Shown here: in pieces, positions 1-64,000 of the stretch | How the letters are laid out: every line of letters starts with the position of its first letter | Position numbering within the stretch: the stretch's first letter is position 1 | Assembly: GCF_018069865.1 (NCBI RefSeq) | Contig: NZ_JAGQDG010000005.1 | Location: forward strand, 124,001 to 188,000 | Reading direction: 5' to 3' | DNA length: 64,000 nucleotides | DNA from: Ideonella paludis | GTDB taxonomy: Bacteria > Pseudomonadota > Gammaproteobacteria > Burkholderiales > Burkholderiaceae_C | Notes under the pieces: model-generated | What the model was told of the DNA's origin: nothing | Seen by the model: only the letters and a program-made list of their open reading frames with translations | The model's database searches: none | Program-made: the position numbers and the translations under genes

Positions 1-639
1 GGCGCCATTGCCCAAATGGGCCAGGATGGCGCGACCTGAGGCGCACGGGCTGCGTGCAGCCAGCACCTCGCTCACATATTGGTAAGACAGGCCATGGAAG
101 CCGTAGCGGCGCAGGCCTTGCTCTGCCAGCGCAGAGGGCAGGGGCAGGCGCTGCTCCAGCGGTGGCAGGTGGGCATGAAAGGCGGTGTCAAAGCAGCCCA
201 CTTGCGGCACGCCGGGCAGGGCGTGGGCAAAGGCGGCCACGCCGGCCAGGTTGTGCGGCTGGTGCAGCGGGGCCAGCGGGTTGAGCGCCGCCAGAGCGTC
301 CAGCGTCGGTGCATCCAGCAGGCAAGGCGCCACACAGACGCTGCCGCCGTGCACGATGCGGTGGGCCACGGCCTGCAGTGGCACCTGGGCGGCGCTCAGC
401 AGGCTCACCAAATGCGTTAAGGCCTGGGCCATGGGCGGCTCGGCGCTGGCGGGAAGGGGCTGACTTTGGCCCTCGGCCTTCAGGCGCGGCTGGCCGCCGG
501 GCTCCAGCCCTTCGTAGGTGCAGGTCCAGCGCGCAGGCCCTTCGGCGGGGTAGAGGCCGCACTTGAGCGAGGACGAGCCGGCGTTGACCGCCAGCACGGC
601 GGGCTGGCCTTCAAAGCGCTCGCGCAGGGTGGGCGTCAC
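1..639 (-). CDS. ackA: Acetate kinase, 3' end beyond window
   Basis: Acetate/propionate-family kinase (acyl phosphate + ADP to acid + ATP) in the cytoplasm. 213 codons are visible and the C-terminal half lies outside the window. Family motifs read in order: NAGSSSLK near the N terminus (nucleotide-binding fold), HRIVHGG, GCFDTAFH and RRYGFHGLS. The start is GTG at 639, chosen because it overlaps the pta stop (GTGA) and places NAGSSSLK about 20 residues in; there is no upstream ATG. It is translationally coupled to the phosphotransacetylase and forms the substrate-level phosphorylation pair with it. The acid used (acetate, propionate or butyrate) cannot be read from the sequence. Confidence 0.93.
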   Translation of the reverse strand, partial: MTPTLRERFEGQPAVLAVNAGSSSLKCGLYPAEGPARWTCTYEGLEPGGQPRLKAEGQSQPLPASAEPPMAQALTHLVSLLSAAQVPLQAVAHRIVHGGSVCVAPCLLDAPTLDALAALNPLAPLHQPHNLAGVAAFAHALPGVPQVGCFDTAFHAHLPPLEQRLPLPSALAEQGLRRYGFHGLSYQYVSEVLAARSPCASGRAILAHLGNGA

Positions 640-1607
640 GGGCGGCGGCCCACCAGGGCGGCCAGGGCGGCCGAGGCCACGCGTGAGGCGGCCGTGTCGG
701 CACGGCTGGTCAGCGCGATGGGCACGCGCGCGCCCAGCACCACGCCGCAGCTGGCGGCGCCGGCCAGGTAGTCGAGCTGTTTGGCCAGCATATTGCCGGC
801 CTCTAAATCGGGCACCAGCAAGATGTCGGCGTCACCCGCCACGGTGGATTGGATGCCTTTGATGCGCGAGGCGTCGGCCGAGATGGCGTTGTCAAAAGCC
901 AGCGGGCCGTCGAGCAGCGCGCCACTGATCTGGCCCCGATCGGCCATCTTGCACAGGGCGGCGGCGTCCAGGGTGGAGGGGATGCGCGGCGTCACCGTCT
1001 CCACCGCCGAGAGAATGGCCACCTTGGGGCAAGCCACGCCCAGGGCGTGGGCCAGGTCAATGGCGTTGCGCAAGATGTCGGCCTTGGTCAGCAAATCGGG
1101 CGCGATGTTGATGGCTGCGTCCGTCACCAGCAGGGGCTTGGGATAGGCGGGGACATCGAGCCGGAAGATGTGCGACATGCGGCGCTCGGTGCGCAGGCCG
1201 GGCTCGGCCAGCACGGCTTGCATCAACTCGTCGGTGTGCAGGCTGCCCTTCATCAGCGCATGGGCCTGGCCAAGGGCTGCGAGGCTTGCGGCCATGGCGG
1301 CGGCGGCATGGCTGTGCGGCGCGGCGATGAGGCTGATGCCGGCCAAGCTGCGGCCCAAAGTGTCGGCCAATTTCTGGATGCGCGCTTCAGGCCCGATCAG
1401 CAGCGGAATGATGAGCCCGGCTTCGGCCGCGTCCAGCGCACCGCTCAGCGAGGCTTCGTCACAGGGGTGGGCCACGGCGCAGGGCACGGGCGGGCGGCCA
1501 CGCAGCTCGGCCACCCAGGCCGACATGCGCGCTTCGGCGGCAGCGGCATCCGCACGGTGGCCTGCGGGCAGGGCATGGTCTGCCGGGCGGCTTAAAGAGG
1601 CATTCAT
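636..1607 (-). CDS. pta: Phosphate acetyl/butyryltransferase
   Basis: 323-residue protein of the short phosphotransacetylase family (acyl-CoA + phosphate to acyl phosphate + CoA). The C-terminal half carries the family signatures, such as GALLDGPLAFDNAIS and the stretch DILLVPDLEAGNMLAKQL. Start ATG at 1607 (MNASLSRP); the open frame runs further upstream but into the regulator's stop region. It overlaps ackA by 4 bases and follows the FNR-like regulator by 10 bases, so the three form one operon. Short Pta proteins of this type can use acetyl-, propionyl- or butyryl-CoA; the substrate is not decided here. Confidence 0.9.
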   Translation of the reverse strand: MNASLSRPADHALPAGHRADAAAAEARMSAWVAELRGRPPVPCAVAHPCDEASLSGALDAAEAGLIIPLLIGPEARIQKLADTLGRSLAGISLIAAPHSHAAAAMAASLAALGQAHALMKGSLHTDELMQAVLAEPGLRTERRMSHIFRLDVPAYPKPLLVTDAAINIAPDLLTKADILRNAIDLAHALGVACPKVAILSAVETVTPRIPSTLDAAALCKMADRGQISGALLDGPLAFDNAISADASRIKGIQSTVAGDADILLVPDLEAGNMLAKQLDYLAGAASCGVVLGARVPIALTSRADTAASRVASAALAALVGRRP

Positions 1608-1617
1608 GGTCAGGGCG

Positions 1618-2355
1618 TCAGAGTTTGCTGGCTTCGTCGCGCAGGGCGGCGGCCAAGGCGGTGTGGTCGATGCGCGCATGGCGCGGCGTGGTGGGCAGCA
1701 GCAGGCCGTCGCGCTTGAAGCTGCTGACCAAGCGGCTGGCCGTCTCGATGGTCATGTCCAGCATGGCGCTCATCTCTTGGCGGCCGGGCAGCCAGATTTC
1801 GCCGCCGTCGGCATATTCGGTGAGCTTGAGCAGCAGCCGCAGCATGCGGTAGCGGGCAGGGCCGGCGCACAGCTCGGTCAGCCATTCGTCGGCGTCATCC
1901 AAGGCGCGCTGCCAGCGCTTCATCATGTCGCGCATCAGCTCGGGCTGCTCGCGGGTGAGGTCGTCCACCAAGGTGCGCGGCAGGCGGCAGACCTCCACCG
2001 GCGTGCAGGCCACGGCATCGGCGGCATAGCTTTGGCCCAGCATGGCCTCCATGCCCAAGAGGTCAGAGCGGCCGGCCAGGCGCAAGATGCGGCGCTCGCC
2101 GCGCTCGTTGTTGCGCTCCAAGCGCACCACGCCAGAGCGCACGGTGAAGGCGGCATGGCCGCTGCCTTGTGCTTCGTACAGGCTTTGGCCGGGTTCCAGC
2201 TTCAGGCTGGCGATGTGGACATGGATGTTGTCCAGCTCGGCATGATCCAACACGCCAAACAGGGCGAACTTTCGGACGCCGCACTCTGCACACACCCGCG
2301 CTTGGGGGTTGAACAGCGGCTCCTGCGGGGTCAGCGGGATGATGGTGGCAGGCAT
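1618..2355 (-). CDS. Crp/Fnr-family transcriptional regulator
   Basis: 245-residue cAMP-receptor/FNR-type regulator: N-terminal cysteine-containing arm, cyclic-nucleotide-type beta roll (about residues 40-125), dimer helix, and a C-terminal winged helix whose recognition helix contains TIETASRLVSSFKRDG, the usual CRP/FNR form. Cysteines at 22 and 25 (CAEC) and 123 (VEVC) match three of the four FeS ligands of E. coli FNR, but the position of the fourth (six residues after C25) is Ala31. Start ATG 2355; an in-frame extension to 2430 looks non-coding. Being first in the operon with pta and ackA suggests oxygen- or redox-linked control of acyl-phosphate metabolism, which is inference. Confidence 0.88.
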   Translation of the reverse strand: MPATIIPLTPQEPLFNPQARVCAECGVRKFALFGVLDHAELDNIHVHIASLKLEPGQSLYEAQGSGHAAFTVRSGVVRLERNNERGERRILRLAGRSDLLGMEAMLGQSYAADAVACTPVEVCRLPRTLVDDLTREQPELMRDMMKRWQRALDDADEWLTELCAGPARYRMLRLLLKLTEYADGGEIWLPGRQEMSAMLDMTIETASRLVSSFKRDGLLLPTTPRHARIDHTALAAALRDEASKL

Positions 2356-2415
2356 GTGCTCAGTATGCCGTCTGCGGGCGGCGAGCTGGCGGCCGGCAAG
2401 AGATGACCCCGGCAT

Positions 2416-2444
2416 GAAAAAGCCGCCCAAGGGGGCGGCTTGAA
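2416..2444 (-). terminator. Rho-independent terminator (minus strand)
   Basis: On the minus strand AAGCCGCCC, a short loop and GGGCGGCTT are followed by a run of T. It lies just after the small minus-strand gene ending at 2473 and before the FNR-like regulator, so it separates those two transcripts. Confidence 0.75.
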
Positions 2445-2472
2445 TCAGGAGGGGAGAGAAACCTTGGGGCGA

Positions 2473-2637
2473 TCAGCGCTTTTGATCGGCCTTGAGCACA
2501 CGCGCCATGCAACGGCGGTCATTGTGAATGGCCATGCTCCAGAAGGGCTCGAACTTTTGGCCCTTGTCGTCCCGCGCGGCCGGGGCCACCGGGTGCAGGC
2601 GCTGAGCAGGAAACTGAGGATGAGCAGACTTTTGCAT
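2473..2637 (-). CDS. Small conserved-looking hypothetical protein (54 aa)
   Basis: Short frame starting MQKSAHPQFPAQRLH and ending ARVLKADQKR, 54 residues, no membrane segment or signal peptide. Supported by a compact, charged, coding-like composition and by the terminator placed immediately after its stop. An overlapping longer minus frame (2445-2738) reads like non-coding translation. No family is recognised. No strong Shine-Dalgarno sequence precedes the ATG. Confidence 0.55.
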   Translation of the reverse strand: MQKSAHPQFPAQRLHPVAPAARDDKGQKFEPFWSMAIHNDRRCMARVLKADQKR

Positions 2638-2986
2638 GATGGTTCGCTTTGACTTCTGGCGCAGGCCTGAGGGGCTTGCGAGCAGTACAACGAGTCATCT
2701 TTCAGCGCCGATGACAGAAATTTGAAAATTTTTTGCATCCGTGCAGACCCGTGGTTTTGACGGACTTTACTCAGGCGCTTGTGCGGCGGTAATGTGTGCG
2801 TTCACTCTCTATATAGGCTATAAATAACAAGCCATTGGGGCTGTGGCGGTGACGGGTCAAGGCCGTTCATGACGCATTTGTGGCGTTAGCACGGGCCTTG
2901 TTCAGGCCTTCGCAGCGGGCCGGTTGGGCCAAACAGCCCCGGCCCGTTATCATGGTCGGTTGCCCGCGATGCGCCTTGCCGACCCC
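2638..2986. other. Intergenic region between small gene and uvrA
   Basis: About 350 bases without a credible gene. It is AT-rich for this genome around 2700-2740 and 2800-2830 (TATATAGGCTATAAATA), so it probably holds the divergent promoters for the small gene and uvrA. I looked for a LexA operator (CTG, ten bases, CAG) and did not find a clear one. Confidence 0.5.
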
Positions 2987-5926
<2,940 letters not shown>

Positions 5927-5932
5927 AAGCGC

Positions 5933-6964
5933 TCAGGCGGCGAGCACGGTCACCCGGTCGCGCCCGCCAGTTTTGGACGCATACAGCGCTTGGTCCGCCC
6001 GCTGGAAGAACTCGGTGGGCGACTCGCCCAGCTTGTGGCGGGTCACGCCCAGCGAGAGCGTGACGCGGGCCAGGGTTTCTTCGGCACCATGGCGCCGAAT
6101 GCGTGCGGCGCTGATGCGCTGGCGAACCATTTCCGCCAGAGATTGCGCGTCGGGCAGGGCGGATTCCGGCAGCAGCACGGCGAACTCTTCGCCGCCCACG
6201 CGCGCAGGCAAGGCGCCCTGCGGGGCCAAAGCCTTGAGCACCGCAGCGACCGCCTTGATGACCTGATCGCCAAACGGGTGGCCCCAGGTGTCGTTGATCT
6301 TCTTGAAGTGGTCGATGTCGCCCACCAACAGGCAGGGGGCGCTCTCACCGCCGGCCACGGTGCTGGCCAAACAGGCGGCCAGGCGCTGGTCAAAGGCGCG
6401 GCGGTTGGCCAAGCCGGTCAGGGCGTCCAGCAGAGATTCCTCGCGGGCTTTGCGCACCTCTTCGCGCAAGGCCATGATCTGCTTTTGGCTGTCGTCAAAG
6501 CGGTCTTGCAAGGCTTTCATATTGCCTTGCATAGCGCGGGTTTCGGCCAAGGCTTCGGCCACGGCGTCGGCATGGCCGTCACCTTGGTCGAGTGCCGTGG
6601 AGAGCCGGCCCAGGGTTTCGCCGAAACGGGCGGTGTCGGTGCCGGCTTGCGCGGCCGAGGTGGCCATATGGCCCAACACGCGCTGAAAGCCTTCGGTCAC
6701 GCGGGCGGCGGTGTCGGCGTCGATGTCGGCCACATGCCGGTCAAATAAATGCCGGGTGGTGGTTTCGTCCAGGGTGCCGCTGCGGGCCATGACCTCGTCA
6801 ATCGCCTGACGCAAATCAGGGTTGCGATTGGACACATAGTCATACCAAATGGCGTAACTCACTGGGTGCAGACCAGCGGTCTGGCGGGACATCAGTGGCA
6901 GTGCTTTACGCAGGAGTTCGGCGCTTTGCTCGATGCTGTCTTCGTACTTCACAAACTTCCCCAA
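5933..6964 (-). CDS. Diguanylate cyclase (GGDEF), no inhibitory site
   Basis: 343-residue soluble protein making c-di-GMP from two GTP. The N-terminal ~170 residues are helical with no recognised sensor; a coiled-coil-like linker leads into a GGDEF domain starting DALTGLANRRAFDQRL. The active site reads GGEEF within ARVGGEEFAVLLP, a functional variant. The RxxD feedback-inhibition motif expected five residues before GGEEF is absent. It converges on uvrA with only 6 bases between stops. What it senses cannot be told from the sequence. Confidence 0.93.
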   Translation of the reverse strand: MGKFVKYEDSIEQSAELLRKALPLMSRQTAGLHPVSYAIWYDYVSNRNPDLRQAIDEVMARSGTLDETTTRHLFDRHVADIDADTAARVTEGFQRVLGHMATSAAQAGTDTARFGETLGRLSTALDQGDGHADAVAEALAETRAMQGNMKALQDRFDDSQKQIMALREEVRKAREESLLDALTGLANRRAFDQRLAACLASTVAGGESAPCLLVGDIDHFKKINDTWGHPFGDQVIKAVAAVLKALAPQGALPARVGGEEFAVLLPESALPDAQSLAEMVRQRISAARIRRHGAEETLARVTLSLGVTRHKLGESPTEFFQRADQALYASKTGGRDRVTVLAA

Positions 6965-7279
6965 CGACTTTGAATTGACGCTGTGCCAGTGAAGGCCACA
7001 ACGCAGACTGGCGGGTGAGCCCCCAGCCGTAGCACGGCATCAATGTACTCCTGTGCGCCGCTGCTGTGTCGTTGAAATAGTCGCAGCTTGTACCGCATTT
7101 GAAAAAGCAGTTGTCGCCTGCAACGCAAGGCCTCAGAATCCGCGCTTCAACATTTTTGCTTGTTCCTTGAGGTACACCAAAGAGTATGCCCAAGGCAGCG
7201 ATGATGCTGTGCGTGAGCATAGGCTTCGCTGAAAAGCGTGACGGGATAGGGCTTACCGTCACGAGGGAAGGTGGTATGG
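6965..7279. other. Intergenic region
   Basis: Divergent spacer between the GGDEF gene (minus) and the hybrid kinase (plus). A minus-strand frame at 6906-7301 crosses it but overlaps the GGDEF start and lacks coding character. The GC content is lower than in the neighbours. Promoters for both flanking genes are expected here; no specific site is recognised. Confidence 0.45.
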
Positions 7280-9748
7280 ATGTCAGACCTGTGTGCGCCA
7301 ATGGCCGATGAACACCTACGTTTGGAGGTGTTGCGCAGCTTGCGGCTGCAGGAATCGTCGCCGGACCCCAGCTTTTTGCCGCTGGTGCGTCTTGCAGCTC
7401 AATTGACGGCTTGTCCTTCTTGTGTGCTGTCAGTGCTGGAATCTGAGGTGGTGCGCCCCTTAGCGTGGTGGGGCTGGCCGTCCGATGCCATGCCCCGCGA
7501 GGCGACGATGTGCGCTCAGATGATCAGCCAGTCGTCGGTCCTGGTGGTTCCGGATGCGCGCAAGGATCCGCGCTTCATGCATCTGCCGTCGGTCAATGGG
7601 CCCTTGGGCGTGCGCTTTTATGCGGCGGCAGCGATACAGGTTGACGGTGAGGTGGTCGGCGTTTTGTGCGTCCTCCATACCGAGCCCAGCACGCTGTCCA
7701 GCGTGCAGTGTCAGTCGTTGCAAGAGTTGGCTGAGTTGGCAGCGTCCTTGTTGATCCAAGGCCGGCAACGCCGGGAAGCGGATGACCATGCGCAGCGTCT
7801 CTATGATTTGGCGCGCGCCTCCGGTGATTGGATGTGGGAGCTGGATGCCCAAGGCTGCTGTACCTGGATTTCTGGGGACATCCAGGCCGTGACAGGGGTT
7901 CACCCTCGCGAGTTATTGGGCAGCCCCATGCCGCCAGAATGGCTGGTCGACGACAAGGGCGAGCCCTTGAACCCCCCACAACTGCTGAGCGACTTGCTGG
8001 CCACACGTCGGCCGCTGTCGCGGGTGCTCAGCCGCTGGGATGCGCCGCAAGGGCCGGTGTGGCTGTCGCGCAGCGCGCTGCCCGTCTTTGATGCGCAGGG
8101 CGGGTTTGTGGGCTATCGCGGCACAGCACGCAATATGAGCTCCAAGCTGGTGGCCCAGCAACACCGGCGCGAACAAGACGAGCGCCTGCAGCGACTCTCT
8201 GCCGAGGTGCCGGGCGCTTTGGTGCAGTTTGTGGTGCCGGCCGAAGGCGGTGACCCGCGTTATCTCTATGTCAGTGCAGGCCTGAGCCGCTGGATTGCCC
8301 CAGTGCCGGAGGGCACCACCGCGCTCGCGCCGTTTGGCCCGGCGGATGACATGGTGCCTGACGACCAAGCCCGTTGGCGCGCGGCGCTCAAGCGCTCAGT
8401 CAACAGCTTGCGGCCCTTGCAGGTCGAGTACCGCCGCCGCAGCGGCCGAGGGCCTCAGCGCTGGTTCGAGACCCGGGCTTCAGCCCAGCGGCTGCCCGAC
8501 GGCAGCACGGTGTTTCATGGCTTCACCGCGGACATCACCGAGCGGCGCAATCTGGAGGCTTCTCGACTGGAAAACGAGGTGCTGCGCCGAGAAAAGGCGG
8601 CGGCCGAGGCGGCCAATGTCGCCAAGAGTGAGTTCCTCTCTCGAGCCAGCCATGAGCTGCGCACGCCACTCAATGCGGTGGTGGGCTTTGCGCAGCTCAT
8701 GACCTTGGATACCGCCAACCCGCTGCCGCCCGAGCAAGCGCACCGTTTGGTCGGCTTGCGCAGTGCCGGGCAACGCTTGCTCGATCTGGTCAACGACGTG
8801 TTGGATGTGGCTCGCATTGAGGCCGGCGGCCTCAAGCTCAAGAAGGAATGCGTGGACCTGGGGCCTGTGGTGGCCACGTGCCTGGTCACCATGCGCCCCA
8901 TGGCGGCCGCGCGGGAGGTGGTGCTGCTGGCCGAGCTGACGGAGTCCGCCGCGGTTTGTGGCGATGCCATGGCGGTCGAGCAAGTCTTGATCAACTTGCT
9001 GAGCAATGCGATCAAGTACAACAGGCACGGGGGGCGGGCCACCGTGAAGGTCTCGGCGGAAGGCGAGTTTCAGGTCCTGTCCGTCACCGACCAAGGCTGG
9101 GGCTTGGATGAGGCGGCGCAAAGTCAGTTGTTCCAGCCGTTCAACCGTTTGGGAGCAGAGCGGCGCCGTATTGAAGGCAGCGGCTTGGGCTTGGTCATCG
9201 TGCGAGATTTGGTGCATGCCATGGGCGGCACCATTGAAGTCATCAGTGCGCCTCAGCAAGGCGCGGAGTTCCGGGTCCGGCTGCCCAGAGACACCGCCAA
9301 AGAGCTGCCAAAGGCTGAGCCTGAGCTGCCCCGAGGGCTCTCGCGTGAGCCGCCTTTGGCCACCAGTTCCGGCACGGTGTTGTATGTCGAGGATGAGCCA
9401 CTGAATGTGCTGCTGATCCAGGAGGTGTTCCGGGCCTACCCCGGCTGGACGCTGCACATTGCCACCGATGGTGCCTCAGGGGTGGCCATGGCGAACGCCT
9501 TGCAGCCCGACCTGGCCTTGATCGACATGAACCTGCCTGACATCGGCGGCTTGGAGGTCTTGCGCCTCTTGCGGGCCTCGCCCAAGACGGCGGGCCTGTG
9601 TTGCGTGGCGCTGTCGGCTGACGCATTGGCCGAGCAGATCACCGCCGCGCGGGCGGCTGGCTTCGACGACTACTGGACCAAGCCCATCGACCTGGCCAAC
9701 CTGATGCCGGCCGTGATGCGGGCGCTTCAAGCGCACGCGCGCCCATAA
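7280..9748 (+). CDS. Hybrid sensor histidine kinase/response regulator (GAF-PAS-PAS)
   Basis: 822-residue cytoplasmic two-component hybrid without membrane segments. Order: GAF domain (about residues 15-160), PAS (about 170-290), a second PAS-like domain ending GFTADITERRNLE, HisKA with SHELRTPLNAVVGFAQL (phosphorylated His458), HATPase_c with NLLSNAIKYN and GSGLGLVIVRDL boxes, and a C-terminal receiver with YVEDEPLN and Asp749 in LALIDMNLPD. Start ATG 7280 is preceded by GGAAGG at a good distance; GTG 7271 is also in frame. The receiver is followed by a bidirectional terminator. The signal and output are unknown. Confidence 0.93.
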   Translation: MSDLCAPMADEHLRLEVLRSLRLQESSPDPSFLPLVRLAAQLTACPSCVLSVLESEVVRPLAWWGWPSDAMPREATMCAQMISQSSVLVVPDARKDPRFMHLPSVNGPLGVRFYAAAAIQVDGEVVGVLCVLHTEPSTLSSVQCQSLQELAELAASLLIQGRQRREADDHAQRLYDLARASGDWMWELDAQGCCTWISGDIQAVTGVHPRELLGSPMPPEWLVDDKGEPLNPPQLLSDLLATRRPLSRVLSRWDAPQGPVWLSRSALPVFDAQGGFVGYRGTARNMSSKLVAQQHRREQDERLQRLSAEVPGALVQFVVPAEGGDPRYLYVSAGLSRWIAPVPEGTTALAPFGPADDMVPDDQARWRAALKRSVNSLRPLQVEYRRRSGRGPQRWFETRASAQRLPDGSTVFHGFTADITERRNLEASRLENEVLRREKAAAEAANVAKSEFLSRASHELRTPLNAVVGFAQLMTLDTANPLPPEQAHRLVGLRSAGQRLLDLVNDVLDVARIEAGGLKLKKECVDLGPVVATCLVTMRPMAAAREVVLLAELTESAAVCGDAMAVEQVLINLLSNAIKYNRHGGRATVKVSAEGEFQVLSVTDQGWGLDEAAQSQLFQPFNRLGAERRRIEGSGLGLVIVRDLVHAMGGTIEVISAPQQGAEFRVRLPRDTAKELPKAEPELPRGLSREPPLATSSGTVLYVEDEPLNVLLIQEVFRAYPGWTLHIATDGASGVAMANALQPDLALIDMNLPDIGGLEVLRLLRASPKTAGLCCVALSADALAEQITAARAAGFDDYWTKPIDLANLMPAVMRALQAHARP

Positions 9749-9774
9749 AAAAACCGACCCTCAGGTCGGTTTTG
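9748..9774. terminator. Bidirectional Rho-independent terminator
   Basis: AAAACCGACC, a four-base loop and GGTCGGTTTT, with A runs upstream and T runs downstream, lying between the convergent hybrid kinase (plus) and SWIB/H1-like gene (minus). Confidence 0.85.
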
Positions 9775-9808
9775 CGCTTGGCCACCGCGGCTGCGGTGGC
9801 GTGGGCAA

Positions 9809-10231
9809 TCAGCTCAGGTGGCTGTTGATCAGCTTGGTCATCTCGAACATCGAGACTTGTGCCTTCTTAAAGATTTCCTTCAGCTTGGCGTCGGCGTTGA
9901 TCATGGTGCGCTGGGCCTTGTCTTGAAGATTGTTCTTCTTGATGTATTCCCAGACCTTCTTGGTCACCTCGGTACGCGGCACAGCCTTGTCGCCAATGAT
10001 GGCGGCCAAAGCGGCGCTGGGCGTCATGGCCTTCATGAAGGCCGCGTTCGGGGTGCGCTTCTTGGCCGGAGCCGCCTTCTTAGCAGGCGCTGCTTTCTTA
10101 GCAGGTGCTGCCTTCTTCGCTGGAGCCGCTGCCGCCTTCTTGGCCGGAGCTGCCTTCTTTGCAGGAGCTGCTGCCGCCTTTTTCGCGGGAGCCGCCTTCT
10201 TGGCCGGAGCGGCCTTCTTCGCAGTTGCCAT
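9809..10231 (-). CDS. SWIB/MDM2-domain protein with histone H1-like Lys/Ala tail
   Basis: 140-residue basic protein. The first ~60 residues are tandem AKKAAPAKK/AAAPAKK repeats like the C-terminal tail of histone H1; residues ~65-140 form a SWIB domain (VWEYIKKNNLQDK, INADAKLKEIF). Start ATG 10231 has GGAGAG upstream; the longer frame to 10294 is not needed. Such nucleoid proteins are known from Burkholderiales and chlamydiae. The tail likely binds DNA without sequence preference and the SWIB fold may mediate protein or DNA contacts; the biological role is not settled. The repeats make its length prone to slippage between strains. Confidence 0.9.
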   Translation of the reverse strand: MATAKKAAPAKKAAPAKKAAAAPAKKAAPAKKAAAAPAKKAAPAKKAAPAKKAAPAKKRTPNAAFMKAMTPSAALAAIIGDKAVPRTEVTKKVWEYIKKNNLQDKAQRTMINADAKLKEIFKKAQVSMFEMTKLINSHLS

Positions 10232-10629
10232 ATCGATTCTCTCCATCAAAGGAATGTTGATGTGCCAGACCTGGGCGGCAGCCGCGTGAGCCACCGATCC
10301 TCTACGTCAATGAGCGGGGTGAATGGTACTGCGTGTACGAGGGGCTGAGAAGCGGTTTTCCCAGGTAAATCGTGCTGTGACCCCCGTGAAACCACGCTTT
10401 TTGTCGTTCGCAGGCATCAGGCGTGGGGTTTGTGTTGCTTCAAGCGCTGCGCGAGGACCGATCCAGGCGCTGCAAAGGTCTGTCGCGACACCCTTAAAAA
10501 TACGGTGCAGGGTATGTATCGCGACCTTGGCGACTTGCAAAACCCCGGCATGACCTCAAAATGCCCCCGGAAGAACTGCCTGAGCGCTGTCGCGCGCAGG
10601 GGGTTTGCCCCACAGAAAAGAGGAGCCAG
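10232..10629. other. Intergenic region
   Basis: About 400 bases between divergent genes, holding their promoters. Between 10290 and 10372 a stop-terminated plus frame (reading PPILYVNERGEWYCVYEG) has no start codon and may be a gene remnant. A CCTTAAAAATACGGTG stretch near 10490 could be part of a promoter for the downstream plus-strand gene. Nothing else is recognised. Confidence 0.4.
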
Positions 10630-10989
10630 ATGAAGCTGATTGTGCGTTGGGCCCTGTTGGCCGTGGCCTTGCTGTCGGTGGCCCAGGTTTATGCGGGTGT
10701 CACCTTGACGGGCTATACCAGCGCCTTGCTGGCGGCCGGGGTGCTGGGCTTGCTCAATACCCTGGTGCGGCCCTTGTTGGTGCTGCTCACCTTGCCCGTC
10801 ACCTTATTGACCTTGGGCCTGTTCTTGTTCGTGATCAATGCCCTGATGTTTTGGTCAGCGGCCGGTTTATTGGCGGGCTTCAACGTCACCGGATTCCCGG
10901 CCGCCTTGATTGGGTCTCTGCTCTACAGTGCCTGCGGCATGATCATCGATGCCGTGGTGGAGCGCTTGTTCAGCCGCCCGGCGGCTTGA
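10630..10989 (+). CDS. Phage holin family 4-like small membrane protein
   Basis: 119-residue integral membrane protein with four hydrophobic segments (about residues 4-22, 28-47, 52-78 and 85-108), matching the widespread PF04020 (Phage_holin_4_2) family, often annotated as holin but chromosomal and of unknown function. Start ATG 10630 is preceded by AGGAG at 10621; the frame extends upstream to 10561 without coding character. No phage genes are near, so a lysis role is unlikely. Confidence 0.8.
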   Translation: MKLIVRWALLAVALLSVAQVYAGVTLTGYTSALLAAGVLGLLNTLVRPLLVLLTLPVTLLTLGLFLFVINALMFWSAAGLLAGFNVTGFPAALIGSLLYSACGMIIDAVVERLFSRPAA

Positions 10990-10992
10990 GCC

Positions 10993-12597
10993 TTACTCAG
11001 GCCGCTCGCCGCGCATCTCGGCCAGCAGCCGACGCCGCGGGACTTCCAGATCCCGCAGCCGCGCGGCGATGATGCTGGCCTCCACGTCGTCGCGGTAGTC
11101 CGGCGCGCGGAAGTTCTCCTGGGCGACCCTGAGGCGATCATAGGCACCCAGCAGATCGCCTTGGGCATGGGCGGCCTCTGCGGCGGCGCGCATGGCACGC
11201 AGCTTCAGCCCGAGGGGCTCTGCGCATTGGGCCAAGGTTTGCCAGGCGGTGGCGTCTTGCTTGTGGTCCGTCACCCAGGTTTGCAACTGCTCCATCGCCG
11301 CACGCAAGGCCTGCGCGCTTTGCGCTTGGCCCGCGCGGTGCCGCGCCAGCGCAATCTCGGCCCGCATCAGCAAGCCTGGCCGGCTGGAGTCTGCGTCCAG
11401 CGCCGGCATCAAGGCCTCCAGCTCGGGGCTGAGAGGCTCGCCGCCACCGCGGGCACGCTCAATCAAACTTTGGGCCTTGAGATGGGCCACGGCCAGACGC
11501 GCAAAGGGCTGGGTCTTCAGCGCGCCTTGAACAGCCAAGGCCTCGGCGTCTTTGATGAACTGTGCGGCCTTGGCATGGTCACGCAAGTGCACCGAGGCCA
11601 GCGCAGCCGCATATACCGCGGCCAAGCGTGCCTCACCGACTTGCGGGGAGCCGGGCTCGCCTTGGTTTTGCAGCCGACGCAAGGCCGTCTCGCTGCGGTC
11701 CATCAAGACGCGAGCGCGGGCCTGCATCAAGGCATGGCGCACCGGCTCGGCATAGGCGGGCGGAGCGGGCCGGTTCTCGCGGGTGCGCAGGCGCGCTTCG
11801 CTGATCCGCTCAATCGTCAGCGGGTGGGTGCGCAGATAGGGAAACTGGTTGTTGTCATTCAGCCGCGAGGCTACTTCCATCTTCTCAAACATGCCCGACA
11901 TGCCGGAGGGCATGAAGCCCGCCAGGACCAGCAGTTCAAAACCGATGCGATCGGCCTCGCGCTCCATCTCGCGAGTGAAGTTGATCTGGCCTTGGATCAT
12001 CGCGGCCTGACCGCCAGCCACCACGGCTTGGGCCACATCCGCATTGTTGCTGCGGCTGGCGGCAATCAGGCCCAGCAAAACGGCCGCCATGGCTGCCGTG
12101 CCCTGGCGTTGGCCATTGACCATGCCCCGCGCGATGTGGCGCTGGTTGATGTGCGTGAGCTCATGGGCCAAGACCGACGCCAATTCGTCGCGCGAGGCGG
12201 TCATCCCGATCAGGCCCAGATACACCCCGACATAGCCCCCGGGCATGGCGAAGGCATTGATGGCCTTGTCACGCCCCAAAAAAATCTCCCAGGCAAAGGC
12301 GCGGTCCATATCGGGGCTGATGTCGCCGCGTGCGCGGGCCGCTTCCAGCAGCGGTGTCCAGAGGCTCTGAACATAAGCCTGCAGCAGGGGGTCATCGAGG
12401 AAGTCGGGGTCGCGGCGCAACTCCCGCATATAGCGGTCCCCGAGCTTGCGTTCAGTCAGCAAGTCCACATCGTCGGACACCGAGTCGCCCAGTGACGGCA
12501 GGTTGACCTGCGCTTGCGCTTGCGGCGCCTGGGCTGTCGCCATCAAGGTCATCAAGCCCAGCAGGGAAAACGCACGGGTCAAACGGGAAGTGCTCAT
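10993..12597 (-). CDS. Periplasmic M48 metalloprotease with C-terminal TPR region (BepA-like)
   Basis: 534 residues. A signal peptide ([16 protein letters not shown], cleaved near AQAQAQ) leads to an M48 peptidase with zinc motif HELTH and the third ligand in [12 protein letters not shown], a hydrophobic glycine/alanine segment between them, and a C-terminal helical-repeat region. Overall architecture resembles BepA/YfgC, which edits and degrades outer-membrane proteins stalled at the BAM complex. Start ATG 12597 is chosen because upstream in-frame translation lies antisense over moaC. It diverges from moaC. Confidence 0.9.
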
Positions 12598-12682
12598 CAG
12601 GCAAGGTCTCACTGCGCCACAACGGCGGTCAAAGCTCACCGCTATCATGACACCGACTTGTATCTCCGATGTTGCGCCTGCT

Positions 12683-13165
12683 ATGAATGACCACCTGACC
12701 CATTTCGATGACCACGGCCAAGCCCATATGGTCGATGTCGGCGCCAAAAGCGAGACCCACCGTGTTGCGGTGGCTACCGGCCAGATCCGCATGCTGCCTG
12801 CCACGCTGGCGCTGATCACCAGCGGCAGCGCCAAAAAGGGCGATGTCATCGGCATTGCCCGCATTGCCGCGATCCAGGCCTCTAAGCGCACCGCCGACCT
12901 GATCCCTCTGTGCCACCCTTTGCCCTTGACCCGCGTGGCAGTGAGCTTTGACATCAACGAGGCCGCCAGCACCGTGTCTTGCACCGTGCAAGCCGAGACC
13001 TATGGCAAGACCGGCGTCGAAATGGAAGCCCTGACCGCCGTGCAAGTGGGCCTGCTGACCATCTACGACATGTGCAAGGCCGTGGACCGAGGCATGGTGA
13101 TGGAGGGTGTGCGCTTGCTGGAGAAGCAGGGCGGCAAGAGTGGGCACTGGGTCGCCCCGAGCTGA
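12683..13165 (+). CDS. moaC: Cyclic pyranopterin monophosphate synthase MoaC
   Basis: 160-residue enzyme of molybdenum cofactor synthesis that converts the MoaA product to cyclic pyranopterin monophosphate. Family landmarks: MVDVGAK near the N terminus, [13 protein letters not shown] (active-site CHP), [13 protein letters not shown] and YDMCKA. Full length. Start ATG 12683; in-frame codons upstream overlap the divergent protease promoter. No other mo-genes are in the window. Confidence 0.96.
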
Positions 13166-13210
13166 CGCCATACCCTAACCTAGGGCGGCGAGACCCGGCA
13201 CAATCCGGCC

Positions 13211-13885
13211 ATGAGCATTGCACCCACCAAGCGGCTGCGCGAGCCTGCGCCTGATCGCCCTCAAACTTTGGGCGAAGAGATCGCCAACGCCATCAGCCAT
13301 GGCCTGGGCTGTGTGTTGGCCATTGCCGCACTGCCAATCTTGGTGCTGGATGCGTGGATTGAGGGGAGCGGCTCCGACGTGGCGGCCGTGGCCGTGTTCG
13401 GCGCCTCCATGATCCTGCTTTATGGCATCTCAGCGCTCTACCATGCGCTGCCGGCGGGCCGGGCCAAGCTGTGGCTCAATCGGCTGGACCATGCTGCCAT
13501 CTATTTGTTCATTGCGGGCAGCTACACGCCGTTCACGCTGGGGGTGCTCAAGGGCGGCTGGGGGTGGACCCTGTTCATCATCGTCTGGAGTGCAGCGGCC
13601 GCCGGTGTGGCCATCAAGCTGCTGAACCGGCTCAAGCACCCGTGGCTCTCTACCGGCCTCTACGTCGCGATGGGCTGGGTGGCGGTGCTGGCCGCCGGCC
13701 CGCTGATTGAGCGCATGCCCGTGGCCGGCTTGGCCTGGTTGGTGGCGGGTGGGCTGAGCTACACCCTGGGCGCTTTGGTGTTCCTGATGGACAACAAGAT
13801 CCGCTACGCCCACTTTGTCTGGCACCTCTTTGTGCTGGGGGGCAGCGTCTGCCACTTTTTTGCGGTGCTGGGCTACGCTCGCTGA
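13211..13885 (+). CDS. Hemolysin III/PAQR family membrane protein
   Basis: 224-residue seven-transmembrane protein of the YqfA/hemolysin III (PAQR-like) family. Seen: GEEIANAISHGLG near the N terminus, SALYHALP, the RLDHAAIYLFIAGSYTPF segment and the C-terminal HFVWHLFVLGGSVCHF motif; the conserved His/Asp/Ser set resembles metal-dependent hydrolases of the CREST superfamily. True haemolysis is not established for chromosomal homologues. It converges with glpD, overlapping by 13 bases. Confidence 0.9.
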   Translation: MSIAPTKRLREPAPDRPQTLGEEIANAISHGLGCVLAIAALPILVLDAWIEGSGSDVAAVAVFGASMILLYGISALYHALPAGRAKLWLNRLDHAAIYLFIAGSYTPFTLGVLKGGWGWTLFIIVWSAAAAGVAIKLLNRLKHPWLSTGLYVAMGWVAVLAAGPLIERMPVAGLAWLVAGGLSYTLGALVFLMDNKIRYAHFVWHLFVLGGSVCHFFAVLGYAR

Positions 13886-15621
13886 AGCGCAGAGGCCTGA
13901 GCACTCATCCACTCGATCACGGCTTGTCGCGCTTCCGCGTTCAAATGCAAGCCCAGCTTGCTGCGGCGCCACAGCACATCCTCGCCGGTCAGGGCGAACT
14001 CTCTGGCTTGCAGGTGGCGCAATTCCGCCTCAAACACCCCGGGGGCCACTTCTGCGCCTAAGCCTTGCAGCGAGGTGGCCGCCCCTAGCAACTGGCTGAC
14101 CTGGCCGCCATAAGCGCGGGCCCAGCGCAGCGCCAGGGCCGGCGGCAGCCACGGGTGGCGTTGCTGCAGCGCTTGCACAAAGCGGGCAAAGTCGGTGTCT
14201 GGCCGCTGCGGCGGGCCAATCCAGGCGCTCAGGTCGCCACCGGGCAAGAGCGCGCCTTCCGTCCAGGGGTGGCGTGCCTCGCCCAGCAGGCGGCCGACCT
14301 CGGTGGCCGCATCCTCCGCCAGCTTTCTGAAGGTGGTGATCTTGCCGCCCCACACACTGACTAATGGTGCCCCCCCCGCTGGCGCGGTGGCCCCCCCGAG
14401 GGGGGCAGCAGACTTGCTTGGGGCGGCCCGGCGCGCGTCTGATGGCGGTGCCCCCCCCGCTGGCGCGGTGGCCGATGGCGCCCCGCCCAAGGTCGGCAAG
14501 ACATTGCTCTCCAGCATGTAGTCCCGCGTCACTGCCGAGGGGTCGCCCGAGTCGTCGTCCAGCAGCGGGCGAACGCCGCTGTAACTCCACGCCACGTCAG
14601 CCGGCGTGATGGGGCGCGTGAAGTAGCGGCTGGCTTGCTCGCAGAGGTAGGCCACCTCGGCCTCGCTGATGCGGGCCTGCGCCGGGTCGCCGTGGATCTC
14701 CTCATCCGTGGTGCCGATCAGCGTGAACTCGCGCTCATAGGGGATCGCAAAAATGATGCGCTTGTCCGGGTTTTGGAAGATGTAGGCGTGGTCGTGCTCA
14801 AAGCAGCGGGGCACCACGATGTGGCTGCCCTTGACCAGGCGCAGGTGCTTGGTGGCCAGGGCCTCACCCTGGGCGGGTGTGGCCGTGCCGCGCAAAAAGC
14901 TTTCGGCCCAGGGGCCGGCCGCGTTGACCAGGGCGCGGGCCTGCACGGTTTCTTGCCGGCCATCGGCATGGCTCAAAGTGACCAGCCAGCCTTGGGCGCT
15001 GCGCTGGGCGGCCGTCACCGCGCAGCGTGTCAGCACCCGCGCTCCTTTGGCGGCGGCATCTTGGGCGCACAGCAGCACCAAGCGGGCGTCGTCCACCCAG
15101 CCGTCTGAATAGACAAAACCTTGGCTGAAACCGGGCTTGAGCGGCGCGCCCGCCGGGTGCTGGCGCAGATCGACGCCGCGCGAGCCGGGCAGCACCTCGC
15201 GTTTGGCCAGGTGGTCGTAAAGGAACAGGCCCAGCCGGATCATCCAGGCCGGGCGCAAGAAGCTGGCGCTTGGGTCGTGTGGCATCACAAAGCGCAGCGG
15301 CCACATGATGTGCGGCGCGCTGCGCAGCAGCACCTCGCGCTCTTTCAGGGCTTTGCGTACCAGCGAGAACTCGTAGTACTCCAAGTAGCGCAGGCCACCG
15401 TGGATGAGCTTGGTGCTGGACGACGAGGTGTGCGAGGCCAGGTCGTCCCGCTCGGCCAAAACCACCCGCCAGCCGCGCCCGGCCAAGTCACGCGCAATGC
15501 CCGCGCCATTGATGCCGCCGCCCACTACCAGCACGTCGCAGGGGTGAGGCTCGGCCTGTGAGATCACGGAGTTCTGGTCCACAGCAATCTTGAGGATAGG
15601 ATGGCTGCACTCTACCTTCAT
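13873..15621 (-). CDS. glpD: Aerobic glycerol-3-phosphate dehydrogenase with in-frame repeat insertion
   Basis: FAD-dependent, membrane-associated oxidation of glycerol-3-phosphate to dihydroxyacetone phosphate with electrons passed to quinone. N-terminal FAD-binding [20 protein letters not shown], then [38 protein letters not shown] and [16 protein letters not shown]. Between VLPTLGG and LVSVWGG lies an extra Gly/Ala/Pro-rich stretch of about 39 residues encoded by a repeat (see 14366-14473), absent from usual GlpD. The C-terminal GlpA-like domain is intact. Start uncertain: ATG 15621, GTG 15582 or GTG 15567. It diverges from glpK, with which it makes the glycerol catabolic pair. Confidence 0.93.
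14366..14473. repeat. Repeat insertion within glpD
   Basis: Two identical 27-base copies (14366-14392 and 14447-14473; each GGTG, eight C, then GCTGGCGCGGTGGCC) are spaced by 81 bases, a multiple of three, so the glpD frame is kept. Between them lies a GC palindrome (GCCCCCCC GA GGGGGGC, about 14390-14406) and a G-rich stretch. The form resembles REP-like intergenic palindromes of Burkholderiales, here inside a gene. Confidence 0.75.
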
Positions 15622-15642
15622 CCGATTGCAGGAGCACCGCTC

Positions 15643-17142
15643 ATGGCTTATCTCTTGGCTTTGGACCAGGGCACGTCCAGCTCGCGCAGCATCATCTTTG
15701 ACGAGCAAGGCCGACTCATCGCCTCGGCCCAGCGGGAGTTCACCCAGCATTTCCCACAGCCCGGCTGGGTGGAGCATGACCCGCTGGAGATCTGGCAGAC
15801 CCAGCTCGCCACGGCCCAAGAAGCCATCGCCAAAGCGCAGATTCCGCCGCAAGCCATTCGCGCCGTCGGGCTGACCAACCAGCGCGAAACCACCCTGGTC
15901 TGGCACCGCCAAACCGGCCAGCCGCTGCACCGTGCCATCGTCTGGCAAGACCGGCGCACGGCAGAGCTGTGCGCCCAACTGCGCCAGCACGGCCATGCCA
16001 AGCTGATCCGCGAGACGACAGGCTTGGTCATCGACCCCTACTTTTCAGGCACCAAGCTGCGCTGGATCTTGGACAACGTGGCCGGCGCCCGCGCAGCGGC
16101 TGAGCGCGGCGAGCTGGCCTTTGGCACAGTTGACAGCTGGTTGCTGTGGCAGCTGACCGGCGGGCGCGTGCACGCCACTGATGTCAGCAATGCTGCCCGC
16201 ACCCTGCTGTTTGACATCCGACGTAACGTGTGGGATGAGCAACTGCTGAACCTGCTGAACATCCCACCCAGCCTGATGCCCAGCGTTCACCCCAGCAGCC
16301 ACCTGTTTGGCGAGACGAATGCCGAGCTGCTGGGCGCCGGACTGCCGGTGGGCGGCATGGCTGGCGACCAGCAAAGCGCGCTGTTTGGCCAGGCCTGCTT
16401 CAAAGCCGGTTTGGCCAAAAACACCTATGGCACCGGCTGCTTCATGCTGACCCACACCGGCGCACAGTTTCAAACCAGTGGCAACGGCTTGCTCACCACC
16501 AGCGCCTGTCAGGTCGCAAACCAAGCGCCACAGTTTGCGCTGGAAGGCAGCGTCTTCATCGGCGGCGCCGTGGTGCAGTGGCTGCGCGACGGCCTCAAGG
16601 CCATCCACAGCAGCGCCGACGTACAACCCCTGGCCGAAAGCGTGCCCGACGCCGGCGGCGTGATGTTCGTGCCCGCCTTCACCGGCCTGGGCGCGCCCTA
16701 TTGGGACGCCGAAGCGCGCGGCGCCATCGTCGGCCTGACGCGCGGCAGCACCGTGGCCCACATCGCCCGCGCTGCTTTGGAGAGCATCGCCTTCCAAAGC
16801 GCCGCCCTGCTGCAAGCCATGAGCAAAGACGCCGTGGCCGCCTGCGGCGCCCCCGTGAGCGAGCTGCGCGTGGACGGCGGTGCCTGCGTCAACAACCTGC
16901 TGATGCAGTTCCAAGCCGACCTGCTGGGCATCCCCGTGCAGCGCCCCCAAGTCATCGAAACCACCGCCCTAGGGGCCGCCTACCTGGCCGGCCTGGCCAC
17001 AGGCGTGTGGCGCAGCACCGAAGAACTCTCAACCCAATGGAAGGTCGAGCGCAGCTTCCACCCCACCATGCCGCGCGATCGTGCGGCCGAGTTGATGGCG
17101 GGCTGGGAGCGGGCGGTGAGGCAGGCGGTGGGGCGGGGGTGA
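15643..17142 (+). CDS. glpK: Glycerol kinase
   Basis: 499-residue FGGY-family kinase phosphorylating glycerol to glycerol-3-phosphate with ATP. Motifs: [13 protein letters not shown] at the N terminus, [54 protein letters not shown], and C-terminal [15 protein letters not shown]. Start ATG 15643 with GCAGGAG upstream. Its start is 21 bases from the earliest glpD ATG. No glycerol facilitator (glpF) or GlpR repressor is in the window. Confidence 0.96.
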
Positions 17143-17377
17143 TTGGGGGGGCTTGCAAGGAAGGGTTTCATGCCAACGGGTGGGGTGGCCCCTCGACCTT
17201 GAGCGAAATCCCGGCCCCAAGTTTCCCATCAGGGTTCAAGTCAGGCTCAAGGGGGCAGGTTTGTGCTACCCGGCGGAGCCAATGGCAGCATGACACTCGA
17301 CCCACAACCCAAGCACAGCTCGCGATAGCTTCGGGTGGCCTGCTCGAAGAGCCTGCCGCATGCAAGACATGGGAAAT
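17143..17377. other. Gene-free stretch after glpK
   Basis: About 235 bases. Minus-strand frames here read as non-coding. Contains G-runs just after the glpK stop and no clear terminator. Nothing is recognised. Confidence 0.4.
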
Positions 17378-17674
17378 CTAGCGCGGGTTCGTGGGTGAGC
17401 GTAGACGCTCAATCCTTGTGGGCCGAACGAGTGCCACCCATTCGCCCTGTCGCCTGGCGGGGTCTGCGCGACAGGGGTCGAAGTGAATCAGGGCCTCGCA
17501 CTCGATGTCTTCGGGCTCATAAATCAACACACGCATACCTTCTGACAAACGCAAGCCCTGCGCAGCCAGGCTAGACAATGTGCCGTAGCCTGTAAGCGGA
17601 ATAACAGCGAGGCCAGTGGCATTGGTGCCGTGCTCGATGGCATTGAAGTCGGCATAGACCTGAGGCAGGCGCAT
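17378..17674 (-). CDS. Conserved hypothetical protein (98 aa)
   Basis: Starts MRLPQVYADFNAIEHG (ATG 17674) and contains LTGYGTLSSLAAQGLRL and VLIYEPEDIECEA. No signal peptide, no membrane segment; predicted mixed alpha/beta. I recognise the pattern as a small conserved protein of unknown function found in proteobacteria but know no role. The longer frame to 17737 has no coding support. Isolated, followed by a gene-free stretch. Confidence 0.65.
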   Translation of the reverse strand: MRLPQVYADFNAIEHGTNATGLAVIPLTGYGTLSSLAAQGLRLSEGMRVLIYEPEDIECEALIHFDPCRADPARRQGEWVALVRPTRIERLRSPTNPR

Positions 17675-17805
17675 GTGATTTCGGAGGGGCAGGCAGCGAC
17701 TGGGCGGTAGATGGCTGGATGCTGTGGCGCGAGTCAAGGAACGCGGAGTGAGTCAGACATTAGAAAAATTCGGTCGGGGCTACACACTCAGCCCCGGATC
17801 ATGCT

Positions 17806-18168
17806 CTAGCCCTCAGGGCGACTATTGACGGGAACTACCTCGCATCCAAGGATCACCAGTCGTTCAACCACACCGTTCTCACCGGGCTTGAGCCAAACAC
17901 TTTTCATGGCCTTTTGAAACGCAAGATTCGTGCTGGCCTCTTGTTCAAGTCGCTCAATGTACGTGTCAGCGTGTGCTCCAACAAAGTCCTCTAGCGGCCC
18001 TGCCCCAATTTGCTCCAACATCTCTGGTTCGGCGCTGTCGATGAGCGCGAGGAGTGTCTCCCACGCATCGACTGGGCTCTCTCGGATCAGGTCGTCTAAC
18101 GCCTCGAACGCCCACCAGTTTCGCTGGTAAGTGAGCCAAGCAGTAACGAGGGCGTTTCGATCAGTCAT
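17806..18168 (-). CDS. DUF6869-like protein (120 aa)
   Basis: Small acidic cytoplasmic protein starting MTDRNALVTAWLTYQRN, with LDDLIRESPVDAWETLLALID and GAGPLEDFVGAHADTYI, typical of the DUF6869 family. No function is known. Start ATG 18168. The family often occurs in accessory regions and integron cassettes, but no attC site flanks this copy. Confidence 0.7.
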   Translation of the reverse strand: MTDRNALVTAWLTYQRNWWAFEALDDLIRESPVDAWETLLALIDSAEPEMLEQIGAGPLEDFVGAHADTYIERLEQEASTNLAFQKAMKSVWLKPGENGVVERLVILGCEVVPVNSRPEG

Positions 18169-18260
18169 GTCGTTCAGAACGGTCAGGTTTGGTGTGTTGC
18201 TAGGCCGCTCCCCTCATCTTGAGAAGTCCTGCCGGTGACTCAGAGGCACTTTTCAGCAGC

Positions 18261-19079
18261 CTACTTTGGCCAAGTGACCCGATACACGTTCAGGCCATCA
18301 CGCCAATACGATTTGCCTTGATGAACCCGGATGTTCAATTGAGGCGAATCGCCAATCGTTTCGCCATCTTTGATCACCGGGCCCTTCGACGCCAAGTACT
18401 GCGCCATTCCCAGAAGAAGTGGGAACACTTCTCGCCCAGATCGATTGACATCTTTGGCCTCAATCTCGTTCAGGCCGAGTTGGTCCATGCCAGAAGTCGA
18501 TAGCGAGAAGCCCTTTTCTGCGTCATTGGTAATTCGGAAATTGACCCAAAGCCAGATCGGGGGCTCTTCCCTGCTGATCTTTGCAGACTTTCGCAAGAAG
18601 GCGTCTCGAGACTGAAGGCTTGCCAGCCAGTAGCTGGCTATCGCATTGTCATTCATCACTGCGCTGACTGCGTCAGTGAGCAAGAGCCGGGTGTCTAGTG
18701 CGTCGAGGGATGACTGCATCACTCCCACCACCGCCTGCGCCCGATGCCCGGACGTTGCTTCGCAGGCTTGTCGCCAGTACCAAGCGTTGACGCAAAGGTC
18801 CTTGATGAGAGCCTCTGGGGCCGGCTTTGGGACTAGTCTCACCAGGACAATGGCTTCGCCGACACGTAATGCAATGGCATCAGCATCTTCATGCTCCACA
18901 CCCGTGATCTTGAGTCTGCCCGCAAGGCGACTGGCCAGCTCCTGCTGAAACTGCCTCGCGCTTGGAAGCTTCGGTTCTGCGAGAAGGACTATCGATACAG
19001 TGGACTTAGATTCGGTCTCCGAAGCCTGGGCTGACAGTACAAGTGACAGTAAAGCGAGGATGAAAAGTATCGAGCGCAT
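18261..19079 (-). CDS. Exported DUF4261-like protein
   Basis: 272 residues from ATG 19079. The first ~18 residues (MRSILFILALLSLVLSAQA) form a signal peptide, so the protein is probably periplasmic. The body starts STVSIVLLAEPKLPSARQF and resembles DUF4261 proteins, which are normally cytoplasmic, with conserved WYWRQAC and FRITNDAEKGFSLSTSGM stretches. Function unknown. The longer start at 19112 would disrupt the signal peptide. Confidence 0.65.
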   Translation of the reverse strand: MRSILFILALLSLVLSAQASETESKSTVSIVLLAEPKLPSARQFQQELASRLAGRLKITGVEHEDADAIALRVGEAIVLVRLVPKPAPEALIKDLCVNAWYWRQACEATSGHRAQAVVGVMQSSLDALDTRLLLTDAVSAVMNDNAIASYWLASLQSRDAFLRKSAKISREEPPIWLWVNFRITNDAEKGFSLSTSGMDQLGLNEIEAKDVNRSGREVFPLLLGMAQYLASKGPVIKDGETIGDSPQLNIRVHQGKSYWRDGLNVYRVTWPK

Positions 19080-19294
19080 AAGGTGCGGGCAGAGGTTTGG
19101 GGACAGGGCCACAACGCCGGGTACACATACTTTTATTGCCGGTCAGCCCATCGCGAAAGGCTCGGGGGCACTATAGCCCCATGCATTCAGCGTTTGAGCG
19201 CGTCTGTAACGCGGGCAGTAGGCGTCATGCCGCTGGATTAGAGGAGCCGAGGGCACTGCATTTGACTCCCGTAGCCGGTTGCAACGATGGACTC
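19080..19294. other. 5' part of gene-free stretch before the structured RNA
   Basis: No credible gene. It contains several short inverted repeats: GGGGC...GCCCC near 19164-19180, GCGTT...AACGC at about 19190-19213, and a CAG-GGC...GCC-CTG hairpin at about 19217-19235. These may be the upstream part of the RNA element at 19295-19530 or its promoter region. Confidence 0.4.
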
Positions 19295-19530
19295 GCGCTG
19301 GCGTAGGCCGTGGCCTGGGGCGATTTCTGAGGTGCGGCGGCGCGCAGGGCAAGGGCGTGGCGCGTGTATTCACGCGATTCAAGAACATATTCGCCGGAAG
19401 GGTTTGACCATAGCGAGCCGCAGGCGAGCGGAGGGAGTTTGACGGCGCACGCCCTTGCCCGAGCACCGACGGGAGTCGGCGTGAGCCGACCGCCTCAGCA
19501 TGAGCCCCGGGCCACGGCCTGTGCCAGCGC
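19295..19530 (+). ncRNA. Candidate large structured RNA
   Basis: The plus strand folds into a multibranched structure. A continuous 27-bp helix pairs 19295-19321 with 19504-19530, including three G-U pairs (19303/19522, 19304/19521, 19316/19509). Inside: an 8-bp helix 19327-19334/19491-19498 with one U-G pair; a hairpin at 19475-19490 (GTCGGC, loop GTGA of GNRA type, GCCGAC); a perfect 13-bp helix 19347-19359/19448-19460; a hairpin at 19361-19376 (CGCGTG, TATT, CACGCG); and a small hairpin at 19418-19431. All four wobble positions are G-U on the plus strand and would be C-A mismatches on the minus strand, which points to a plus-strand RNA. No known RNA family was recognised. It ends 145 bases before dbpA. 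Confidence 0.7.
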
Positions 19531-19675
19531 ATGCGCATGCGCCACCTGCTTAACGCACAACAGACCCTCCGAATAAAACCGCCCCGCCGAGTCACAGCAA
19601 AGGCCGAACCATCAGACTTCCAAGGCCACGGCCAATGATCCATCTGCCCAATCGCCAGCCCGGCGACAATCCAGC

Positions 19676-21133
19676 ATGAGCGTTTCATCTTCTCCCGTGT
19701 CCCAATCCTCCGCCACCCCCTCCGCGCTGGCGTTTTCCCACCTGCCGCTGAATGCGGCTGCCCAGGCCAACTTGGCGCAGCTGGGCTATGCACAGATGAC
19801 GCCGGTGCAGGCGGCCAGCTTGCCGGCGGCACTGAGCGGGCGCGACCTGATCGTGCAGGCCCCCACAGGCAGCGGCAAGACGGCAGCCTTTGGCTTGGCT
19901 TTGTTGCATCGGCTGGACCCCAGCCTGTGGCAGGTGCAGGCCATGGTGCTGTGCCCCACGCGTGAGCTCGCCGACCAGGTGACCGAAGAGCTGCGCCGCC
20001 TGGCGCGTGCGGCCGGCAACGTCAAGATTTTGAGCCTGTGCGGCGGCGCCACCATGCGCCCGCAGCGCGAGAGCCTGGCCCATGGCGCCCACATTGTGGT
20101 GGGCACGCCGGGGAGGCTGATGGACCACCTAGAGAAGGGCAGCTTGCAGCTCGGTGCCTTGAACACCCTGGTGTTCGACGAGGCCGACCGCATGCTGGAC
20201 ATGGGCTTTTACGACGACATGGTGACGGTGGTCAGCCAGTGCCCGCCGCAGCGCCAGACCTTGCTGTTCTCGGCCACCTACCCCGAAGGCATCGCCAAAT
20301 TGTCGGCGCGCTTTTTGCGCCAGCCGCAAAGCATCACCGTGGCCGCGCCGGCAGCGGCAGCCAAAGAGGCCACGGCCGGCGGGGCCATTCGCCAAGTGGC
20401 GTTTGAGGTGACCGAAACCGAGCGCCTGGACGCTGTCTCTAAGCTGCTGAACCACTATCGCCCGGCCAGCACCCTGGCCTTTTGCAACACCAAGCAGCAA
20501 TGCCGCGATTTGGTGGATGTGCTCACCGCCCAAGGCTTTGTGGCCCTGGCCCTGCATGGGGACTTGGAGCAGCGCGAGCGTGACCAGGTGTTGATCCGCT
20601 TTGCGGGCCGCACGGCCTCGGTGCTGGTGGCCACGGATGTGGCGGCGCGGGGCCTGGACATCGAGCAGTTGGAGGCGGTGATCAATGTCGAGGTCACGCC
20701 CGATCCCGAGGTGCATGTGCACCGCATTGGCCGCACCGGCCGGGCCGGGCACGATGGCTTGGCGCTCAGCCTCGTCAGCATGGACGAGATGGGCCGCATC
20801 GGCCGCATTGAACTGGCCCACGGCATGACCCTGCCCTGGCAGCCGCTGAGCGATTTGACGCCTGCGGCCGGCGGCCCGCTGCGCCCGGCCATGGCCATGC
20901 TGCAAATCTTGGGCGGCCGCAAAGAAAAAATCCGCCCCGGCGACGTGCTGGGCGCGCTGACTGGCGAGGCCGGCTTTGCGGGCAGCCAGATTGGCAAGAT
21001 CAAGGTGACAGAGTTCCACACCTATGTGGCGGTGGAGGCGGGCATTGCCCAAGAGGCGGTCAAGCGCCTGAGTGCCGGGCAGCTCAAAGGTCGCAAGGTC
21101 AAGCTGCGGCTGATGGACGATGTGGTGCGCTGA
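19676..21133 (+). CDS. dbpA: ATP-dependent RNA helicase DbpA
   Basis: 485-residue DEAD-box helicase that remodels the 23S rRNA peptidyl transferase region during large-subunit assembly. Helicase motifs in order: TPVQAASLPAAL (Q motif), APTGSGKTAAFG, PTRELADQV, GTPGRL, DEAD in VFDEADRMLD, SAT, then ATDVAARGLDIE and HRIGRTGRAGH. The C-terminal ~75 residues (KEKIRPGDVLGALTGEAGF...) are the DbpA RNA-binding domain that recognises hairpin 92. Start ATG 19676. The candidate structured RNA lies just upstream in the same orientation; whether it is part of the dbpA leader is unknown. Confidence 0.95.
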   Translation: MSVSSSPVSQSSATPSALAFSHLPLNAAAQANLAQLGYAQMTPVQAASLPAALSGRDLIVQAPTGSGKTAAFGLALLHRLDPSLWQVQAMVLCPTRELADQVTEELRRLARAAGNVKILSLCGGATMRPQRESLAHGAHIVVGTPGRLMDHLEKGSLQLGALNTLVFDEADRMLDMGFYDDMVTVVSQCPPQRQTLLFSATYPEGIAKLSARFLRQPQSITVAAPAAAAKEATAGGAIRQVAFEVTETERLDAVSKLLNHYRPASTLAFCNTKQQCRDLVDVLTAQGFVALALHGDLEQRERDQVLIRFAGRTASVLVATDVAARGLDIEQLEAVINVEVTPDPEVHVHRIGRTGRAGHDGLALSLVSMDEMGRIGRIELAHGMTLPWQPLSDLTPAAGGPLRPAMAMLQILGGRKEKIRPGDVLGALTGEAGFAGSQIGKIKVTEFHTYVAVEAGIAQEAVKRLSAGQLKGRKVKLRLMDDVVR

Positions 21134-21156
21134 GCAGGGCTGACCCTGACGGTGCC

Positions 21157-22320
21157 TTAACGCGCCAACAGGGGCCAGAGCTGTGGGGTGGTGAGCAGGG
21201 TGGTGGCGCCGAAGACCACCACGCCGAGGATCGCCCACAAGGCGCGGGCATCGTCCACCGGGTCACCGTAATCGTTCTCGCCCGCGCTGCCCGGCCACAG
21301 TATCAGCACCAGGCTGAAGAGGCCGTTGAGGGCGGGCACCAGTTGCAGCAGCGCAAACCAGCCACTGCGGTTCAGGTCGTGCAGGCGCAGCACGGTCAGG
21401 CGAACGCCCCACCACGCCAAGACCACACCGAGCAGCAGGCCGCCCCAGAGCACCCCCGCATTGGACAAGGTGGCCGCCAAGACCAGCGCGCCCATCCATA
21501 GCCCTAGCCCAGCGGCCAGGCCCAAGGCACAGCAGCCCATGAAGCGCACGCGGCCCATGCGGCCTTCCACGGAGAGGCTCAGCAGCGGTGGCAGCTCATC
21601 GCCGTCCAACTCGGCATCGTCCTCACCGTTGAGGCGCGCTTGCTCTTGGGCCAGGCGCTGTTCATTGCGGGCGCGCAGCTCTTCCAGGCGGGCTTGGCGG
21701 CGGGCTTCGGCCTCGGCTTGACGCGCGGCCAAGGTGCGCGGCATGTCGCACACGCAGGCGCGGCAGATCACCCGCTTGGATTGGCGTTCGCCACAATTGG
21801 GGCAGGTGATCTCTTCGGCTGCGTTGCTGGCGGCAGGGCTGGCGCTGGCCGCGGCAGCGCGTGGGGCTGCCGCAGGCCGGGTGGCGGGTGCAGGGGGCGT
21901 TGGCAGCTCGCTGTCGGGCACCAGGGAGAGCATCAGGCTGGTGTCGGGCGGCGGGGCTGCGACGCTGGGGCGCACCACGGCGGGTGGCGCAGGTGCTTTG
22001 GCCTTGGCGGCAGCGGCGGCGGCGGCGCGCGCAGGGGGCGCCGGTTGAGGGGGGGCGGGCAGGGCGGCGGTGTGGGTGGCTGCAGGCTTGGCCGGAATGG
22101 CGTGCAGCACGGCGCCAATGGCACGAAAGCGCTGGACCCACTCGGCGGCCTCAGCGGGGGCGAGGTCGCGCTTGATGACCACGCGCTGCCCGGAAAACAG
22201 TTTGTTGAGGCGCTGCTCATCCAAGCGCAGGCGGCGCCCTAGTTTTTCTCGCACCTGAGCATGAGAAAAGCCCGCCAGGATCTCGCCTGCAAAAACCAGT
22301 TGAACCGCTGTACTACTCAT
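21157..22320 (-). CDS. DUF805 membrane protein with N-terminal extension and zinc ribbon
   Basis: 387 residues. N-terminal ~75 residues (VQLVFAGEILAGFSHAQV, QRVVIKRDL) resemble a small domain seen fused to DUF805-type proteins; then a long Ala/Pro linker, a CPNC...CRAC zinc-ribbon-like motif (about residues 175-195), a coiled-coil-like basic segment, and a C-terminal DUF805 domain with four hydrophobic segments and LHDLNRSGWFALL. Start ATG 22320. Integral inner-membrane protein of unknown function; converges with dbpA. Confidence 0.8.
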   Translation of the reverse strand: MSSTAVQLVFAGEILAGFSHAQVREKLGRRLRLDEQRLNKLFSGQRVVIKRDLAPAEAAEWVQRFRAIGAVLHAIPAKPAATHTAALPAPPQPAPPARAAAAAAAKAKAPAPPAVVRPSVAAPPPDTSLMLSLVPDSELPTPPAPATRPAAAPRAAAASASPAASNAAEEITCPNCGERQSKRVICRACVCDMPRTLAARQAEAEARRQARLEELRARNEQRLAQEQARLNGEDDAELDGDELPPLLSLSVEGRMGRVRFMGCCALGLAAGLGLWMGALVLAATLSNAGVLWGGLLLGVVLAWWGVRLTVLRLHDLNRSGWFALLQLVPALNGLFSLVLILWPGSAGENDYGDPVDDARALWAILGVVVFGATTLLTTPQLWPLLAR

Positions 22321-22582
22321 GGGCTTTGACAAAACACGTACCCTGAAGTGTCGCCGCGCTTCCTTAAAAATGCTGTGATGAAGCGTGTCTACCTCGGCTG
22401 GTGTGCGCAGTAAGTCGTGAAATCAGCGACGAAGTGCACACAAGAGGGGCTCTTGCAGGCTTTAAGCCTGTGGCAAGAATGGGCCCTCGGCTTGGTCAAC
22501 AATACGCGGTTGTTCCCACGTCTTGTAGGCTGCTGGCCGGGCTGGCAGGTGGGTGGCTCGGTCTTTGTTGAAGTTGTGTGGC
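22321..22582. other. Intergenic region before PAP2/eptA
   Basis: Divergent spacer of about 260 bases with no gene. A CTTCCTTAAAAATGCTGTGATGAAG stretch around 22359-22383 is comparatively AT-rich and could hold a promoter. I could not match a clean PmrA box. Confidence 0.35.
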
Positions 22583-23320
22583 ATGTCCGATCGTTCTTGG
22601 CGCTGGTCGCCCTTTTTGCGGGTGCACGGCCTGCTGATCCCTTTGGGCTTGATCCTGCTGGCCAACGTGCTGCGCTTCAGCGGCTGGGATGATCGCCTCA
22701 CCGCGCTGTTTTTTGACCCGGTGGCGATGACCTTTCCGGCCCGCGATTGGCCCGGCCTGGAGCGCTGGGGCCACCATTGGGCCAAGACGGCCGTGGTGTG
22801 CGTGTGGGTGGGCTTGCTCGGGGCTGCCGTGCTGGCGCCCAAGCTACCGCGCTTGGCGCCCCATCGCAAGCTGTTGTGGCTGACGGTGGCGGCCATGGGC
22901 TTGGGGCCGATCCTGGTGACGCTGATCAAAGACATCAATACCCATGACTGCCCCTGGAACCTCAAGATGTTTGGCGGCCCGGATGACTATTCGGCCGAAT
23001 GGTTTGTGTCGCGCAGCCGAGCGGGGCGCTGCTTCCCTGGGGGGCATGCGGCGGGCGGTTTCTCAGTGATCGCGTTGGCCTTTGCGGCTGCGGCGCTGGG
23101 TTGGGTGGGCCGGGCTCGTGGCTTGTTGCTGCTGGCCATTGGGGTCGGGCTAGCGTTCAGTGCGGTTCGTGTCGTGCAAGGGGCGCACTTTGTGAGCCAC
23201 AACCTGTGGTCGGCCGCCATTGATTGGGCTGTGGCGGCCTGGATCTTGGCCCCTATGATGCCCGCTGACCTCACCGCCACCCTGGGCCGCGCCCAGCGCA
23301 CTTCAGGACCACACGCATGA
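22583..23320 (+). CDS. PAP2-family lipid phosphatase
   Basis: 245-residue integral membrane phosphatase. Active-site segments of the PAP2/acid phosphatase superfamily: KDINTHDCPW (first motif), CFPGGHAAGGFS (PSGH-type second motif with His) and VVQGAHFVSHNLWSA (third motif with catalytic His). About five to six membrane segments, catalytic face periplasmic. Start ATG 22583 (GTG 22553 also in frame). Its stop overlaps the eptA start by 4 bases, so the two are co-translated; it likely removes or recycles phosphate on lipid A or undecaprenyl carriers, which is inference from context. Confidence 0.88.
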   Translation: MSDRSWRWSPFLRVHGLLIPLGLILLANVLRFSGWDDRLTALFFDPVAMTFPARDWPGLERWGHHWAKTAVVCVWVGLLGAAVLAPKLPRLAPHRKLLWLTVAAMGLGPILVTLIKDINTHDCPWNLKMFGGPDDYSAEWFVSRSRAGRCFPGGHAAGGFSVIALAFAAAALGWVGRARGLLLLAIGVGLAFSAVRVVQGAHFVSHNLWSAAIDWAVAAWILAPMMPADLTATLGRAQRTSGPHA

Positions 23321-24990
23321 CCCGCGCTGCACCACGCTCCAAAATTTCCTTGTCCCGGTCGGGTGATGCCGCCGGTTTCTCGACCGAATGGGTGGTGTTG
23401 GCCGTGCTGGCCCTGCTGGTGCTGCTGGGCAATGCCGCTTTTTGGCAGCAGGCGCTGGCCGGGCGGTCTTGGGCCGATTGGCAGACATGGCGCTTTGCGC
23501 TGTCCGTCGGGGTGATGCTCACGGCGGCGCAAGCCGTGCCGGTGCTGCTGCTGGCCAACCGCTGGACCACCAAGGCTTTGTTGGTGCTGTTGGTGGTGTG
23601 CAGCACGGTCTCTAGCCACATGATGAGCCGCTATGGCGTGGTGATGGACCCCAGCATGCTGCGCAACGCCATGCGCACCGACGTGCGCGAGGCCACCGAA
23701 CTGGTCAACCTGGGCCTCTTGGGCAGTGTGGCCATGGGCGCAGTGGTGGCCGCCCTGCTGTGGCGCTTGCCGCTGCGGCAGCGGCCCTGGCGGCGTGCGC
23801 TGTGGGTGCGTGGCGCCACCATCGTGGGTTTGCTGGTGCTGACGGTGGCGGCCTTGCTGCTGGTCTTCCAAGACTTCGGGTCCATGATGCGCAACCAGAA
23901 AGAGCTGCGCTACAAGATCACCCCGGCCAGCGTGATCTGGTCCAGCATCAAGGCGACGGTGGACGATTTGCGCGTGGCCAATGCCCAGCGCGAGCCCTCA
24001 CAGCCCGCACAGCGCCTGGCCAAGGCAGAAGGCCGCAAGCCGCAATTGCTGGTGATGGTGGTGGGTGAAACCGTCCGGGCCATGAACTTTTCGCTGGGTG
24101 GCTATGCCCGCGTCACCAACCCCGAGCTGGCCCGCATCCAAGACTTGATCTACTTCCCCAAGACGGAAGCCTGCGGCACCTCGACCGAGGTGTCTCTGCC
24201 TTGCATGTTCTCGGCCCAAGGGCGTGAAGACTATGACGAAGACCTGATCCGACGCAGCGAGAGTGTCTTGCACCTGCTCGACCGCGCGGGCCTGCGCGTG
24301 GTGTGGCTGGACAATCAAAGTGGGTGCAAGGGCGTGTGCCAGGGGCTGGAGACTCGCGACGTCAGCAACGGGACCGACCCGGTGCTCTGCCCCGATGGCC
24401 GCTGCTACGACATGGCCCTGGTGGAGGGCTTGAAGGCCGAGATCCAGCGCTCTGGCGCCGCGGCGCCCGCCAAGGACACCGTGGTGGTTTTGCACCAGTT
24501 GGGCAACCATGGCCCCGCTTATTACAAGCGTTACCCCGAGAACTTCCGTCGCTTCATGCCCGAGTGCACCCGCAATGAATTGCGGGAATGCAGCCGCGAA
24601 GAAATCGTCAACGCCTACGACAACGCCATCCTGTACACCGATCACCTCTTGGCCAGCACCATTGCGCTGCTCAAGGAGAAGCAAAGCCAGTTCGATGTGG
24701 GCTTGATCTATGTCTCAGACCATGGCGAATCGCTGGGGGAGAACGGGGTGTTCCTGCATGGCTTGCCCAGAGCGATTGCGCCCAAAGAGCAACTGGCCGT
24801 GCCCATGTTGTGGTGGCTGGGCAGCGACCCCAAAGCGGGCTGGGGGGTGGATGCGGCCTGTTTGCGCCAGCGCGCCGAGCAAGCGGCCAGCCACGACAAC
24901 TTGTTCCACTCCATGCTGGGTTTGATGGCGGTGCAGACGCCGCCCTACAAGCCGGAGCGCGATCTGCTGTCGAGCTGCCGGGCGCGCTGA
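23317..24990 (+). CDS. eptA: Lipid A phosphoethanolamine transferase EptA
   Basis: 557 residues; transfers phosphoethanolamine from phosphatidylethanolamine to lipid A in the periplasmic leaflet, lowering binding of cationic peptides. Five N-terminal membrane segments (to about residue 190), then the sulfatase-like domain with VVGETVRAMNFSLGGY (zinc-binding Glu), catalytic Thr288 in CGTSTEVSLPCMFS, HQLGNHGPAYYKRYP and YVSDHGESLGENGVFLHG. Cysteines placed as in EptA/MCR enzymes suggest disulfides. Overlaps the upstream PAP2 gene (ATGA). Confidence 0.95.
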   Translation: MTRAAPRSKISLSRSGDAAGFSTEWVVLAVLALLVLLGNAAFWQQALAGRSWADWQTWRFALSVGVMLTAAQAVPVLLLANRWTTKALLVLLVVCSTVSSHMMSRYGVVMDPSMLRNAMRTDVREATELVNLGLLGSVAMGAVVAALLWRLPLRQRPWRRALWVRGATIVGLLVLTVAALLLVFQDFGSMMRNQKELRYKITPASVIWSSIKATVDDLRVANAQREPSQPAQRLAKAEGRKPQLLVMVVGETVRAMNFSLGGYARVTNPELARIQDLIYFPKTEACGTSTEVSLPCMFSAQGREDYDEDLIRRSESVLHLLDRAGLRVVWLDNQSGCKGVCQGLETRDVSNGTDPVLCPDGRCYDMALVEGLKAEIQRSGAAAPAKDTVVVLHQLGNHGPAYYKRYPENFRRFMPECTRNELRECSREEIVNAYDNAILYTDHLLASTIALLKEKQSQFDVGLIYVSDHGESLGENGVFLHGLPRAIAPKEQLAVPMLWWLGSDPKAGWGVDAACLRQRAEQAASHDNLFHSMLGLMAVQTPPYKPERDLLSSCRAR

Positions 24991-27519
24991 TCAGTGAGGC
25001 GCTAGGCTGCGCATCACGGCGTGCAGCAGTTGCTGGCTGTCGACCGGCTTGGTGAGGTAGTCCGCAAAGCCGATGCGGCGGCCGCGCTCGATGTCTTGCG
25101 TCATGGCGCTGGCGCTGACGGCAATGACCGGAATGTCTCGCGTGCTGTCGGCCGCTTGCAGGTGCCTGAAGACCTCAAAGCCATCCATTTCCGGCAGTTG
25201 AATGTCCAACAGGATCAGGTCGGGCTTGTGTTGGCGGGCCAAGGCCAGGCCGTCTTGCGGCATGGCCGCCGTCAAGACCTTTAGGCCGGGGAGGCGCGCC
25301 AGCATGGCCTCCATCAGCAAGGTGTTGACGGGGTTGTCCTCGATGTAGAGCACGGTACGGTCCATGGCGGCCGCGGCCAGCGCCATGTCGTCGGGGCTGT
25401 GCATCTGCTGCGGCAGCGCGGTGGGCATCTGCAGGCTGGTGTGCGGCAAGGTGACCCAGAAGAGGCAACCCTTGCCCACGCTGCTGTTGACGCCGATATG
25501 CCCGCCCATCAGCGCCAACAAGCGTTGGCTCAGCGCGAGGCCAATGCCGGCTCCTTCGATCGCGCCATGCTGGGCGCCCAAACGCTCAAAGGCCTGGAAC
25601 AACTTGACTTGCTCATCGGCACTCAGGCCGGGGCCGCTGTCTTGGATCTCCAGGCGCAAGAGTTCGCCTGACCGCGCCCAGCGGATTTGGACGGTGCCGC
25701 CCTTGTGGTTGTATTTGATGGCATTGCTCAGCAAGTTCAGCAGCACCTGCCGCAGGCGGGTTCGGTCGGCCAAGACCATTTCGTCGGGGGCACTGCCGGT
25801 GGGCGGAACAACCTGCACATGGTGTCGCTCGGACAAGGGTTGAATCAAGAAGCGGCACTCATCCACCACCTCGGCCACCACCACGGGCTCCAGGCTGACC
25901 GCCAGGCGGTCGTTCTCGATGCGTGCCAAATCCAGCAGGTCGTTGATCAGGGCCAGCAAGTGCCGGCCGCCGCGCAGGATCTCGCGCAAGTAGAGCCGGT
26001 GGGTGGCTGACAAGGCATGGGCGTCCGCCTCCAGCAGCTGCCCAAACCCTAAGACCGAGTTCATGGGGGTGCGCAATTCGTGCGACATGCTGGAGAGGAA
26101 TTGCGACTTGGCGCGGTTGGCGCGCTCGGCTTCGTCTTTGGCCAGCACCAAGGCCGCTTGGGCCTGCTTGAGCGCGGAGACATCGGTGCCAAACGCATAG
26201 CAACGGGGCTCGCCGGTGTGCGGGTCCGTGCCCCGCGCCAAGGTGATCAAGGTGTCGATCTGCGGGCCGCCGTTGAGGCCCGGCAATGGCGATTCATAGC
26301 GCACCCACTCCCCTTGCAAGGCTCGCTTGACCAAGGGCTGGAGGTACGCGTGCTTCTCGGGGCTCACCATCTCCGCCACGGTGCGGCCAATCCACTGCTC
26401 GGGGCTGCGGCCAGAGGCACGGGCCAAACGCTCGTTGACAAAGGTATAGCGCAGCTGCGCATCCAAGCAGGCGCAAAAGCCGGGGAACACCTCCAGCAGC
26501 AACCGTTGCTCAGTTTGGCTGGCCAGCAACGCCTTCAGGGCGACCTCATGTTCGGTGACATCGCGGCTGACGCGCACGGCGCCCCGCGTGCCGGTGACCG
26601 GGTCCACATAGGGGTGGAAGGTGGTGTCCAGCACTCGCCCCATCACGCCTGGGGCGTTGAAGGTGCCGCGGATGGTGCGCTGCTTGCCGTCTTCGAGGCA
26701 GGCTCTCAGCGCCTCGACGCGCGCGGCACTGACACCAAATCCCGGCAAGTCGTTGTTGTGGCGGCCTAGTGCTGCTTCGCGAGAAATGCCAGTGGCACGG
26801 CACCACGCATCATTGACCGCGCGGATAGTTTGATGCTGATCCACTACGCTGACGATGTCAGAGATATTGTTCAGCACGAACTCATAGGTCTTGAGGGCGT
26901 CTTGCTCGGCGGTGCTCAGCGGCAGTGGCGGCCGATGCGTCAGTGGCGCCAGCGGCAAGCGGCCCCGCCGTGCGGCCTGGCGGCGGCGCCACAGGGGGGT
27001 GGCGGGCAGCAGCAGCCAGGCGGCCACCAGGCAGGCCAGCAGCATCGACGTCTGGTGGCCTTGGGTCAGCAGCGTCAGCAGGGGGGGCAGCACCAAGCCG
27101 GCCAACAACACCAAGGCGGCGCGGATGTCGAAGGACAACAAGGCCCAGCCCAAGCCGGCACTCAGGCACAGGGCTGTGAGGGCGATGGGCAGGAGAGGCT
27201 CCAAGGCGAGTGCCGCAAAGCAGCCGGCCGCCACGCCATGCAGGCCGATGGCCCACCGCAGTGGGGTGAGGCGCGCGGCATCTTGCTGGGGGCTCTCGCC
27301 CCGAAGGTGTGCGATGAATCCCCAGAATGACAGCGTTAGCACAGTGAGTGAGCCCATGCTCACCAAAATGGGGGCGGCCAGTGGTTGCTGCGCCAGGGCT
27401 GCGATCAACACGGCCCAAGGCAAGAGCATGACGGCTGCACGGGGCCAAACGCGCTGGTGGGCTCTCACCCACCTGGCGGGAATGTGTGCAGACACAGCGC
27501 TGCGCGACGTCGTTCTCAT
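24991..27519 (-). CDS. Membrane hybrid histidine kinase/response regulator
   Basis: 842 residues. Six to seven hydrophobic segments within residues 25-185, then PAS (about 205-330, ending VRVSRDVTEHE), a second PAS (about 335-450, ending FGTDVSALKQAQ), HisKA with MSHELRTPMNSVLGFGQL (His480), HATPase_c with NLLSNAIKYNHKGG and AGIGLALSQRL, and a C-terminal receiver with IEDNPVN and Asp772 in LILLDIQLPEMDGFE. Start ATG 27519. It converges with eptA (adjacent stops) but no regulatory link is evident. Domain order is close to the hybrid kinase at 7280, suggesting a paralogous pair. Confidence 0.92.
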   Translation of the reverse strand: MRTTSRSAVSAHIPARWVRAHQRVWPRAAVMLLPWAVLIAALAQQPLAAPILVSMGSLTVLTLSFWGFIAHLRGESPQQDAARLTPLRWAIGLHGVAAGCFAALALEPLLPIALTALCLSAGLGWALLSFDIRAALVLLAGLVLPPLLTLLTQGHQTSMLLACLVAAWLLLPATPLWRRRQAARRGRLPLAPLTHRPPLPLSTAEQDALKTYEFVLNNISDIVSVVDQHQTIRAVNDAWCRATGISREAALGRHNNDLPGFGVSAARVEALRACLEDGKQRTIRGTFNAPGVMGRVLDTTFHPYVDPVTGTRGAVRVSRDVTEHEVALKALLASQTEQRLLLEVFPGFCACLDAQLRYTFVNERLARASGRSPEQWIGRTVAEMVSPEKHAYLQPLVKRALQGEWVRYESPLPGLNGGPQIDTLITLARGTDPHTGEPRCYAFGTDVSALKQAQAALVLAKDEAERANRAKSQFLSSMSHELRTPMNSVLGFGQLLEADAHALSATHRLYLREILRGGRHLLALINDLLDLARIENDRLAVSLEPVVVAEVVDECRFLIQPLSERHHVQVVPPTGSAPDEMVLADRTRLRQVLLNLLSNAIKYNHKGGTVQIRWARSGELLRLEIQDSGPGLSADEQVKLFQAFERLGAQHGAIEGAGIGLALSQRLLALMGGHIGVNSSVGKGCLFWVTLPHTSLQMPTALPQQMHSPDDMALAAAAMDRTVLYIEDNPVNTLLMEAMLARLPGLKVLTAAMPQDGLALARQHKPDLILLDIQLPEMDGFEVFRHLQAADSTRDIPVIAVSASAMTQDIERGRRIGFADYLTKPVDSQQLLHAVMRSLAPH

Positions 27520-27728
27520 GGGCCTTTCCTCGGCGGCGGCGCATGTCAGGGTGCGGTGTCCCTGTCCCTCGGGGGGCCGTGCATCGGGGGTTGAGCCGCC
27601 CGACGCCCGGTCAATGCTTTTGATCGTTAGGCAGATGGTGCCACAAAGCGCTAAGGCAAAAACCTGATATTCACGGGGGTGCGAGCGCTCGAAAAAAGGC
27701 TATGCTGCGCGCTGAAACTGTGATGCGC
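27520..27728. other. Intergenic region
   Basis: About 210 bases between the start of the hybrid kinase and the stop of the DMT transporter, both on the minus strand. Probably holds the kinase promoter. No site is recognised. Confidence 0.35.
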
Positions 27729-28706
27729 TCAAGGCCCGCTATGGGTGGCCCGGCTCGCATCAGGCGGCTCAGGCCGCACGCGCAGTGCCCACAGCACCCC
27801 AGCCACCAACAGTGCCACACCCGTGGTGGTGGTGGCATCCGGCCACTGACCGCGCAGCGCGTAGGCATAGCTCAACGCAGCCAGCGTTTCAAAGACGATC
27901 AACTGTCCCACCAAAGACGTGGGCAAACGCTGGCTGGCCTCGTTCCAGCACAAGGTACCCAGCCACGAGGCACACAGACCAATGGTCAGCATCAGGCCCA
28001 CATAGGCTTCGGGACGCGGGCCCAAAGGCATGGTCCAGGGCGCTTGTGTGGCTTCGAAGTAAACCCAGGTCAGGCCAAAGCCGAGCAGGGCGACCGGCAG
28101 CGTCACCAGGCCTTGTGCCGTGGCCCAGGTACGGGGGGATCGGTCTTGGTGCGCGCGCAGCCAATCCGCATTGCGGATCGGATACCACGTCCAGCACACC
28201 ACCGCGCCCAAGGCCAATAGCGCGCCCATGACGTAGCGGCTCAGGTCGGCTTGGGGGTCGGCGCGCAGCAAGCTCAGCTCATGCTGATTGACCAAGCCAA
28301 TCCCGGCTGCAATCAGCAGCAATGAGGGCGCCAGCTTCAACCATGGCAGGCGGCCATCGCGCTGCGCGTCGCGCAGGTTGGACGTGATGGCGATGACCAC
28401 CGGCAAGGTGCCGATGATCATGGTGGGCAAAGGCCCGCCCGCGCGTTGAATGGCAGCCGACAGGCACAGGTAATAGATGATGTTGCCGACTAACGTTAAC
28501 TTGAGGGCCTCTATCCAATCGGCTCGTGTGAGCTGCCGAACGGCCGCCCAATCCAGCCACGCCAGTGGCAATGCAATCAGTCCAAAGGCCAAGTAGCGAC
28601 CGAACGACAGCATCACGGCGGGGTAGTCGGCCAGCAGCAGCGGGCCGACAAAAACAAGCCCCCACATCAGGCCTGCAGCGAGGGCAAAAAGGGTGCCGAA
28701 AAGCAT
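27729..28706 (-). CDS. DMT (EamA-like) family transporter
   Basis: 325-residue inner-membrane protein with ten hydrophobic segments in the EamA double-repeat pattern; starts MLFGTLFALAAGLMWGLVFV (ATG 28706). Typical features: GRYLAFGLIALP in the first repeat, GGPLPTMIIGTLPVVIA, and ASQRLPTSLVGQLIVFE in the second. Probably exports a small metabolite; substrate unknown. It diverges from the ABC ATPase at 28742 with a very short spacer. Confidence 0.88.
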   Translation of the reverse strand: MLFGTLFALAAGLMWGLVFVGPLLLADYPAVMLSFGRYLAFGLIALPLAWLDWAAVRQLTRADWIEALKLTLVGNIIYYLCLSAAIQRAGGPLPTMIIGTLPVVIAITSNLRDAQRDGRLPWLKLAPSLLLIAAGIGLVNQHELSLLRADPQADLSRYVMGALLALGAVVCWTWYPIRNADWLRAHQDRSPRTWATAQGLVTLPVALLGFGLTWVYFEATQAPWTMPLGPRPEAYVGLMLTIGLCASWLGTLCWNEASQRLPTSLVGQLIVFETLAALSYAYALRGQWPDATTTTGVALLVAGVLWALRVRPEPPDASRATHSGP

Positions 28707-28741
28707 GAGAAACGTCGAACCGTTTTGAGGCCAAAAAGGGC

Positions 28742-29566
28742 ATGTTCGCACGCTCCGGTAAAGTCACGCCTGTGAGTGCATTTCAATCTATCGAACTAAA
28801 AGCGGCTCAACGCCGCTACGAGACCGGGCTGCTGGCCCTGGATGGTGTGGATCTCAAGGTGGCCCGCGGCGAGCTGGTCAGCGTCGTGGGCCCTGCGGGC
28901 TGCGGCAGAAGCTCGCTCTTGCGGCTGCTTGCAGGCCTGGATCGGCCCAGCAGCGGCGAGGTATTGCGCAATGGCGAGCCCGCCCGCGGAGCGCTGTCCG
29001 ACGCCGGCATGGTGTTCCAAGAACCCACGTTGATGTCCTGGGCCAGTGTGGCGGTCAATGTGGAGTTGCCGCTGCGTCTTCAGGGCGTCTCGCCCGAGAA
29101 GCGCGAAGCCGCGGCGCGTGACGCTTTGCAACGCGTGGGCTTGGCCGACCTGGCGGATGCCGCACCGCGTGGCATGGACCGTGCGCAAAAAATGCGTGCG
29201 GCCTTGGCGCGTGCCTTGGTGGCCAAGCCCGCCATGCTCTTGCTGGACGATGCGTTTGCCGGCTTGGAAGATGCGTCGCGTCTGGTCTTGCAAGACTTGT
29301 TGCTGAGCCTGTGGCGCCCTGAAGGCGGCACGGCCAAGTTTGCGGCGGTGGTGGTGACCAACAACGTTGAAGAGGCGGTGATGTTGGGTCAGCGTATCGT
29401 CGTGATGGCGGAGCGCCCGGGCCGAGTGGTCGAAGAGATCAAGGTCACTGGCACCGCCAAGCGCGATGCCAGCTTCCGGGACTCTGCGGCCTTCAGCAAA
29501 GCCTGTGAAAAGGTGCGTGCTGCTTTGGCACGGGTGTCTGCGCCCACAGAGACCATCGCCGGTTAA
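28742..29566 (+). CDS. Degenerate NitT/TauT-type ABC ATPase, orphan
   Basis: 274 residues with the fold of nitrate/sulfonate-type ABC ATPases (LALDGVDLKVARGELVSVVG, VFQEPTLMSWASVAVNVELPL) but key ATPase residues are altered. Walker A reads GPAGCGRSS, so the essential Lys is Arg56; the residue after Walker B Asp169 is Asp170 instead of Glu; the LSGGQ signature is replaced by MDRAQ (145-149); the H-loop His is Asn207. No permease or binding-protein gene is adjacent. Start ATG 28742 or GTG 28772, the latter leaving more room for divergent promoters. It may be a non-hydrolytic relative with a regulatory role, or a decaying gene. It ends at a strong terminator. Confidence 0.85.
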   Translation: MFARSGKVTPVSAFQSIELKAAQRRYETGLLALDGVDLKVARGELVSVVGPAGCGRSSLLRLLAGLDRPSSGEVLRNGEPARGALSDAGMVFQEPTLMSWASVAVNVELPLRLQGVSPEKREAAARDALQRVGLADLADAAPRGMDRAQKMRAALARALVAKPAMLLLDDAFAGLEDASRLVLQDLLLSLWRPEGGTAKFAAVVVTNNVEEAVMLGQRIVVMAERPGRVVEEIKVTGTAKRDASFRDSAAFSKACEKVRAALARVSAPTETIAG

Positions 29567-29611
29567 GCGCTTGCGCCAGCGCTGCGTGCTGGCGCTGCTC
29601 TCTCCATCAAA

Positions 29612-29639
29612 ACAAAAGGCCGCTTTCGCGGCCTTTTGT
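29612..29639. terminator. Bidirectional Rho-independent terminator
   Basis: Perfect 12-bp stem ACAAAAGGCCGC / GCGGCCTTTTGT around a TTTC loop, with A-rich and T-rich ends on both strands. Separates the ABC ATPase gene from the convergent TonB-dependent receptor. Confidence 0.92.
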
Positions 29640-29654
29640 CGTGGCGCCAAGGGC

Positions 29655-32444
29655 TTACTTGAAGCGGTATTGCGCGCTCAGGTAGAAATAGCGGCCACGC
29701 GGGTCGGTGTAGCTGGGGTCGTAGCCGGAGATGAAGTGGTAGGCCTGGTTGGAGAACGGCGGTGCGGTGTTTAACAGGTTTTGCACGCCCGCCCGCAGGA
29801 CCAAGCCCTTGCTGGCTTCCCAACTGCCCGAGAGGTTCCACAGCGAGTAGGCCTTGACCCGGTTGTTGTCCACAATGCTGCCGGTGTTGGTGTCGATGGC
29901 GTTGTTTTGGTCCTCGTAGCCCGACAGATAGCTGTTGGACAGGGTCGCACCCCAGTCACCCGACTCCCAATCCAGGCTGATGGTGTGCCGCCAGCGCTGC
30001 ACCACGCCGTCGTTCACAAACTTGCCCAAGTTGCTGATGTAAGGGTCGCCGTTGCCGGTCTGGCGCTTGGACGACAGGGCCAGGGTGCCGTTCAAGCGTG
30101 CGCCGAAGGTGCCGATGCTGGTTTTGAGGCCCCGCAGGTTCAGGCCAATGTCCAAGCCGCTGGCCTTTTCGCGACCCCGGTTTTGTTTGTTCAACTCGAT
30201 GAAGCAGATATCAATGTCGTCTTCATAGTAGTCGCATAGCCCTTCGTCCTCACCGTAACGGTGCACTAGTGACTCGTACTTGGCTAGATTACCCAAGATG
30301 ACATCGACACCCAAGGTGCTGATGAGGTCTCGCTTCTCGATGTTCCAGTAGTCCACGCTGAGGCTGAATTGCTCATTGGGCTCGAACACCGCGCCCAGGG
30401 AGAACTGCTTGGATTTTTCGGGCTTGAGTTGAGGGTTAGAGTAGGTGCGGGTTTCCCATCCATCAGCGCAGTCAGTTAAGGTTCCACCGGTTTCTAGGCA
30501 CTTGGGATCTGCGATGGTGGCGGCCTCACCGGTTGCTAATGGACGATAGAGGTCTGTCATCGAAGGCGCGCGGAAGCCTGCGCCCACCGAGGCGCGCAGC
30601 AGCACCTCTTTGCTAGGCACATAGCGCAGGCCCAGCTTGGGGCTGGTGGCACTGCCGGTGACCTGATAGCGCTCGTGGCGCGCGGCCAGTTGCAGCTCCA
30701 GTTCTTTGCTCAAGGGTGCGCTCAACTCGGACCACACCGCTGAAACATTGCGGCTGCGGCGGAAGTCGGCATCCGGCCCCTGCGAGCTTTCGCCCAAGAT
30801 GGAATCTGCGGCCAACTCAGGCGACTGGTGATACTCCTGCGACTCACGACGCAACTCAGCGCCCACGGCCAAGGCGAGGTTGCCGCCTGAGAGCTTCATC
30901 AGGTCGCGGCTGCCTTTGACATCCAGGCTGGTCATGGTGCCGGTGGCGCGGCGCACTTCGCCGCGGAATTGGGAGGCTTCGTAGACGGCGAGGCCAGCCG
31001 CGCTGGAAGGACCGAACAGGTTGATGCTGCCGTTATCGATGCCGTCCAGCACCTTTTGCTCGATCAGGTAGCCGTTATGGTCGCGGTCTGACACCTTGTT
31101 CACGCTGTGGTTCACACCGACCTCGTAGTCCCAGCTCGCCAGTGTGCCGCTAGCCCCCAAGACCAGGCGCTGGCCAGTGGAGACCAGCTCGCTGGTGCGT
31201 TTGCCGGCTTCGCTCAGGCGGGCGCGGACCGTGACGAACTCTCCACCATTACCTAATGTATCGAGGCCAGTGTTTTCGAGGCCTGGAATCTTGCGGTAAT
31301 CAACTTCGAAGTCTTGTCGATTGGGCGTGCCAACGTAGTAAGAATTTGATCGCATCAGCGCGGCTTCGGCAAAGAGTTGGTGGCCGCCTCCGATGTCCAA
31401 GACCCCTCGACCAAACAGACTGGCCTTCTTGGTCTCAGGGTAGAGCTCCAGCTCTCTCATGTAGTCGTATGTGCAGGCTAAATCTCCACCAATGCCGGTG
31501 GGCAAGTACAGACTAGAAGGCGGGTTGCACACATCATTCTTGAGTTGAAGATTGATGGTTCGGTTGCTGAACTTGTCATCATCGAAAAAGTAGGGTTTGC
31601 CATTAACCAATAGAGTTCCGCGTTCGGAGATGCGTGCGGCTTGGGCTGAAGACAACCTCAGGTTGGCGGGGAAGGGCACCCCAGACAGCAGGTGAGGGAG
31701 CCGCTCGGGGATCTTCAAATCACTGATGAACTTGCGCTGCGAGGTGTCCAGGCGGCTGGTGGATTGAACGTCCAGCACGCCAAACACATTGAAACCGTCT
31801 TTGCTGAAGTCTCCCCAGCCGCCCGCCACGGAGGCGCTGCGCTTGCCTGCACCGCCCTCTTGGGTGTTGCCGACCAAGGCGTTCACTTCGACGCCTTGGT
31901 AGTCCCGGCGCGTGATGAAGTTGATCACCCCACCAATCGCGTCACTGCCGTAGAGGGCGGAGGCGCCATCGAGCAGGATCTCTACGCGCTGAATGGCGGC
32001 TGCGGGGATGTTGTTCAGGTCCACACCGACGCTGTCGCCTGGCGAGGCAAAGTTGGCCAGGCGGCGTCCATTCAGCAGCACCAAGGTGGAGCTCACCCCC
32101 AGGCCGCGCAAGTTCGCGCCATTGAAGCCCATTTGGTCGCGAAAGCCGCCGGTGCCGATGCTGACGCCGTCGGTCAGGTTATTGGCACTGGCGCTGATGC
32201 GCGACAGGATCTCAGAAGCGGTGGTCAGACCCGCCTTGTTGATCTCGTCGCGCGAGATCACCTGCACCGGCAAGGCGCTTTCACCGTCAATGCGCTTGAT
32301 GGCCGAGCCCGTCACTTCCACCCGCTGCGTGGGGGCGGTGTCTTGGGCCAGGGCGGCCAGCGGCAGGCTGCTGGCCATGGCCAGCAAGGTGGCGCGGGCC
32401 GTGGTGCTCAATCGGAGGGGGCGAGAAGAGATGCGCAAGGCCAT
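29655..32444 (-). CDS. TonB-dependent outer-membrane receptor
   Basis: 929 residues. A signal peptide (to about LAALAQD) is followed by a TonB-box-like region, a plug domain (ALPVQVISRDEINKAGL, ANLRGLGVSSTLVLLNGRR, EILLDGASALYGSDAIGGV) and a 22-stranded-type barrel ending with the aromatic C-terminal strand YFYLSAQYRFK. The plug lacks the extra N-terminal signalling domain of FecA-type receptors. It belongs to the large-substrate (peptide/oligosaccharide-like) group by its length and plug sequence, which is a judgement. Its start faces the exported cyanophycinase 190 bases away, so the likely cargo is cyanophycin oligomers or dipeptides. Expression is probably shared with that operon. Confidence 0.9.
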   Translation of the reverse strand: MALRISSRPLRLSTTARATLLAMASSLPLAALAQDTAPTQRVEVTGSAIKRIDGESALPVQVISRDEINKAGLTTASEILSRISASANNLTDGVSIGTGGFRDQMGFNGANLRGLGVSSTLVLLNGRRLANFASPGDSVGVDLNNIPAAAIQRVEILLDGASALYGSDAIGGVINFITRRDYQGVEVNALVGNTQEGGAGKRSASVAGGWGDFSKDGFNVFGVLDVQSTSRLDTSQRKFISDLKIPERLPHLLSGVPFPANLRLSSAQAARISERGTLLVNGKPYFFDDDKFSNRTINLQLKNDVCNPPSSLYLPTGIGGDLACTYDYMRELELYPETKKASLFGRGVLDIGGGHQLFAEAALMRSNSYYVGTPNRQDFEVDYRKIPGLENTGLDTLGNGGEFVTVRARLSEAGKRTSELVSTGQRLVLGASGTLASWDYEVGVNHSVNKVSDRDHNGYLIEQKVLDGIDNGSINLFGPSSAAGLAVYEASQFRGEVRRATGTMTSLDVKGSRDLMKLSGGNLALAVGAELRRESQEYHQSPELAADSILGESSQGPDADFRRSRNVSAVWSELSAPLSKELELQLAARHERYQVTGSATSPKLGLRYVPSKEVLLRASVGAGFRAPSMTDLYRPLATGEAATIADPKCLETGGTLTDCADGWETRTYSNPQLKPEKSKQFSLGAVFEPNEQFSLSVDYWNIEKRDLISTLGVDVILGNLAKYESLVHRYGEDEGLCDYYEDDIDICFIELNKQNRGREKASGLDIGLNLRGLKTSIGTFGARLNGTLALSSKRQTGNGDPYISNLGKFVNDGVVQRWRHTISLDWESGDWGATLSNSYLSGYEDQNNAIDTNTGSIVDNNRVKAYSLWNLSGSWEASKGLVLRAGVQNLLNTAPPFSNQAYHFISGYDPSYTDPRGRYFYLSAQYRFK

Positions 32445-32638
32445 GGGCTTTCTCCAAGAATGTGAGACTTGTCATGAACGACGATGCAGTGTCCCTAGCT
32501 TGTCAGGAATCCTGGCCCGCAACCTCGGGATCGTCACGCTTCGATGGTAAAACCAGAACTCCTCATTCAGCCTGACGGCAGCGCGGCTGTTGCGTTTGGG
32601 CTGATGTGCAAAACGAGAATTGACAAGGGTGAGTGACT

Positions 32639-33928
32639 ATGTGGCAGACGAGCGCGGCGCGCAGGCGTTGTTTGGTGGGTTTGCTGGCAGGGGCGCTGTG
32701 GGGCGCGGCAGCCGTGGCGCAGCCCAGTGCTGCGGCCAGCAGCAAGACGGCGCCGCCCCAGGGTTATGCGGTCATCATTGGTGGCGCCCTGAAGGCGGAT
32801 AACGAAGATGTGTGGGCGCGCATGGTGGAGCTCTCCGGCGGCAAGGGCTCGCGCTGGGTGGTGTTTGGCACCGCCTCGGGCAACCCTGACCAAACGGCGC
32901 GCCGCGCGGCCGACATGCTGACCAAGCGAGGGGCGGTGGCGGAGTCTTTGCCCGTCGCACCGCAACTCAAGTGGGTGGATCTGGACAAAGCGGTGAGTGA
33001 CCCGGCATTGCTGGAGACCGTCAGCAGCGCCACGGGCGTGTTCTTCACCGGCGGGGCGCAAGAGCGCATCGTTGACACCTTCGCCCCCGGTGGTCGCACC
33101 ACCCCCATGCTGGAGGCCATTTGGGGCGTCTATCGGCGCGGCGGCGTGGTGGCGGGCACCTCGGCGGGGGCGGCCATCATGTCCACCGTGATGTTCCGCG
33201 ACGCGCTCTCTGTGTTGGCCGTGATGAAGGGCCAGTTGCGCGACGGCAAAGAGGTCGACCGTGGCCTGGGCTTTGTCGGCCCCAACTTGTTTGTGGACCA
33301 GCACTTTCTCAAGCGCGGCCGCTTTGGCCGGATGATCCCGCTGATGTTGGCCAAGGGCTATAAGTTGGGCCTGGGCATTGACGAGAACTCGGCCGCCATT
33401 GTCCAGGGTGACATGATTGAGATCATCGGCGCCAAGGGCGCGCTGCTGGTGGACTTGAACGATGTGCAAACCAACCCGGCCATCGGGGCACTGAATGCCA
33501 CGGGCATTCGGCTCAGCTACCTGGACCGCGGGGATCGCTACGACCTGGGCTTGCACAAGGTTTTGCCCTCGGCGCGCAAGCTGCGAGGCAACAAGCTGGA
33601 CCCGAACGCCGCCAACTACAAGCCGGATTTCACCAACGACCCCTACTACACCGACATGCTGGGCGACACCACCATCAGCAATGCCATGGGCGTGTTGATG
33701 GACAGCACCCAAAAGGAGGCGCGTGGCATGGCCTTTGACCCTAAAGCCCAGCCGTCCGACGCCACCGCCGACCTCGGGTTTTCCTTCAGGCTCTACAAAG
33801 GAAAAGACAGCATCGGCTGGTACTCTGACGAGTTGGGTGCCGATGAATACACCGTCTCCAATGTCTACCTTGACATCATGCCGGTGCGCATGAGCCGCCC
33901 GCTGTTCACCCCTTGGTCTGGTCGCTAA
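32639..33928 (+). CDS. cphE: Exported cyanophycinase (CphE-like)
   Basis: 429 residues, S51-family peptidase cutting the polymer multi-L-arginyl-poly-L-aspartate to beta-Asp-Arg dipeptides. The N-terminal ~30 residues (RRRCLVGLLAGALWGAAAV) form a signal peptide, marking a periplasmic or secreted enzyme rather than the intracellular CphB. Motifs: VIIGGALK, VVFGTASGNP, VFFTGGAQERI, the nucleophile Ser175 in VAGTSAGAA and DRGLGFV. A C-terminal extra domain follows the ~270-residue catalytic core. Start ATG 32639 has GGGTGA upstream (GTG 32633 also in frame). It heads the aot-like operon. Confidence 0.88.
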   Translation: MWQTSAARRRCLVGLLAGALWGAAAVAQPSAAASSKTAPPQGYAVIIGGALKADNEDVWARMVELSGGKGSRWVVFGTASGNPDQTARRAADMLTKRGAVAESLPVAPQLKWVDLDKAVSDPALLETVSSATGVFFTGGAQERIVDTFAPGGRTTPMLEAIWGVYRRGGVVAGTSAGAAIMSTVMFRDALSVLAVMKGQLRDGKEVDRGLGFVGPNLFVDQHFLKRGRFGRMIPLMLAKGYKLGLGIDENSAAIVQGDMIEIIGAKGALLVDLNDVQTNPAIGALNATGIRLSYLDRGDRYDLGLHKVLPSARKLRGNKLDPNAANYKPDFTNDPYYTDMLGDTTISNAMGVLMDSTQKEARGMAFDPKAQPSDATADLGFSFRLYKGKDSIGWYSDELGADEYTVSNVYLDIMPVRMSRPLFTPWSGR

Positions 33929-33967
33929 TGCCCTGCGCAATGCTTGCCTTTTGAAGGAGCTTTTCCC

Positions 33968-34744
33968 ATGCAAAGACGTCACCTCTTCACCGCCTTGACC
34001 CTGGCTTGTGCCGCGCTGGCCGCGCAGGCGCAAGCCCCCGATTGGAAGATAGTTCGCATCGGTGTGGAGGGTGCCTATCCCCCGTTCTCGGAGGTGGGCA
34101 CGGATGGCAAGCTCAAGGGCTTTGACATCGACATGGCCATGGCGCTGTGCGCCGAGATGAAGGCCGAGTGCACCTTGGTGCAGCAGGAGTGGGACGGCAT
34201 GATCCCGGCGCTGCAGGCGCGCAAGTTCGACGCCATCATCGCCTCCATGGCCATCACCCCCGAGCGTCAAAAGCAGGTCAACTTCACGGACAAGTACTAC
34301 AACACCCCGCCCGCATTTTTTGGCAAGGGTGGCGCGCGGGACATCAGCCCGGCCGCGCTGAAGGGCAAGAAGATTGGCGTGCAGCGCTCCACCAGCCATG
34401 ACCGCTATGCCGCCGCTTACTACAAAGACAGCGAGATCGTCCGCTATGCCAAGCAAGACGAGGCCTTTCTCGACTTGGCCGCGGGTCGCATCGATGTGGC
34501 CTTGTGCGACCAAGTCGCCGGCACCGACGGCTTTTTAAAGAAGCCGGCTGGCAAGGGCTTTGGCGTCTTGGGTCAGCCCAAGGATGACCCGGCCATCTTC
34601 GGCTCGGGCTCTGGCATTGCAGTGCGCAAGGCCGACGCCGCCTTGCAGCAAAAGTTCAATGCGGCCATTGCCGCGGTGCGGGCCAACGGCACGTACAAGA
34701 AGATCCAAGACAAGTACTTCGATTTCGACATTTACGGCAAGTAA
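33968..34744 (+). CDS. aotJ: Amino-acid ABC transporter substrate-binding protein (AotJ-like)
   Basis: 258-residue periplasmic family 3 binding protein. Signal peptide MQRRHLFTALTLACAALAAQAQA, then RIGVEGAYPPFSEVG, GFDIDMAMALC, DGMIPALQARKFDAIIASM and FTDKYYN, the usual hinge and ligand motifs of Arg/Lys/Orn/His binding proteins. Start ATG 33968 with GAAGGAG upstream. Gene order matches Pseudomonas aotJQMOP, whose transport system takes up arginine, ornithine and beta-Asp-Arg. Confidence 0.9.
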   Translation: MQRRHLFTALTLACAALAAQAQAPDWKIVRIGVEGAYPPFSEVGTDGKLKGFDIDMAMALCAEMKAECTLVQQEWDGMIPALQARKFDAIIASMAITPERQKQVNFTDKYYNTPPAFFGKGGARDISPAALKGKKIGVQRSTSHDRYAAAYYKDSEIVRYAKQDEAFLDLAAGRIDVALCDQVAGTDGFLKKPAGKGFGVLGQPKDDPAIFGSGSGIAVRKADAALQQKFNAAIAAVRANGTYKKIQDKYFDFDIYGK

Positions 34745-34759
34745 GCGGAGTCGGGGACC

Positions 34760-35446
34760 ATGTTGCATGGCTATGGCGCCAGCCTGTTAGAGGGCGCGCT
34801 GCTGACGCTGGCGGTGGCGCTGGGCGCCTTGGCGGTGGCCTTTGTGCTGGGTTTGATGGGCGCGGTGGCCAAGCTCTCGCGCTGGCGCAGCCTGCAGGTG
34901 CTGGCCGAGGTCTACACCACCTTGATCCGCGCGGTGCCCGACCTTGTGATGATGCTGCTGGTGTTCTATGGTGGGCAGATGGCAGTCAACAAGCTGGGCG
35001 AGCGCCTCGGCTGGGACTATGTGGACATCAACCCCTTTGTGGCGGGTGTGCTGACCATTGGTTTCATCTTTGGGGCGTATCTCACCGAGGTGCTGCGCGG
35101 GGCCTTTCTGGCCGTGCCGCCGGGGCAGCGCGATGCTGCGCTGGCCTTTGGCATGCGGCCTGGGCAGGTCTTGTGGCGCATCGTTGGGCCGCAAATGCTG
35201 CGGCATGCGCTGCCCGCACTCTCCAACACTTGGTTGGTGATGATCAAGAGCACGGCCATCGTCTCAGTGATTGGCCTTTCAGACTTGATGAGCCGCGCCG
35301 GCCAAGCCGCCGGCGCCACGCGTGAACCCTTCTTGTTTTATCTGGCGGCCGGTGCCATGTATCTGCTCTTCACCACCTTGTCGGAGTGGGGCTTTGCCTG
35401 GGCGCAGCGGCGCTTGGATGTGGGTGTTCGGCAGGTGGCGCTGTGA
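34760..35446 (+). CDS. aotQ: Amino-acid ABC transporter permease (AotQ-like)
   Basis: 228-residue inner-membrane permease of the HisQ type with about five membrane segments. The EAA loop reads DAALAFGMRPGQVLWRIVGP. N-terminal IRAVPDLVMMLLVFYG is typical of family 3 permeases. Stop and the next start overlap (TGATG), so it is coupled to the second permease. Confidence 0.9.
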   Translation: MLHGYGASLLEGALLTLAVALGALAVAFVLGLMGAVAKLSRWRSLQVLAEVYTTLIRAVPDLVMMLLVFYGGQMAVNKLGERLGWDYVDINPFVAGVLTIGFIFGAYLTEVLRGAFLAVPPGQRDAALAFGMRPGQVLWRIVGPQMLRHALPALSNTWLVMIKSTAIVSVIGLSDLMSRAGQAAGATREPFLFYLAAGAMYLLFTTLSEWGFAWAQRRLDVGVRQVAL

Positions 35447-36132
35447 TGGAGTGGGGTGTTGTTCAAGACAGCCTGCCGCAGTACTTGTCGGGCGCGTTGG
35501 TCACGCTGCAGCTCTTGGTGCTGGCGTGTGGCCTGGGCTTGGCCGCTGCGCTGCCGCTGGCCATGTTGCGCAGCCTGCCGTCGCCCTGGGCGCACAAGCC
35601 GGTGTGGCTGTTCACCTATGTGATCCGCGGCACACCCATGCTGGTGCAGCTCTTCTTGCTTTACTACGGCCTGGCGCAGTTTGAGGCCGTGCGCGCCAGC
35701 GCGCTCTGGCCCTGGCTCAGCTCGGCCTGGTTTTGCGCGGTGCTGGCCTTTGCGGTCAACACCTGCGCCTACACCACCGAGATTTTGCATGGTGCGATGA
35801 AGGCGGTGCCCGCGGGCGAGATCGAGGCCGCCAAGGCCTTGGGCATGAGCCGCTGGGTGATGCTGCGCCGCATCGTGTTGCCCTCAGCGTTTCGGCGGGC
35901 GCTGCCGGCCTATGGCAACGAGGTGGTCTTGATGCTGCATGGCACGTCGCTGGCCAGCGTGGTGACCTTGTATGACCTGACCGGCGCGGCGCGCGAGCTG
36001 AACTCGGTGCACTACCTGCCCTTTGAGGCCTTCATCACAGCGGCCGTGTTCTACGCGCTCATCACCGCTGTGCTGGTGGCCCTGTTTCGCGCGGCCGAGC
36101 GCCGTTGGCTGCAGCCCATGCTGCCGCGCTGA
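35446..36132 (+). CDS. aotM: Amino-acid ABC transporter permease (AotM-like)
   Basis: 228-residue HisM-type permease, pairing with AotQ. Contains IRGTPMLVQLFLLYYG, EILHGAMKAVP and the EAA loop EAAKALGMSRWVMLRRIVLP. Start ATG 35446 overlaps the aotQ stop by one base. Confidence 0.9.
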   Translation: MEWGVVQDSLPQYLSGALVTLQLLVLACGLGLAAALPLAMLRSLPSPWAHKPVWLFTYVIRGTPMLVQLFLLYYGLAQFEAVRASALWPWLSSAWFCAVLAFAVNTCAYTTEILHGAMKAVPAGEIEAAKALGMSRWVMLRRIVLPSAFRRALPAYGNEVVLMLHGTSLASVVTLYDLTGAARELNSVHYLPFEAFITAAVFYALITAVLVALFRAAERRWLQPMLPR

Positions 36133-36149
36133 TTGTGAATGTCTCCCCC

Positions 36150-37268
36150 ATGAAAACCGTTCATCACACCCTGATCCAAGACACACCGGGCGACCAACTC
36201 CAGCTCGTCAGCCTGCATTTTGGCGAGCCCGGGCGCGGCCCCAAAGTCGCCATTCAAGCCTCTTTGCATGCGGACGAAGTGCCGGGCATGTTGGTGGCGC
36301 ATCACCTGCGCCAGCGCCTGCTCGACCTTGAAGCCCAGGGGCACCTCCTGGGCGAAGTGGTGTTGGTGCCCATGGCCAACCCTTTGGGCTTGCGGCAGTG
36401 GGGCTTGCGCGGCTTTCAGGGCCGCTTTGACATGAACTCGGGCGAGAACTTCAACCGCCGCTATGCCGACCTCTGCGCACCGGTGGTGGCGGCTGTGCGC
36501 GACAAAGTAGGCCCCGATGCGCAAGCCAATGTGGCCCTGGTGCGCCAGGCTTTGCAAGAGGCTGTGCAGGCGCTGCAGCCGGCCAATGCGCTGGAGCACC
36601 TGCGCCAGACCTTGCTGGGCTTGGCCATCGATGCCGACGCCGTGCTCGACCTGCATTGCGACGGTGTGGCCGTGATGCACCTCTACACCACCCCCGCCAC
36701 ATGGCCGCAGGCCGAAGTGCTGGCGCGTTGCATTGGGGCGCGCGTGGCCTTGTTGGCTGAGCATTCGGGCGGCGAGCCGTTTGACGAGGCTTGCTCGCAA
36801 GTCTGGGTGGACATCGCTGAAGCTCTGGGCGCTGAGGTGCCGCTGCCGCCGGCCTGCATGGCGGCCACCATTGAGCTGCGCGGCGAGATGGATGTGCGCC
36901 ACGAACTGGCCCGTGAAGATGCTGAGGGCATCCTGCGCTTTTTGAGGGCGCGCGGTGTCTTGCAGGCTGATGACAAGCCCTTGCCTGCGCTGCTGTGCGA
37001 GCCCACGCCGCTGGCGGGTTCTATCCCGATGGCGGCACCGCATGGCGGCATGGTGGTGGCGCGGTGTGAGGTCGGCAGCCCCGTGAAGCAGGGCGAGCCC
37101 TTGATCGACGTGATCGACCCCTTGAGCGGCCAGGTGAGCACCTTGTGCGCACCGGTGGACGGCTTGTTCTTTGCCCACGACTGCAAGCGCTTTGCCTACA
37201 AAGGCATGGCCTTGGGCAAGGTGGCGGGCCGCGAGGCACAACGCAGCGGCGCGCTGCTCTCGGTATGA
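36150..37268 (+). CDS. cphZ: Cyanophycin dipeptide hydrolase (CphZ/AotO-like)
   Basis: 372-residue zinc hydrolase of the succinylglutamate desuccinylase/aspartoacylase family. Predicted zinc ligands: His and Glu in [12 protein letters not shown] and a later His in [15 protein letters not shown]; other landmarks [26 protein letters not shown] and [17 protein letters not shown]-terminal biotinyl-like beta domain ([21 protein letters not shown]) is common in this family. Published work on Pseudomonas AotO shows hydrolysis of beta-Asp-Arg to Asp and Arg; its place between the permeases and ATPase is the same as in aotJQMOP, and the upstream cyanophycinase supports this function. Overlaps aotP by 4 bases (ATGA). 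Confidence 0.85.
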
Positions 37269-38038
37269 GCCAAGGGGCTACGCTGCAGGTCGACAACCTG
37301 CACAAGAAGTTTGGCCAGCGCGAGGTGCTGCGCGGCGTCAGCCTCACGGCGCGCCCTGGCGACGTGGTGGCGCTGATCGGCTCCAGCGGCTCGGGCAAGA
37401 GCACCTTGCTGCGCTGCTTGAACCTCCTGGAGCAGCCGCATGACGGCCGCCTGAGCCTGGGCGAAGAAACCTTGAACCTGGTGCGCGACCGCGACGGCAG
37501 CCTGCGGGCCCAAGACGCGGCCCAACTGCAGCGCTGGCGCACGCGCCTGGCCTTTGTGTTCCAGAGTTTCAACCTGTGGCAGCACCGCACGGCCTTGGAG
37601 AACGTCACCGAGGCGCCCATCCATGTGCTGGGCCGCCCTAAAGACGAGGCCATGGCGCGCGCGGAGCAATTGCTGGCCCGGGTGGGCTTAAGCCATCGCC
37701 AGCATGTCTACCCCGCGCAGTTGTCCGGTGGCGAGCAGCAGCGCGTGGCCATTGCCCGCGCCCTGGCCATGGACCCCGAGGTGATGCTGTTTGACGAGCC
37801 CACCTCGGCCCTGGACCCTGAGTTGGTGGGCGAGGTCTTGCGCGTGATGCGCGAGCTGGCCCAGGAGGGCCGCACCATGCTGGTCGTGACCCACGAAATG
37901 GAGTTCGCCCGCGAAGTGGCCAGCCATGCCATCTTCTTGCACCAAGGGGTGATAGAAGAGCAAGGGCCACCCAGGGAGATCTTGGTTCGTCCACGGAGCG
38001 AACGCCTGGCACAGTTTCTGTCGGGCGGCGTGAAATAG
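37265..38038 (+). CDS. aotP: Amino-acid ABC transporter ATPase (AotP-like)
   Basis: 257-residue HisP-type ATPase. Walker [14 protein letters not shown]-loop FVFQSFNLW, signature [14 protein letters not shown], Walker [15 protein letters not shown] and H-loop VVTHEMEFA. Energises the AotQ/AotM permease. Last gene of the operon that starts with the cyanophycinase; no clear terminator follows. Confidence 0.93.
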
Positions 38039-38195
38039 GCCGCATCATTCCTGGGTGGGTATGTGGTTTGTCGGGAACTTCAGACGGCTGCCTTCCAGCG
38101 CGCTCCTAGACTTGTGTGCCCCCCCAACCTCATTGGAGCAGCCCTAGGGGGAGGTGGACCGCAACGGTCTGGGCGTTGACCACTTAGGAGTAACT

Positions 38196-38684
38196 ATGAA
38201 GAAGTCGTTGATGGTGGCAGCACTGATGACAGTGCTGTCTGGCGGGGTGTCGGCTCAAGGGTATGGCGGTGTGGATATCGGCAGCACCAAGATCACGGAT
38301 CTGGGCACCAAGTCAGGCCTGGGCGTCTATGGCGGGTACGCATTCAACAAGTCGATGGCTGTGGAATTGGGCTATCGGAAGCTGGGTTCTTGGAAGGTCG
38401 GTCTGGCCGATGTTGACGTCACGACCTTCCAGTTGTCGGGTTTGTTTGGTGCGCCCATCAGTGACAGCGTCAGTGCCTACGCACGATTGGGCATGGGCCG
38501 AGTCAAGGTCAAGGCCTCCTTGGTGGCGACGCCTTACAGCCAGGGCTCTGAGAGCGAGTCCAAGTTCCTGTGGGGTTTGGGTCTCGACGCTAAGTTTGCC
38601 GACAATCTGTCCGGCCGCGTTGAGTACCAGAAGCCAGCCAGCGATACGGGCACCTTCAGTGTGGGCCTGAAGTACAGCTTCTGA
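38196..38684 (+). CDS. Small outer-membrane beta-barrel protein
   Basis: 162 residues. Signal peptide MKKSLMVAALMTVLSGGVSAQ, then alternating strands (GVYGGYAFNKSMAVELGYR, SVSAYARLGMG, LSGRVEYQKP) ending in aromatic VGLKYSF, the pattern of OmpA/OmpX-like eight-stranded barrels. Start ATG 38196 with TAGGAG upstream. Followed by a strong terminator. Function unknown. Confidence 0.88.
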   Translation: MKKSLMVAALMTVLSGGVSAQGYGGVDIGSTKITDLGTKSGLGVYGGYAFNKSMAVELGYRKLGSWKVGLADVDVTTFQLSGLFGAPISDSVSAYARLGMGRVKVKASLVATPYSQGSESESKFLWGLGLDAKFADNLSGRVEYQKPASDTGTFSVGLKYSF

Positions 38685-38706
38685 TTGACGCTGTCGCTGC
38701 TGAAGG

Positions 38707-38736
38707 GGCCGATGACCGAAAGTCATCGGCCTTTTT
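38707..38736 (+). terminator. Rho-independent terminator after barrel protein
   Basis: GGCCGATGAC, loop CGAAA, GTCATCGGCC followed by TTTTT, 23 bases after the stop of the barrel-protein gene. Confidence 0.93.
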
Positions 38737-38805
38737 GCTGCGCGACACACCTGTCTCGGGTTTTCATCGGCTTGCGCAGCCGTTGATGCGTCGAATAATG
38801 CCCGC

Positions 38806-40023
38806 ATGTCCATCCACGCCTTTGCCCCCCGTCCGCGTCGCGCCGCTCAAGGCGTTTGGCTGCCGGCGGCCTGCCTGGGGCTGGACGAAGCGGCGGCCCA
38901 GCAGGTGCTTGCCGACTGGCTGCGGGCCCGGGGGATCTCTGCCCCGCTGAGCTTGCAGGCCGGCGTGCAGGCCAGCGAGATTGGCTGGTGGGCGAGCCTG
39001 GCGCCCGAAGCCGCCCAAGCTTGGATGCCGCACTTCGACACACTGAGCTTGGCCGAGGTGGTTGAGGCCACGCTGCAGGTGCCGCCCGAGCAGGCTTTGG
39101 CCTGCGAGACCCTGGTGGCCATGCTGGGCTCGCCGCTGGGCTATCCCTTCAACAGCTTGGAGGCCTGGGCCTCGGCGGTGCGGGTTCGCTGCCATATTGC
39201 GCAGGCAGCCCAGCGCACGGCGCTGGCCTTCAAAACCCTGGCCGCGGAACGCCCCGAGGCCTTCTGGCGCTATGACGAGGACCACGGTTTTGTGCTGCAA
39301 GCTGGGGCTAGCTTGGTGGAGGCCTTGGTGGCGGCCACCCAGCCTGAGGCCACCGGTCGCCTCTATGACTTCTCTTGTTACCGCGCCACAGAGTACGTGA
39401 TCTTGCTGGGCGTGGTGCGCGAATTGGCCGCTCACCATCCCGCCTTGTTGGCGCAGTTGCAGCAGGTCAATGAGGTTCACGCCATTCGCTCAGGGCTCTT
39501 TCACGATACTTTCTTGGTCGAGCATGGCGAGCATGCTGCGCCGCTGCCCCCCAAGTTTTATGTGCCCGGCGACAGGGTGTGGTTTCGCAATCCGGACATC
39601 GTGTCGTCTGACATCACCGGCTATGAAGGCTCATGGGTGATCTACATGGGCGGCGGGCTGTTCAGCAATTTCTGGCGCCGCGATGCGCCCTTCACGCTCG
39701 AAGCCAAGTGCGTGGAGATCTTTCATTGGCGCCATGCGATGGCCCTGGATGAGGACGGTGACTTGTGCATCGACGAAGGCCTGGTGGCTCGCCATGTGGC
39801 TGACACCGTGGCCGACCCCCAGCGCCTGGAGCAAGTGCTGGGCCGCATGATGCGTCACCGGGATGGCAAGGGTGTCTATGCCGATGGGGGCTGTATTGAC
39901 ACCACCCGCGAGCATCCCCGCTGCGTGGCCCTGGCGGAGACATCCCTACCGGCCACCTTAGCCGACTTGATGCAGCAGTGGGCGCAGCCCGCTTGCCGGG
40001 ATTCCGCGCCTCAGGTCCAATGA
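38806..40023 (+). CDS. tgl: Tgl-type protein-glutamine gamma-glutamyltransferase
   Basis: 405 residues, longer than Bacillus Tgl (about 245), the spore-coat transglutaminase. The matching core has the catalytic Cys191 in DFSCYRATEYVILLGVV, HDTFLVEHGE, and the family pattern YVPGDRVWFRNPD followed by WVIYMGGGLF. An extra N-terminal ~150 residues and a C-terminal ~70 residues have no recognised domain. No signal peptide. Probably crosslinks proteins through glutamine and lysine; the target is unknown in a non-sporulating bacterium. Stands alone, 125 bases after a terminator hairpin region and 100 bases before the GGDEF gene. Confidence 0.75.
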   Translation: MSIHAFAPRPRRAAQGVWLPAACLGLDEAAAQQVLADWLRARGISAPLSLQAGVQASEIGWWASLAPEAAQAWMPHFDTLSLAEVVEATLQVPPEQALACETLVAMLGSPLGYPFNSLEAWASAVRVRCHIAQAAQRTALAFKTLAAERPEAFWRYDEDHGFVLQAGASLVEALVAATQPEATGRLYDFSCYRATEYVILLGVVRELAAHHPALLAQLQQVNEVHAIRSGLFHDTFLVEHGEHAAPLPPKFYVPGDRVWFRNPDIVSSDITGYEGSWVIYMGGGLFSNFWRRDAPFTLEAKCVEIFHWRHAMALDEDGDLCIDEGLVARHVADTVADPQRLEQVLGRMMRHRDGKGVYADGGCIDTTREHPRCVALAETSLPATLADLMQQWAQPACRDSAPQVQ

Positions 40024-40124
40024 GCTCGCAGCGCCGCTAGGCCATCCCCCTGGGGAGGGATGGTGTCTGCCAGCGCCCTCTCCTACACTCGGTGCGTGAT
40101 GGACACACTGAGGGGTACTCAACG

Positions 40125-42935
40125 ATGCGCGAGCCCGGCGGGACTTCCTTGACCCCCTGGGGCCCCAAAGGCCTGCCCAAAACGCTGCTCTGGACCTTGC
40201 TCGGTCTGAACCTGCTGGCCTTCACCCTGGCCGTGCTCACGTTGAATTACAGCCGCGAGCACTATCGCGAACAGGCCTTTGTGGCCACCCGCAACATCGC
40301 GCAGTTACTGGAACGCGATCTGACGGCGGACCTGGATCGCATCGACCAGATCCTCACCGATGTGCAGACGGAAGTGGAGCAACAACTCATCGCTGGCGCC
40401 TTGCAGCCCGCTGCCCTCGATCAACTGCTCAGCCGGCGCAGCTACAGGCTGGATGAACGAGACGCCTTGCGCGTGGCCGATGCCCAAGGGCGCTTGATTT
40501 ATGGCTTGCCCCCTGGGCTCTCCTCCCAGGTCCAAATCGCGGACCGGCCTTACTTCCAGCGCATGCAGTCCGACAGCAGCCCTGGCGTGCAACTGTCAGA
40601 GCCGGTCGTGTCGCGCGTCACCGGCCGATGGTCTTTGGTTGTCGCGCGCAGGCTGACCGACCCCCTGGGCGAGTTTGCCGGCATTGTGTACCTGGCCTTG
40701 CGCCTGGATGGTTTGGAGCAGCGCTTTGCCAGCCTGGACTTAGGGGCTGCTGGTGCTGTGTCATTGCGTGACGCCCATCTGCACCTGCTGGCCCGGCACT
40801 CGGTGCGGCCCCAAGGGCCGACCCCGGTGGGCGAGCAGCGCGTCTCGGAGGACCTGAAACAAGCGCTCGCCCGAGCGCCTCTGCGTGGCGAGTATGTGGC
40901 GGCCACGGCACTGGATGGCATTGAGCGCGCCAACTCGTATCGACGCCTAGAGCGCTATCCCTTGCTGATCATCGTGGGCTTGGCCACGGACGACTACCTG
41001 GAGCGCTGGTGGAGCGAGTTGACCTTGACCTCGACTCTGATGCTGAGCTTTGCAGGCCTCAGTGTGCTGTTTGCGGGGCATCTGCGTGCGTCCTGGCGGC
41101 TGCGAGAGCAGGACATGCACAGTCTGGCGGCTCAAGGCGAAGTGCTTCGTGAGAGCGAGCAGCGCTTTCGCCTGTTGGTGCAAGGTGTGCGCGATCACGC
41201 CATCTTCATGCTGTCGCCCGAGGGCACTGTTCTGAGCTGGAACGACGGGGCCGAACGCTTGAAGCTCTGGACAGAAGCAGAAGTGGTGGGTCAACACTTC
41301 TCGGTGTTCTATCCCCCGGAGCTTGTGGCGGCCGGAGCGCCCGAGCGGCACCTGGCGCGGGCACGCACCCATGGTCACCATACGGTCGAGGAAATCCGTG
41401 TGCGCAAGAGTGGTGAGCGCTTCTGGGCGTCGGTGACACTCACGGCCTTGCATGACCAGGCCGGTCGCCTGACGGGATACGCCAAGTTAACGCGTGACAT
41501 CACGGTCTCAAAACGGGTTGAGCTTCAGGAGCGCCGCCGCCGCACGGTGTTGGAGATGATGCTCAGTGACGCACCGCTGTCGGCCACCTTGCAGGCAGTT
41601 TTGCAAGGGCTGCCTGACCAGGGCGTGGGGCTGACTTCCGCGGTGCTGCTCAAGCCAGCGAGCGCGTCAAGCTTGATACTGGCCGCCCAGCAACCGGCAG
41701 CAGGCGCTTGGCAGAGCTTGCTCAGCGCGCACCCACTGGACACAGCCGACCCCTGGGCGGATTGGCTGCAATCGGCCCAACCCTTCTTGCTGTGGGGCCC
41801 GGACCCGCAAGACCCCGCTTGGTGCATGGCGGCACGCCAGGCACTGGGTGTGCAAACCCTGCTGCTGTGGCCGATTGGGCCGCGGGGTGCGCCCGCTCTG
41901 GGCGTGGTGGTGCTGGGGGTGAGCGACCCCACCCAAGAGAGAACGGCCTTGGCGGCGCTGGCACAAGAGGCAGCAGACCTTTGCTTGATCATCGTGCAGA
42001 GGGCTCGCAGCGCGGAGGCGCAGGCCCTCGCGGCGTCGGTGTATCAGGCCTTGGGTGAAGCCATTGTCGTGACCAGTGCCGCCGGCGAGATACAAGCCTT
42101 GAACCCCGCCTTCCAGCAATTGACGGGCTATCGCACCGAGGCTTTGCAAAGCCTGCCTTTGAAGGACTTGGCCGAGGACAGCAGGGAGTCGGCCTGGTGG
42201 GCTCGGCTCTGGCAGAGCCTGGAGACCACCGGGCGCTGGCAAGGTGAGGTGCGCACGCGCTTTGCCCATGGTGAGGTTCGGCCTCAGTGGTGGATGATCA
42301 GCACCATTGAGGATGAACAAGGCACGGCGCAGAAGCGGCTGCTGATCTTGTCCGAAGTGACTGACAAGAAGCGGGCTGAGGAAATCATTTGGCGGGAAGC
42401 CAATTACGACCCCTTGACCGGTTTGCCCAATCGGCGCCTGTTCATGGACCGTCTGGTGCAGGCGCTGAAGCGGGCGCAGCAAGGCCGTGAAGGCCTGACC
42501 TTGATGCTGATCGACCTGGACCATTTCAAATCGGTGAACGACCAGTGGGGCCACGAGGCCGGCGATGTCGTCCTGCAGACCGCTGCCCAACGCCTGTTGG
42601 CCTGCGTGCGCTCCACCGACACGGTCGCTCGCTGGGGCGGCGATGAGTTCACCGTCTTGCTGACCGGTGCCGAGGACGCCGCACGGGCTGGCGCCTTGGC
42701 CGAGCGCATGGTGGCGTCGCTGTCAGAACCCATTGCTTGGGAGGCCGAGCGCTTGAACATTGGGGCCAGTATTGGGCTGTGCCTGGCGGGCTCATCGCCG
42801 GACGACGCCGAACGACTGCTGAGCCATGCCGACCAAGCCATGTACCAGGTCAAGCGAGCGGGCCGTGGGGGCTTCCGCTTTTATGCGGGCGAGGACGACC
42901 TCTCTGCCAGTTTGACCAAGGCCCACAAGGCTTGA
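40125..42935 (+). CDS. Membrane diguanylate cyclase, Cache-PAS-GAF-PAS-GGDEF
   Basis: 936 residues. Two membrane segments (about residues 19-40 and 300-325) bound an extracytoplasmic dCache sensor; then PAS (RFLLVQGVRDHAIF, 345-470), a GAF-like region (480-640), PAS (AIVVTSAAGEIQALNPAFQ), and a C-terminal GGDEF domain starting DPLTGLPNRRLF with the active site RWGGDEFTVLL. An intact RxxD inhibitory site (RSTD) lies five residues before GGDEF, so the enzyme should be feedback-inhibited by c-di-GMP. There is no EAL domain. Start ATG 40125 has GAGGGG upstream. Its last 55 bases overlap panE on the other strand. Confidence 0.92.
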   Translation: MREPGGTSLTPWGPKGLPKTLLWTLLGLNLLAFTLAVLTLNYSREHYREQAFVATRNIAQLLERDLTADLDRIDQILTDVQTEVEQQLIAGALQPAALDQLLSRRSYRLDERDALRVADAQGRLIYGLPPGLSSQVQIADRPYFQRMQSDSSPGVQLSEPVVSRVTGRWSLVVARRLTDPLGEFAGIVYLALRLDGLEQRFASLDLGAAGAVSLRDAHLHLLARHSVRPQGPTPVGEQRVSEDLKQALARAPLRGEYVAATALDGIERANSYRRLERYPLLIIVGLATDDYLERWWSELTLTSTLMLSFAGLSVLFAGHLRASWRLREQDMHSLAAQGEVLRESEQRFRLLVQGVRDHAIFMLSPEGTVLSWNDGAERLKLWTEAEVVGQHFSVFYPPELVAAGAPERHLARARTHGHHTVEEIRVRKSGERFWASVTLTALHDQAGRLTGYAKLTRDITVSKRVELQERRRRTVLEMMLSDAPLSATLQAVLQGLPDQGVGLTSAVLLKPASASSLILAAQQPAAGAWQSLLSAHPLDTADPWADWLQSAQPFLLWGPDPQDPAWCMAARQALGVQTLLLWPIGPRGAPALGVVVLGVSDPTQERTALAALAQEAADLCLIIVQRARSAEAQALAASVYQALGEAIVVTSAAGEIQALNPAFQQLTGYRTEALQSLPLKDLAEDSRESAWWARLWQSLETTGRWQGEVRTRFAHGEVRPQWWMISTIEDEQGTAQKRLLILSEVTDKKRAEEIIWREANYDPLTGLPNRRLFMDRLVQALKRAQQGREGLTLMLIDLDHFKSVNDQWGHEAGDVVLQTAAQRLLACVRSTDTVARWGGDEFTVLLTGAEDAARAGALAERMVASLSEPIAWEAERLNIGASIGLCLAGSSPDDAERLLSHADQAMYQVKRAGRGGFRFYAGEDDLSASLTKAHKA

Positions 42936-43831
42936 TTCATGGGCGTGGCCACGCCCAACTCCGCACCTCGCCGCGCCACGAAGCCGTTGAGATGGTCGAT
43001 CTCGGTGGGCTTGCCGCGGGCCAAGTCTTGGGCGGTGGACGAGCGCTGTGTGGCCATGCTGACCGCGACCTGGGCGGTGGCCGCCCACATGGCTTGGCCG
43101 TCCAGTGTCAGGCCTTCGGCCTGGGCCACCGCCAAGACTTCATTCACGATGGCCTGTTGAAAGGCCTGCAAGCCGGGCTGCTGGGCCATCACGCCGTAGG
43201 GCTGTTGGGTCAGGGCGGAGATGGCGTTGTAGGCGCAGTTGATCAGCAGCTTTTGCCATAAGGCTTCCATCACCTGGCTGGAGATGCTGACGCCGATCTG
43301 TGCGGGCGCGAAGTGCGCCACCACGGCCTGCAAGCGCTGCATCAAGGCTGGGTCTTGGGCCTGGGCGGCGGTGCGCGGGCCAATCACCAGCTCACCCCGG
43401 CCATGGTGGCTCACGTGGCCCGGCCCCGCCATGCCCGTGGCCACATACACGACGGTGGGGATGACGCAGGCGGCCAAGTGGCCGGCCAAGGTGGCTGCGT
43501 TCTCGACGCCGTTTTGCAGGCTCAGCACCAGGGCGTCTGGGCGCAGCAGCGGCGCGATCTGAGCCGCAATGCTGGCGGTGTCGGTGGATTTGACGCAGAC
43601 CAGGACCAAGTCTGCGCTGCGCAGAGGCTCCAGGGAGCTGGTGGCTTGCACGTCAACGGTGTGCCGCTGCCCCGCCATGTCCAGCAGCAAGCCGCGGCCT
43701 TGAATGGCCGCCACGTGGGCGTCCCGGGCGATCAAAGTGACAGGCCGGCCGGCGCGGGCCAACATGGCCCCGTAAAAACTACCGACGGCGCCGGCGCCCA
43801 CCACCACCGTGGAGGAAAACAAGTTCTGCAT
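42881..43831 (-). CDS. panE: 2-Dehydropantoate 2-reductase
   Basis: 316-residue NADPH-dependent ketopantoate reductase family protein (ApbA/PanE), pantothenate synthesis. N-terminal Rossmann motif VVVGAGAVGSFYGAMLARAG, LVCVKSTDT, VLSLQNGVEN, the catalytic Lys in EALWQKLLINCAYNAISAL, and ARGKPTEIDHLNGFVARRG in the C-terminal domain. Paralogues in the family reduce other 2-oxoacids, so pantothenate is likely but not certain. Start ATG 43831. Confidence 0.9.
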   Translation of the reverse strand: MQNLFSSTVVVGAGAVGSFYGAMLARAGRPVTLIARDAHVAAIQGRGLLLDMAGQRHTVDVQATSSLEPLRSADLVLVCVKSTDTASIAAQIAPLLRPDALVLSLQNGVENAATLAGHLAACVIPTVVYVATGMAGPGHVSHHGRGELVIGPRTAAQAQDPALMQRLQAVVAHFAPAQIGVSISSQVMEALWQKLLINCAYNAISALTQQPYGVMAQQPGLQAFQQAIVNEVLAVAQAEGLTLDGQAMWAATAQVAVSMATQRSSTAQDLARGKPTEIDHLNGFVARRGAELGVATPMNQALWALVKLAERSSSPA

Positions 43832-43941
43832 GCCTCAAGCATAGCAAGGGGGGCATCAAGTGTGGGGGGCGCTTGTGAACCCAGGTGCTGAGGCCCCCGC
43901 GCCAGCGCAGAATCACGCATCTGTTTTGATAGGCACGACCT

Positions 43942-46900
43942 ATGACCATTCGATCCACCGCGCTGGCCCTGATGCTGGCGACCTTTGGCGCGGCCACGCT
44001 GGCCGCCACCCCAGTGGCTGGGCTGGGCCCCCTGCAGCAGCCGCTGTGGCTGCGCAACCCCGCCATTTCGCCGGACGGCAGCCAGATTGCGTTTGGCTTC
44101 CAGGGCCATTTGTTTGTGGTCCCCACCCAGGGCGGGGCGGCCCGTGTGCTGGTGGCCAACAGCCATCACAACACCCAGCCGGTGTGGTCACCGGATGGCC
44201 AGCAGATTGCCTATGCCTCGGATGCCCACGGCAGTTTTGATGTGATGCTGGTGTCAGCCCAAGGCGGGCCCTCGCGCCGCCTGACGCATCACTCGGCGGC
44301 CGAGTTGCCGGCCAGCTTCACCCCTGATGGGCGGCATGTGCTGTTCAGCGCCGCGCGCGCCGACAGCGTGCGCAATGTGCAGTTCCCCAGCCGCGCGGTG
44401 ACGGAGCTCTACAAAGTCTCGGTCGACGGCGGCCGCCGCCCCGAGCAGGTGCTGACCACCCCGGCCTTGTCTGCGCAGCTCAACGCCGCGGGCAGCCAGA
44501 TGCTGTATGAGGACTGGAAGGGCTATGAAGATGATTTGCGCAAGCATCATGTCTCGCCAGTGGCTCGTGATGTCTGGCGTTATGACCTGAAGACCGGCCA
44601 GCATCATCAGCTCACCCGCTTTGGGGGCGAAGACCGCAACCCGGTCTGGTCGCCCGATGAGCAGACGATTTACTTTCTGAGTGAAAAGAGCGGCTCCTTC
44701 AATGTCTGGAAGATGCCTGTTTCGCAGCCCGACGCGGCGGTGCAGGTCACCCAGTTCAGCAAGAACCCGGTGCGCTCTTTGAGCATTGCCCGCAATGGCA
44801 CGCTGAGCTTTTGGTTTGACGGAGAGATCTACACCCTGGCGCCTGGCGCGGCGCAGCCCACCAAGCTGGCCCTGAGCATTGCGGCGGACACCCAGGCCCG
44901 CGCCAAAGAGGCGCTGACCTTGCGCCAAGGCGCCACCGAGGTGGCGCTGAGCCCCGATGGCCAGGAGATGGCCTTTGTGGTGCGCGGCGAGGTGTTTGTG
45001 GCCTCCACCGAGTTTGGCGATACCCGGCGCATCACCGACACCCCGGGCCAAGAGCGCTCGGTCAGCTTCAGCCCCGATGGCCGGCGCCTGATTTATGCGG
45101 CAGAACGCGCGGGCGTGTGGAGCTTGGTCGAGATTGCGCTGGTAGGCCCCAAGAAAGACGTGCCCTATTTCTTCAGCGCGACGCAGTTCAAGACGCGCAC
45201 CGTGCTGAGCAACGCGCACGACAACTTCCAGCCGCGCTACTCGCCCGATGGCAAGGAAGTGGCCTACTTGGAGAACCGCAACACCCTGAAGGTGTTGAAC
45301 CTGGCCAGTGGCCAGACGCGCGTGGTCATGCCGGGTAGCGCCACCTATTCCTATGCCGATGGCGACCAGTGGTTTGACTGGTCACCGGACGGGCGCCACT
45401 TGCTGGTCAATTTTGTCGACCGCAATCGTTGGAGCAGTGAGGTCGGTTTGGTGGACGCCCAAGGCAAGGGCGCGATGCTGAACCTGACGCACAGCGGCTA
45501 TGAAGATGTGCGCCCGATCTGGGCCATGGGCGGTCAGATGATGATCTGGGCCAGCGACCGCATGGGCTTCCATGCCACCGGCGGCGCGGCCCAGCATGAC
45601 ATCTATGCCTTGTTCTTCACCCGGGCGGCGCAAGACCGCTTCAAGCTCGACAAGACGGACTTCGCCTTGCTGAAGAAGCGCGAAGACGAGCAAGAGAAGG
45701 CCGAGGCCGAGAAGAAAGACAAACCCGACGAAAAGGCTGGCAAAGCCAAGAAGGCTGAAGGCAAGGCCGCCGAGGGGGCCGAGGAGATCAAGCTCCCAGC
45801 GCCGCTGGCCATTGAGCGTGACCGCATTGAAGAACGCACCGCCCGCCTCACCACCCAATCCGCCGTGATGCGCGATGCCGCCATGAGCAAGGATGGCGAG
45901 ACTTTGCTGACCCTGCAGCAGGTGGCCGATGGCGTGGAGTTGTGGCTGCACAAGCCGCGCGCCAAAGAAAGCCGCAAGCTCAGCAGCTTTGCCGGCGGCC
46001 CCAACCCCGAGGCCCCGACCCTGCTGGTCTTGGATGCCAGCACCGAGAACGGCGTGGTCTTGTCGGGCGGCGTGATCCACAAGTTCAAAGTGCCCAAAGA
46101 CGAGGGCGAGTTCAAGGCCGAGCCGCTGAAGTGGGCTGCCTCGTTCACCCTGGACCGGGCGGCAGAGCGGGCTGAGATGTTTGAGCATGTCTGGCGCCAG
46201 ACCAAGGCCAAGCTGTACGTGGAGGACATGAACGGCGTGGACTGGGACGGCTACAAGAAGATCTATGCCCGCCAACTGCCCTACGTCAACAACAACCACG
46301 ACTTTGCCGACCTGCTCAGTGAGATGCTCGGTGAGCTGAATGTCTCGCACACCGGGGCCAGCTTCCGCGCCAACCGCAAGCCTTTGGACACCACGGCCGA
46401 GCTGGGTGCCTTCTTTGACGAGACGCATCGCGGGCCGGGTTTGAAGATCGCCGAGATCTTGGACGGTGGGCCGCTGGCCCCCGCCAGCTTAGGCCTGAAG
46501 CCCGGCATGGTGATCGAGCAGATCGACGGCGTGCCCATTGCGGCCGGTGCCGAGGTGGACAGCCTGCTGACGCAAAAGATTGGCCAGCGCCTGCGCCTGA
46601 CCGTGCGTGACCCGGCCACGGGCAAGGCCGCCGAGCACAGCGTCAAGCCTATCCATCCGGGCGAGCACGAAGAGCTGCTGTATCGCCGCTGGGTGCGCCA
46701 GCAGCGCGAGACAGTGGACAAGCTCTCAGGTGGACGTTTGGGCTATGTGCATGTGCGCGGCATGGACGACGAGAGTTACCGTGACGTGTTCTCCGAGGTC
46801 ATGGGCCGCCACAGCGGCAAGCAAGCGCTGATCGTGGACACCCGCTTCAACGGCGGCGGCAACCTGACCATGGACTTGGTGACCTTGCTCTCGGGCCGCA

Positions 46901-47283
46901 AGCATTTGGAGTTTTTGCCGCGCGGCCAAAGCCTGGGCTGGGAGCCTGCGGGCAAGTGGCACAAACCCTCTTTGGTGCTGATGAGCGAGAGCAATTATTC
47001 CGACGCGCACCTCTTCCCCTGGACTTATCGCCACTACGGCCTGGGCAAGCTGGTGGGCATGCCGGTGGCGGGCACGGGCACGGCCGTGTGGTGGGAGACG
47101 CTGCAAGACCCCAGCTTGGTCTTTGGCATCCCGCAAGTGGGCTTCCGCGACCAGAAGGGCGAGTTCATGGAAAACGCCCTGGTCGAGCCTGATGTGCGCG
47201 TGGCCAATGACCCCGCCCTGCTGGCGCAAGGCCGCGATCAGCAGTTGGAAGCGGCCGTCAAGGAACTGCTCAAAACCCCTTGA
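43942..47283 (+). CDS. Exported tricorn-like S41 peptidase
   Basis: 1113 residues. Signal peptide MTIRSTALALMLATFGAATLA; six-bladed WD40-like beta-propeller N-terminal (repeated SPDG motifs: AISPDGSQIAF, WSPDGQQIAYAS, FSPDGRRLIYAA), a second propeller, a Lys/Glu/Ala-rich linker (around residues 575-625), a core domain, a PDZ domain (LAPASLGLKPGMVIEQIDG) and a C-terminal S41 protease domain with catalytic Ser in LMSESNYSDAHLFPW and FNGGGN. Same layout as archaeal tricorn protease. Probably a periplasmic or cell-surface oligopeptide-degrading enzyme. Follows panE divergently by 110 bases. Confidence 0.92.
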   Translation: MTIRSTALALMLATFGAATLAATPVAGLGPLQQPLWLRNPAISPDGSQIAFGFQGHLFVVPTQGGAARVLVANSHHNTQPVWSPDGQQIAYASDAHGSFDVMLVSAQGGPSRRLTHHSAAELPASFTPDGRHVLFSAARADSVRNVQFPSRAVTELYKVSVDGGRRPEQVLTTPALSAQLNAAGSQMLYEDWKGYEDDLRKHHVSPVARDVWRYDLKTGQHHQLTRFGGEDRNPVWSPDEQTIYFLSEKSGSFNVWKMPVSQPDAAVQVTQFSKNPVRSLSIARNGTLSFWFDGEIYTLAPGAAQPTKLALSIAADTQARAKEALTLRQGATEVALSPDGQEMAFVVRGEVFVASTEFGDTRRITDTPGQERSVSFSPDGRRLIYAAERAGVWSLVEIALVGPKKDVPYFFSATQFKTRTVLSNAHDNFQPRYSPDGKEVAYLENRNTLKVLNLASGQTRVVMPGSATYSYADGDQWFDWSPDGRHLLVNFVDRNRWSSEVGLVDAQGKGAMLNLTHSGYEDVRPIWAMGGQMMIWASDRMGFHATGGAAQHDIYALFFTRAAQDRFKLDKTDFALLKKREDEQEKAEAEKKDKPDEKAGKAKKAEGKAAEGAEEIKLPAPLAIERDRIEERTARLTTQSAVMRDAAMSKDGETLLTLQQVADGVELWLHKPRAKESRKLSSFAGGPNPEAPTLLVLDASTENGVVLSGGVIHKFKVPKDEGEFKAEPLKWAASFTLDRAAERAEMFEHVWRQTKAKLYVEDMNGVDWDGYKKIYARQLPYVNNNHDFADLLSEMLGELNVSHTGASFRANRKPLDTTAELGAFFDETHRGPGLKIAEILDGGPLAPASLGLKPGMVIEQIDGVPIAAGAEVDSLLTQKIGQRLRLTVRDPATGKAAEHSVKPIHPGEHEELLYRRWVRQQRETVDKLSGGRLGYVHVRGMDDESYRDVFSEVMGRHSGKQALIVDTRFNGGGNLTMDLVTLLSGRKHLEFLPRGQSLGWEPAGKWHKPSLVLMSESNYSDAHLFPWTYRHYGLGKLVGMPVAGTGTAVWWETLQDPSLVFGIPQVGFRDQKGEFMENALVEPDVRVANDPALLAQGRDQQLEAAVKELLKTP

Positions 47284-47310
47284 GCCCCGCAGTGGCGGGC
47301 CGGCCGGCAC

Positions 47311-47496
47311 TCAGGCGCTGCTGGCCTCGCCGTCAAAGTCCACCAGCACGCTGGCCAGCTCCAGCGCGCGCCAGAGGTGGGGGGGCATGTTCAAGATGCC
47401 TTCGGGCGTCTTGGCCCAGCGCGTCCAGGCGCTGATGTCGTGGTGCTGCTCGGGGGTAAGCAAGTGTTTGGCCAGCATCTCGTCAAGCGTTTGCAT
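47311..47496 (-). CDS. Small conserved-looking hypothetical protein (61 aa)
   Basis: Starts MQTLDEMLAKHLLTPEQHHDI (ATG 47496), acidic, no membrane segment, single frame with coding character, and an AGGGTGATATG start context. Converges with the tricorn gene by 27 bases. Unrecognised; possibly a regulator-like small protein, no evidence. Confidence 0.6.
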   Translation of the reverse strand: MQTLDEMLAKHLLTPEQHHDISAWTRWAKTPEGILNMPPHLWRALELASVLVDFDGEASSA

Positions 47497-47595
47497 ATCA
47501 CCCTCCAGTGCGGTGTTGACCCTTGCTGCAAATCATCGCACGGATGAGTGGAATGCCAATGGCTTGAATAAGCGCCGCCGCCCCCCACTTCCTTA

Positions 47596-47859
47596 GGGTC
47601 TGTTGACATACAAATCCTGCCCGCGCAGGAGTGTCCAAGGGCGCTGGAGTAGGCGCGATCCGCAGCCCGGGCTGATGCCCGGGCAAGGTGAGCAACGCCC
47701 GCCAGCACCCTTGGACGCCCTGCCCTCAGGGTGAGTCCTACAGGCCACGCCATTCGTTGTTACGCCGCTTGCCCGCACAGAGGTGCGGGCGGCGCAGCGC
47801 GCCTAGACTGGCATGGCCTGCAGGGCTCACGCGGGTAGGATTTGTATGTCAACAGACCC
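47596..47859. mobile_element. 264-bp MITE-like element with TA target duplication
   Basis: Near-perfect terminal inverted repeats (47593-47625 and 47830-47862, 33 bases, one mismatch, starting GGGTCTGTTGACATA) flank a core without a gene. If the ends are GGGTC and GACCC, both sides carry the dinucleotide TA, as in IS630/Tc1-mariner-type and some IS5-type elements. The core is itself palindromic: GTCCAAGGGCGCTGG pairs with CCAGCACCCTTGGAC, GCCCGGGC-TGAT-GCCCGGGC is a perfect hairpin, and CAGGCCACGCCA pairs with TGGCATGGCCTG. Non-autonomous; no transposase. It ends 25 bases upstream of the MtfA-like start. Confidence 0.75.
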
Positions 47860-47885
47860 TAATCTCTCGACTGAAGGGTGTGGTG

Positions 47886-48731
47886 GTGAGTGAACTCACA
47901 GAGGTGATCGGGTCGGCGGGCCTGCTGCTGGTGCTGACGCTGCTGGCGCTGGGCTGGCTGCTGCGCGAGCCGCTGGCGCAGGCCTGGCGGCGCAGGCGGC
48001 TGGCTCAGCAGCCCTTTCCGGCCGCATGGCGGGCGGTGCTGCGCCAGCATTGGCCCTACTTTCGGCGCATGCCCGCAGACCTGCAGTTGCAGCTCAAAAA
48101 GCGCATGCAGGTGTTCCTGGCGGAGAAGCCCATCATCGGCTGCGGCGGCCTGGAGGTGACGGACGAGATGCGGGTGCTCATCGCCGCACAAGCCTGTTTG
48201 CTGCTGCTCAACCGCAGCCAGAGCCGCTTTGACGGCGTGCGGCAGATCCTGCTCTACCCGGGCGCGTTTTGGGTGCAGCGGCCGGTCACCCAAGACGGCG
48301 GTGTGCAGCACGAGCAGCGCCGCGCCTTGTCCGGTGAGTCGTGGGTGCAAGGCCAGGTCATCTTGTCGTGGGACGATGTCTTGAGGGGGGCGGCCGATGC
48401 GGGCGATGGGCAGAACGTGGTGATCCACGAGTTTGCCCATCAGCTTGACCAAGCCAAAGGGGCGGCCACCGGCCTGCCGGCTGACATCAGCCGCTGGCAG
48501 CGCGCGCGCTGGGCGGCGGTGATGAGCGGTGAGTATGCGGCGCACCAACAGCGCGCGGCGGCGGGCCAGGTATCGCTGCTGAGCGACTACGCCGTGACCG
48601 ACCCTGCAGAGTTCTTTGCCGTGGCCAGTGAGGTGTTTTTTGAGCAAGCCGAGGCCCTGTCGCAACAGCACCCGGCGCTCTACGAGCAACTCAGCCGCTA
48701 CTACCGCCTGAACCTGCTGAGCTGGTCATAG
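47886..48731 (+). CDS. M90-family metallopeptidase (MtfA-like)
   Basis: 281 residues. One N-terminal membrane segment (VIGSAGLLLVLTLLALGWLL), then the MtfA-type peptidase with zinc motif HEFAHQLD and the downstream SDYAVTDPAEFFAVASEVFFE containing the third ligand. MtfA relatives in E. coli bind Mlc and show peptidase activity; here the membrane anchor is an addition. No ATG is available; the start is probably GTG 47886 (others at 47880 and 47883) with a GAAGG sequence just upstream. The adjacent MITE-like element replaces the normal upstream region, so its promoter may lie in the element. Confidence 0.82.
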   Translation: MSELTEVIGSAGLLLVLTLLALGWLLREPLAQAWRRRRLAQQPFPAAWRAVLRQHWPYFRRMPADLQLQLKKRMQVFLAEKPIIGCGGLEVTDEMRVLIAAQACLLLLNRSQSRFDGVRQILLYPGAFWVQRPVTQDGGVQHEQRRALSGESWVQGQVILSWDDVLRGAADAGDGQNVVIHEFAHQLDQAKGAATGLPADISRWQRARWAAVMSGEYAAHQQRAAAGQVSLLSDYAVTDPAEFFAVASEVFFEQAEALSQQHPALYEQLSRYYRLNLLSWS

Positions 48732-49343
48732 ATAACTCAGCGCGGTTTGTGCGCCGCTGATGAGCACATGGCTGACGGTCAGGCCAAAACCGATGGCGCC
48801 CAAGCCCACCGCGCCAGAGAGCAGCAAGGCCAAGCCGTCACGGAACATCCAGCCCAGGCTCAGCAGCATCAGGCTGATGGCGGGCAGCACATTGCCAAAG
48901 GGCAGGGGCAGCATGATGAGGACAGCCATCATCGCAATCCAGGCGCTCCACCAGGTGTGGGTGAGGCGGTGGTGAAGCCAGCCCCAGCGCTCTCGAAGGC
49001 AGCGTGAGGCCTGCTCGTACGTCCAGGCCAGCAGGCGCAGACAACGGTTGGACCACTGCGGAGATAGGTTCACCTGTGCCAACTTGGCCGGCAGAGGCGG
49101 TGGCTGGTCGTGGTCGCGCCGCCATTGCCACGCCAAAGCCAGAATGAACAAGGACAACACCGTGCCCACGCCCGCAATCGGGATGGTGCTGCAGAGGGCC
49201 AGCACCATCAGCAGAACGGCCACCGAGCCTTGGCCGTGCAAGTCCAGCAGCTCTTCCAGGCTCATGGCCGTGGCGTCCGGCGCGGCCTCTCGCAGGGTCT
49301 GCGCCAAGCTGCGGGCGCACCAGTCTTGCGTGGCGCTACTCAT
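48726..49343 (-). CDS. ExoD-family membrane protein
   Basis: 205-residue protein with three to four hydrophobic segments. Starts MSSATQDWCARSLAQTL; contains LLDLHGQGSVAVLLMVLAL, PIAGVGTVLSLFILALAW and a C-terminal FGNVLPAISLMLLSLG, as in ExoD proteins linked to exopolysaccharide and alkaline tolerance in rhizobia. Converges with the MtfA-like gene, overlapping by six bases. Overlaps the upstream gene start (ATGA). Confidence 0.82.
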   Translation of the reverse strand: MSSATQDWCARSLAQTLREAAPDATAMSLEELLDLHGQGSVAVLLMVLALCSTIPIAGVGTVLSLFILALAWQWRRDHDQPPPLPAKLAQVNLSPQWSNRCLRLLAWTYEQASRCLRERWGWLHHRLTHTWWSAWIAMMAVLIMLPLPFGNVLPAISLMLLSLGWMFRDGLALLLSGAVGLGAIGFGLTVSHVLISGAQTALSYL

Positions 49344-49789
49344 GCCACCACCTGTGGGCTTGTGGGCCGCGGCTGGCTCTGGCGGATCATCCAGCGCACC
49401 CAGGCATGCAGCACGCCGCCCAGCACCAGCAAGGCCAGCACGCCCACGGCCCACAGCACCCATAGCACGGGCTGCAGCCAGCTCAGGGCTTCAGCCAACC
49501 AAGGCCAGCTCGTGGACAAGCCTTCCATCAGCGCCTGGGCCAAGCTCTGCCATTGCGCCACATCACCCCAGCCCATCCAGGCCGAGAGCTGCAGCAGCCA
49601 AGGCGGTGGCTCCCAGGTCTTGAACACAGCGGCCCAATCGGCCGCAGGGCTGGCGCTGGCGGTGTCCACCACCCAGGACAACAAGCTGCTGAAGAGCCAA
49701 GCGCCACCGCTCCACAGCGCGGCCAGCAGGCCCACGACCACCCAGATCAAGGTGGTCCAACCGGACTTTGAGGAAGAAGGAGTGCTCAT
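49340..49789 (-). CDS. Hypothetical membrane protein (149 aa)
   Basis: Starts MSTPSSSKSGWTTLIWVV (ATG 49789); two hydrophobic segments (about residues 11-36 and 100-125), Trp-rich between. Unrecognised. Translationally coupled to the exoD-like gene, so probably the same process. Confidence 0.65.
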   Translation of the reverse strand: MSTPSSSKSGWTTLIWVVVGLLAALWSGGAWLFSSLLSWVVDTASASPAADWAAVFKTWEPPPWLLQLSAWMGWGDVAQWQSLAQALMEGLSTSWPWLAEALSWLQPVLWVLWAVGVLALLVLGGVLHAWVRWMIRQSQPRPTSPQVVA

Positions 49790-50080
49790 CACCCCAGTAT
49801 GCAGAGCGCGAGGCACAGGTTCAAGGGTGGGCTGGCGGAATAAAGGTCAGGAAAAACCTGAAGATCGATGGATCTTCAGGGGTGTGACACCTTCGAATGA
49901 GCGCCTTGTGCGGATGTTAGAAAAGGACGGGCGCTTTGTCGTTGACCGGCGCGTAGTTCAAGGAACGACTCCTCAGCGCCAAGCCGAAAGTACGACTGCT
50001 CTGCAGCGATTGCAGTCCGCCGGGGCTTTGGGGTGACGCACGCTCAGCGCTACAAAGCGGTCATCGCCGTAGGCGATAGC
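49790..50080. other. Outer end of the integron array
   Basis: No complete gene. Minus-strand DNA below the last attC reads as a start-less frame (FDAIAYGDDRFVALSVRH...) and a plus-strand frame reads WIFRGVTPSNERLV, so either may be a gene remnant. A terminator lies at 49852-49880. No further attC site was found. Confidence 0.4.
49852..49880 (-). terminator. Terminator at the end of the cassette array
   Basis: Perfect 10-bp stem CCTGAAGATC and GATCTTCAGG around a four-base loop; on the minus strand the stem is followed by TTTTT. It lies past the last cassette in the direction of cassette transcription. Confidence 0.8.
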
Positions 50081-50137
50081 ATCAAACGTTCTAGCTCAGC
50101 GGGCGGCGTAGCCGTCCGATGCAGCGAAGGGTTGAAC
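50081..50137 (-). repeat. attC site m (cassette 13, 57 bp)
   Basis: Plus strand runs from core ATCAAAC to GTTGAAC, with inverted inner sites (AGCGGGCGGCG...GCCGTCCG). Close relative of attC l and f. Outermost attC of the array. Confidence 0.75.
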
Positions 50138-50158
50138 CGCAACTGCACGTCAGAGGCC

Positions 50159-50494
50159 TCACGAAACGCGAAAGTGAACGAACTCACCTGGTTGCCTTTC
50201 ACCGAGCAGACGCGACAGGTCGCGCAGCCCCTCGCCGTGTAGGCGCAGTCCAGCCGAATACCCGGCGGGAACTTCCGCAAGCGACTTGCGAAACACGAAC
50301 ACTTCATCGAGCGTGAGTGCAACGCGAGCCGCGACGCCCAGTTCGACGGTGGCGAAGTCAGGCAAAGATGCGGTGACTCGGGTCTTGCAGATGGCAGTAA
50401 AGGTGGTTCCGATCGGCACAGCGGTGTATCCATTGGAGCAAACGACCATGCCGTCTGGCTCGATCCGATCTACAAGGACATCAGGTGTCGCCAT
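50159..50494 (-). CDS. Cassette 13 protein, unrecognised (111 aa)
   Basis: Starts MATPDVLVDRIEPDGMVVCSN, contains ATVELGVAARVALTLDEVFV; predicted soluble, beta-rich, no signal peptide. No family recognised. Bounded by attC l (upstream) and attC m (downstream), so it is an integron cassette gene transcribed away from intI. Like most cassettes it has little room for its own promoter. Confidence 0.7.
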   Translation of the reverse strand: MATPDVLVDRIEPDGMVVCSNGYTAVPIGTTFTAICKTRVTASLPDFATVELGVAARVALTLDEVFVFRKSLAEVPAGYSAGLRLHGEGLRDLSRLLGERQPGEFVHFRVS

Positions 50495-50498
50495 TGCT

Positions 50499-50555
50499 GT
50501 TCAACGTTCGCGCTCAGCGGGCGGCGAAGCCGTCCGCTGCAGAGAGGGGCTAAGT
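50499..50555 (-). repeat. attC site l (cassette 12, 57 bp)
   Basis: Plus strand from GTTCAAC to GCTAAGT (second core variant), inner stem AGCGGGCGGCG / CCGTCCGCT. Nearly identical to attC m and f over about 45 bases. Confidence 0.78.
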
Positions 50556-51086
50556 GGTGACATGCGCTACCTTCCCCAAGAGGATTAAAGAAACTCTGTT
50601 GCGGCCGCTGTCCCAATGGACGACCTTCTCTGCCGCTGTGTAGAAGTGCTCGTATCCCATCAGATCGCCATAAGCCTCAACGGTGACGGAGCGATCCGGT
50701 TCGCCAAACTCACGTAGAAGATGATCGTGATCTTTGATGTAGCCGAAGCACTGCAGATGATGTCCATAAACTGCGACGCCGATGACTCGGCCATCGGCAA
50801 TGTGAAACCCGAGGCTACCTTCGCTATTTAGTGTTCCTCCATAGGATAGCGCGCTGCCAACGACCTCCTGAAACGGAATGCGCGCGCCCGACTCATCGAA
50901 ATACTCCGCGCCGTCCTGTGCTGTCCACGACGAGCTGTGAACGATTTGGGCCCGCGCCTGCTGCACGGCAACCTTGGCTAAGACATCCTGTGCTGGCCCG
51001 CCAAGCGCAACACCCGCCACTGAAACACCCTCTAGCCGCAGCTTGGGATCTTTGAGAAATTGGGTTGTTCCGAGAAGCTCAATCAT
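50550..51086 (-). CDS. Cassette 12 protein, unrecognised (178 aa)
   Basis: Starts MIELLGTTQFLKDPKLRLEG. Soluble, mixed alpha/beta, with GYIKDHDHLLREFGEPDRSVTV in the C-terminal half. No signal peptide, no known family. Its stop lies within the outer core of attC l, the usual tight fit for a cassette gene. Confidence 0.7.
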   Translation of the reverse strand: MIELLGTTQFLKDPKLRLEGVSVAGVALGGPAQDVLAKVAVQQARAQIVHSSSWTAQDGAEYFDESGARIPFQEVVGSALSYGGTLNSEGSLGFHIADGRVIGVAVYGHHLQCFGYIKDHDHLLREFGEPDRSVTVEAYGDLMGYEHFYTAAEKVVHWDSGRNRVSLILLGKVAHVTT

Positions 51087-51099
51087 TGGTAGTGGAGCC

Positions 51100-51168
51100 G
51101 CTTAACGTTTGAATTCAGAGGACCAGCCAGCGCAGCTGGCGCAGGTCCGCTGCAATGAATGGTTGGGC
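51100..51168 (-). repeat. attC site k (cassette 11, 69 bp)
   Basis: Plus strand from GCTTAAC to GTTGGGC, with inner stem GACCAGCCAGCGCAGCTGGC...GGTCCGC. Groups with attC i and j. Confidence 0.8.
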
Positions 51169-51169
51169 G

Positions 51170-51646
51170 TCACCGCGCCGCTACCCTGTGTGCTTGCGAT
51201 GCTAGCCAGACTGCCAGTTCCTCTGCCCGACTTGGGTTCCCGATCATTAGATCGCTTTGCCCCGGCGAGACAACCTCGCAGTAGTGCTTTCCGGGCCACA
51301 TTCCCTCATCGTTCCAGTCGCCCGTTCCATTGACCATGAATCGAAGGTCTTGGTTGTTTGGGACGTTGACGCGCTTGTAGCGAATTCCTGCCCACCACCG
51401 CTCAATGACTATGTTGTTCGGATGAACTGATACCTGATAACGAAAGGGCAGTACAAGCAGGGATAGCGCAGCAAGTGCCACCAAGGTGCATAGAAACGCT
51501 GTTTGCCAAGGCATTGCGAAGAACCCTGGAACAATCAGCCATGGCAACACACCGCCGGCGATTCCAAACCAGTTGAAGACGGCAGAGGAGTGATCGAAGC
51601 CAGCGACTTCTGCTGACCTTGCCCCTGTTTCGTAGCGGGATCGCAT
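51170..51646 (-). CDS. Cassette 11 membrane protein (158 aa)
   Basis: Starts MRSRYETGARSAEVAGF (ATG 51646; TTG 51676 also in frame but inside attC j). Two adjacent membrane segments (about residues 27-74: FNWFGIAGGVLPWLIVPGF and TAFLCTLVALAALSLLVLPF), followed by a PH-like cytosolic domain (RYQVSVHPNNIVIERWWAG). Unrecognised function; the layout (two helices plus beta domain) resembles bacterial PH-domain membrane proteins. Confidence 0.7.
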   Translation of the reverse strand: MRSRYETGARSAEVAGFDHSSAVFNWFGIAGGVLPWLIVPGFFAMPWQTAFLCTLVALAALSLLVLPFRYQVSVHPNNIVIERWWAGIRYKRVNVPNNQDLRFMVNGTGDWNDEGMWPGKHYCEVVSPGQSDLMIGNPSRAEELAVWLASQAHRVAAR

Positions 51647-51670
51647 GCGGAACTCAGCCTCTAGAGTGAC

Positions 51671-51740
51671 GCCCAACGTTCGAGCTCAGCCGACCAAGGC
51701 AGCGCAGCTGGCGCGGGTCGGCTGCAGCGAAGGATTGGGG
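51671..51740 (-). repeat. attC site j (cassette 10, 70 bp)
   Basis: Plus strand from GCCCAAC to ATTGGGG (variant outer core), inner stem GCCGACCAAGGCAGCGCAGC...GGTCGGC. The gene of cassette 10 reads through most of this site before stopping. Confidence 0.75.
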
Positions 51741-52078
51741 CGCTCGCTCGACGGACGCCTCGCTTGTGTTTCGAGCGAAAGGAACAACTTCCAGCGGCTG
51801 TCGAGAATCCTGCAGTAGCCCACCGCAGCATTGCCAACTCGGCCAGCTTTGAACTCAAGTTCGATCGCGACAAGTTTTTGCCCTGTGTCATCGATGACCT
51901 CGGCCGATTGGTAGGAGTCACCTAGTTTCTTTAAACCTGATCGGCAAAGGGACACAGCCAACTCAAATTTCGATTCGCCGATTGCAGCAATCCCATCCTT
52001 CAGGAGCGCTCCCGGCAAGCACTCACCGTTGGCAAGTGCCGATCCGTGGAACGCTGCTGCAAGTAGAAGAAACTTCAT
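51686..52078 (-). CDS. Cassette 10 exported protein running into its attC (130 aa)
   Basis: Starts MKFLLLAAAFHGSALANGEC (ATG 52078), a signal peptide, then a small domain with Cys residues (CLPGALL, VSLCRSGL, VGYCRILD) that could form disulfides. The C terminus NPSLQPTRASCAALVG is translated from the attC itself, an appendage seen in other cassette arrays. Probably periplasmic. No family recognised. Confidence 0.7.
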   Translation of the reverse strand: MKFLLLAAAFHGSALANGECLPGALLKDGIAAIGESKFELAVSLCRSGLKKLGDSYQSAEVIDDTGQKLVAIELEFKAGRVGNAAVGYCRILDSRWKLFLSLETQARRPSSERPNPSLQPTRASCAALVG

Positions 52079-52087
52079 TGGCAAGCG

Positions 52088-52156
52088 CCTCAACGTTCGC
52101 GGTAAGCGGGCCAGCCAGCGTAGCTGGCGCAGGTCCGCTTGACCATCAGGTTGGAC
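52088..52156 (-). repeat. attC site i (cassette 9, 69 bp)
   Basis: Plus strand from CCTCAAC to GTTGGAC; inner stem AGCGGGCCAGCC...GGTCCGCT. Groups with attC j and k. Confidence 0.78.
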
Positions 52157-52157
52157 A

Positions 52158-52610
52158 TCACTCCACGTCGTACTGACATTTCGAGCCCTCAGACTTTTTC
52201 GTAAAGCAGCCGGCAGCCTGCGTAGGCATAAGCAGCGACTCCGGGAGTGGGCATACGGCTGGATCACCCCGTTGGAGTTGGCGATTGCGGTAACGACATG
52301 GCAGAACGTCCGCCATCTCCTTGTCCTCCGACCACATGCGAATCGGTTCGCCGTGTGAAACCTCTACAACCCAAGCAAAGCGAGTTCCTTGGCCCGGACT
52401 TGTGGCGAACACGACCTGACAACCGGAGTAGTTGGGCCCAATGTCACCGGTTCGTGGAAAGACTAAGAGAACAAAGCCGTGCCCACCTTCCTCGCCCGAC
52501 TCAGTTGGAGGCCGCGAGAGACTGCAATTGGATCCGGATGGGCGCGGCTCTGCAGCACTCGCCATCGTCCAGATCAGCATGGCAAAAAGCGCCAAAGCAA
52601 TTCGCTTCAC
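52158..52610 (-). CDS. Cassette 9 exported protein, GTG start (150 aa)
   Basis: GTG at 52610 starts VKRIALALFAMLIWTMASA, a signal peptide cleaved near SAAEP. The mature part has five or more Cys (SNCSLSR, YSGCQVVF, LPCRYR, AVCPLP, AGCF), suggesting disulfides and a periplasmic location. The longer frame upstream crosses attC h, so the GTG start is preferred. Unrecognised. Confidence 0.68.
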   Translation of the reverse strand: MKRIALALFAMLIWTMASAAEPRPSGSNCSLSRPPTESGEEGGHGFVLLVFPRTGDIGPNYSGCQVVFATSPGQGTRFAWVVEVSHGEPIRMWSEDKEMADVLPCRYRNRQLQRGDPAVCPLPESLLMPTQAAGCFTKKSEGSKCQYDVE

Positions 52611-52616
52611 GGTGAT

Positions 52617-52689
52617 GCCCAACGTTTGACATGAGCGGTGGCAGACCGGCGCAGCCGGTTGGACATCCGCTCGATGGGAGGGGTTAGGT
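52617..52689 (-). repeat. attC site h (cassette 8, 73 bp)
   Basis: Plus strand from GCCCAAC to GTTAGGT, inner inverted segments ACCGGCGCAGCCGGT and AGCGG...CCGCT. Confidence 0.78.
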
Positions 52690-53178
52690 TGCAGCTTGGC
52701 CATGGGCAGGCCCCGCAAAGTAGATACTTTGCTCAGCGCCGAAGCGGACAACCTTGCGGAGTAGACGAAAGCCAAGGTGCTCAAGAAGACGAACTGAGGC
52801 GGTATTGGCCGATTGCGTTTCGGCAACTATACGGCGAAGGCCCAGCGTGCCAAAAGCTCGGGCGACGACTTGGCGAACGGCTTCCGACGCATAACCCCGC
52901 CCCCAATGCTCTGGCAGGAAGAGATACGAAACCTCGAGGTCTTCGAGTTCGTGATGCCGATCGAGCACTACAACACCGAGCAGTGGGCTACCAAGGCTCT
53001 CACGCACAGCCCAGGCGTGGGTCGACTGCTTTGCAAGCTCGGCTGCTCGCTGCTCGGCCAGTTGCGGGCTGAGCGGACCACCCAGAAACGCTCGCACTTT
53101 GCACTCGGAGAACAGGCGGGCGACCGACGCGAGGTCGGCTGCTTGAATGGAATCAAGAACGCATGCAGACGTGACCAT
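52684..53178 (-). CDS. Cassette 8 GNAT acetyltransferase (164 aa)
   Basis: GCN5-related N-acetyltransferase. Typical motif A PEHWGRGYASEAVRQVVARAF (Q/RxxGxG/A acetyl-CoA loop) and motif B NTASVRLLEHLGF, so it should transfer an acetyl group from acetyl-CoA; RimJ-like by layout. Substrate unknown; relatives in cassettes act on antibiotics, ribosomal proteins or small amines, and no choice can be made here. Stop lies inside attC h. Confidence 0.82.
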   Translation of the reverse strand: MVTSACVLDSIQAADLASVARLFSECKVRAFLGGPLSPQLAEQRAAELAKQSTHAWAVRESLGSPLLGVVVLDRHHELEDLEVSYLFLPEHWGRGYASEAVRQVVARAFGTLGLRRIVAETQSANTASVRLLEHLGFRLLRKVVRFGAEQSIYFAGPAHGQAAT

Positions 53179-53181
53179 GCA

Positions 53182-53252
53182 ACCTAACGTCTGACATAAC
53201 TGGCGCTGCGCGGCTTCATCGCGCAGCGTCCGTGTTGATGGATGGGTTAGCG
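53182..53252 (-). repeat. attC site g (cassette 7, 71 bp)
   Basis: Plus strand from ACCTAAC to GTTAGCG; inner stem GCGCTGCGCGGC and GCGCAGCGTC around TTCATC. Confidence 0.8.
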
Positions 53253-53846
53253 ATTTTCATTGCTAAGGTCAAAATTTGAGCAAAACCTACTCTCGGCAAT
53301 TGCCTTTGCGACCCACTGCAGGTTCTGAAGATCCCAGAGTGTTGAGTAGTACGGCCGATTGAACCGCTCAACCAACCCAGAGTATTTGGTCGCAGCCTCT
53401 TTCTTCATCGGTAGTCCGTCTAGCCATAGGCCGAAGCCGCTGCTAATTGACAAGATTAACGAGCGCCCTTTTAGATCCTTTGATATCGATTCGGGACTTG
53501 GGTCGTGAATAGGACTTGCAAGTCGATAGCCGTTGGGATACCACGATTTCAAGTCCAGAGTCAGCCCAGATTCCACCCCGGCATCTTTTACGCCTATGCC
53601 ATCTGGATACCCTTCGATACTTCTCGCGGTCGCTATCACCTTTGCTATCTTCACTGTCAGCAGCATATTGCATTCCTTGTGACCACCCCACTGCGATAAG
53701 TGGCACTTGATGTCTGCTTCGATAATCTCACCAAGAGCAATATGTGTCGAGTTACAAAGAATTTGTTCGCCTGTGGCGAAGTTTGAGCTAATAGCCGGAA
53801 GTGGAATGCCTGCAAGCACCACGAGCAAAAACCAGTGACGTGTCAT
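53247..53846 (-). CDS. Cassette 7 exported protein (199 aa)
   Basis: Starts MTRHWFLLVVLAGIPLPAISS (ATG 53846), a signal peptide. Mature part with Cys pairs (ILCNSTHIALGEIIEADIKC, HKECNMLLTVK) and Trp-rich patches (SFWYPNG-like KSWYPNGYRLASPI). The middle VKIAKVIATARS resembles secreted proteins with an OB-like or NTF2-like beta domain, not a firm match. AT-rich relative to the neighbours (about 46% GC by eye). Unrecognised. Confidence 0.68.
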   Translation of the reverse strand: MTRHWFLLVVLAGIPLPAISSNFATGEQILCNSTHIALGEIIEADIKCHLSQWGGHKECNMLLTVKIAKVIATARSIEGYPDGIGVKDAGVESGLTLDLKSWYPNGYRLASPIHDPSPESISKDLKGRSLILSISSGFGLWLDGLPMKKEAATKYSGLVERFNRPYYSTLWDLQNLQWVAKAIAESRFCSNFDLSNENR

Positions 53847-53857
53847 AGTAGGCAGAT

Positions 53858-53914
53858 CGCTAACGTCGGCGCTCAGCGGGCGGCGTAGCCGTCCGCTGGA
53901 GCAAAAGGTTAAAG
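53858..53914 (-). repeat. attC site f (cassette 6, 57 bp)
   Basis: Plus strand from CGCTAAC to GTTAAAG; inner stem AGCGGGCGGCG / GCCGTCCGCT. Near-identical to attC l and m though six cassettes away. Confidence 0.8.
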
Positions 53915-53930
53915 CGAACTTGGACAATCC

Positions 53931-54404
53931 TCATTGCTTTCGCTGGAGCAGCGACCTCACTTTGTCCCGTTCGTTGATCGTGTACTGAAACGACGGGTCA
54001 AGGCCTACCGCATGATCCAAATCATGCAATGCGTCCTCAAGAAGACCGAGCTCGGCCTGCATGTAACCTCGTGTTCGCCGAAGCCAGACATCGTTTGGTG
54101 CGATAGAGATCGCAAGACCAAGGCTTTCCATCGCTTCGGTAATCCGCCCCAGCTTGTGAAGCATCACGCCTTTGTACTGCGCCGGCATGTGACTGTCTGG
54201 AAGCGCTGCAATGGCTGCGTTGAAGTCGACTAACGCCTCTTGGTTCTGCCCGATCTCCCACCGTGCAATCGCTCTGTTGTGAAGTGCCGCTCCAGTGTTG
54301 AGTCCCTGGTCAATGAAGCTGGTCAACTCACCAATGACGAGTTCGTAGTCCTCGATCTCGTCGAGCATCAGCGCCGCATATGGCGTATCGAAGTAGTCGC
54401 TCAT
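53931..54404 (-). CDS. Cassette 6 TPR-repeat protein (157 aa)
   Basis: About four tetratricopeptide repeats: NTGAALHNRAIARWEIGQ, QEALVDFNAAIAALPDS, EAMESLGLAISIAPND and LLEDALHDLDHAVGLDP. Starts MSDYFDTPYAALMLDEIE (ATG 54404). A protein-protein interaction scaffold; partner unknown. Soluble, no signal peptide. Confidence 0.82.
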   Translation of the reverse strand: MSDYFDTPYAALMLDEIEDYELVIGELTSFIDQGLNTGAALHNRAIARWEIGQNQEALVDFNAAIAALPDSHMPAQYKGVMLHKLGRITEAMESLGLAISIAPNDVWLRRTRGYMQAELGLLEDALHDLDHAVGLDPSFQYTINERDKVRSLLQRKQ

Positions 54405-54407
54405 GCG

Positions 54408-54533
54408 CTTTAACGTAGAGGTGAGCCGAGGCTGCCGGCGTGGTGCCTTGGCCGCGAGACCGAAGATGAACTACCCCGGCATCGCGGCCAAGGTGCCACG
54501 CCGGTGGACGTCGGCTCGACCGGCAAGTTAGGC
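54408..54533 (-). repeat. attC site e (cassette 5, 126 bp, longest)
   Basis: Plus strand from CTTTAAC to GTTAGGC. Its arms (CCGGCGTGGTGCCTTGGCCG... and CGCGGCCAAGGTGCCACGCCGG) are nearly perfectly complementary over about 23 bases, giving a long hairpin on top of the core boxes; similar to the large VCR-type attC sites. Confidence 0.8.
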
Positions 54534-54560
54534 AACGCCCGGGTTGTGTGCAGAGACTGG

Positions 54561-55073
54561 CTAGTAGTCATCGGCCAAGACCAGGATCCACCAGAGCTTG
54601 GGCTCTGGTACGTATACGCAGAACGATGCCTCCAGCGTATTGCCGCTTGAAAGCTCAGACCATGCCTCATCATCGAGTCGATAGGCCAAAAGCGAAGCAG
54701 GCTCGGCCCCAACAATCTCTTGTAGCAACGCCTGCGCAGTTTCTCGGGCATCGCCAACGCCTGAGACGACGTCCCTTGTCGCGGTGCCGCCAAGCAACAA
54801 TTGAATGAGGGCCCCTTCAAACTCGAAACGCTGCTGCAACGAAAAGTGTTTGGCGGCTTCGAGATTGAGCGCCCCAAGCTCAGGCAAGATGTAGCTCGCT
54901 TTCAGTTCGGCTAGGAACTCGAGCAACACCACTTCATGCATTCGGCCAAAGCCGAAGTTGGGGTAGCTTTCCTGCGGGGAGACTGGCTCGACGAAGAAGG
55001 AATGCAGGATTCCTTCGAATCGAGTCTGGACCGATGCGAGCGTTGTTGAGTTGCGCTGCGTTGTGCGAAGCAT
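54561..55073 (-). CDS. Cassette 5 protein, unrecognised (170 aa)
   Basis: Starts MLRTTQRNSTTLASVQTRF (ATG 55073). Helix-rich, soluble, with MHEVVLLEFLAELKASYILPEL and the C-terminal FCVYVPEPKLWWILVLADDY. No signal peptide or known family. Confidence 0.7.
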   Translation of the reverse strand: MLRTTQRNSTTLASVQTRFEGILHSFFVEPVSPQESYPNFGFGRMHEVVLLEFLAELKASYILPELGALNLEAAKHFSLQQRFEFEGALIQLLLGGTATRDVVSGVGDARETAQALLQEIVGAEPASLLAYRLDDEAWSELSSGNTLEASFCVYVPEPKLWWILVLADDY

Positions 55074-55074
55074 G

Positions 55075-55134
55075 GCCTAACGTTCGACGTAAGGGGTCTG
55101 CCGCAGGCAGGTCCCTTTGACGTAGGGGTTAGGC
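55075..55134 (-). repeat. attC site d (cassette 4, 60 bp)
   Basis: Plus strand from GCCTAAC to GTTAGGC; inner stem AAGGGGTCTGCC / GGCAGGTCCCTT. Confidence 0.85.
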
Positions 55135-55147
55135 AGCTGCGCGCACC

Positions 55148-55498
55148 TCATTGCTTGAATGACCAAAGGTGATCAATATCTTGAACGTCGAAGTCTGCTG
55201 CCTCGACGAAGCTGGCAAGCATTCTAGGAACATATGTTTCGATCGGTTCGGCAGAGCGTGAGGTACGAATGGTCACTTTCCACTCGGGAATTTCGCCCCT
55301 GCAAACAATTAGAAAGTATTGGCTTGGCTCGCCTTTGACGACACACACTTCGCAAGACGAAAGGTCGTCTATGGTCTGCTCGAAGACGAAGCCGTACTTG
55401 CGAGATAGCTCAGCTTCTTGAAGTGGCGTGAGAGCCAAATCTTGCAGAAATTCAGTTTCCCGTGGGACTTCTTTGAGTGATGTTGGCTGATATGTCAC
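55148..55498 (-). CDS. Cassette 4 protein, unrecognised (116 aa)
   Basis: Starts MTYQPTSLKEVPRETEFL (ATG 55498). Soluble alpha/beta protein with EVCVVKGEPSQYFLIVCRG and a C-terminal SFVEAADFDVQDIDHLWSF. No signal peptide. Unrecognised. Confidence 0.7.
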   Translation of the reverse strand: MTYQPTSLKEVPRETEFLQDLALTPLQEAELSRKYGFVFEQTIDDLSSCEVCVVKGEPSQYFLIVCRGEIPEWKVTIRTSRSAEPIETYVPRMLASFVEAADFDVQDIDHLWSFKQ

Positions 55499-55516
55499 CG
55501 ACGACCTTCCAAAGAT

Positions 55517-55574
55517 GTCTAACGTCGCCGTTCAACCGACGCCGAAGGCGGTCGGTTGCAGCGGCCTGTTATAC
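55517..55574 (-). repeat. attC site c (cassette 3, 58 bp)
   Basis: Plus strand from GTCTAAC to GTTATAC; inner stem CAACCGACGCCG / GGCGGTCGGTTG. Confidence 0.8.
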
Positions 55575-55579
55575 GGCTT

Positions 55580-55921
55580 TTAGAGAACATGCAAGTTGTC
55601 CAATTCCACGCGAACTTGCCCCGCCTCGATTTCAACGAGCGTCATTTCTAAAGTCAGGTCTGAACGACCTTCCTCCAGAGTGTATGCCGTTGCTTGGACG
55701 GACCATGCGCGTGGCGACGCATCGTTGACTTCAACCACATCAATTGGCAAATCTCCCGCATGTGGCCAAGCCGCAATAGTGAAACGGTAGTCGCGAACTG
55801 CGCGCTCAATTTCCGCCGCACCTAACCGGACTCCTCCAGTCTTTCTTGCCAGTGCATCGTATTCACCCCGAGCCAGATAGCCATAGATGTCCTCGACGGC
55901 AGCGCGAATATGAGCGTCCAT
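55580..55921 (-). CDS. Cassette 3 protein, DUF7668-like (113 aa)
   Basis: Starts MDAHIRAAVEDIYGYLARGE (ATG 55921), middle GVRLGAAEIERAVRDYRF, end VRVELDNLHVL. This pattern resembles DUF7668 proteins (weak recollection). Soluble, no signal peptide; role unknown. Confidence 0.65.
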   Translation of the reverse strand: MDAHIRAAVEDIYGYLARGEYDALARKTGGVRLGAAEIERAVRDYRFTIAAWPHAGDLPIDVVEVNDASPRAWSVQATAYTLEEGRSDLTLEMTLVEIEAGQVRVELDNLHVL

Positions 55922-55929
55922 GTCAGGCC

Positions 55930-56040
55930 GTACAACGTTGGAGCTGAGAGGCCGAAGACAGCTGGCCGCGCGCAGCGATGATGAACTGATGAGCGTAGCG
56001 CGGCCAGCTGGCAGAGGTCCACTTCAGCGACCAGTTAGGC
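55930..56040 (-). repeat. attC site b (cassette 2, 111 bp)
   Basis: Plus strand from GTACAAC to GTTAGGC. Inner arms CAGCTGGCCGCGC and GCGCGGCCAGCTG are a perfect 13-bp inverted repeat. Confidence 0.8.
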
Positions 56041-56053
56041 AGCGCCAGGGCAC

Positions 56054-56308
56054 TCAACGGTCCTGCTCCTTGCCAAGAAGGGCAAGAAGTTCTTCATGCA
56101 GCGCATCGGCTGCTTGAACCTCGTGCGCCCAAGCGGGTGAACGGGCGAACAACTGCTTAGCCTCACCGAGGGTAACCATCCGGGATTGGTGGATTGCCTT
56201 GATGGCTTGCACTGGAGTTGCGCCATGCGTCCGAAGCAGTGCTAGCGCCGCATCAAACGTTGCTCCGCCAGCCATTGCAGATTCAAGAAGCGCCGCAAAA
56301 CGATCCAT
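56054..56308 (-). CDS. Cassette 2 small protein, L7/L12-like C-terminal motif (84 aa)
   Basis: Starts MDRFAALLESAMAGGATFDA (ATG 56308). The segment GATPVQAIKAIHQSRMVTLG followed by EAKQLFARSPAWA resembles the helix-turn of ribosomal L7/L12 C-terminal domains, seen in some small cassette and stress proteins. Soluble. Function unknown. Confidence 0.68.
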   Translation of the reverse strand: MDRFAALLESAMAGGATFDAALALLRTHGATPVQAIKAIHQSRMVTLGEAKQLFARSPAWAHEVQAADALHEELLALLGKEQDR

Positions 56309-56315
56309 GCCTGCT

Positions 56316-56405
56316 GCCTAACGTCGGACGTAACTGGCGCCGGAGCGCAGCGGAGGGAACCGAACTGCGCAGCAGTTTGGCGTCCCGTTGACGGACTGGT
56401 TAACG
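56316..56405 (-). repeat. attC site a (cassette 1, 90 bp)
   Basis: Plus strand from GCCTAAC to GTTAACG; outer boxes GTCGGACGTAACTGGCG / CGTCCCGTTGACGGAC-like and an inner GAACTGCGCAGCAGTTT palindrome. It is nearest to the integrase. Confidence 0.78.
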
Positions 56406-56424
56406 CGGCACCCCGGTGGTGAGG

Positions 56425-56889
56425 TCACTTCAAATCCTCGAGCCAAATTCTCTCGATGTAGCCCGACTCGCCGAACCTACGCACTTGTGTGATCAGTGCT
56501 TCGCGCGTGAGGCGGCTCAGCCAAGCCGGAATCGTATTTTCCAGATGCGCTGCCAACAAGGACCAGTCGGAATCAACCGGGTGGTTGCTGTGATCATAAC
56601 GAAGAAGCTTGCTACGGTATTGAAAGTCGCCTGACTCAATTTCATGGAGGGTGAGCTTGAAAGGATAGGCATGCGGCTCTTTTTCAAACTCAATGGACTC
56701 TTGCTCCAAGTTGCGCATGCCGCGCCGCCTGACGCAAACCACAAATGCGACCGAGCCGGGAAGCTGGAACTTCCCTCCCATACGGATGAACGACACCTGC
56801 CATTCGCCGAACGCTTTGCTGGCGAATGACTTGTTCCGCACTGACCATGATTGGCCATCAAGATGCGAAAGAAAATGGTCAAAGTTCAT
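56425..56889 (-). CDS. Cassette 1 protein, unrecognised (154 aa)
   Basis: First cassette, next to the attI junction, so the most likely to be expressed from an integron promoter. Starts MNFDHFLSHLDGQSWSVRNK (ATG 56889); ends RRFGESGYIERIWLEDLK. Weakly DUF4304-like in layout. Soluble. Role unknown. Confidence 0.68.
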   Translation of the reverse strand: MNFDHFLSHLDGQSWSVRNKSFASKAFGEWQVSFIRMGGKFQLPGSVAFVVCVRRRGMRNLEQESIEFEKEPHAYPFKLTLHEIESGDFQYRSKLLRYDHSNHPVDSDWSLLAAHLENTIPAWLSRLTREALITQVRRFGESGYIERIWLEDLK

Positions 56890-56896
56890 TTGTGCG

Positions 56897-56960
56897 CGCT
56901 AACGTGTTCTATACAGACAGCATACGCCACCTAGGCAGCAAGCCTGCTCCCTAAAACGGG
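56897..56960 (-). other. attI-like recombination region
   Basis: The first cassette boundary carries core CGCTAAC (plus strand, i.e. GTTAGCG in cassette orientation) at 56897-56903, directly before cassette 1. The following ~60 bases toward intI are non-coding and where the integrase-binding part of attI and the cassette promoter Pc would lie. Exact extent is uncertain; no second simple core was identified. Confidence 0.6.
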
Positions 56961-57010
56961 CGGGGTGAATGCAAAAAAGTGCCTGTCGCATAAACACTGT
57001 TGCTCAAAAG

Positions 57011-57026
57011 CTGGATATTTATCCAG
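57011..57026. promoter_or_regulatory. LexA-like operator upstream of intI
   Basis: CTGGATATTTATCCAG, a 16-base palindrome of the form CTG, ten AT-rich bases, CAG, lies 72 bases before the intI start. Proteobacterial LexA sites have this shape, and SOS control of integron integrases is established in other species. The match has GG/CC in place of the usual GT/AC flanks, so affinity may be low. Confidence 0.55.
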
Positions 57027-57097
57027 CATTAAATTCTCGACAAAAGCGGCACGCGGTTACAAGTTCTCTTTGAGAGCCCAGCGTGCACCGGGAGGCC

Positions 57098-57628
57098 ATG
57101 ATGCCAGTCACCTTTCCCGCTGTACCCGCACTGCCGCCACGCAAGACGCTTCGTCCCGAGCCGCCCGGTCAAGACCTGCCGCCACTGAAGTCACCACGCC
57201 TGTTGGCGCAGCTTCGTGAACGGTTGCGCTTCATGCACTACAGCCTCCGCACCGAGGAGGCTTACGTCTACTGGGTCAAGGCTTTCATCCGCTTTCACGG
57301 CCTGCGGCATCCCGCCGAGATGGGCGGCTCCGAGGTGGAGGCGTTTCTCACGCACCTAGCAAATGATCGATCAGTGGCGCCCTCCACCCACAGCCAGGCG
57401 CTGTCCGCCCTGCTGTTTTTCTACGGCAAGGTGCTGGGCCATCAATTGCCCTGGCTGAAGGAAATCGGACATCCCAGGCGGCAACGCCGGCTGCCAGTGG
57501 TGCTGACCGTGGAGGAGGTACGTCAGGTGCTGCGCGCCATGGTTGGCGAGCATCAACTCCTCGCACAGCTGGGCTTGCTCAAAAAGGCTGAACTACCCCT
57601 TGGGCCCATGGCGGCGAACTGCAGCTAG
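57098..57628 (+). pseudogene. intI: Truncated integron integrase IntI
   Basis: Tyrosine recombinase cut at 176 residues (functional IntI has about 320-340). The N-terminal part is clear: [20 protein letters not shown] and [33 protein letters not shown] (core-binding domain) and [17 protein letters not shown] (start of catalytic domain). After EHQLLAQL, where family members continue LYGTGxR, the frame changes to unrelated [11 protein letters not shown] and stops. All catalytic residues (R, H, R, Y) are missing, so the protein cannot recombine. ATG 57098 has GGGAGG upstream. It diverges from the cassettes, the standard integron layout. Confidence 0.85.
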
Positions 57629-57716
57629 AGCGCAAAGCAGACTGTCAAGGTGAGTCGTTGAATGTCTGCAATCAACCTGTCGCCGACATTCACAATGAAT
57701 GAGGTTTGCTAATCCT

Positions 57717-58526
57717 TTAGAGCCGCAACAAGCGCCGTGCTTCGTCCGGGCTGGCCAGCGGGCGCTCCAGCTCTCGGGCAAGGCGTGCCACCCGAGCCAC
57801 CATCTGCGCATTGCTCTGGGCCAACTCGCCCTTGCGGTAGTAGACATTGTCTTCAAAGCCCACGCGCACATGGCCGCCCAGCACAATGGCCAAGGTGTTC
57901 AGCGGCAGTTGGGCTGCGCCAATGGCGGCGACTGTCCAGGTGGCGTCTGCGGGTAGTTGGGCGCGCAAGAACATCAGCGACTCTGGCGTGCCCGCCATGC
58001 CGCCGGGGATGCCCAGCACCAGGTCAAAGTGGGCCGGGCTGGGCAGCAGGCCTTTTTTGAGCCAGCGCAGCGCGGTGCTGAGCATGCCGCTGTCAAAGAT
58101 CTCCAGCTCAGGCCGCACGCCATGCTCGGCCATGACGCGGGCGAACTCGGTGATGTCGTTCGGGGCATTGAGGAAGACATCGTCACCAAAGTTGACGCTG
58201 CCCATGGAGAGCGTGGCCATCTCGGGCTTGAGGGTGACGGGGGCCAAGCGCTCGGCCGCTGTCATGCCCACCGCGCCGCCGGTCGAGACCTGCACGATGA
58301 CATCGCTGCGGGCTTTGACCTCGGCGATGATCTCGCGATAGACCTCGCGGTCTTGCGTGGGCGTGCCGTCCGCCAAGCGGCCATGCACATGCACCATGGC
58401 CGCGCCCGCCTCGGCACACTCGGCCGCGGCAATGCCGATCTCACGCGGCGTCAGCGGCAGCGCAGGCTGCTGCGCCCGCGTGACCTCGGCGCCGGTGAGT
58501 GCCGCCGTGATGATGAGCTTGTCCAA
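57717..58526 (-). CDS. kce: 3-Keto-5-aminohexanoate cleavage enzyme
   Basis: 269-residue BKACE-family enzyme that, with acetyl-CoA, splits 3-keto-5-aminohexanoate into 3-aminobutyryl-CoA and acetoacetate. Motifs: LIITAALTGAEVT, AAMVHVHGRLADG (HxH metal site), VQVSTGGAVGMT, MGSVNFGDDVFLN, PELEIFDSGM and GHVRVGFEDNVYY. The start is TTG 58526 with a full AGGAGG eight bases upstream; the ATG 58580 would read through a repeat. The last gene of the kam operon; it converges on the truncated intI. Confidence 0.9.
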   Translation of the reverse strand: MDKLIITAALTGAEVTRAQQPALPLTPREIGIAAAECAEAGAAMVHVHGRLADGTPTQDREVYREIIAEVKARSDVIVQVSTGGAVGMTAAERLAPVTLKPEMATLSMGSVNFGDDVFLNAPNDITEFARVMAEHGVRPELEIFDSGMLSTALRWLKKGLLPSPAHFDLVLGIPGGMAGTPESLMFLRAQLPADATWTVAAIGAAQLPLNTLAIVLGGHVRVGFEDNVYYRKGELAQSNAQMVARVARLARELERPLASPDEARRLLRL

Positions 58527-58580
58527 GTCACCCCTCCTGTATTTCTCTGTGCCTCTGTGTCTCTGTGACGGTCTTCCCAA
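58527..58580. repeat. CTCTGTG repeat tract before kce
   Basis: Short tandem tract of CTCTGTGCCTCTGTGTCTCT type at about 58544-58567 between kal and kce, ending in the kce Shine-Dalgarno. This kind of CTGTG tract recurs in unrelated bacterial genomes. It puts 54 bases between two otherwise tightly packed operon genes. Confidence 0.5.
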
Positions 58581-58988
58581 TCAGCCCGGCTTGCGCTGGA
58601 ACCCCACCGGCACCACGCAGGTGCCCGAGGCGCGGCACACCACCACCGGCGGGTTCAAGACATCGGCGGCAGAGACCTGGCCCGGCACGTTCGCCGCGCT
58701 GATGACCTTGCGCGCTTCAAATTCCATCTTGCGCGAGCTCTTGCCCATCTGGGTGATGCGGCCGTGGGCCTCGATGAAATCGCCGGCCAGCACTGGCGCC
58801 AAGAACTCGACCTTGTCGTAGGCCACAAACAGGCCTTCATCGCCGTCGCTGCGGATCAGCAGCTCGGTGGCCACATCGCCAAACAATTGCAGCATCTTGG
58901 CGCCATCGACCAGGTTGCCGGCGTAGTGGGCATCGTGCGAGCCCAGGCGTAGGCGGATCATGCTGGTGATCTCTTGGGTGTCAGACAT
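58581..58988 (-). CDS. kal: 3-Aminobutyryl-CoA ammonia lyase
   Basis: 135-residue hotdog-fold lyase removing ammonia from 3-aminobutyryl-CoA to give crotonyl-CoA. Starts [20 protein letters not shown]; contains [27 protein letters not shown] and the CoA-binding [19 protein letters not shown]. Start ATG 58988 overlaps the kamE stop by 8 bases. The length is normal for Kal. Confidence 0.88.
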
Positions 58989-59751
58989 GAGCCTCGGCTC
59001 CTTTGAAGCGTTGAATCCATTCGTGGATGGCAAACGAGGCCACATCCTCGGCATAGGTCTTGGTGCCAAAGCCGGCGTCGTAGCCCAGCTCTTTGGCCAG
59101 CTCATGGCTGATGCGGGGGCCGCCCACAATCAGCACGACCTTCTCGCGCAGGCCTTCGGCTTCCAAAATGTCAGCCAGGCGGGTCAGGTTGTCGAGGTGG
59201 ATGTTCTTTTGCGTCACCACCTGCGAGACCAGAATCACATCGGCTTTTTCTTCAATGGCCCGTGCCACCAGCACCTCAGAGTCCACCTGCGCGCCCAGGT
59301 TCAGCGCACGGATCTCGTGATAGCTCTCCAGCCCTTTGTGGCCGTTATAGCCCTTCATGTTCATGATGGCGTCGATGCCCACGGTGTGGGCGTCGGTCTC
59401 GATGGTGGCACCGATCACCACCATGCGCCGGCCCATGTGCTTGGCGATCTTGGCATTGATGCCGTCTTTGTCCAGCACCTCAAACTCAGGCTTGGCCACC
59501 TGCAGCGCGGAGAGGTCGACCTGGTATTTGCATTGCCCATAGACCACGAAGAAGCTGAAGCCCTGGCCCATGCTTTCGGCATGCACCACGGCGGGCTCCT
59601 CCAGGCCCATTTGCAAGGCCAGGCGCTTGGCGCCCTCCTTGGCGGTCTCGTCCAAGCTCACCGGCAAGGTGAAGGAGAGTTGAACCCGGCCGTCCCCCAG
59701 CGTGTCGCCGTAGGGCTTGACCCATTGCTCAGGCAGTTTGATCTCAGACAT
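58981..59751 (-). CDS. kamE: D-Lysine 5,6-aminomutase beta subunit
   Basis: 256 residues. Carries the coenzyme B12-binding domain: base-off DxHxxG in TDAHTVGID (Asp120, His122, Gly125), then [10 protein letters not shown] and [10 protein letters not shown]. The N-terminal region ([22 protein letters not shown]) is the linker that meets KamD. Moves the amino group of lysine from C6 to C5. Overlaps kamD by 8 bases. Confidence 0.93.
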
Positions 59752-61300
59752 GGTGTGCAGCGCCGCCGTTCATGCGGGCAGGGAAGGGGTTGTAGTACTC
59801 AGCGGTCTTGGCAATCACACCGTCCAGGCCCTTGCCGCCGGTGGGGGTGCGGGAGATGTCCGCAAAGGTGCCTTCGCCGATCGCGGCGGCCAGGCCGATC
59901 TGCTCAATGCGGGCCAAGATGGCTTCGGTTTCGGCCAGCACGGCTTGGGCGCGGCGCTCCACCAGGCCGCCTGGCTTGACTTGCAGCTCGCTGTGCAGGT
60001 CCTTCATGGTGCCAAACACATACTTGGCGTTCTGGATGGCCAAGAAGCGGTCTTGGATGAAGGGCGTGTGGATGGCCTCGGTCATCATGCCCAGCAGGTG
60101 GATGTGCTGGCCGGTGACGGTGCTGACCACATTGAACAAGGTGTCCTGCACCTGGCCCTTGAAGATATTGCCCGTCATGTGCTTGGTGGGCGGCATGTAC
60201 TTCAGTGAGGCCTCCGGGAAGACCTGACGCACCAGTTGCGCATGGGCCAGCTCCCACAAAAAGCCGTTCTCCAGCTCGGGGTTGATCTCGAAGGCATGGC
60301 CCAGGCCCATCTGGTCGGGCTTGAGCCCGGAGAGGTAGGCGAACTGCTCGTTGATGAGCTGGGAGGCCAGCACCGTGTGCGCGGCCTCCACGGCATCGGC
60401 CGTGGTCAGGTAGTTGTCTTCACCGGTGTTGATGATGATGCCGGCATAGGCGTTCACCATGCGCGAGAAGAACTGGTCAATGAAGGTCCGCTTCATATTG
60501 ATGTCGCGGAAGATGATGCCGTACATGGAGTCGTTGAGCATCATGTCCAGCCGCTCCATCGCGCCCATCGCGGCGATCTCGGGCATGCACAGGCCGGAGC
60601 AGTAGTTGGTCAGCCGGATGTAGCGGCCGATGCGCTGCCCCACCTCGTCCAAGGCGGTGCGCATCAGGCGGAAGTTCTCTTGCGTCGCAAAGGTGCCGCC
60701 AAAGCCTTCGGTGGTGGCGCCGTAAGGCACATAGTCCAAGAGGCTTTGGCCGGTGGAGCGGATCACCGCGATGATGTCTGCGCCTTGCTCGGCCGCTGCG
60801 CGGGCCTGCGCCACGTCTTCGTAGATATTGCCGGTGGCCACAATCAAATACAGCCAGGGCGTGGGCGCATCGCCTTGGGTGCTCAAGAACTGCTGGCGCT
60901 GGGCGCGTTGGCTCGCAATGTGCTGGCACATGCGGTCGGCCAAGGCGTCGGCCTGCTGCCGCGCAGCGCCCAGGTCTGCAGGCATGTTCAGGGTGATCTG
61001 GCCCGCCGCCACGCCCTCGGCCACTTGCTGGGCGCTGAGCTGATGCTGCTGCATGGCGGCCCCCACCATCAGGGCTGCGCCATGGGCCAGCAGGCCTTGG
61101 GCTTGCAGGTGCTCGACCACGCGGTTGGGCAGTGGCACCTCGTTCTCGTCGATGCCATCAATGCCCATCAGGCGCAAGGTGGCGCGCTCCACCGTGGTGG
61201 TGGTGAAGGCCGACATCTCGTCATAGACCTGGCGCGCAATGCGCCGGGCCGAGCCCCGGGCGCGGTCAATCTGCGCCGTGTCTAACTGCAGGGGGTTCAT
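59744..61300 (-). CDS. kamD: D-Lysine 5,6-aminomutase alpha subunit
   Basis: 518-residue catalytic subunit with a TIM barrel binding PLP and adenosylcobalamin with KamE. Starts MNPLQLDTAQIDRARGSARR; contains TPWLYLIVATGNIYEDVAQA, RSTGQSLLDYVPYGATTEG, TNYCSGLCMPEIAAM and INTGEDNYLTTADAVEAAH. Full length. Overlaps kamB by 4 bases, so subunits D and E are coupled. Confidence 0.95.
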   Translation of the reverse strand: MNPLQLDTAQIDRARGSARRIARQVYDEMSAFTTTTVERATLRLMGIDGIDENEVPLPNRVVEHLQAQGLLAHGAALMVGAAMQQHQLSAQQVAEGVAAGQITLNMPADLGAARQQADALADRMCQHIASQRAQRQQFLSTQGDAPTPWLYLIVATGNIYEDVAQARAAAEQGADIIAVIRSTGQSLLDYVPYGATTEGFGGTFATQENFRLMRTALDEVGQRIGRYIRLTNYCSGLCMPEIAAMGAMERLDMMLNDSMYGIIFRDINMKRTFIDQFFSRMVNAYAGIIINTGEDNYLTTADAVEAAHTVLASQLINEQFAYLSGLKPDQMGLGHAFEINPELENGFLWELAHAQLVRQVFPEASLKYMPPTKHMTGNIFKGQVQDTLFNVVSTVTGQHIHLLGMMTEAIHTPFIQDRFLAIQNAKYVFGTMKDLHSELQVKPGGLVERRAQAVLAETEAILARIEQIGLAAAIGEGTFADISRTPTGGKGLDGVIAKTAEYYNPFPARMNGGAAHHV

Positions 61301-62361
61301 GCGGAAACTCCGTCAAATTCAAGCAGCACATCGCTGACACACAGGCCGGGGAAGGCGTGTTGGGCGGTGGCTAAAAAGTCGTCGGCCTGGAAGCTGCCGC
61401 CGTAAGGTGAAAAGGGGTTGACGGTCAGGCCCATCAAACGGATGGCACGGTGCGCCAAGAGCTGCGCGCCCAGGCGCTGCAGTTGCGCCAAGTCGCTGGC
61501 TTCGACGAACAGCTTGGTGCCGTCCGCCACCATCACGGTCAGGCCCGGGTTGGCTTGAGCCAAGCTCAGCAAGGCTGCCCACAGCGCGCGCCCCACCGCA
61601 CCGCTGACCGCCACCAGCGCCACGGCCCGGCCCTGGGCTTGGGCCAGCAGCGTGGTGCCAGCGTTCAGCGTGGCAATCGGGGCTTGAAACACGGCCTCAC
61701 CCGCCGGGCCCCACAGGCCCACGCCACCGTCCTCAAACACCATGGCGCAGCGCTGTTGCACCTCGGCAGGTGCTGCGGCCAGATTCAGAATCGCGAGGCG
61801 GTCGCGCGTCTTGCGCAGCACATCGCCCATGCCACCGCCCAGGGCTGCGCCCGTGGCCAGCACCACGCCGTCGGCAATCGCCGGCGAGGCATGGTGGCTG
61901 CGGCCCAAGGCGCCGTCCAGCATCACGCGGTCTGCCCCGCATTGCTGCAAGAGCGCGATGGCCGTGTGCTGGTCCGCGCTGCGTGAGGCCCCGGCAATCT
62001 CCATCTCGCCCTTCTCCAGCACCTGCACCAGCAGGATCTCGCCCATGGGGCTGGAGATATCGGTGCTGCCCAGATAGCGGGTCTTGACCTTGGCGCGTTG
62101 CAGCGTGGTGCGTGCGGTGGCCACCAAGCTGCCCGGCCACACCATCACCGGGGGCTTGGGCACTTGGAAGACCTGATCGCGGTCTTCACCATCGCGGCCA
62201 ATGCTGGTGACCCCGGCCGTGCAGCCTGCCTGTGCCGCAGCGGCTAACACATGGTTGAGCGCCACCGTCTTGCCGGTGTTCTTGGTCATGCCCATGAAGG
62301 CCACGGTACGCACGTCCGAGCCGACGATATGGCGCCACAGCGGTGAGCGAGGTTCAGACAT
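61297..62361 (-). CDS. kamB: Lysine 5,6-aminomutase reactivase subunit KamB-like
   Basis: 354 residues (ATG 62361). P-loop GMTKNTGKT at 24-32 near the N terminus, then TSIGRDGEDRDQV and TRYLGSTDISSPMGEILLV, the features of KamB, the partner that with the MutS-like KamC restores inactivated 5,6-aminomutase. No KamC gene was found between kamB and kamD or elsewhere in the window. Overlaps kdd by 8 bases. Confidence 0.82.
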   Translation of the reverse strand: MSEPRSPLWRHIVGSDVRTVAFMGMTKNTGKTVALNHVLAAAAQAGCTAGVTSIGRDGEDRDQVFQVPKPPVMVWPGSLVATARTTLQRAKVKTRYLGSTDISSPMGEILLVQVLEKGEMEIAGASRSADQHTAIALLQQCGADRVMLDGALGRSHHASPAIADGVVLATGAALGGGMGDVLRKTRDRLAILNLAAAPAEVQQRCAMVFEDGGVGLWGPAGEAVFQAPIATLNAGTTLLAQAQGRAVALVAVSGAVGRALWAALLSLAQANPGLTVMVADGTKLFVEASDLAQLQRLGAQLLAHRAIRLMGLTVNPFSPYGGSFQADDFLATAQHAFPGLCVSDVLLEFDGVSA

Positions 62362-63403
62362 ACAGCTCTTCAAACAGGGCGCGCAGCGCAGGGCTTTCGC
62401 GCAGCAGGCCCAAGGCATGGTCGGCATGGCCGGTGGCGTAGCCATTGCCCACGATCATTTGCACATCTTTGCCCACGCCTTCCGCGCCCAAGGCGGCGGC
62501 GGTGAAGCTGGTGGCCATGGAGAAGAAGTAAATGGTGCCGTGTTGGCGCGTGGCCAAGATGCTGCCCATCTCGGTGTTGGGGATGTTGACGCAGTTGATC
62601 ACCACATCGGCCAGGCGGCCTTGGGTGACGCCTGCCACCGCTTCCATCAAGCCCAATGCATCGCGGGCATCGACCTGCAAGGTGTGGTCGGCCCAGCCGA
62701 GCTGGCGCATGCGCGCGCAGTCTTTCTCGAAGGGCGAGACACCGATCACGCAGCCGCTGGGGCCGGCGCGCTTCTTGGCTTCATAGACGCACAGCGTGCC
62801 TGACTTGCCGCCGCCGCCAATCACCACCACGGTTTGGCCGGGCTGCACCAGGCGGGCTGTTTGCGCCGGCGCACCGGCCACATCCAGAATGGCCAGGGCC
62901 AGCTTCTCGTCGATGTCAGCGGGCAGCTTGGCATAGAGCCCGGTTTCAAACAGCACGGCTTGGCCTTGGATGTCGATCTGGTCTTTGTCCAGGTGGATCT
63001 TGACGATCTGGTCAATGCGCAGGGGCGTGAGCGACAGCGACACCAGGGTGGCGATTTTGTCGCCCACCTTCAGGTCGGTGCGGCCGCTCAGGGCCGGCCC
63101 GATCTGCGCGACGGTGCCAATCAGCATGCCGCCCGAGCCCGTGACCGGGTTGTGGTGCTTGCCGCGGGTCTCCACAATGCCCTGCACGATCTTGGCTACG
63201 CGGTCCAGATCACCGGCGGCCTCTTGTTTGATCTGGGTGAAGCTGGCCGCATCGATGTTGAGGGCCAGCACATCAATCAGGATCTCGTTGTCAAAGATCG
63301 ACATGGTGTTGTCGATCTTCCAGGCCCCTTGCGGCATCACACCTTGGGGCTCCAGCACGCGGTGTGTTCCGTAAGGCGACCCTGGTCTGAAGACTGCGTT
63401 CAT
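62354..63403 (-). CDS. kdd: L-erythro-3,5-diaminohexanoate dehydrogenase
   Basis: 349-residue NAD-dependent enzyme oxidising 3,5-diaminohexanoate to 3-keto-5-aminohexanoate. Starts MNAVFRPGSPYGTHRVLEP; MDR-like fold with VVVIGGGGKSGTLCVYEAKKR (Rossmann) and NCVNIPNTEMGSILATRQHG. Gap of nine bases to kamA. Confidence 0.93.
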   Translation of the reverse strand: MNAVFRPGSPYGTHRVLEPQGVMPQGAWKIDNTMSIFDNEILIDVLALNIDAASFTQIKQEAAGDLDRVAKIVQGIVETRGKHHNPVTGSGGMLIGTVAQIGPALSGRTDLKVGDKIATLVSLSLTPLRIDQIVKIHLDKDQIDIQGQAVLFETGLYAKLPADIDEKLALAILDVAGAPAQTARLVQPGQTVVVIGGGGKSGTLCVYEAKKRAGPSGCVIGVSPFEKDCARMRQLGWADHTLQVDARDALGLMEAVAGVTQGRLADVVINCVNIPNTEMGSILATRQHGTIYFFSMATSFTAAALGAEGVGKDVQMIVGNGYATGHADHALGLLRESPALRALFEELYV

Positions 63404-63412
63404 GCCGGGCCT

Positions 63413-64000
63413 TCAGTTGCTGGTGGTGGGCAGGCTGAAGTCTTGGCCCAGGCCAGGCATCTCCACCGTCATGCCTTTGTAGTTGCGGCACTTCACGGTG
63501 GTGCCACTGCCGTCGGGCAAGGGCTCTTCACGCACATAGGTGGGGATGATGGGCAGCTTGCCCAAGCCGCCCAGGCCATCCACGATGAAGGTGGGCACGG
63601 CCGGGCCGCTGATCCAGCCGCGCAGGCCTTCATAGAGCTCCAGCATGCGGCGGTGCGGCACGATGAAGTGGTGAGCGCCTTCCACCATGTCGGTGGAATA
63701 CACATAGTAAGGACGCACGCCCATCTCAATGGTCTGCATGAACAGCTCGCGCATCACTTCCACGCTGTCATTCACCCCCTTCAGGCAGACGGTTTGCAGG
63801 CCCATCATGATGCCGGCCTTCTGCAGCATCTTCACGCGCTGGCGCAGCAGCGGGGTGATCTCTTTGTGGTGGTTGATGTGGATGTTGACCATCTGCACGC
63901 GGTGCTTTTCCAGCACGGCGCACAGCTCGGGCGTGATGCGGGTGGGCAGTTGCACCACCATGCGCGAGCCCATGCGCAAAAAGCGCACATGCGGGGCGCG
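63413..64000 (-). CDS. kamA: Lysine 2,3-aminomutase, 5' end beyond window
   Basis: C-terminal 195 residues of a radical SAM/PLP lysine 2,3-aminomutase, converting L-lysine to beta-lysine. Visible: HVRFLRMGSRMVVQLPTRIT, VQMVNIHINHHKEIT, MGLQTVCLKGVNDSV, YYVYSTDMVEGAHHF and a PLP-Lys-type GGLGKLPIIPTYV near the C terminus. The SAM-binding CxxxCxxC lies outside the window. First gene of the operon within view. Confidence 0.93.
   Translation of the reverse strand, partial: RAPHVRFLRMGSRMVVQLPTRITPELCAVLEKHRVQMVNIHINHHKEITPLLRQRVKMLQKAGIMMGLQTVCLKGVNDSVEVMRELFMQTIEMGVRPYYVYSTDMVEGAHHFIVPHRRMLELYEGLRGWISGPAVPTFIVDGLGGLGKLPIIPTYVREEPLPDGSGTTVKCRNYKGMTVEMPGLGQDFSLPTTSN

Follow-up and report, generated by a model that had tools for sequence, protein, structure and literature searches.

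A structured repeat upstream of dbpA in Ideonella paludis belongs to a covarying, divergently paired family of candidate mobile cassette ends

Integron gene cassettes are delimited by attC sites, which are conserved in shape and border small hypothetical and toxin-antitoxin genes, and the ERIC, BOX and RUP repeats are scattered, non-autonomous and capable of folding as RNA; to our knowledge, these three repeats are smaller than the elements described here, do not join large units into divergent twins and have no cargo forms. Bacterial chromosomes also harbor REPIN (REP-BIME) elements, which are intergenic, repeated and non-autonomous and occur with RAYT transposases (PMC3116915), their REP modules being hairpins of 20-40 nt (PMC3733652). 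TIMEs carry terminal repeats of 38 bp, whose sequence is fixed, together with target duplications of 5-6 bp (PMC4133298), and the Betaproteobacterial repeat element (BRE), described in a study that also lists ERIC, BOX and RUP, is a GC-rich, often tandem and partly transcribed repeat of about 90 bp found in Comamonadaceae (PMC3110155). In this work we analyze a structured unit lying upstream of dbpA in a 64,000-nt stretch of Ideonella paludis contig NZ_JAGQDG010000005.1 (hereafter, the window), which belongs to a so far uncatalogued and widespread family of structured elements of about 240 bases.

The preliminary description of this DNA had proposed a 236-base multibranched fold at positions 19295-19530 of the plus strand, and MFE folding recovered the same helices at the same positions. 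With an MFE of -156.7 kcal/mol (z = -9.9), a value matched by none of 200 shuffles, the segment adopts one dominant structure in which 27 unbroken outer pairs are followed by a GAUUU/CAUGA internal loop and, inside it, by an 8-bp helix, then a short and irregular one, a perfect helix of 13 bp and three hairpins, one of them capped by a GUGA (GNRA) loop (Table 1). The minus strand also folds strongly (z = -9.2), as any inverted repeat folds on both strands, so the functional strand of this segment cannot be read from one sequence. A covariance model built from relatives (R1) scores the segment at 185.7 bits (E 4e-40), the window copy itself belonging to the R1 seed; the second-best match in the window reaches 15 bits, and a search with filters off returned no second unit above noise. 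Judging from alignments of the units, the element extends past the outer helix on its inner 5′ flank.

Table 1. Coordinates of the structured unit, its parts and neighboring features in the window
Feature	Position	Strand	Basis
Possible cargo ORF, 119 aa, no family	17378..17737	-	ORF list, domain search
Weak candidate scar of a lost type I left unit, GCCCTGTCGC...GCGCGACAGGG	17444..17477	.	Arm-tip likeness
Probable cargo gene, DUF6869, 120 aa	17806..18168	-	Pfam PF21746 E 3e-17; low GC
Probable cargo gene, DUF4261 protein, 283 aa	18261..19112	-	Pfam PF14080 E 5e-14; low GC
Inner 5′ flank, partly conserved among type II units	19270..19294	+	Unit alignments
Structured unit (candidate type II end), 236 nt, multibranched	19295..19530	+	Fold z = -9.9; model R1
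P1 5′ arm, 27 bp, covarying across family	19295..19321	+	Fold; fixed-frame pairing
Internal loop GAUUU, opposite CAUGA	19322..19326	+	Alignment A1 and arm comparison
P3 5′ arm, perfect 13 bp	19347..19359	+	Fold; 13/13 pairs with both-side changes in A1
Hairpin P5	19361..19376	+	Fold; A1 covariation
Long irregular hairpin P4, conserved UUUGA..AGCGAGCC..GAGCG..GAGUUU	19392..19447	+	Fold; A1
P3 3′ arm	19448..19460	+	Fold; A1 covariation
Hairpin P6 with GUGA loop	19475..19490	+	Fold; A1 covariation
Internal loop CAUGA	19499..19503	+	Alignment A1
P1 3′ arm	19504..19530	+	Fold; fixed-frame pairing
Outer 3′ flank, partly conserved among type II units	19531..19555	+	Unit alignments

Covariation, which the preliminary description had proposed to examine in the outer and 13-bp helices, was assessed in two ways, and both revealed compensatory changes. 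In an alignment of 27 units from six genomes (A1), 89.1% of the cells paired under the named structure are able to pair, compared with 73.5% in shuffles, and the fraction falls to 33-42% when the structure is slid by 1-3 columns; both-side changes occur at 38 of the 58 model pairs, and none of 500 shuffles reached the observed values. The GAUUU/CAUGA loop is kept in Ideonella units and in the matching unit type of genome G021. A fixed-frame test, in which 26 outer-helix positions of 39 units from three genomes were paired without any folding, yielded 907 Watson-Crick, 48 G-T, 6 A-C and 53 other pairs, with many positions carrying at least two Watson-Crick pair types. The outer helix of another genus (GCAAAGGCGCG../..CGCGCCTTTGC, or CGGCGGGCGGTATTCGGCGG) pairs equally well and has almost no letters in common with that of the window copy. 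We regard the existence of a structured family as practically certain.

The non-Watson-Crick pairs of the window copy had been taken earlier as a sign that the plus strand is the functional one. This is true of that copy and extends to the family, where G-U exceeds A-C by 48:6 in the fixed frame (39 units) and by 52:5 over all helices of A1 (27 units), in the same direction in both unit types; a further alignment, of 70 matches fitted to the model, gives 102:19 and leans to G-U for that reason. Because the cells of an alignment do not represent independent events, p-values computed from these counts come out too small. The excess supports folding of each unit on its plus strand. It also bears on the alternative that the units are plain DNA palindromes (REPIN- or MITE-like repeats, cruciforms or bidirectional terminators) shaped by quasi-palindrome correction, with no functional folded RNA. 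Many copies, intergenic placement and pairing as inverted repeats would fit such palindromes, and RAYT-type Y1 transposases are encoded in most genomes of the bacterial family; however, correction of this kind is strand-symmetric, and is disfavored because G-U exceeds A-C, while loop nucleotides and junctions are conserved as well. The Y1 gene is present in G001, G005 and G006, where no units were detected, absent from unit-bearing G008, G036 and draft G004, and in the window's own genome (G000) never shares a contig with a unit, the RAYT-like genes lying on C15 and C21 and the 15 units on C11 and C16-C20. We consider the palindrome explanation very unlikely, and rejected the RAYT/Y1 transposase as a partner because its occurrence does not track that of the units. 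This transposase (about 230-300 aa; G000:C15:581518-581844) is mostly single-copy and found in most genomes of the family, with units or without.

The preliminary description had suggested that similar sequence occurs elsewhere in Burkholderiales, and homologues were indeed found in the same genome, genus and family. The covariance model locates 15 full or partial units in the window's own genome, the window copy included, which are 69-89% alike by BLAST. Outer-helix sequences in the genus fall into two types, I (GCCCTGGCGCGGGGTRGGCC..) and II (GCGCTGGCGCAGGCCRTGGCC..), and the unit in the window belongs to the second of them. At the threshold adopted for the family (E <= 0.001), R1 matches 178 of 301 genomes and 91 of 141 genera. 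When 369 genomes sampled across the class were searched, 27 gave matches (E <= 1e-4), mostly from other families, with shorter (about 140-150 nt) and weaker (35-66 bits) units that retain CGAGnAnCGCAG, TGTTTGAnCG..GAGTTT and CGAGnAnCGCAGGG, frequently adopt a divergent twin layout and are commonly bordered by CTTTTCTTTG/CAAAGAAAAG hairpins; the homology of such distant matches is less certain. Shorter divergent twins of this kind from other families of the class (L203 5436-5767, L204 2031-2350, L205 32-361 and L208-L211), whose outer sides carry hairpins of the CTTTTCTTTG..GCC..CAAAGAAAAG type, possibly point to a much wider superfamily. BLAST and exact-pattern searches of plasmid, phage and viral contigs returned no copy of the unit, and spread may thus proceed within genomes or vertically. 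Several draft contigs (G231:C5, G288:C20 and G248:C89) end at a unit or within a few hundred bases of one, and counts of copies from draft assemblies are therefore probably too low.

In line with the earlier statement that the fold belongs to no named family, gathering-score searches with Rfam 15 gave no match in the window or in 11 loci, nor did any match up to E = 1 overlap the units of six further loci, and a permissive cmscan of 18900-19800 gave none up to E = 5. A weak Rfam match to SorX (L212) and matches to microRNAs (L064) fall below the cut-offs and outside the units, and were dismissed. The open literature, as far as our partial coverage of it extends, contains no description of the family, and an earlier one may exist in subscription journals.

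The arrangement of the units was assessed on eight (near-)complete genomes from eight genera, comprising 83 units at E <= 1e-4 after exclusion of one weak match. Neighboring units no more than 4 kb apart form 28 pairs, and every one of these is divergent (a minus unit followed by a plus unit), with gaps of 86-92 nt in 19 of them and of 104-181 nt in the others; 27 of the 83 units have no partner within that distance. Within an element, the 5′ side of each unit faces inward and its 3′ side the flanking DNA. In most genera these pairs form a compact twin of about 520 bp in total, with about 90 nt between the units, and the outer helices differ within a twin, often combining one GCAAAGGCG type with one CGGCAGGCGGT type. 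Contrary to this rule, convergent pairs about 120 nt apart occur in the same-genus genomes G014 and G002; convergent pairs were noted at L081 4869-5325, L084 5220-5671 and L087 2842-3286 (G014, G011, G002). The short spacers of twins (e.g. L158 5057-5151) frequently contain both a palindrome close to GGCGCGCCAAC and, ahead of the outer helix, a conserved leader (GCCAAC..GTTCAGC). Tandem AAGCCCC repeats lie immediately outside a type II unit at L009 7260-7400. A search of 33 elements for target-site duplications at a fixed distance gave no signal.

Most twins are devoid of cargo. In Ideonella, by contrast, the halves lie 1-3.3 kb apart; five elements of the window's own genome span gaps of 1.0-3.2 kb, and each of them pairs one unit of type I with one of type II. 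Wide pairs are also found in G021 (L064, 930 bp) and G149 (L193, 890 bp, where the second unit scores only 34 bits). The ORFs between paired units are small and foreign-looking and encode DUF2971, GFA, DUF7674, DUF2750 and nucleotidyltransferase proteins, as well as a RelE-type toxin with an HTH antitoxin; a HicB-like ORF, recognized by eye and matching no NCBIfam model, adjoins a lone unit at L185. The GC content of the cargo is below that of its flanks at 12 of 12 loci, the window included (Wilcoxon p = 0.0005). Cargo turns over between genomes of the genus. At one locus (L011/L058), G000 and G004 have corresponding flanks and end units (88-92% identity) but unrelated cargo, the G004 locus (L058) holding an additional toxin-antitoxin cassette together with an additional type I unit; at the hutH locus (L015/L060), the adjoining type II unit is 92% alike and the cargo differs. 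Plain homologous recombination between units could account for this turnover. Between gabD and a GGDEF gene, G000 has 1.9 kb of element, and three species (G001, G006 and G013) have about 100 bp. The element is dispersed, non-autonomous and absent at an orthologous site, as is expected of MITEs and TIMEs. G004 retains at this site only a remnant of the 3′ arm, with its junction at GGCTCA; this has the appearance of a secondary deletion, and G004 was not accepted as a never-filled site.

The draft assembly of G004 (Ideonella sp. MAG2) contains adapter runs at L056, L062 and L227, and these loci were left out of the cargo comparisons. The adapter CTGTCTCTTATACACATCT and N occupy L056 9058-13709, L062 374-450 and L227 2480-2501; spurious ORFs such as VSYTHLDVYKRQ arise from the adapter, which may also mask units.

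These exchanges of cargo also bear on a second alternative, in which the units are attC-like recombination sites, folded as single strands, between which cassettes are captured. Consistent with this are the cassette-like nature of the cargo, the extra cassette accompanied by an extra unit at L058, the recurrence of the same end units around different cargo (L011/L058; hutH L015/L060) and the preservation of shape under variable helix sequence. The sites, however, form inverted and not direct repeats, measure about 240 nt and are multibranched, inspection by eye located no attC core motif flanking the units, and cargo is missing from most twins, which makes this explanation quite unlikely.

In the window, the unit sits between dbpA and a low-GC island (17.4-19.25 kb; GC 0.53-0.60, vs 0.65-0.70 around it) that contains the DUF6869 and DUF4261 genes, the latter being also found between glpK and dbpA in G004. 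By analogy with the paired elements, this copy probably represents the right end of a cargo element (cargo about 17.4-19.1 kb) whose left end has been lost; the link to cargo is one of analogy because the left unit is missing. The only trace in its place, at 17444-17477, matches the tip of a type I arm at 10/10 positions, that 10-mer occurring twice in the window; the likeness may be due to chance alone, and we did not find this 34-nt lookalike convincing as a left unit. The preliminary description had suggested that the unit could be a leader acting on dbpA, and it does share the strand of dbpA, whose start follows about 145 nt downstream. A cis-acting leader is nonetheless extremely improbable, for the repeat stands beside unrelated genes in 15 places and its position is not kept in six same-genus genomes (G001, G003, G005, G006, G013 and G015), in which homology at dbpA starts only within the coding sequence and no unit was matched. 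G004 was discarded as an empty-site witness at dbpA because its assembly contains adapter and N there. Since the window unit is a copy of a paired, cargo-flanking family, the end of a mobile element is likelier than a dbpA switch.

On balance, we favor reading the unit as one structured end, acting as a folded single strand, of a mobile cassette element that is non-autonomous and moved in trans. Two such ends in divergent orientation would bound one repeated chromosomal element, and the plus strand of each would fold, either as RNA or as single-stranded DNA. An enzyme encoded elsewhere would recognize the ends by their shape and conserved loop letters, independently of helix sequence, and move the element, after which homologous recombination between units would swap cargo locally. 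Of this scheme, the covarying structure, its strand, the divergent pairing and the cargo with its turnover are observed, and past movement and recognition of the folded strand by the enzyme are inferred. RNA is slightly more plausible than single-stranded DNA as the folded form, because the two ends need opposite strands. The ORFs surveyed around about 100 loci include no recurrent transposase, recombinase or reverse transcriptase, whether within the elements or next to them, and the neighbor-gene clusters that do recur were discounted as housekeeping genes or spurious ORFs read through units.

A twin could otherwise consist of two divergent genes for structured RNAs, for instance guide RNAs that extend into the flanks as TnpB reRNAs do, with a protein partner encoded elsewhere and a repeat distribution derived from an old mobile origin. 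The covariation is of the grade seen in RNAs, with invariant loop letters on both sides, each unit is strand-asymmetric on its own strand, and the 3′ ends in twins always point toward the flanking DNA. Yet a simple scan of 18900-19800 found no sigma-70-like promoter, the outer helices of a twin are separated by merely about 45-60 nt, and the HEARO/OMEGA guide RNA raised as a possibility in the preliminary description did not hold up: RF02033 gave no match up to E = 5, no nuclease gene, whether of the IscB, IsrB or TnpB type, recurs at about 100 loci, and the Pfam-scanned neighbors in the window are not nucleases. We consider divergent RNA genes of this kind unlikely; the units may still be analogues of HEARO/OMEGA RNAs.

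More tentatively, and going beyond the mobile cassette end that we favor, the elements might constitute a shape-recognized gene-cassette system, with two divergent ends of about 240 nt, freely variable helices and interchangeable cargo of toxin-antitoxin and hypothetical genes, moved in trans throughout much of the bacterial family and in other families. If so, small accessory genes would share a common vehicle whose ends are conserved as shapes, and finding the enzyme would reveal how a shape-specific element moves. A covarying structure present in about 60% of the sampled genomes of a bacterial family has no Rfam entry, and R1, A1 and the divergent spacing rule provide a concrete model for annotating many spurious "hypothetical proteins".

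Compared with described systems, the units resemble REPINs (PMC3116915), which are likewise short, intergenic and non-autonomous, in pairing palindromic modules as inverted copies across a short spacer, but at about 195-240 nt they are larger than the 20-40 nt GTAG-/CGTC-tagged hairpins flanking a RAYT gene that define REPs, and they are multibranched, evolve by compensatory change and enclose cargo genes in some lineages. Like TIMEs and mobile insertion cassettes, the elements are non-autonomous, lack a transposase and exist in miniature and cargo forms; unlike TIMEs, they have helices of freely varying sequence and showed no target duplication, and the two ends differ in sequence, whereas MITEs and TIMEs combine transposon terminal inverted repeats with a target duplication. 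With BRE (PMC3110155) they share the character of a GC-rich chromosomal repeat with copies in Comamonadaceae; BRE and the Pseudomonas repeat families (PMC2718517) were set apart by size or arrangement as described. HEARO (RF02033) and OMEGA RNAs are likewise large structured RNA candidates linked to mobile elements, but the units match no such covariance model, have no nuclease gene and occur two per element. From integron attC sites, which are imperfect hairpins of 57-141 nt with RYYYAAC...GTTRRRY cores, the units differ in size (190-240 nt), multibranched form, inverted pairing and core motifs, their ends having been compared by eye. The element thus works like REPINs, TIMEs and cassette ends, yet departs from each of them in its defining features.
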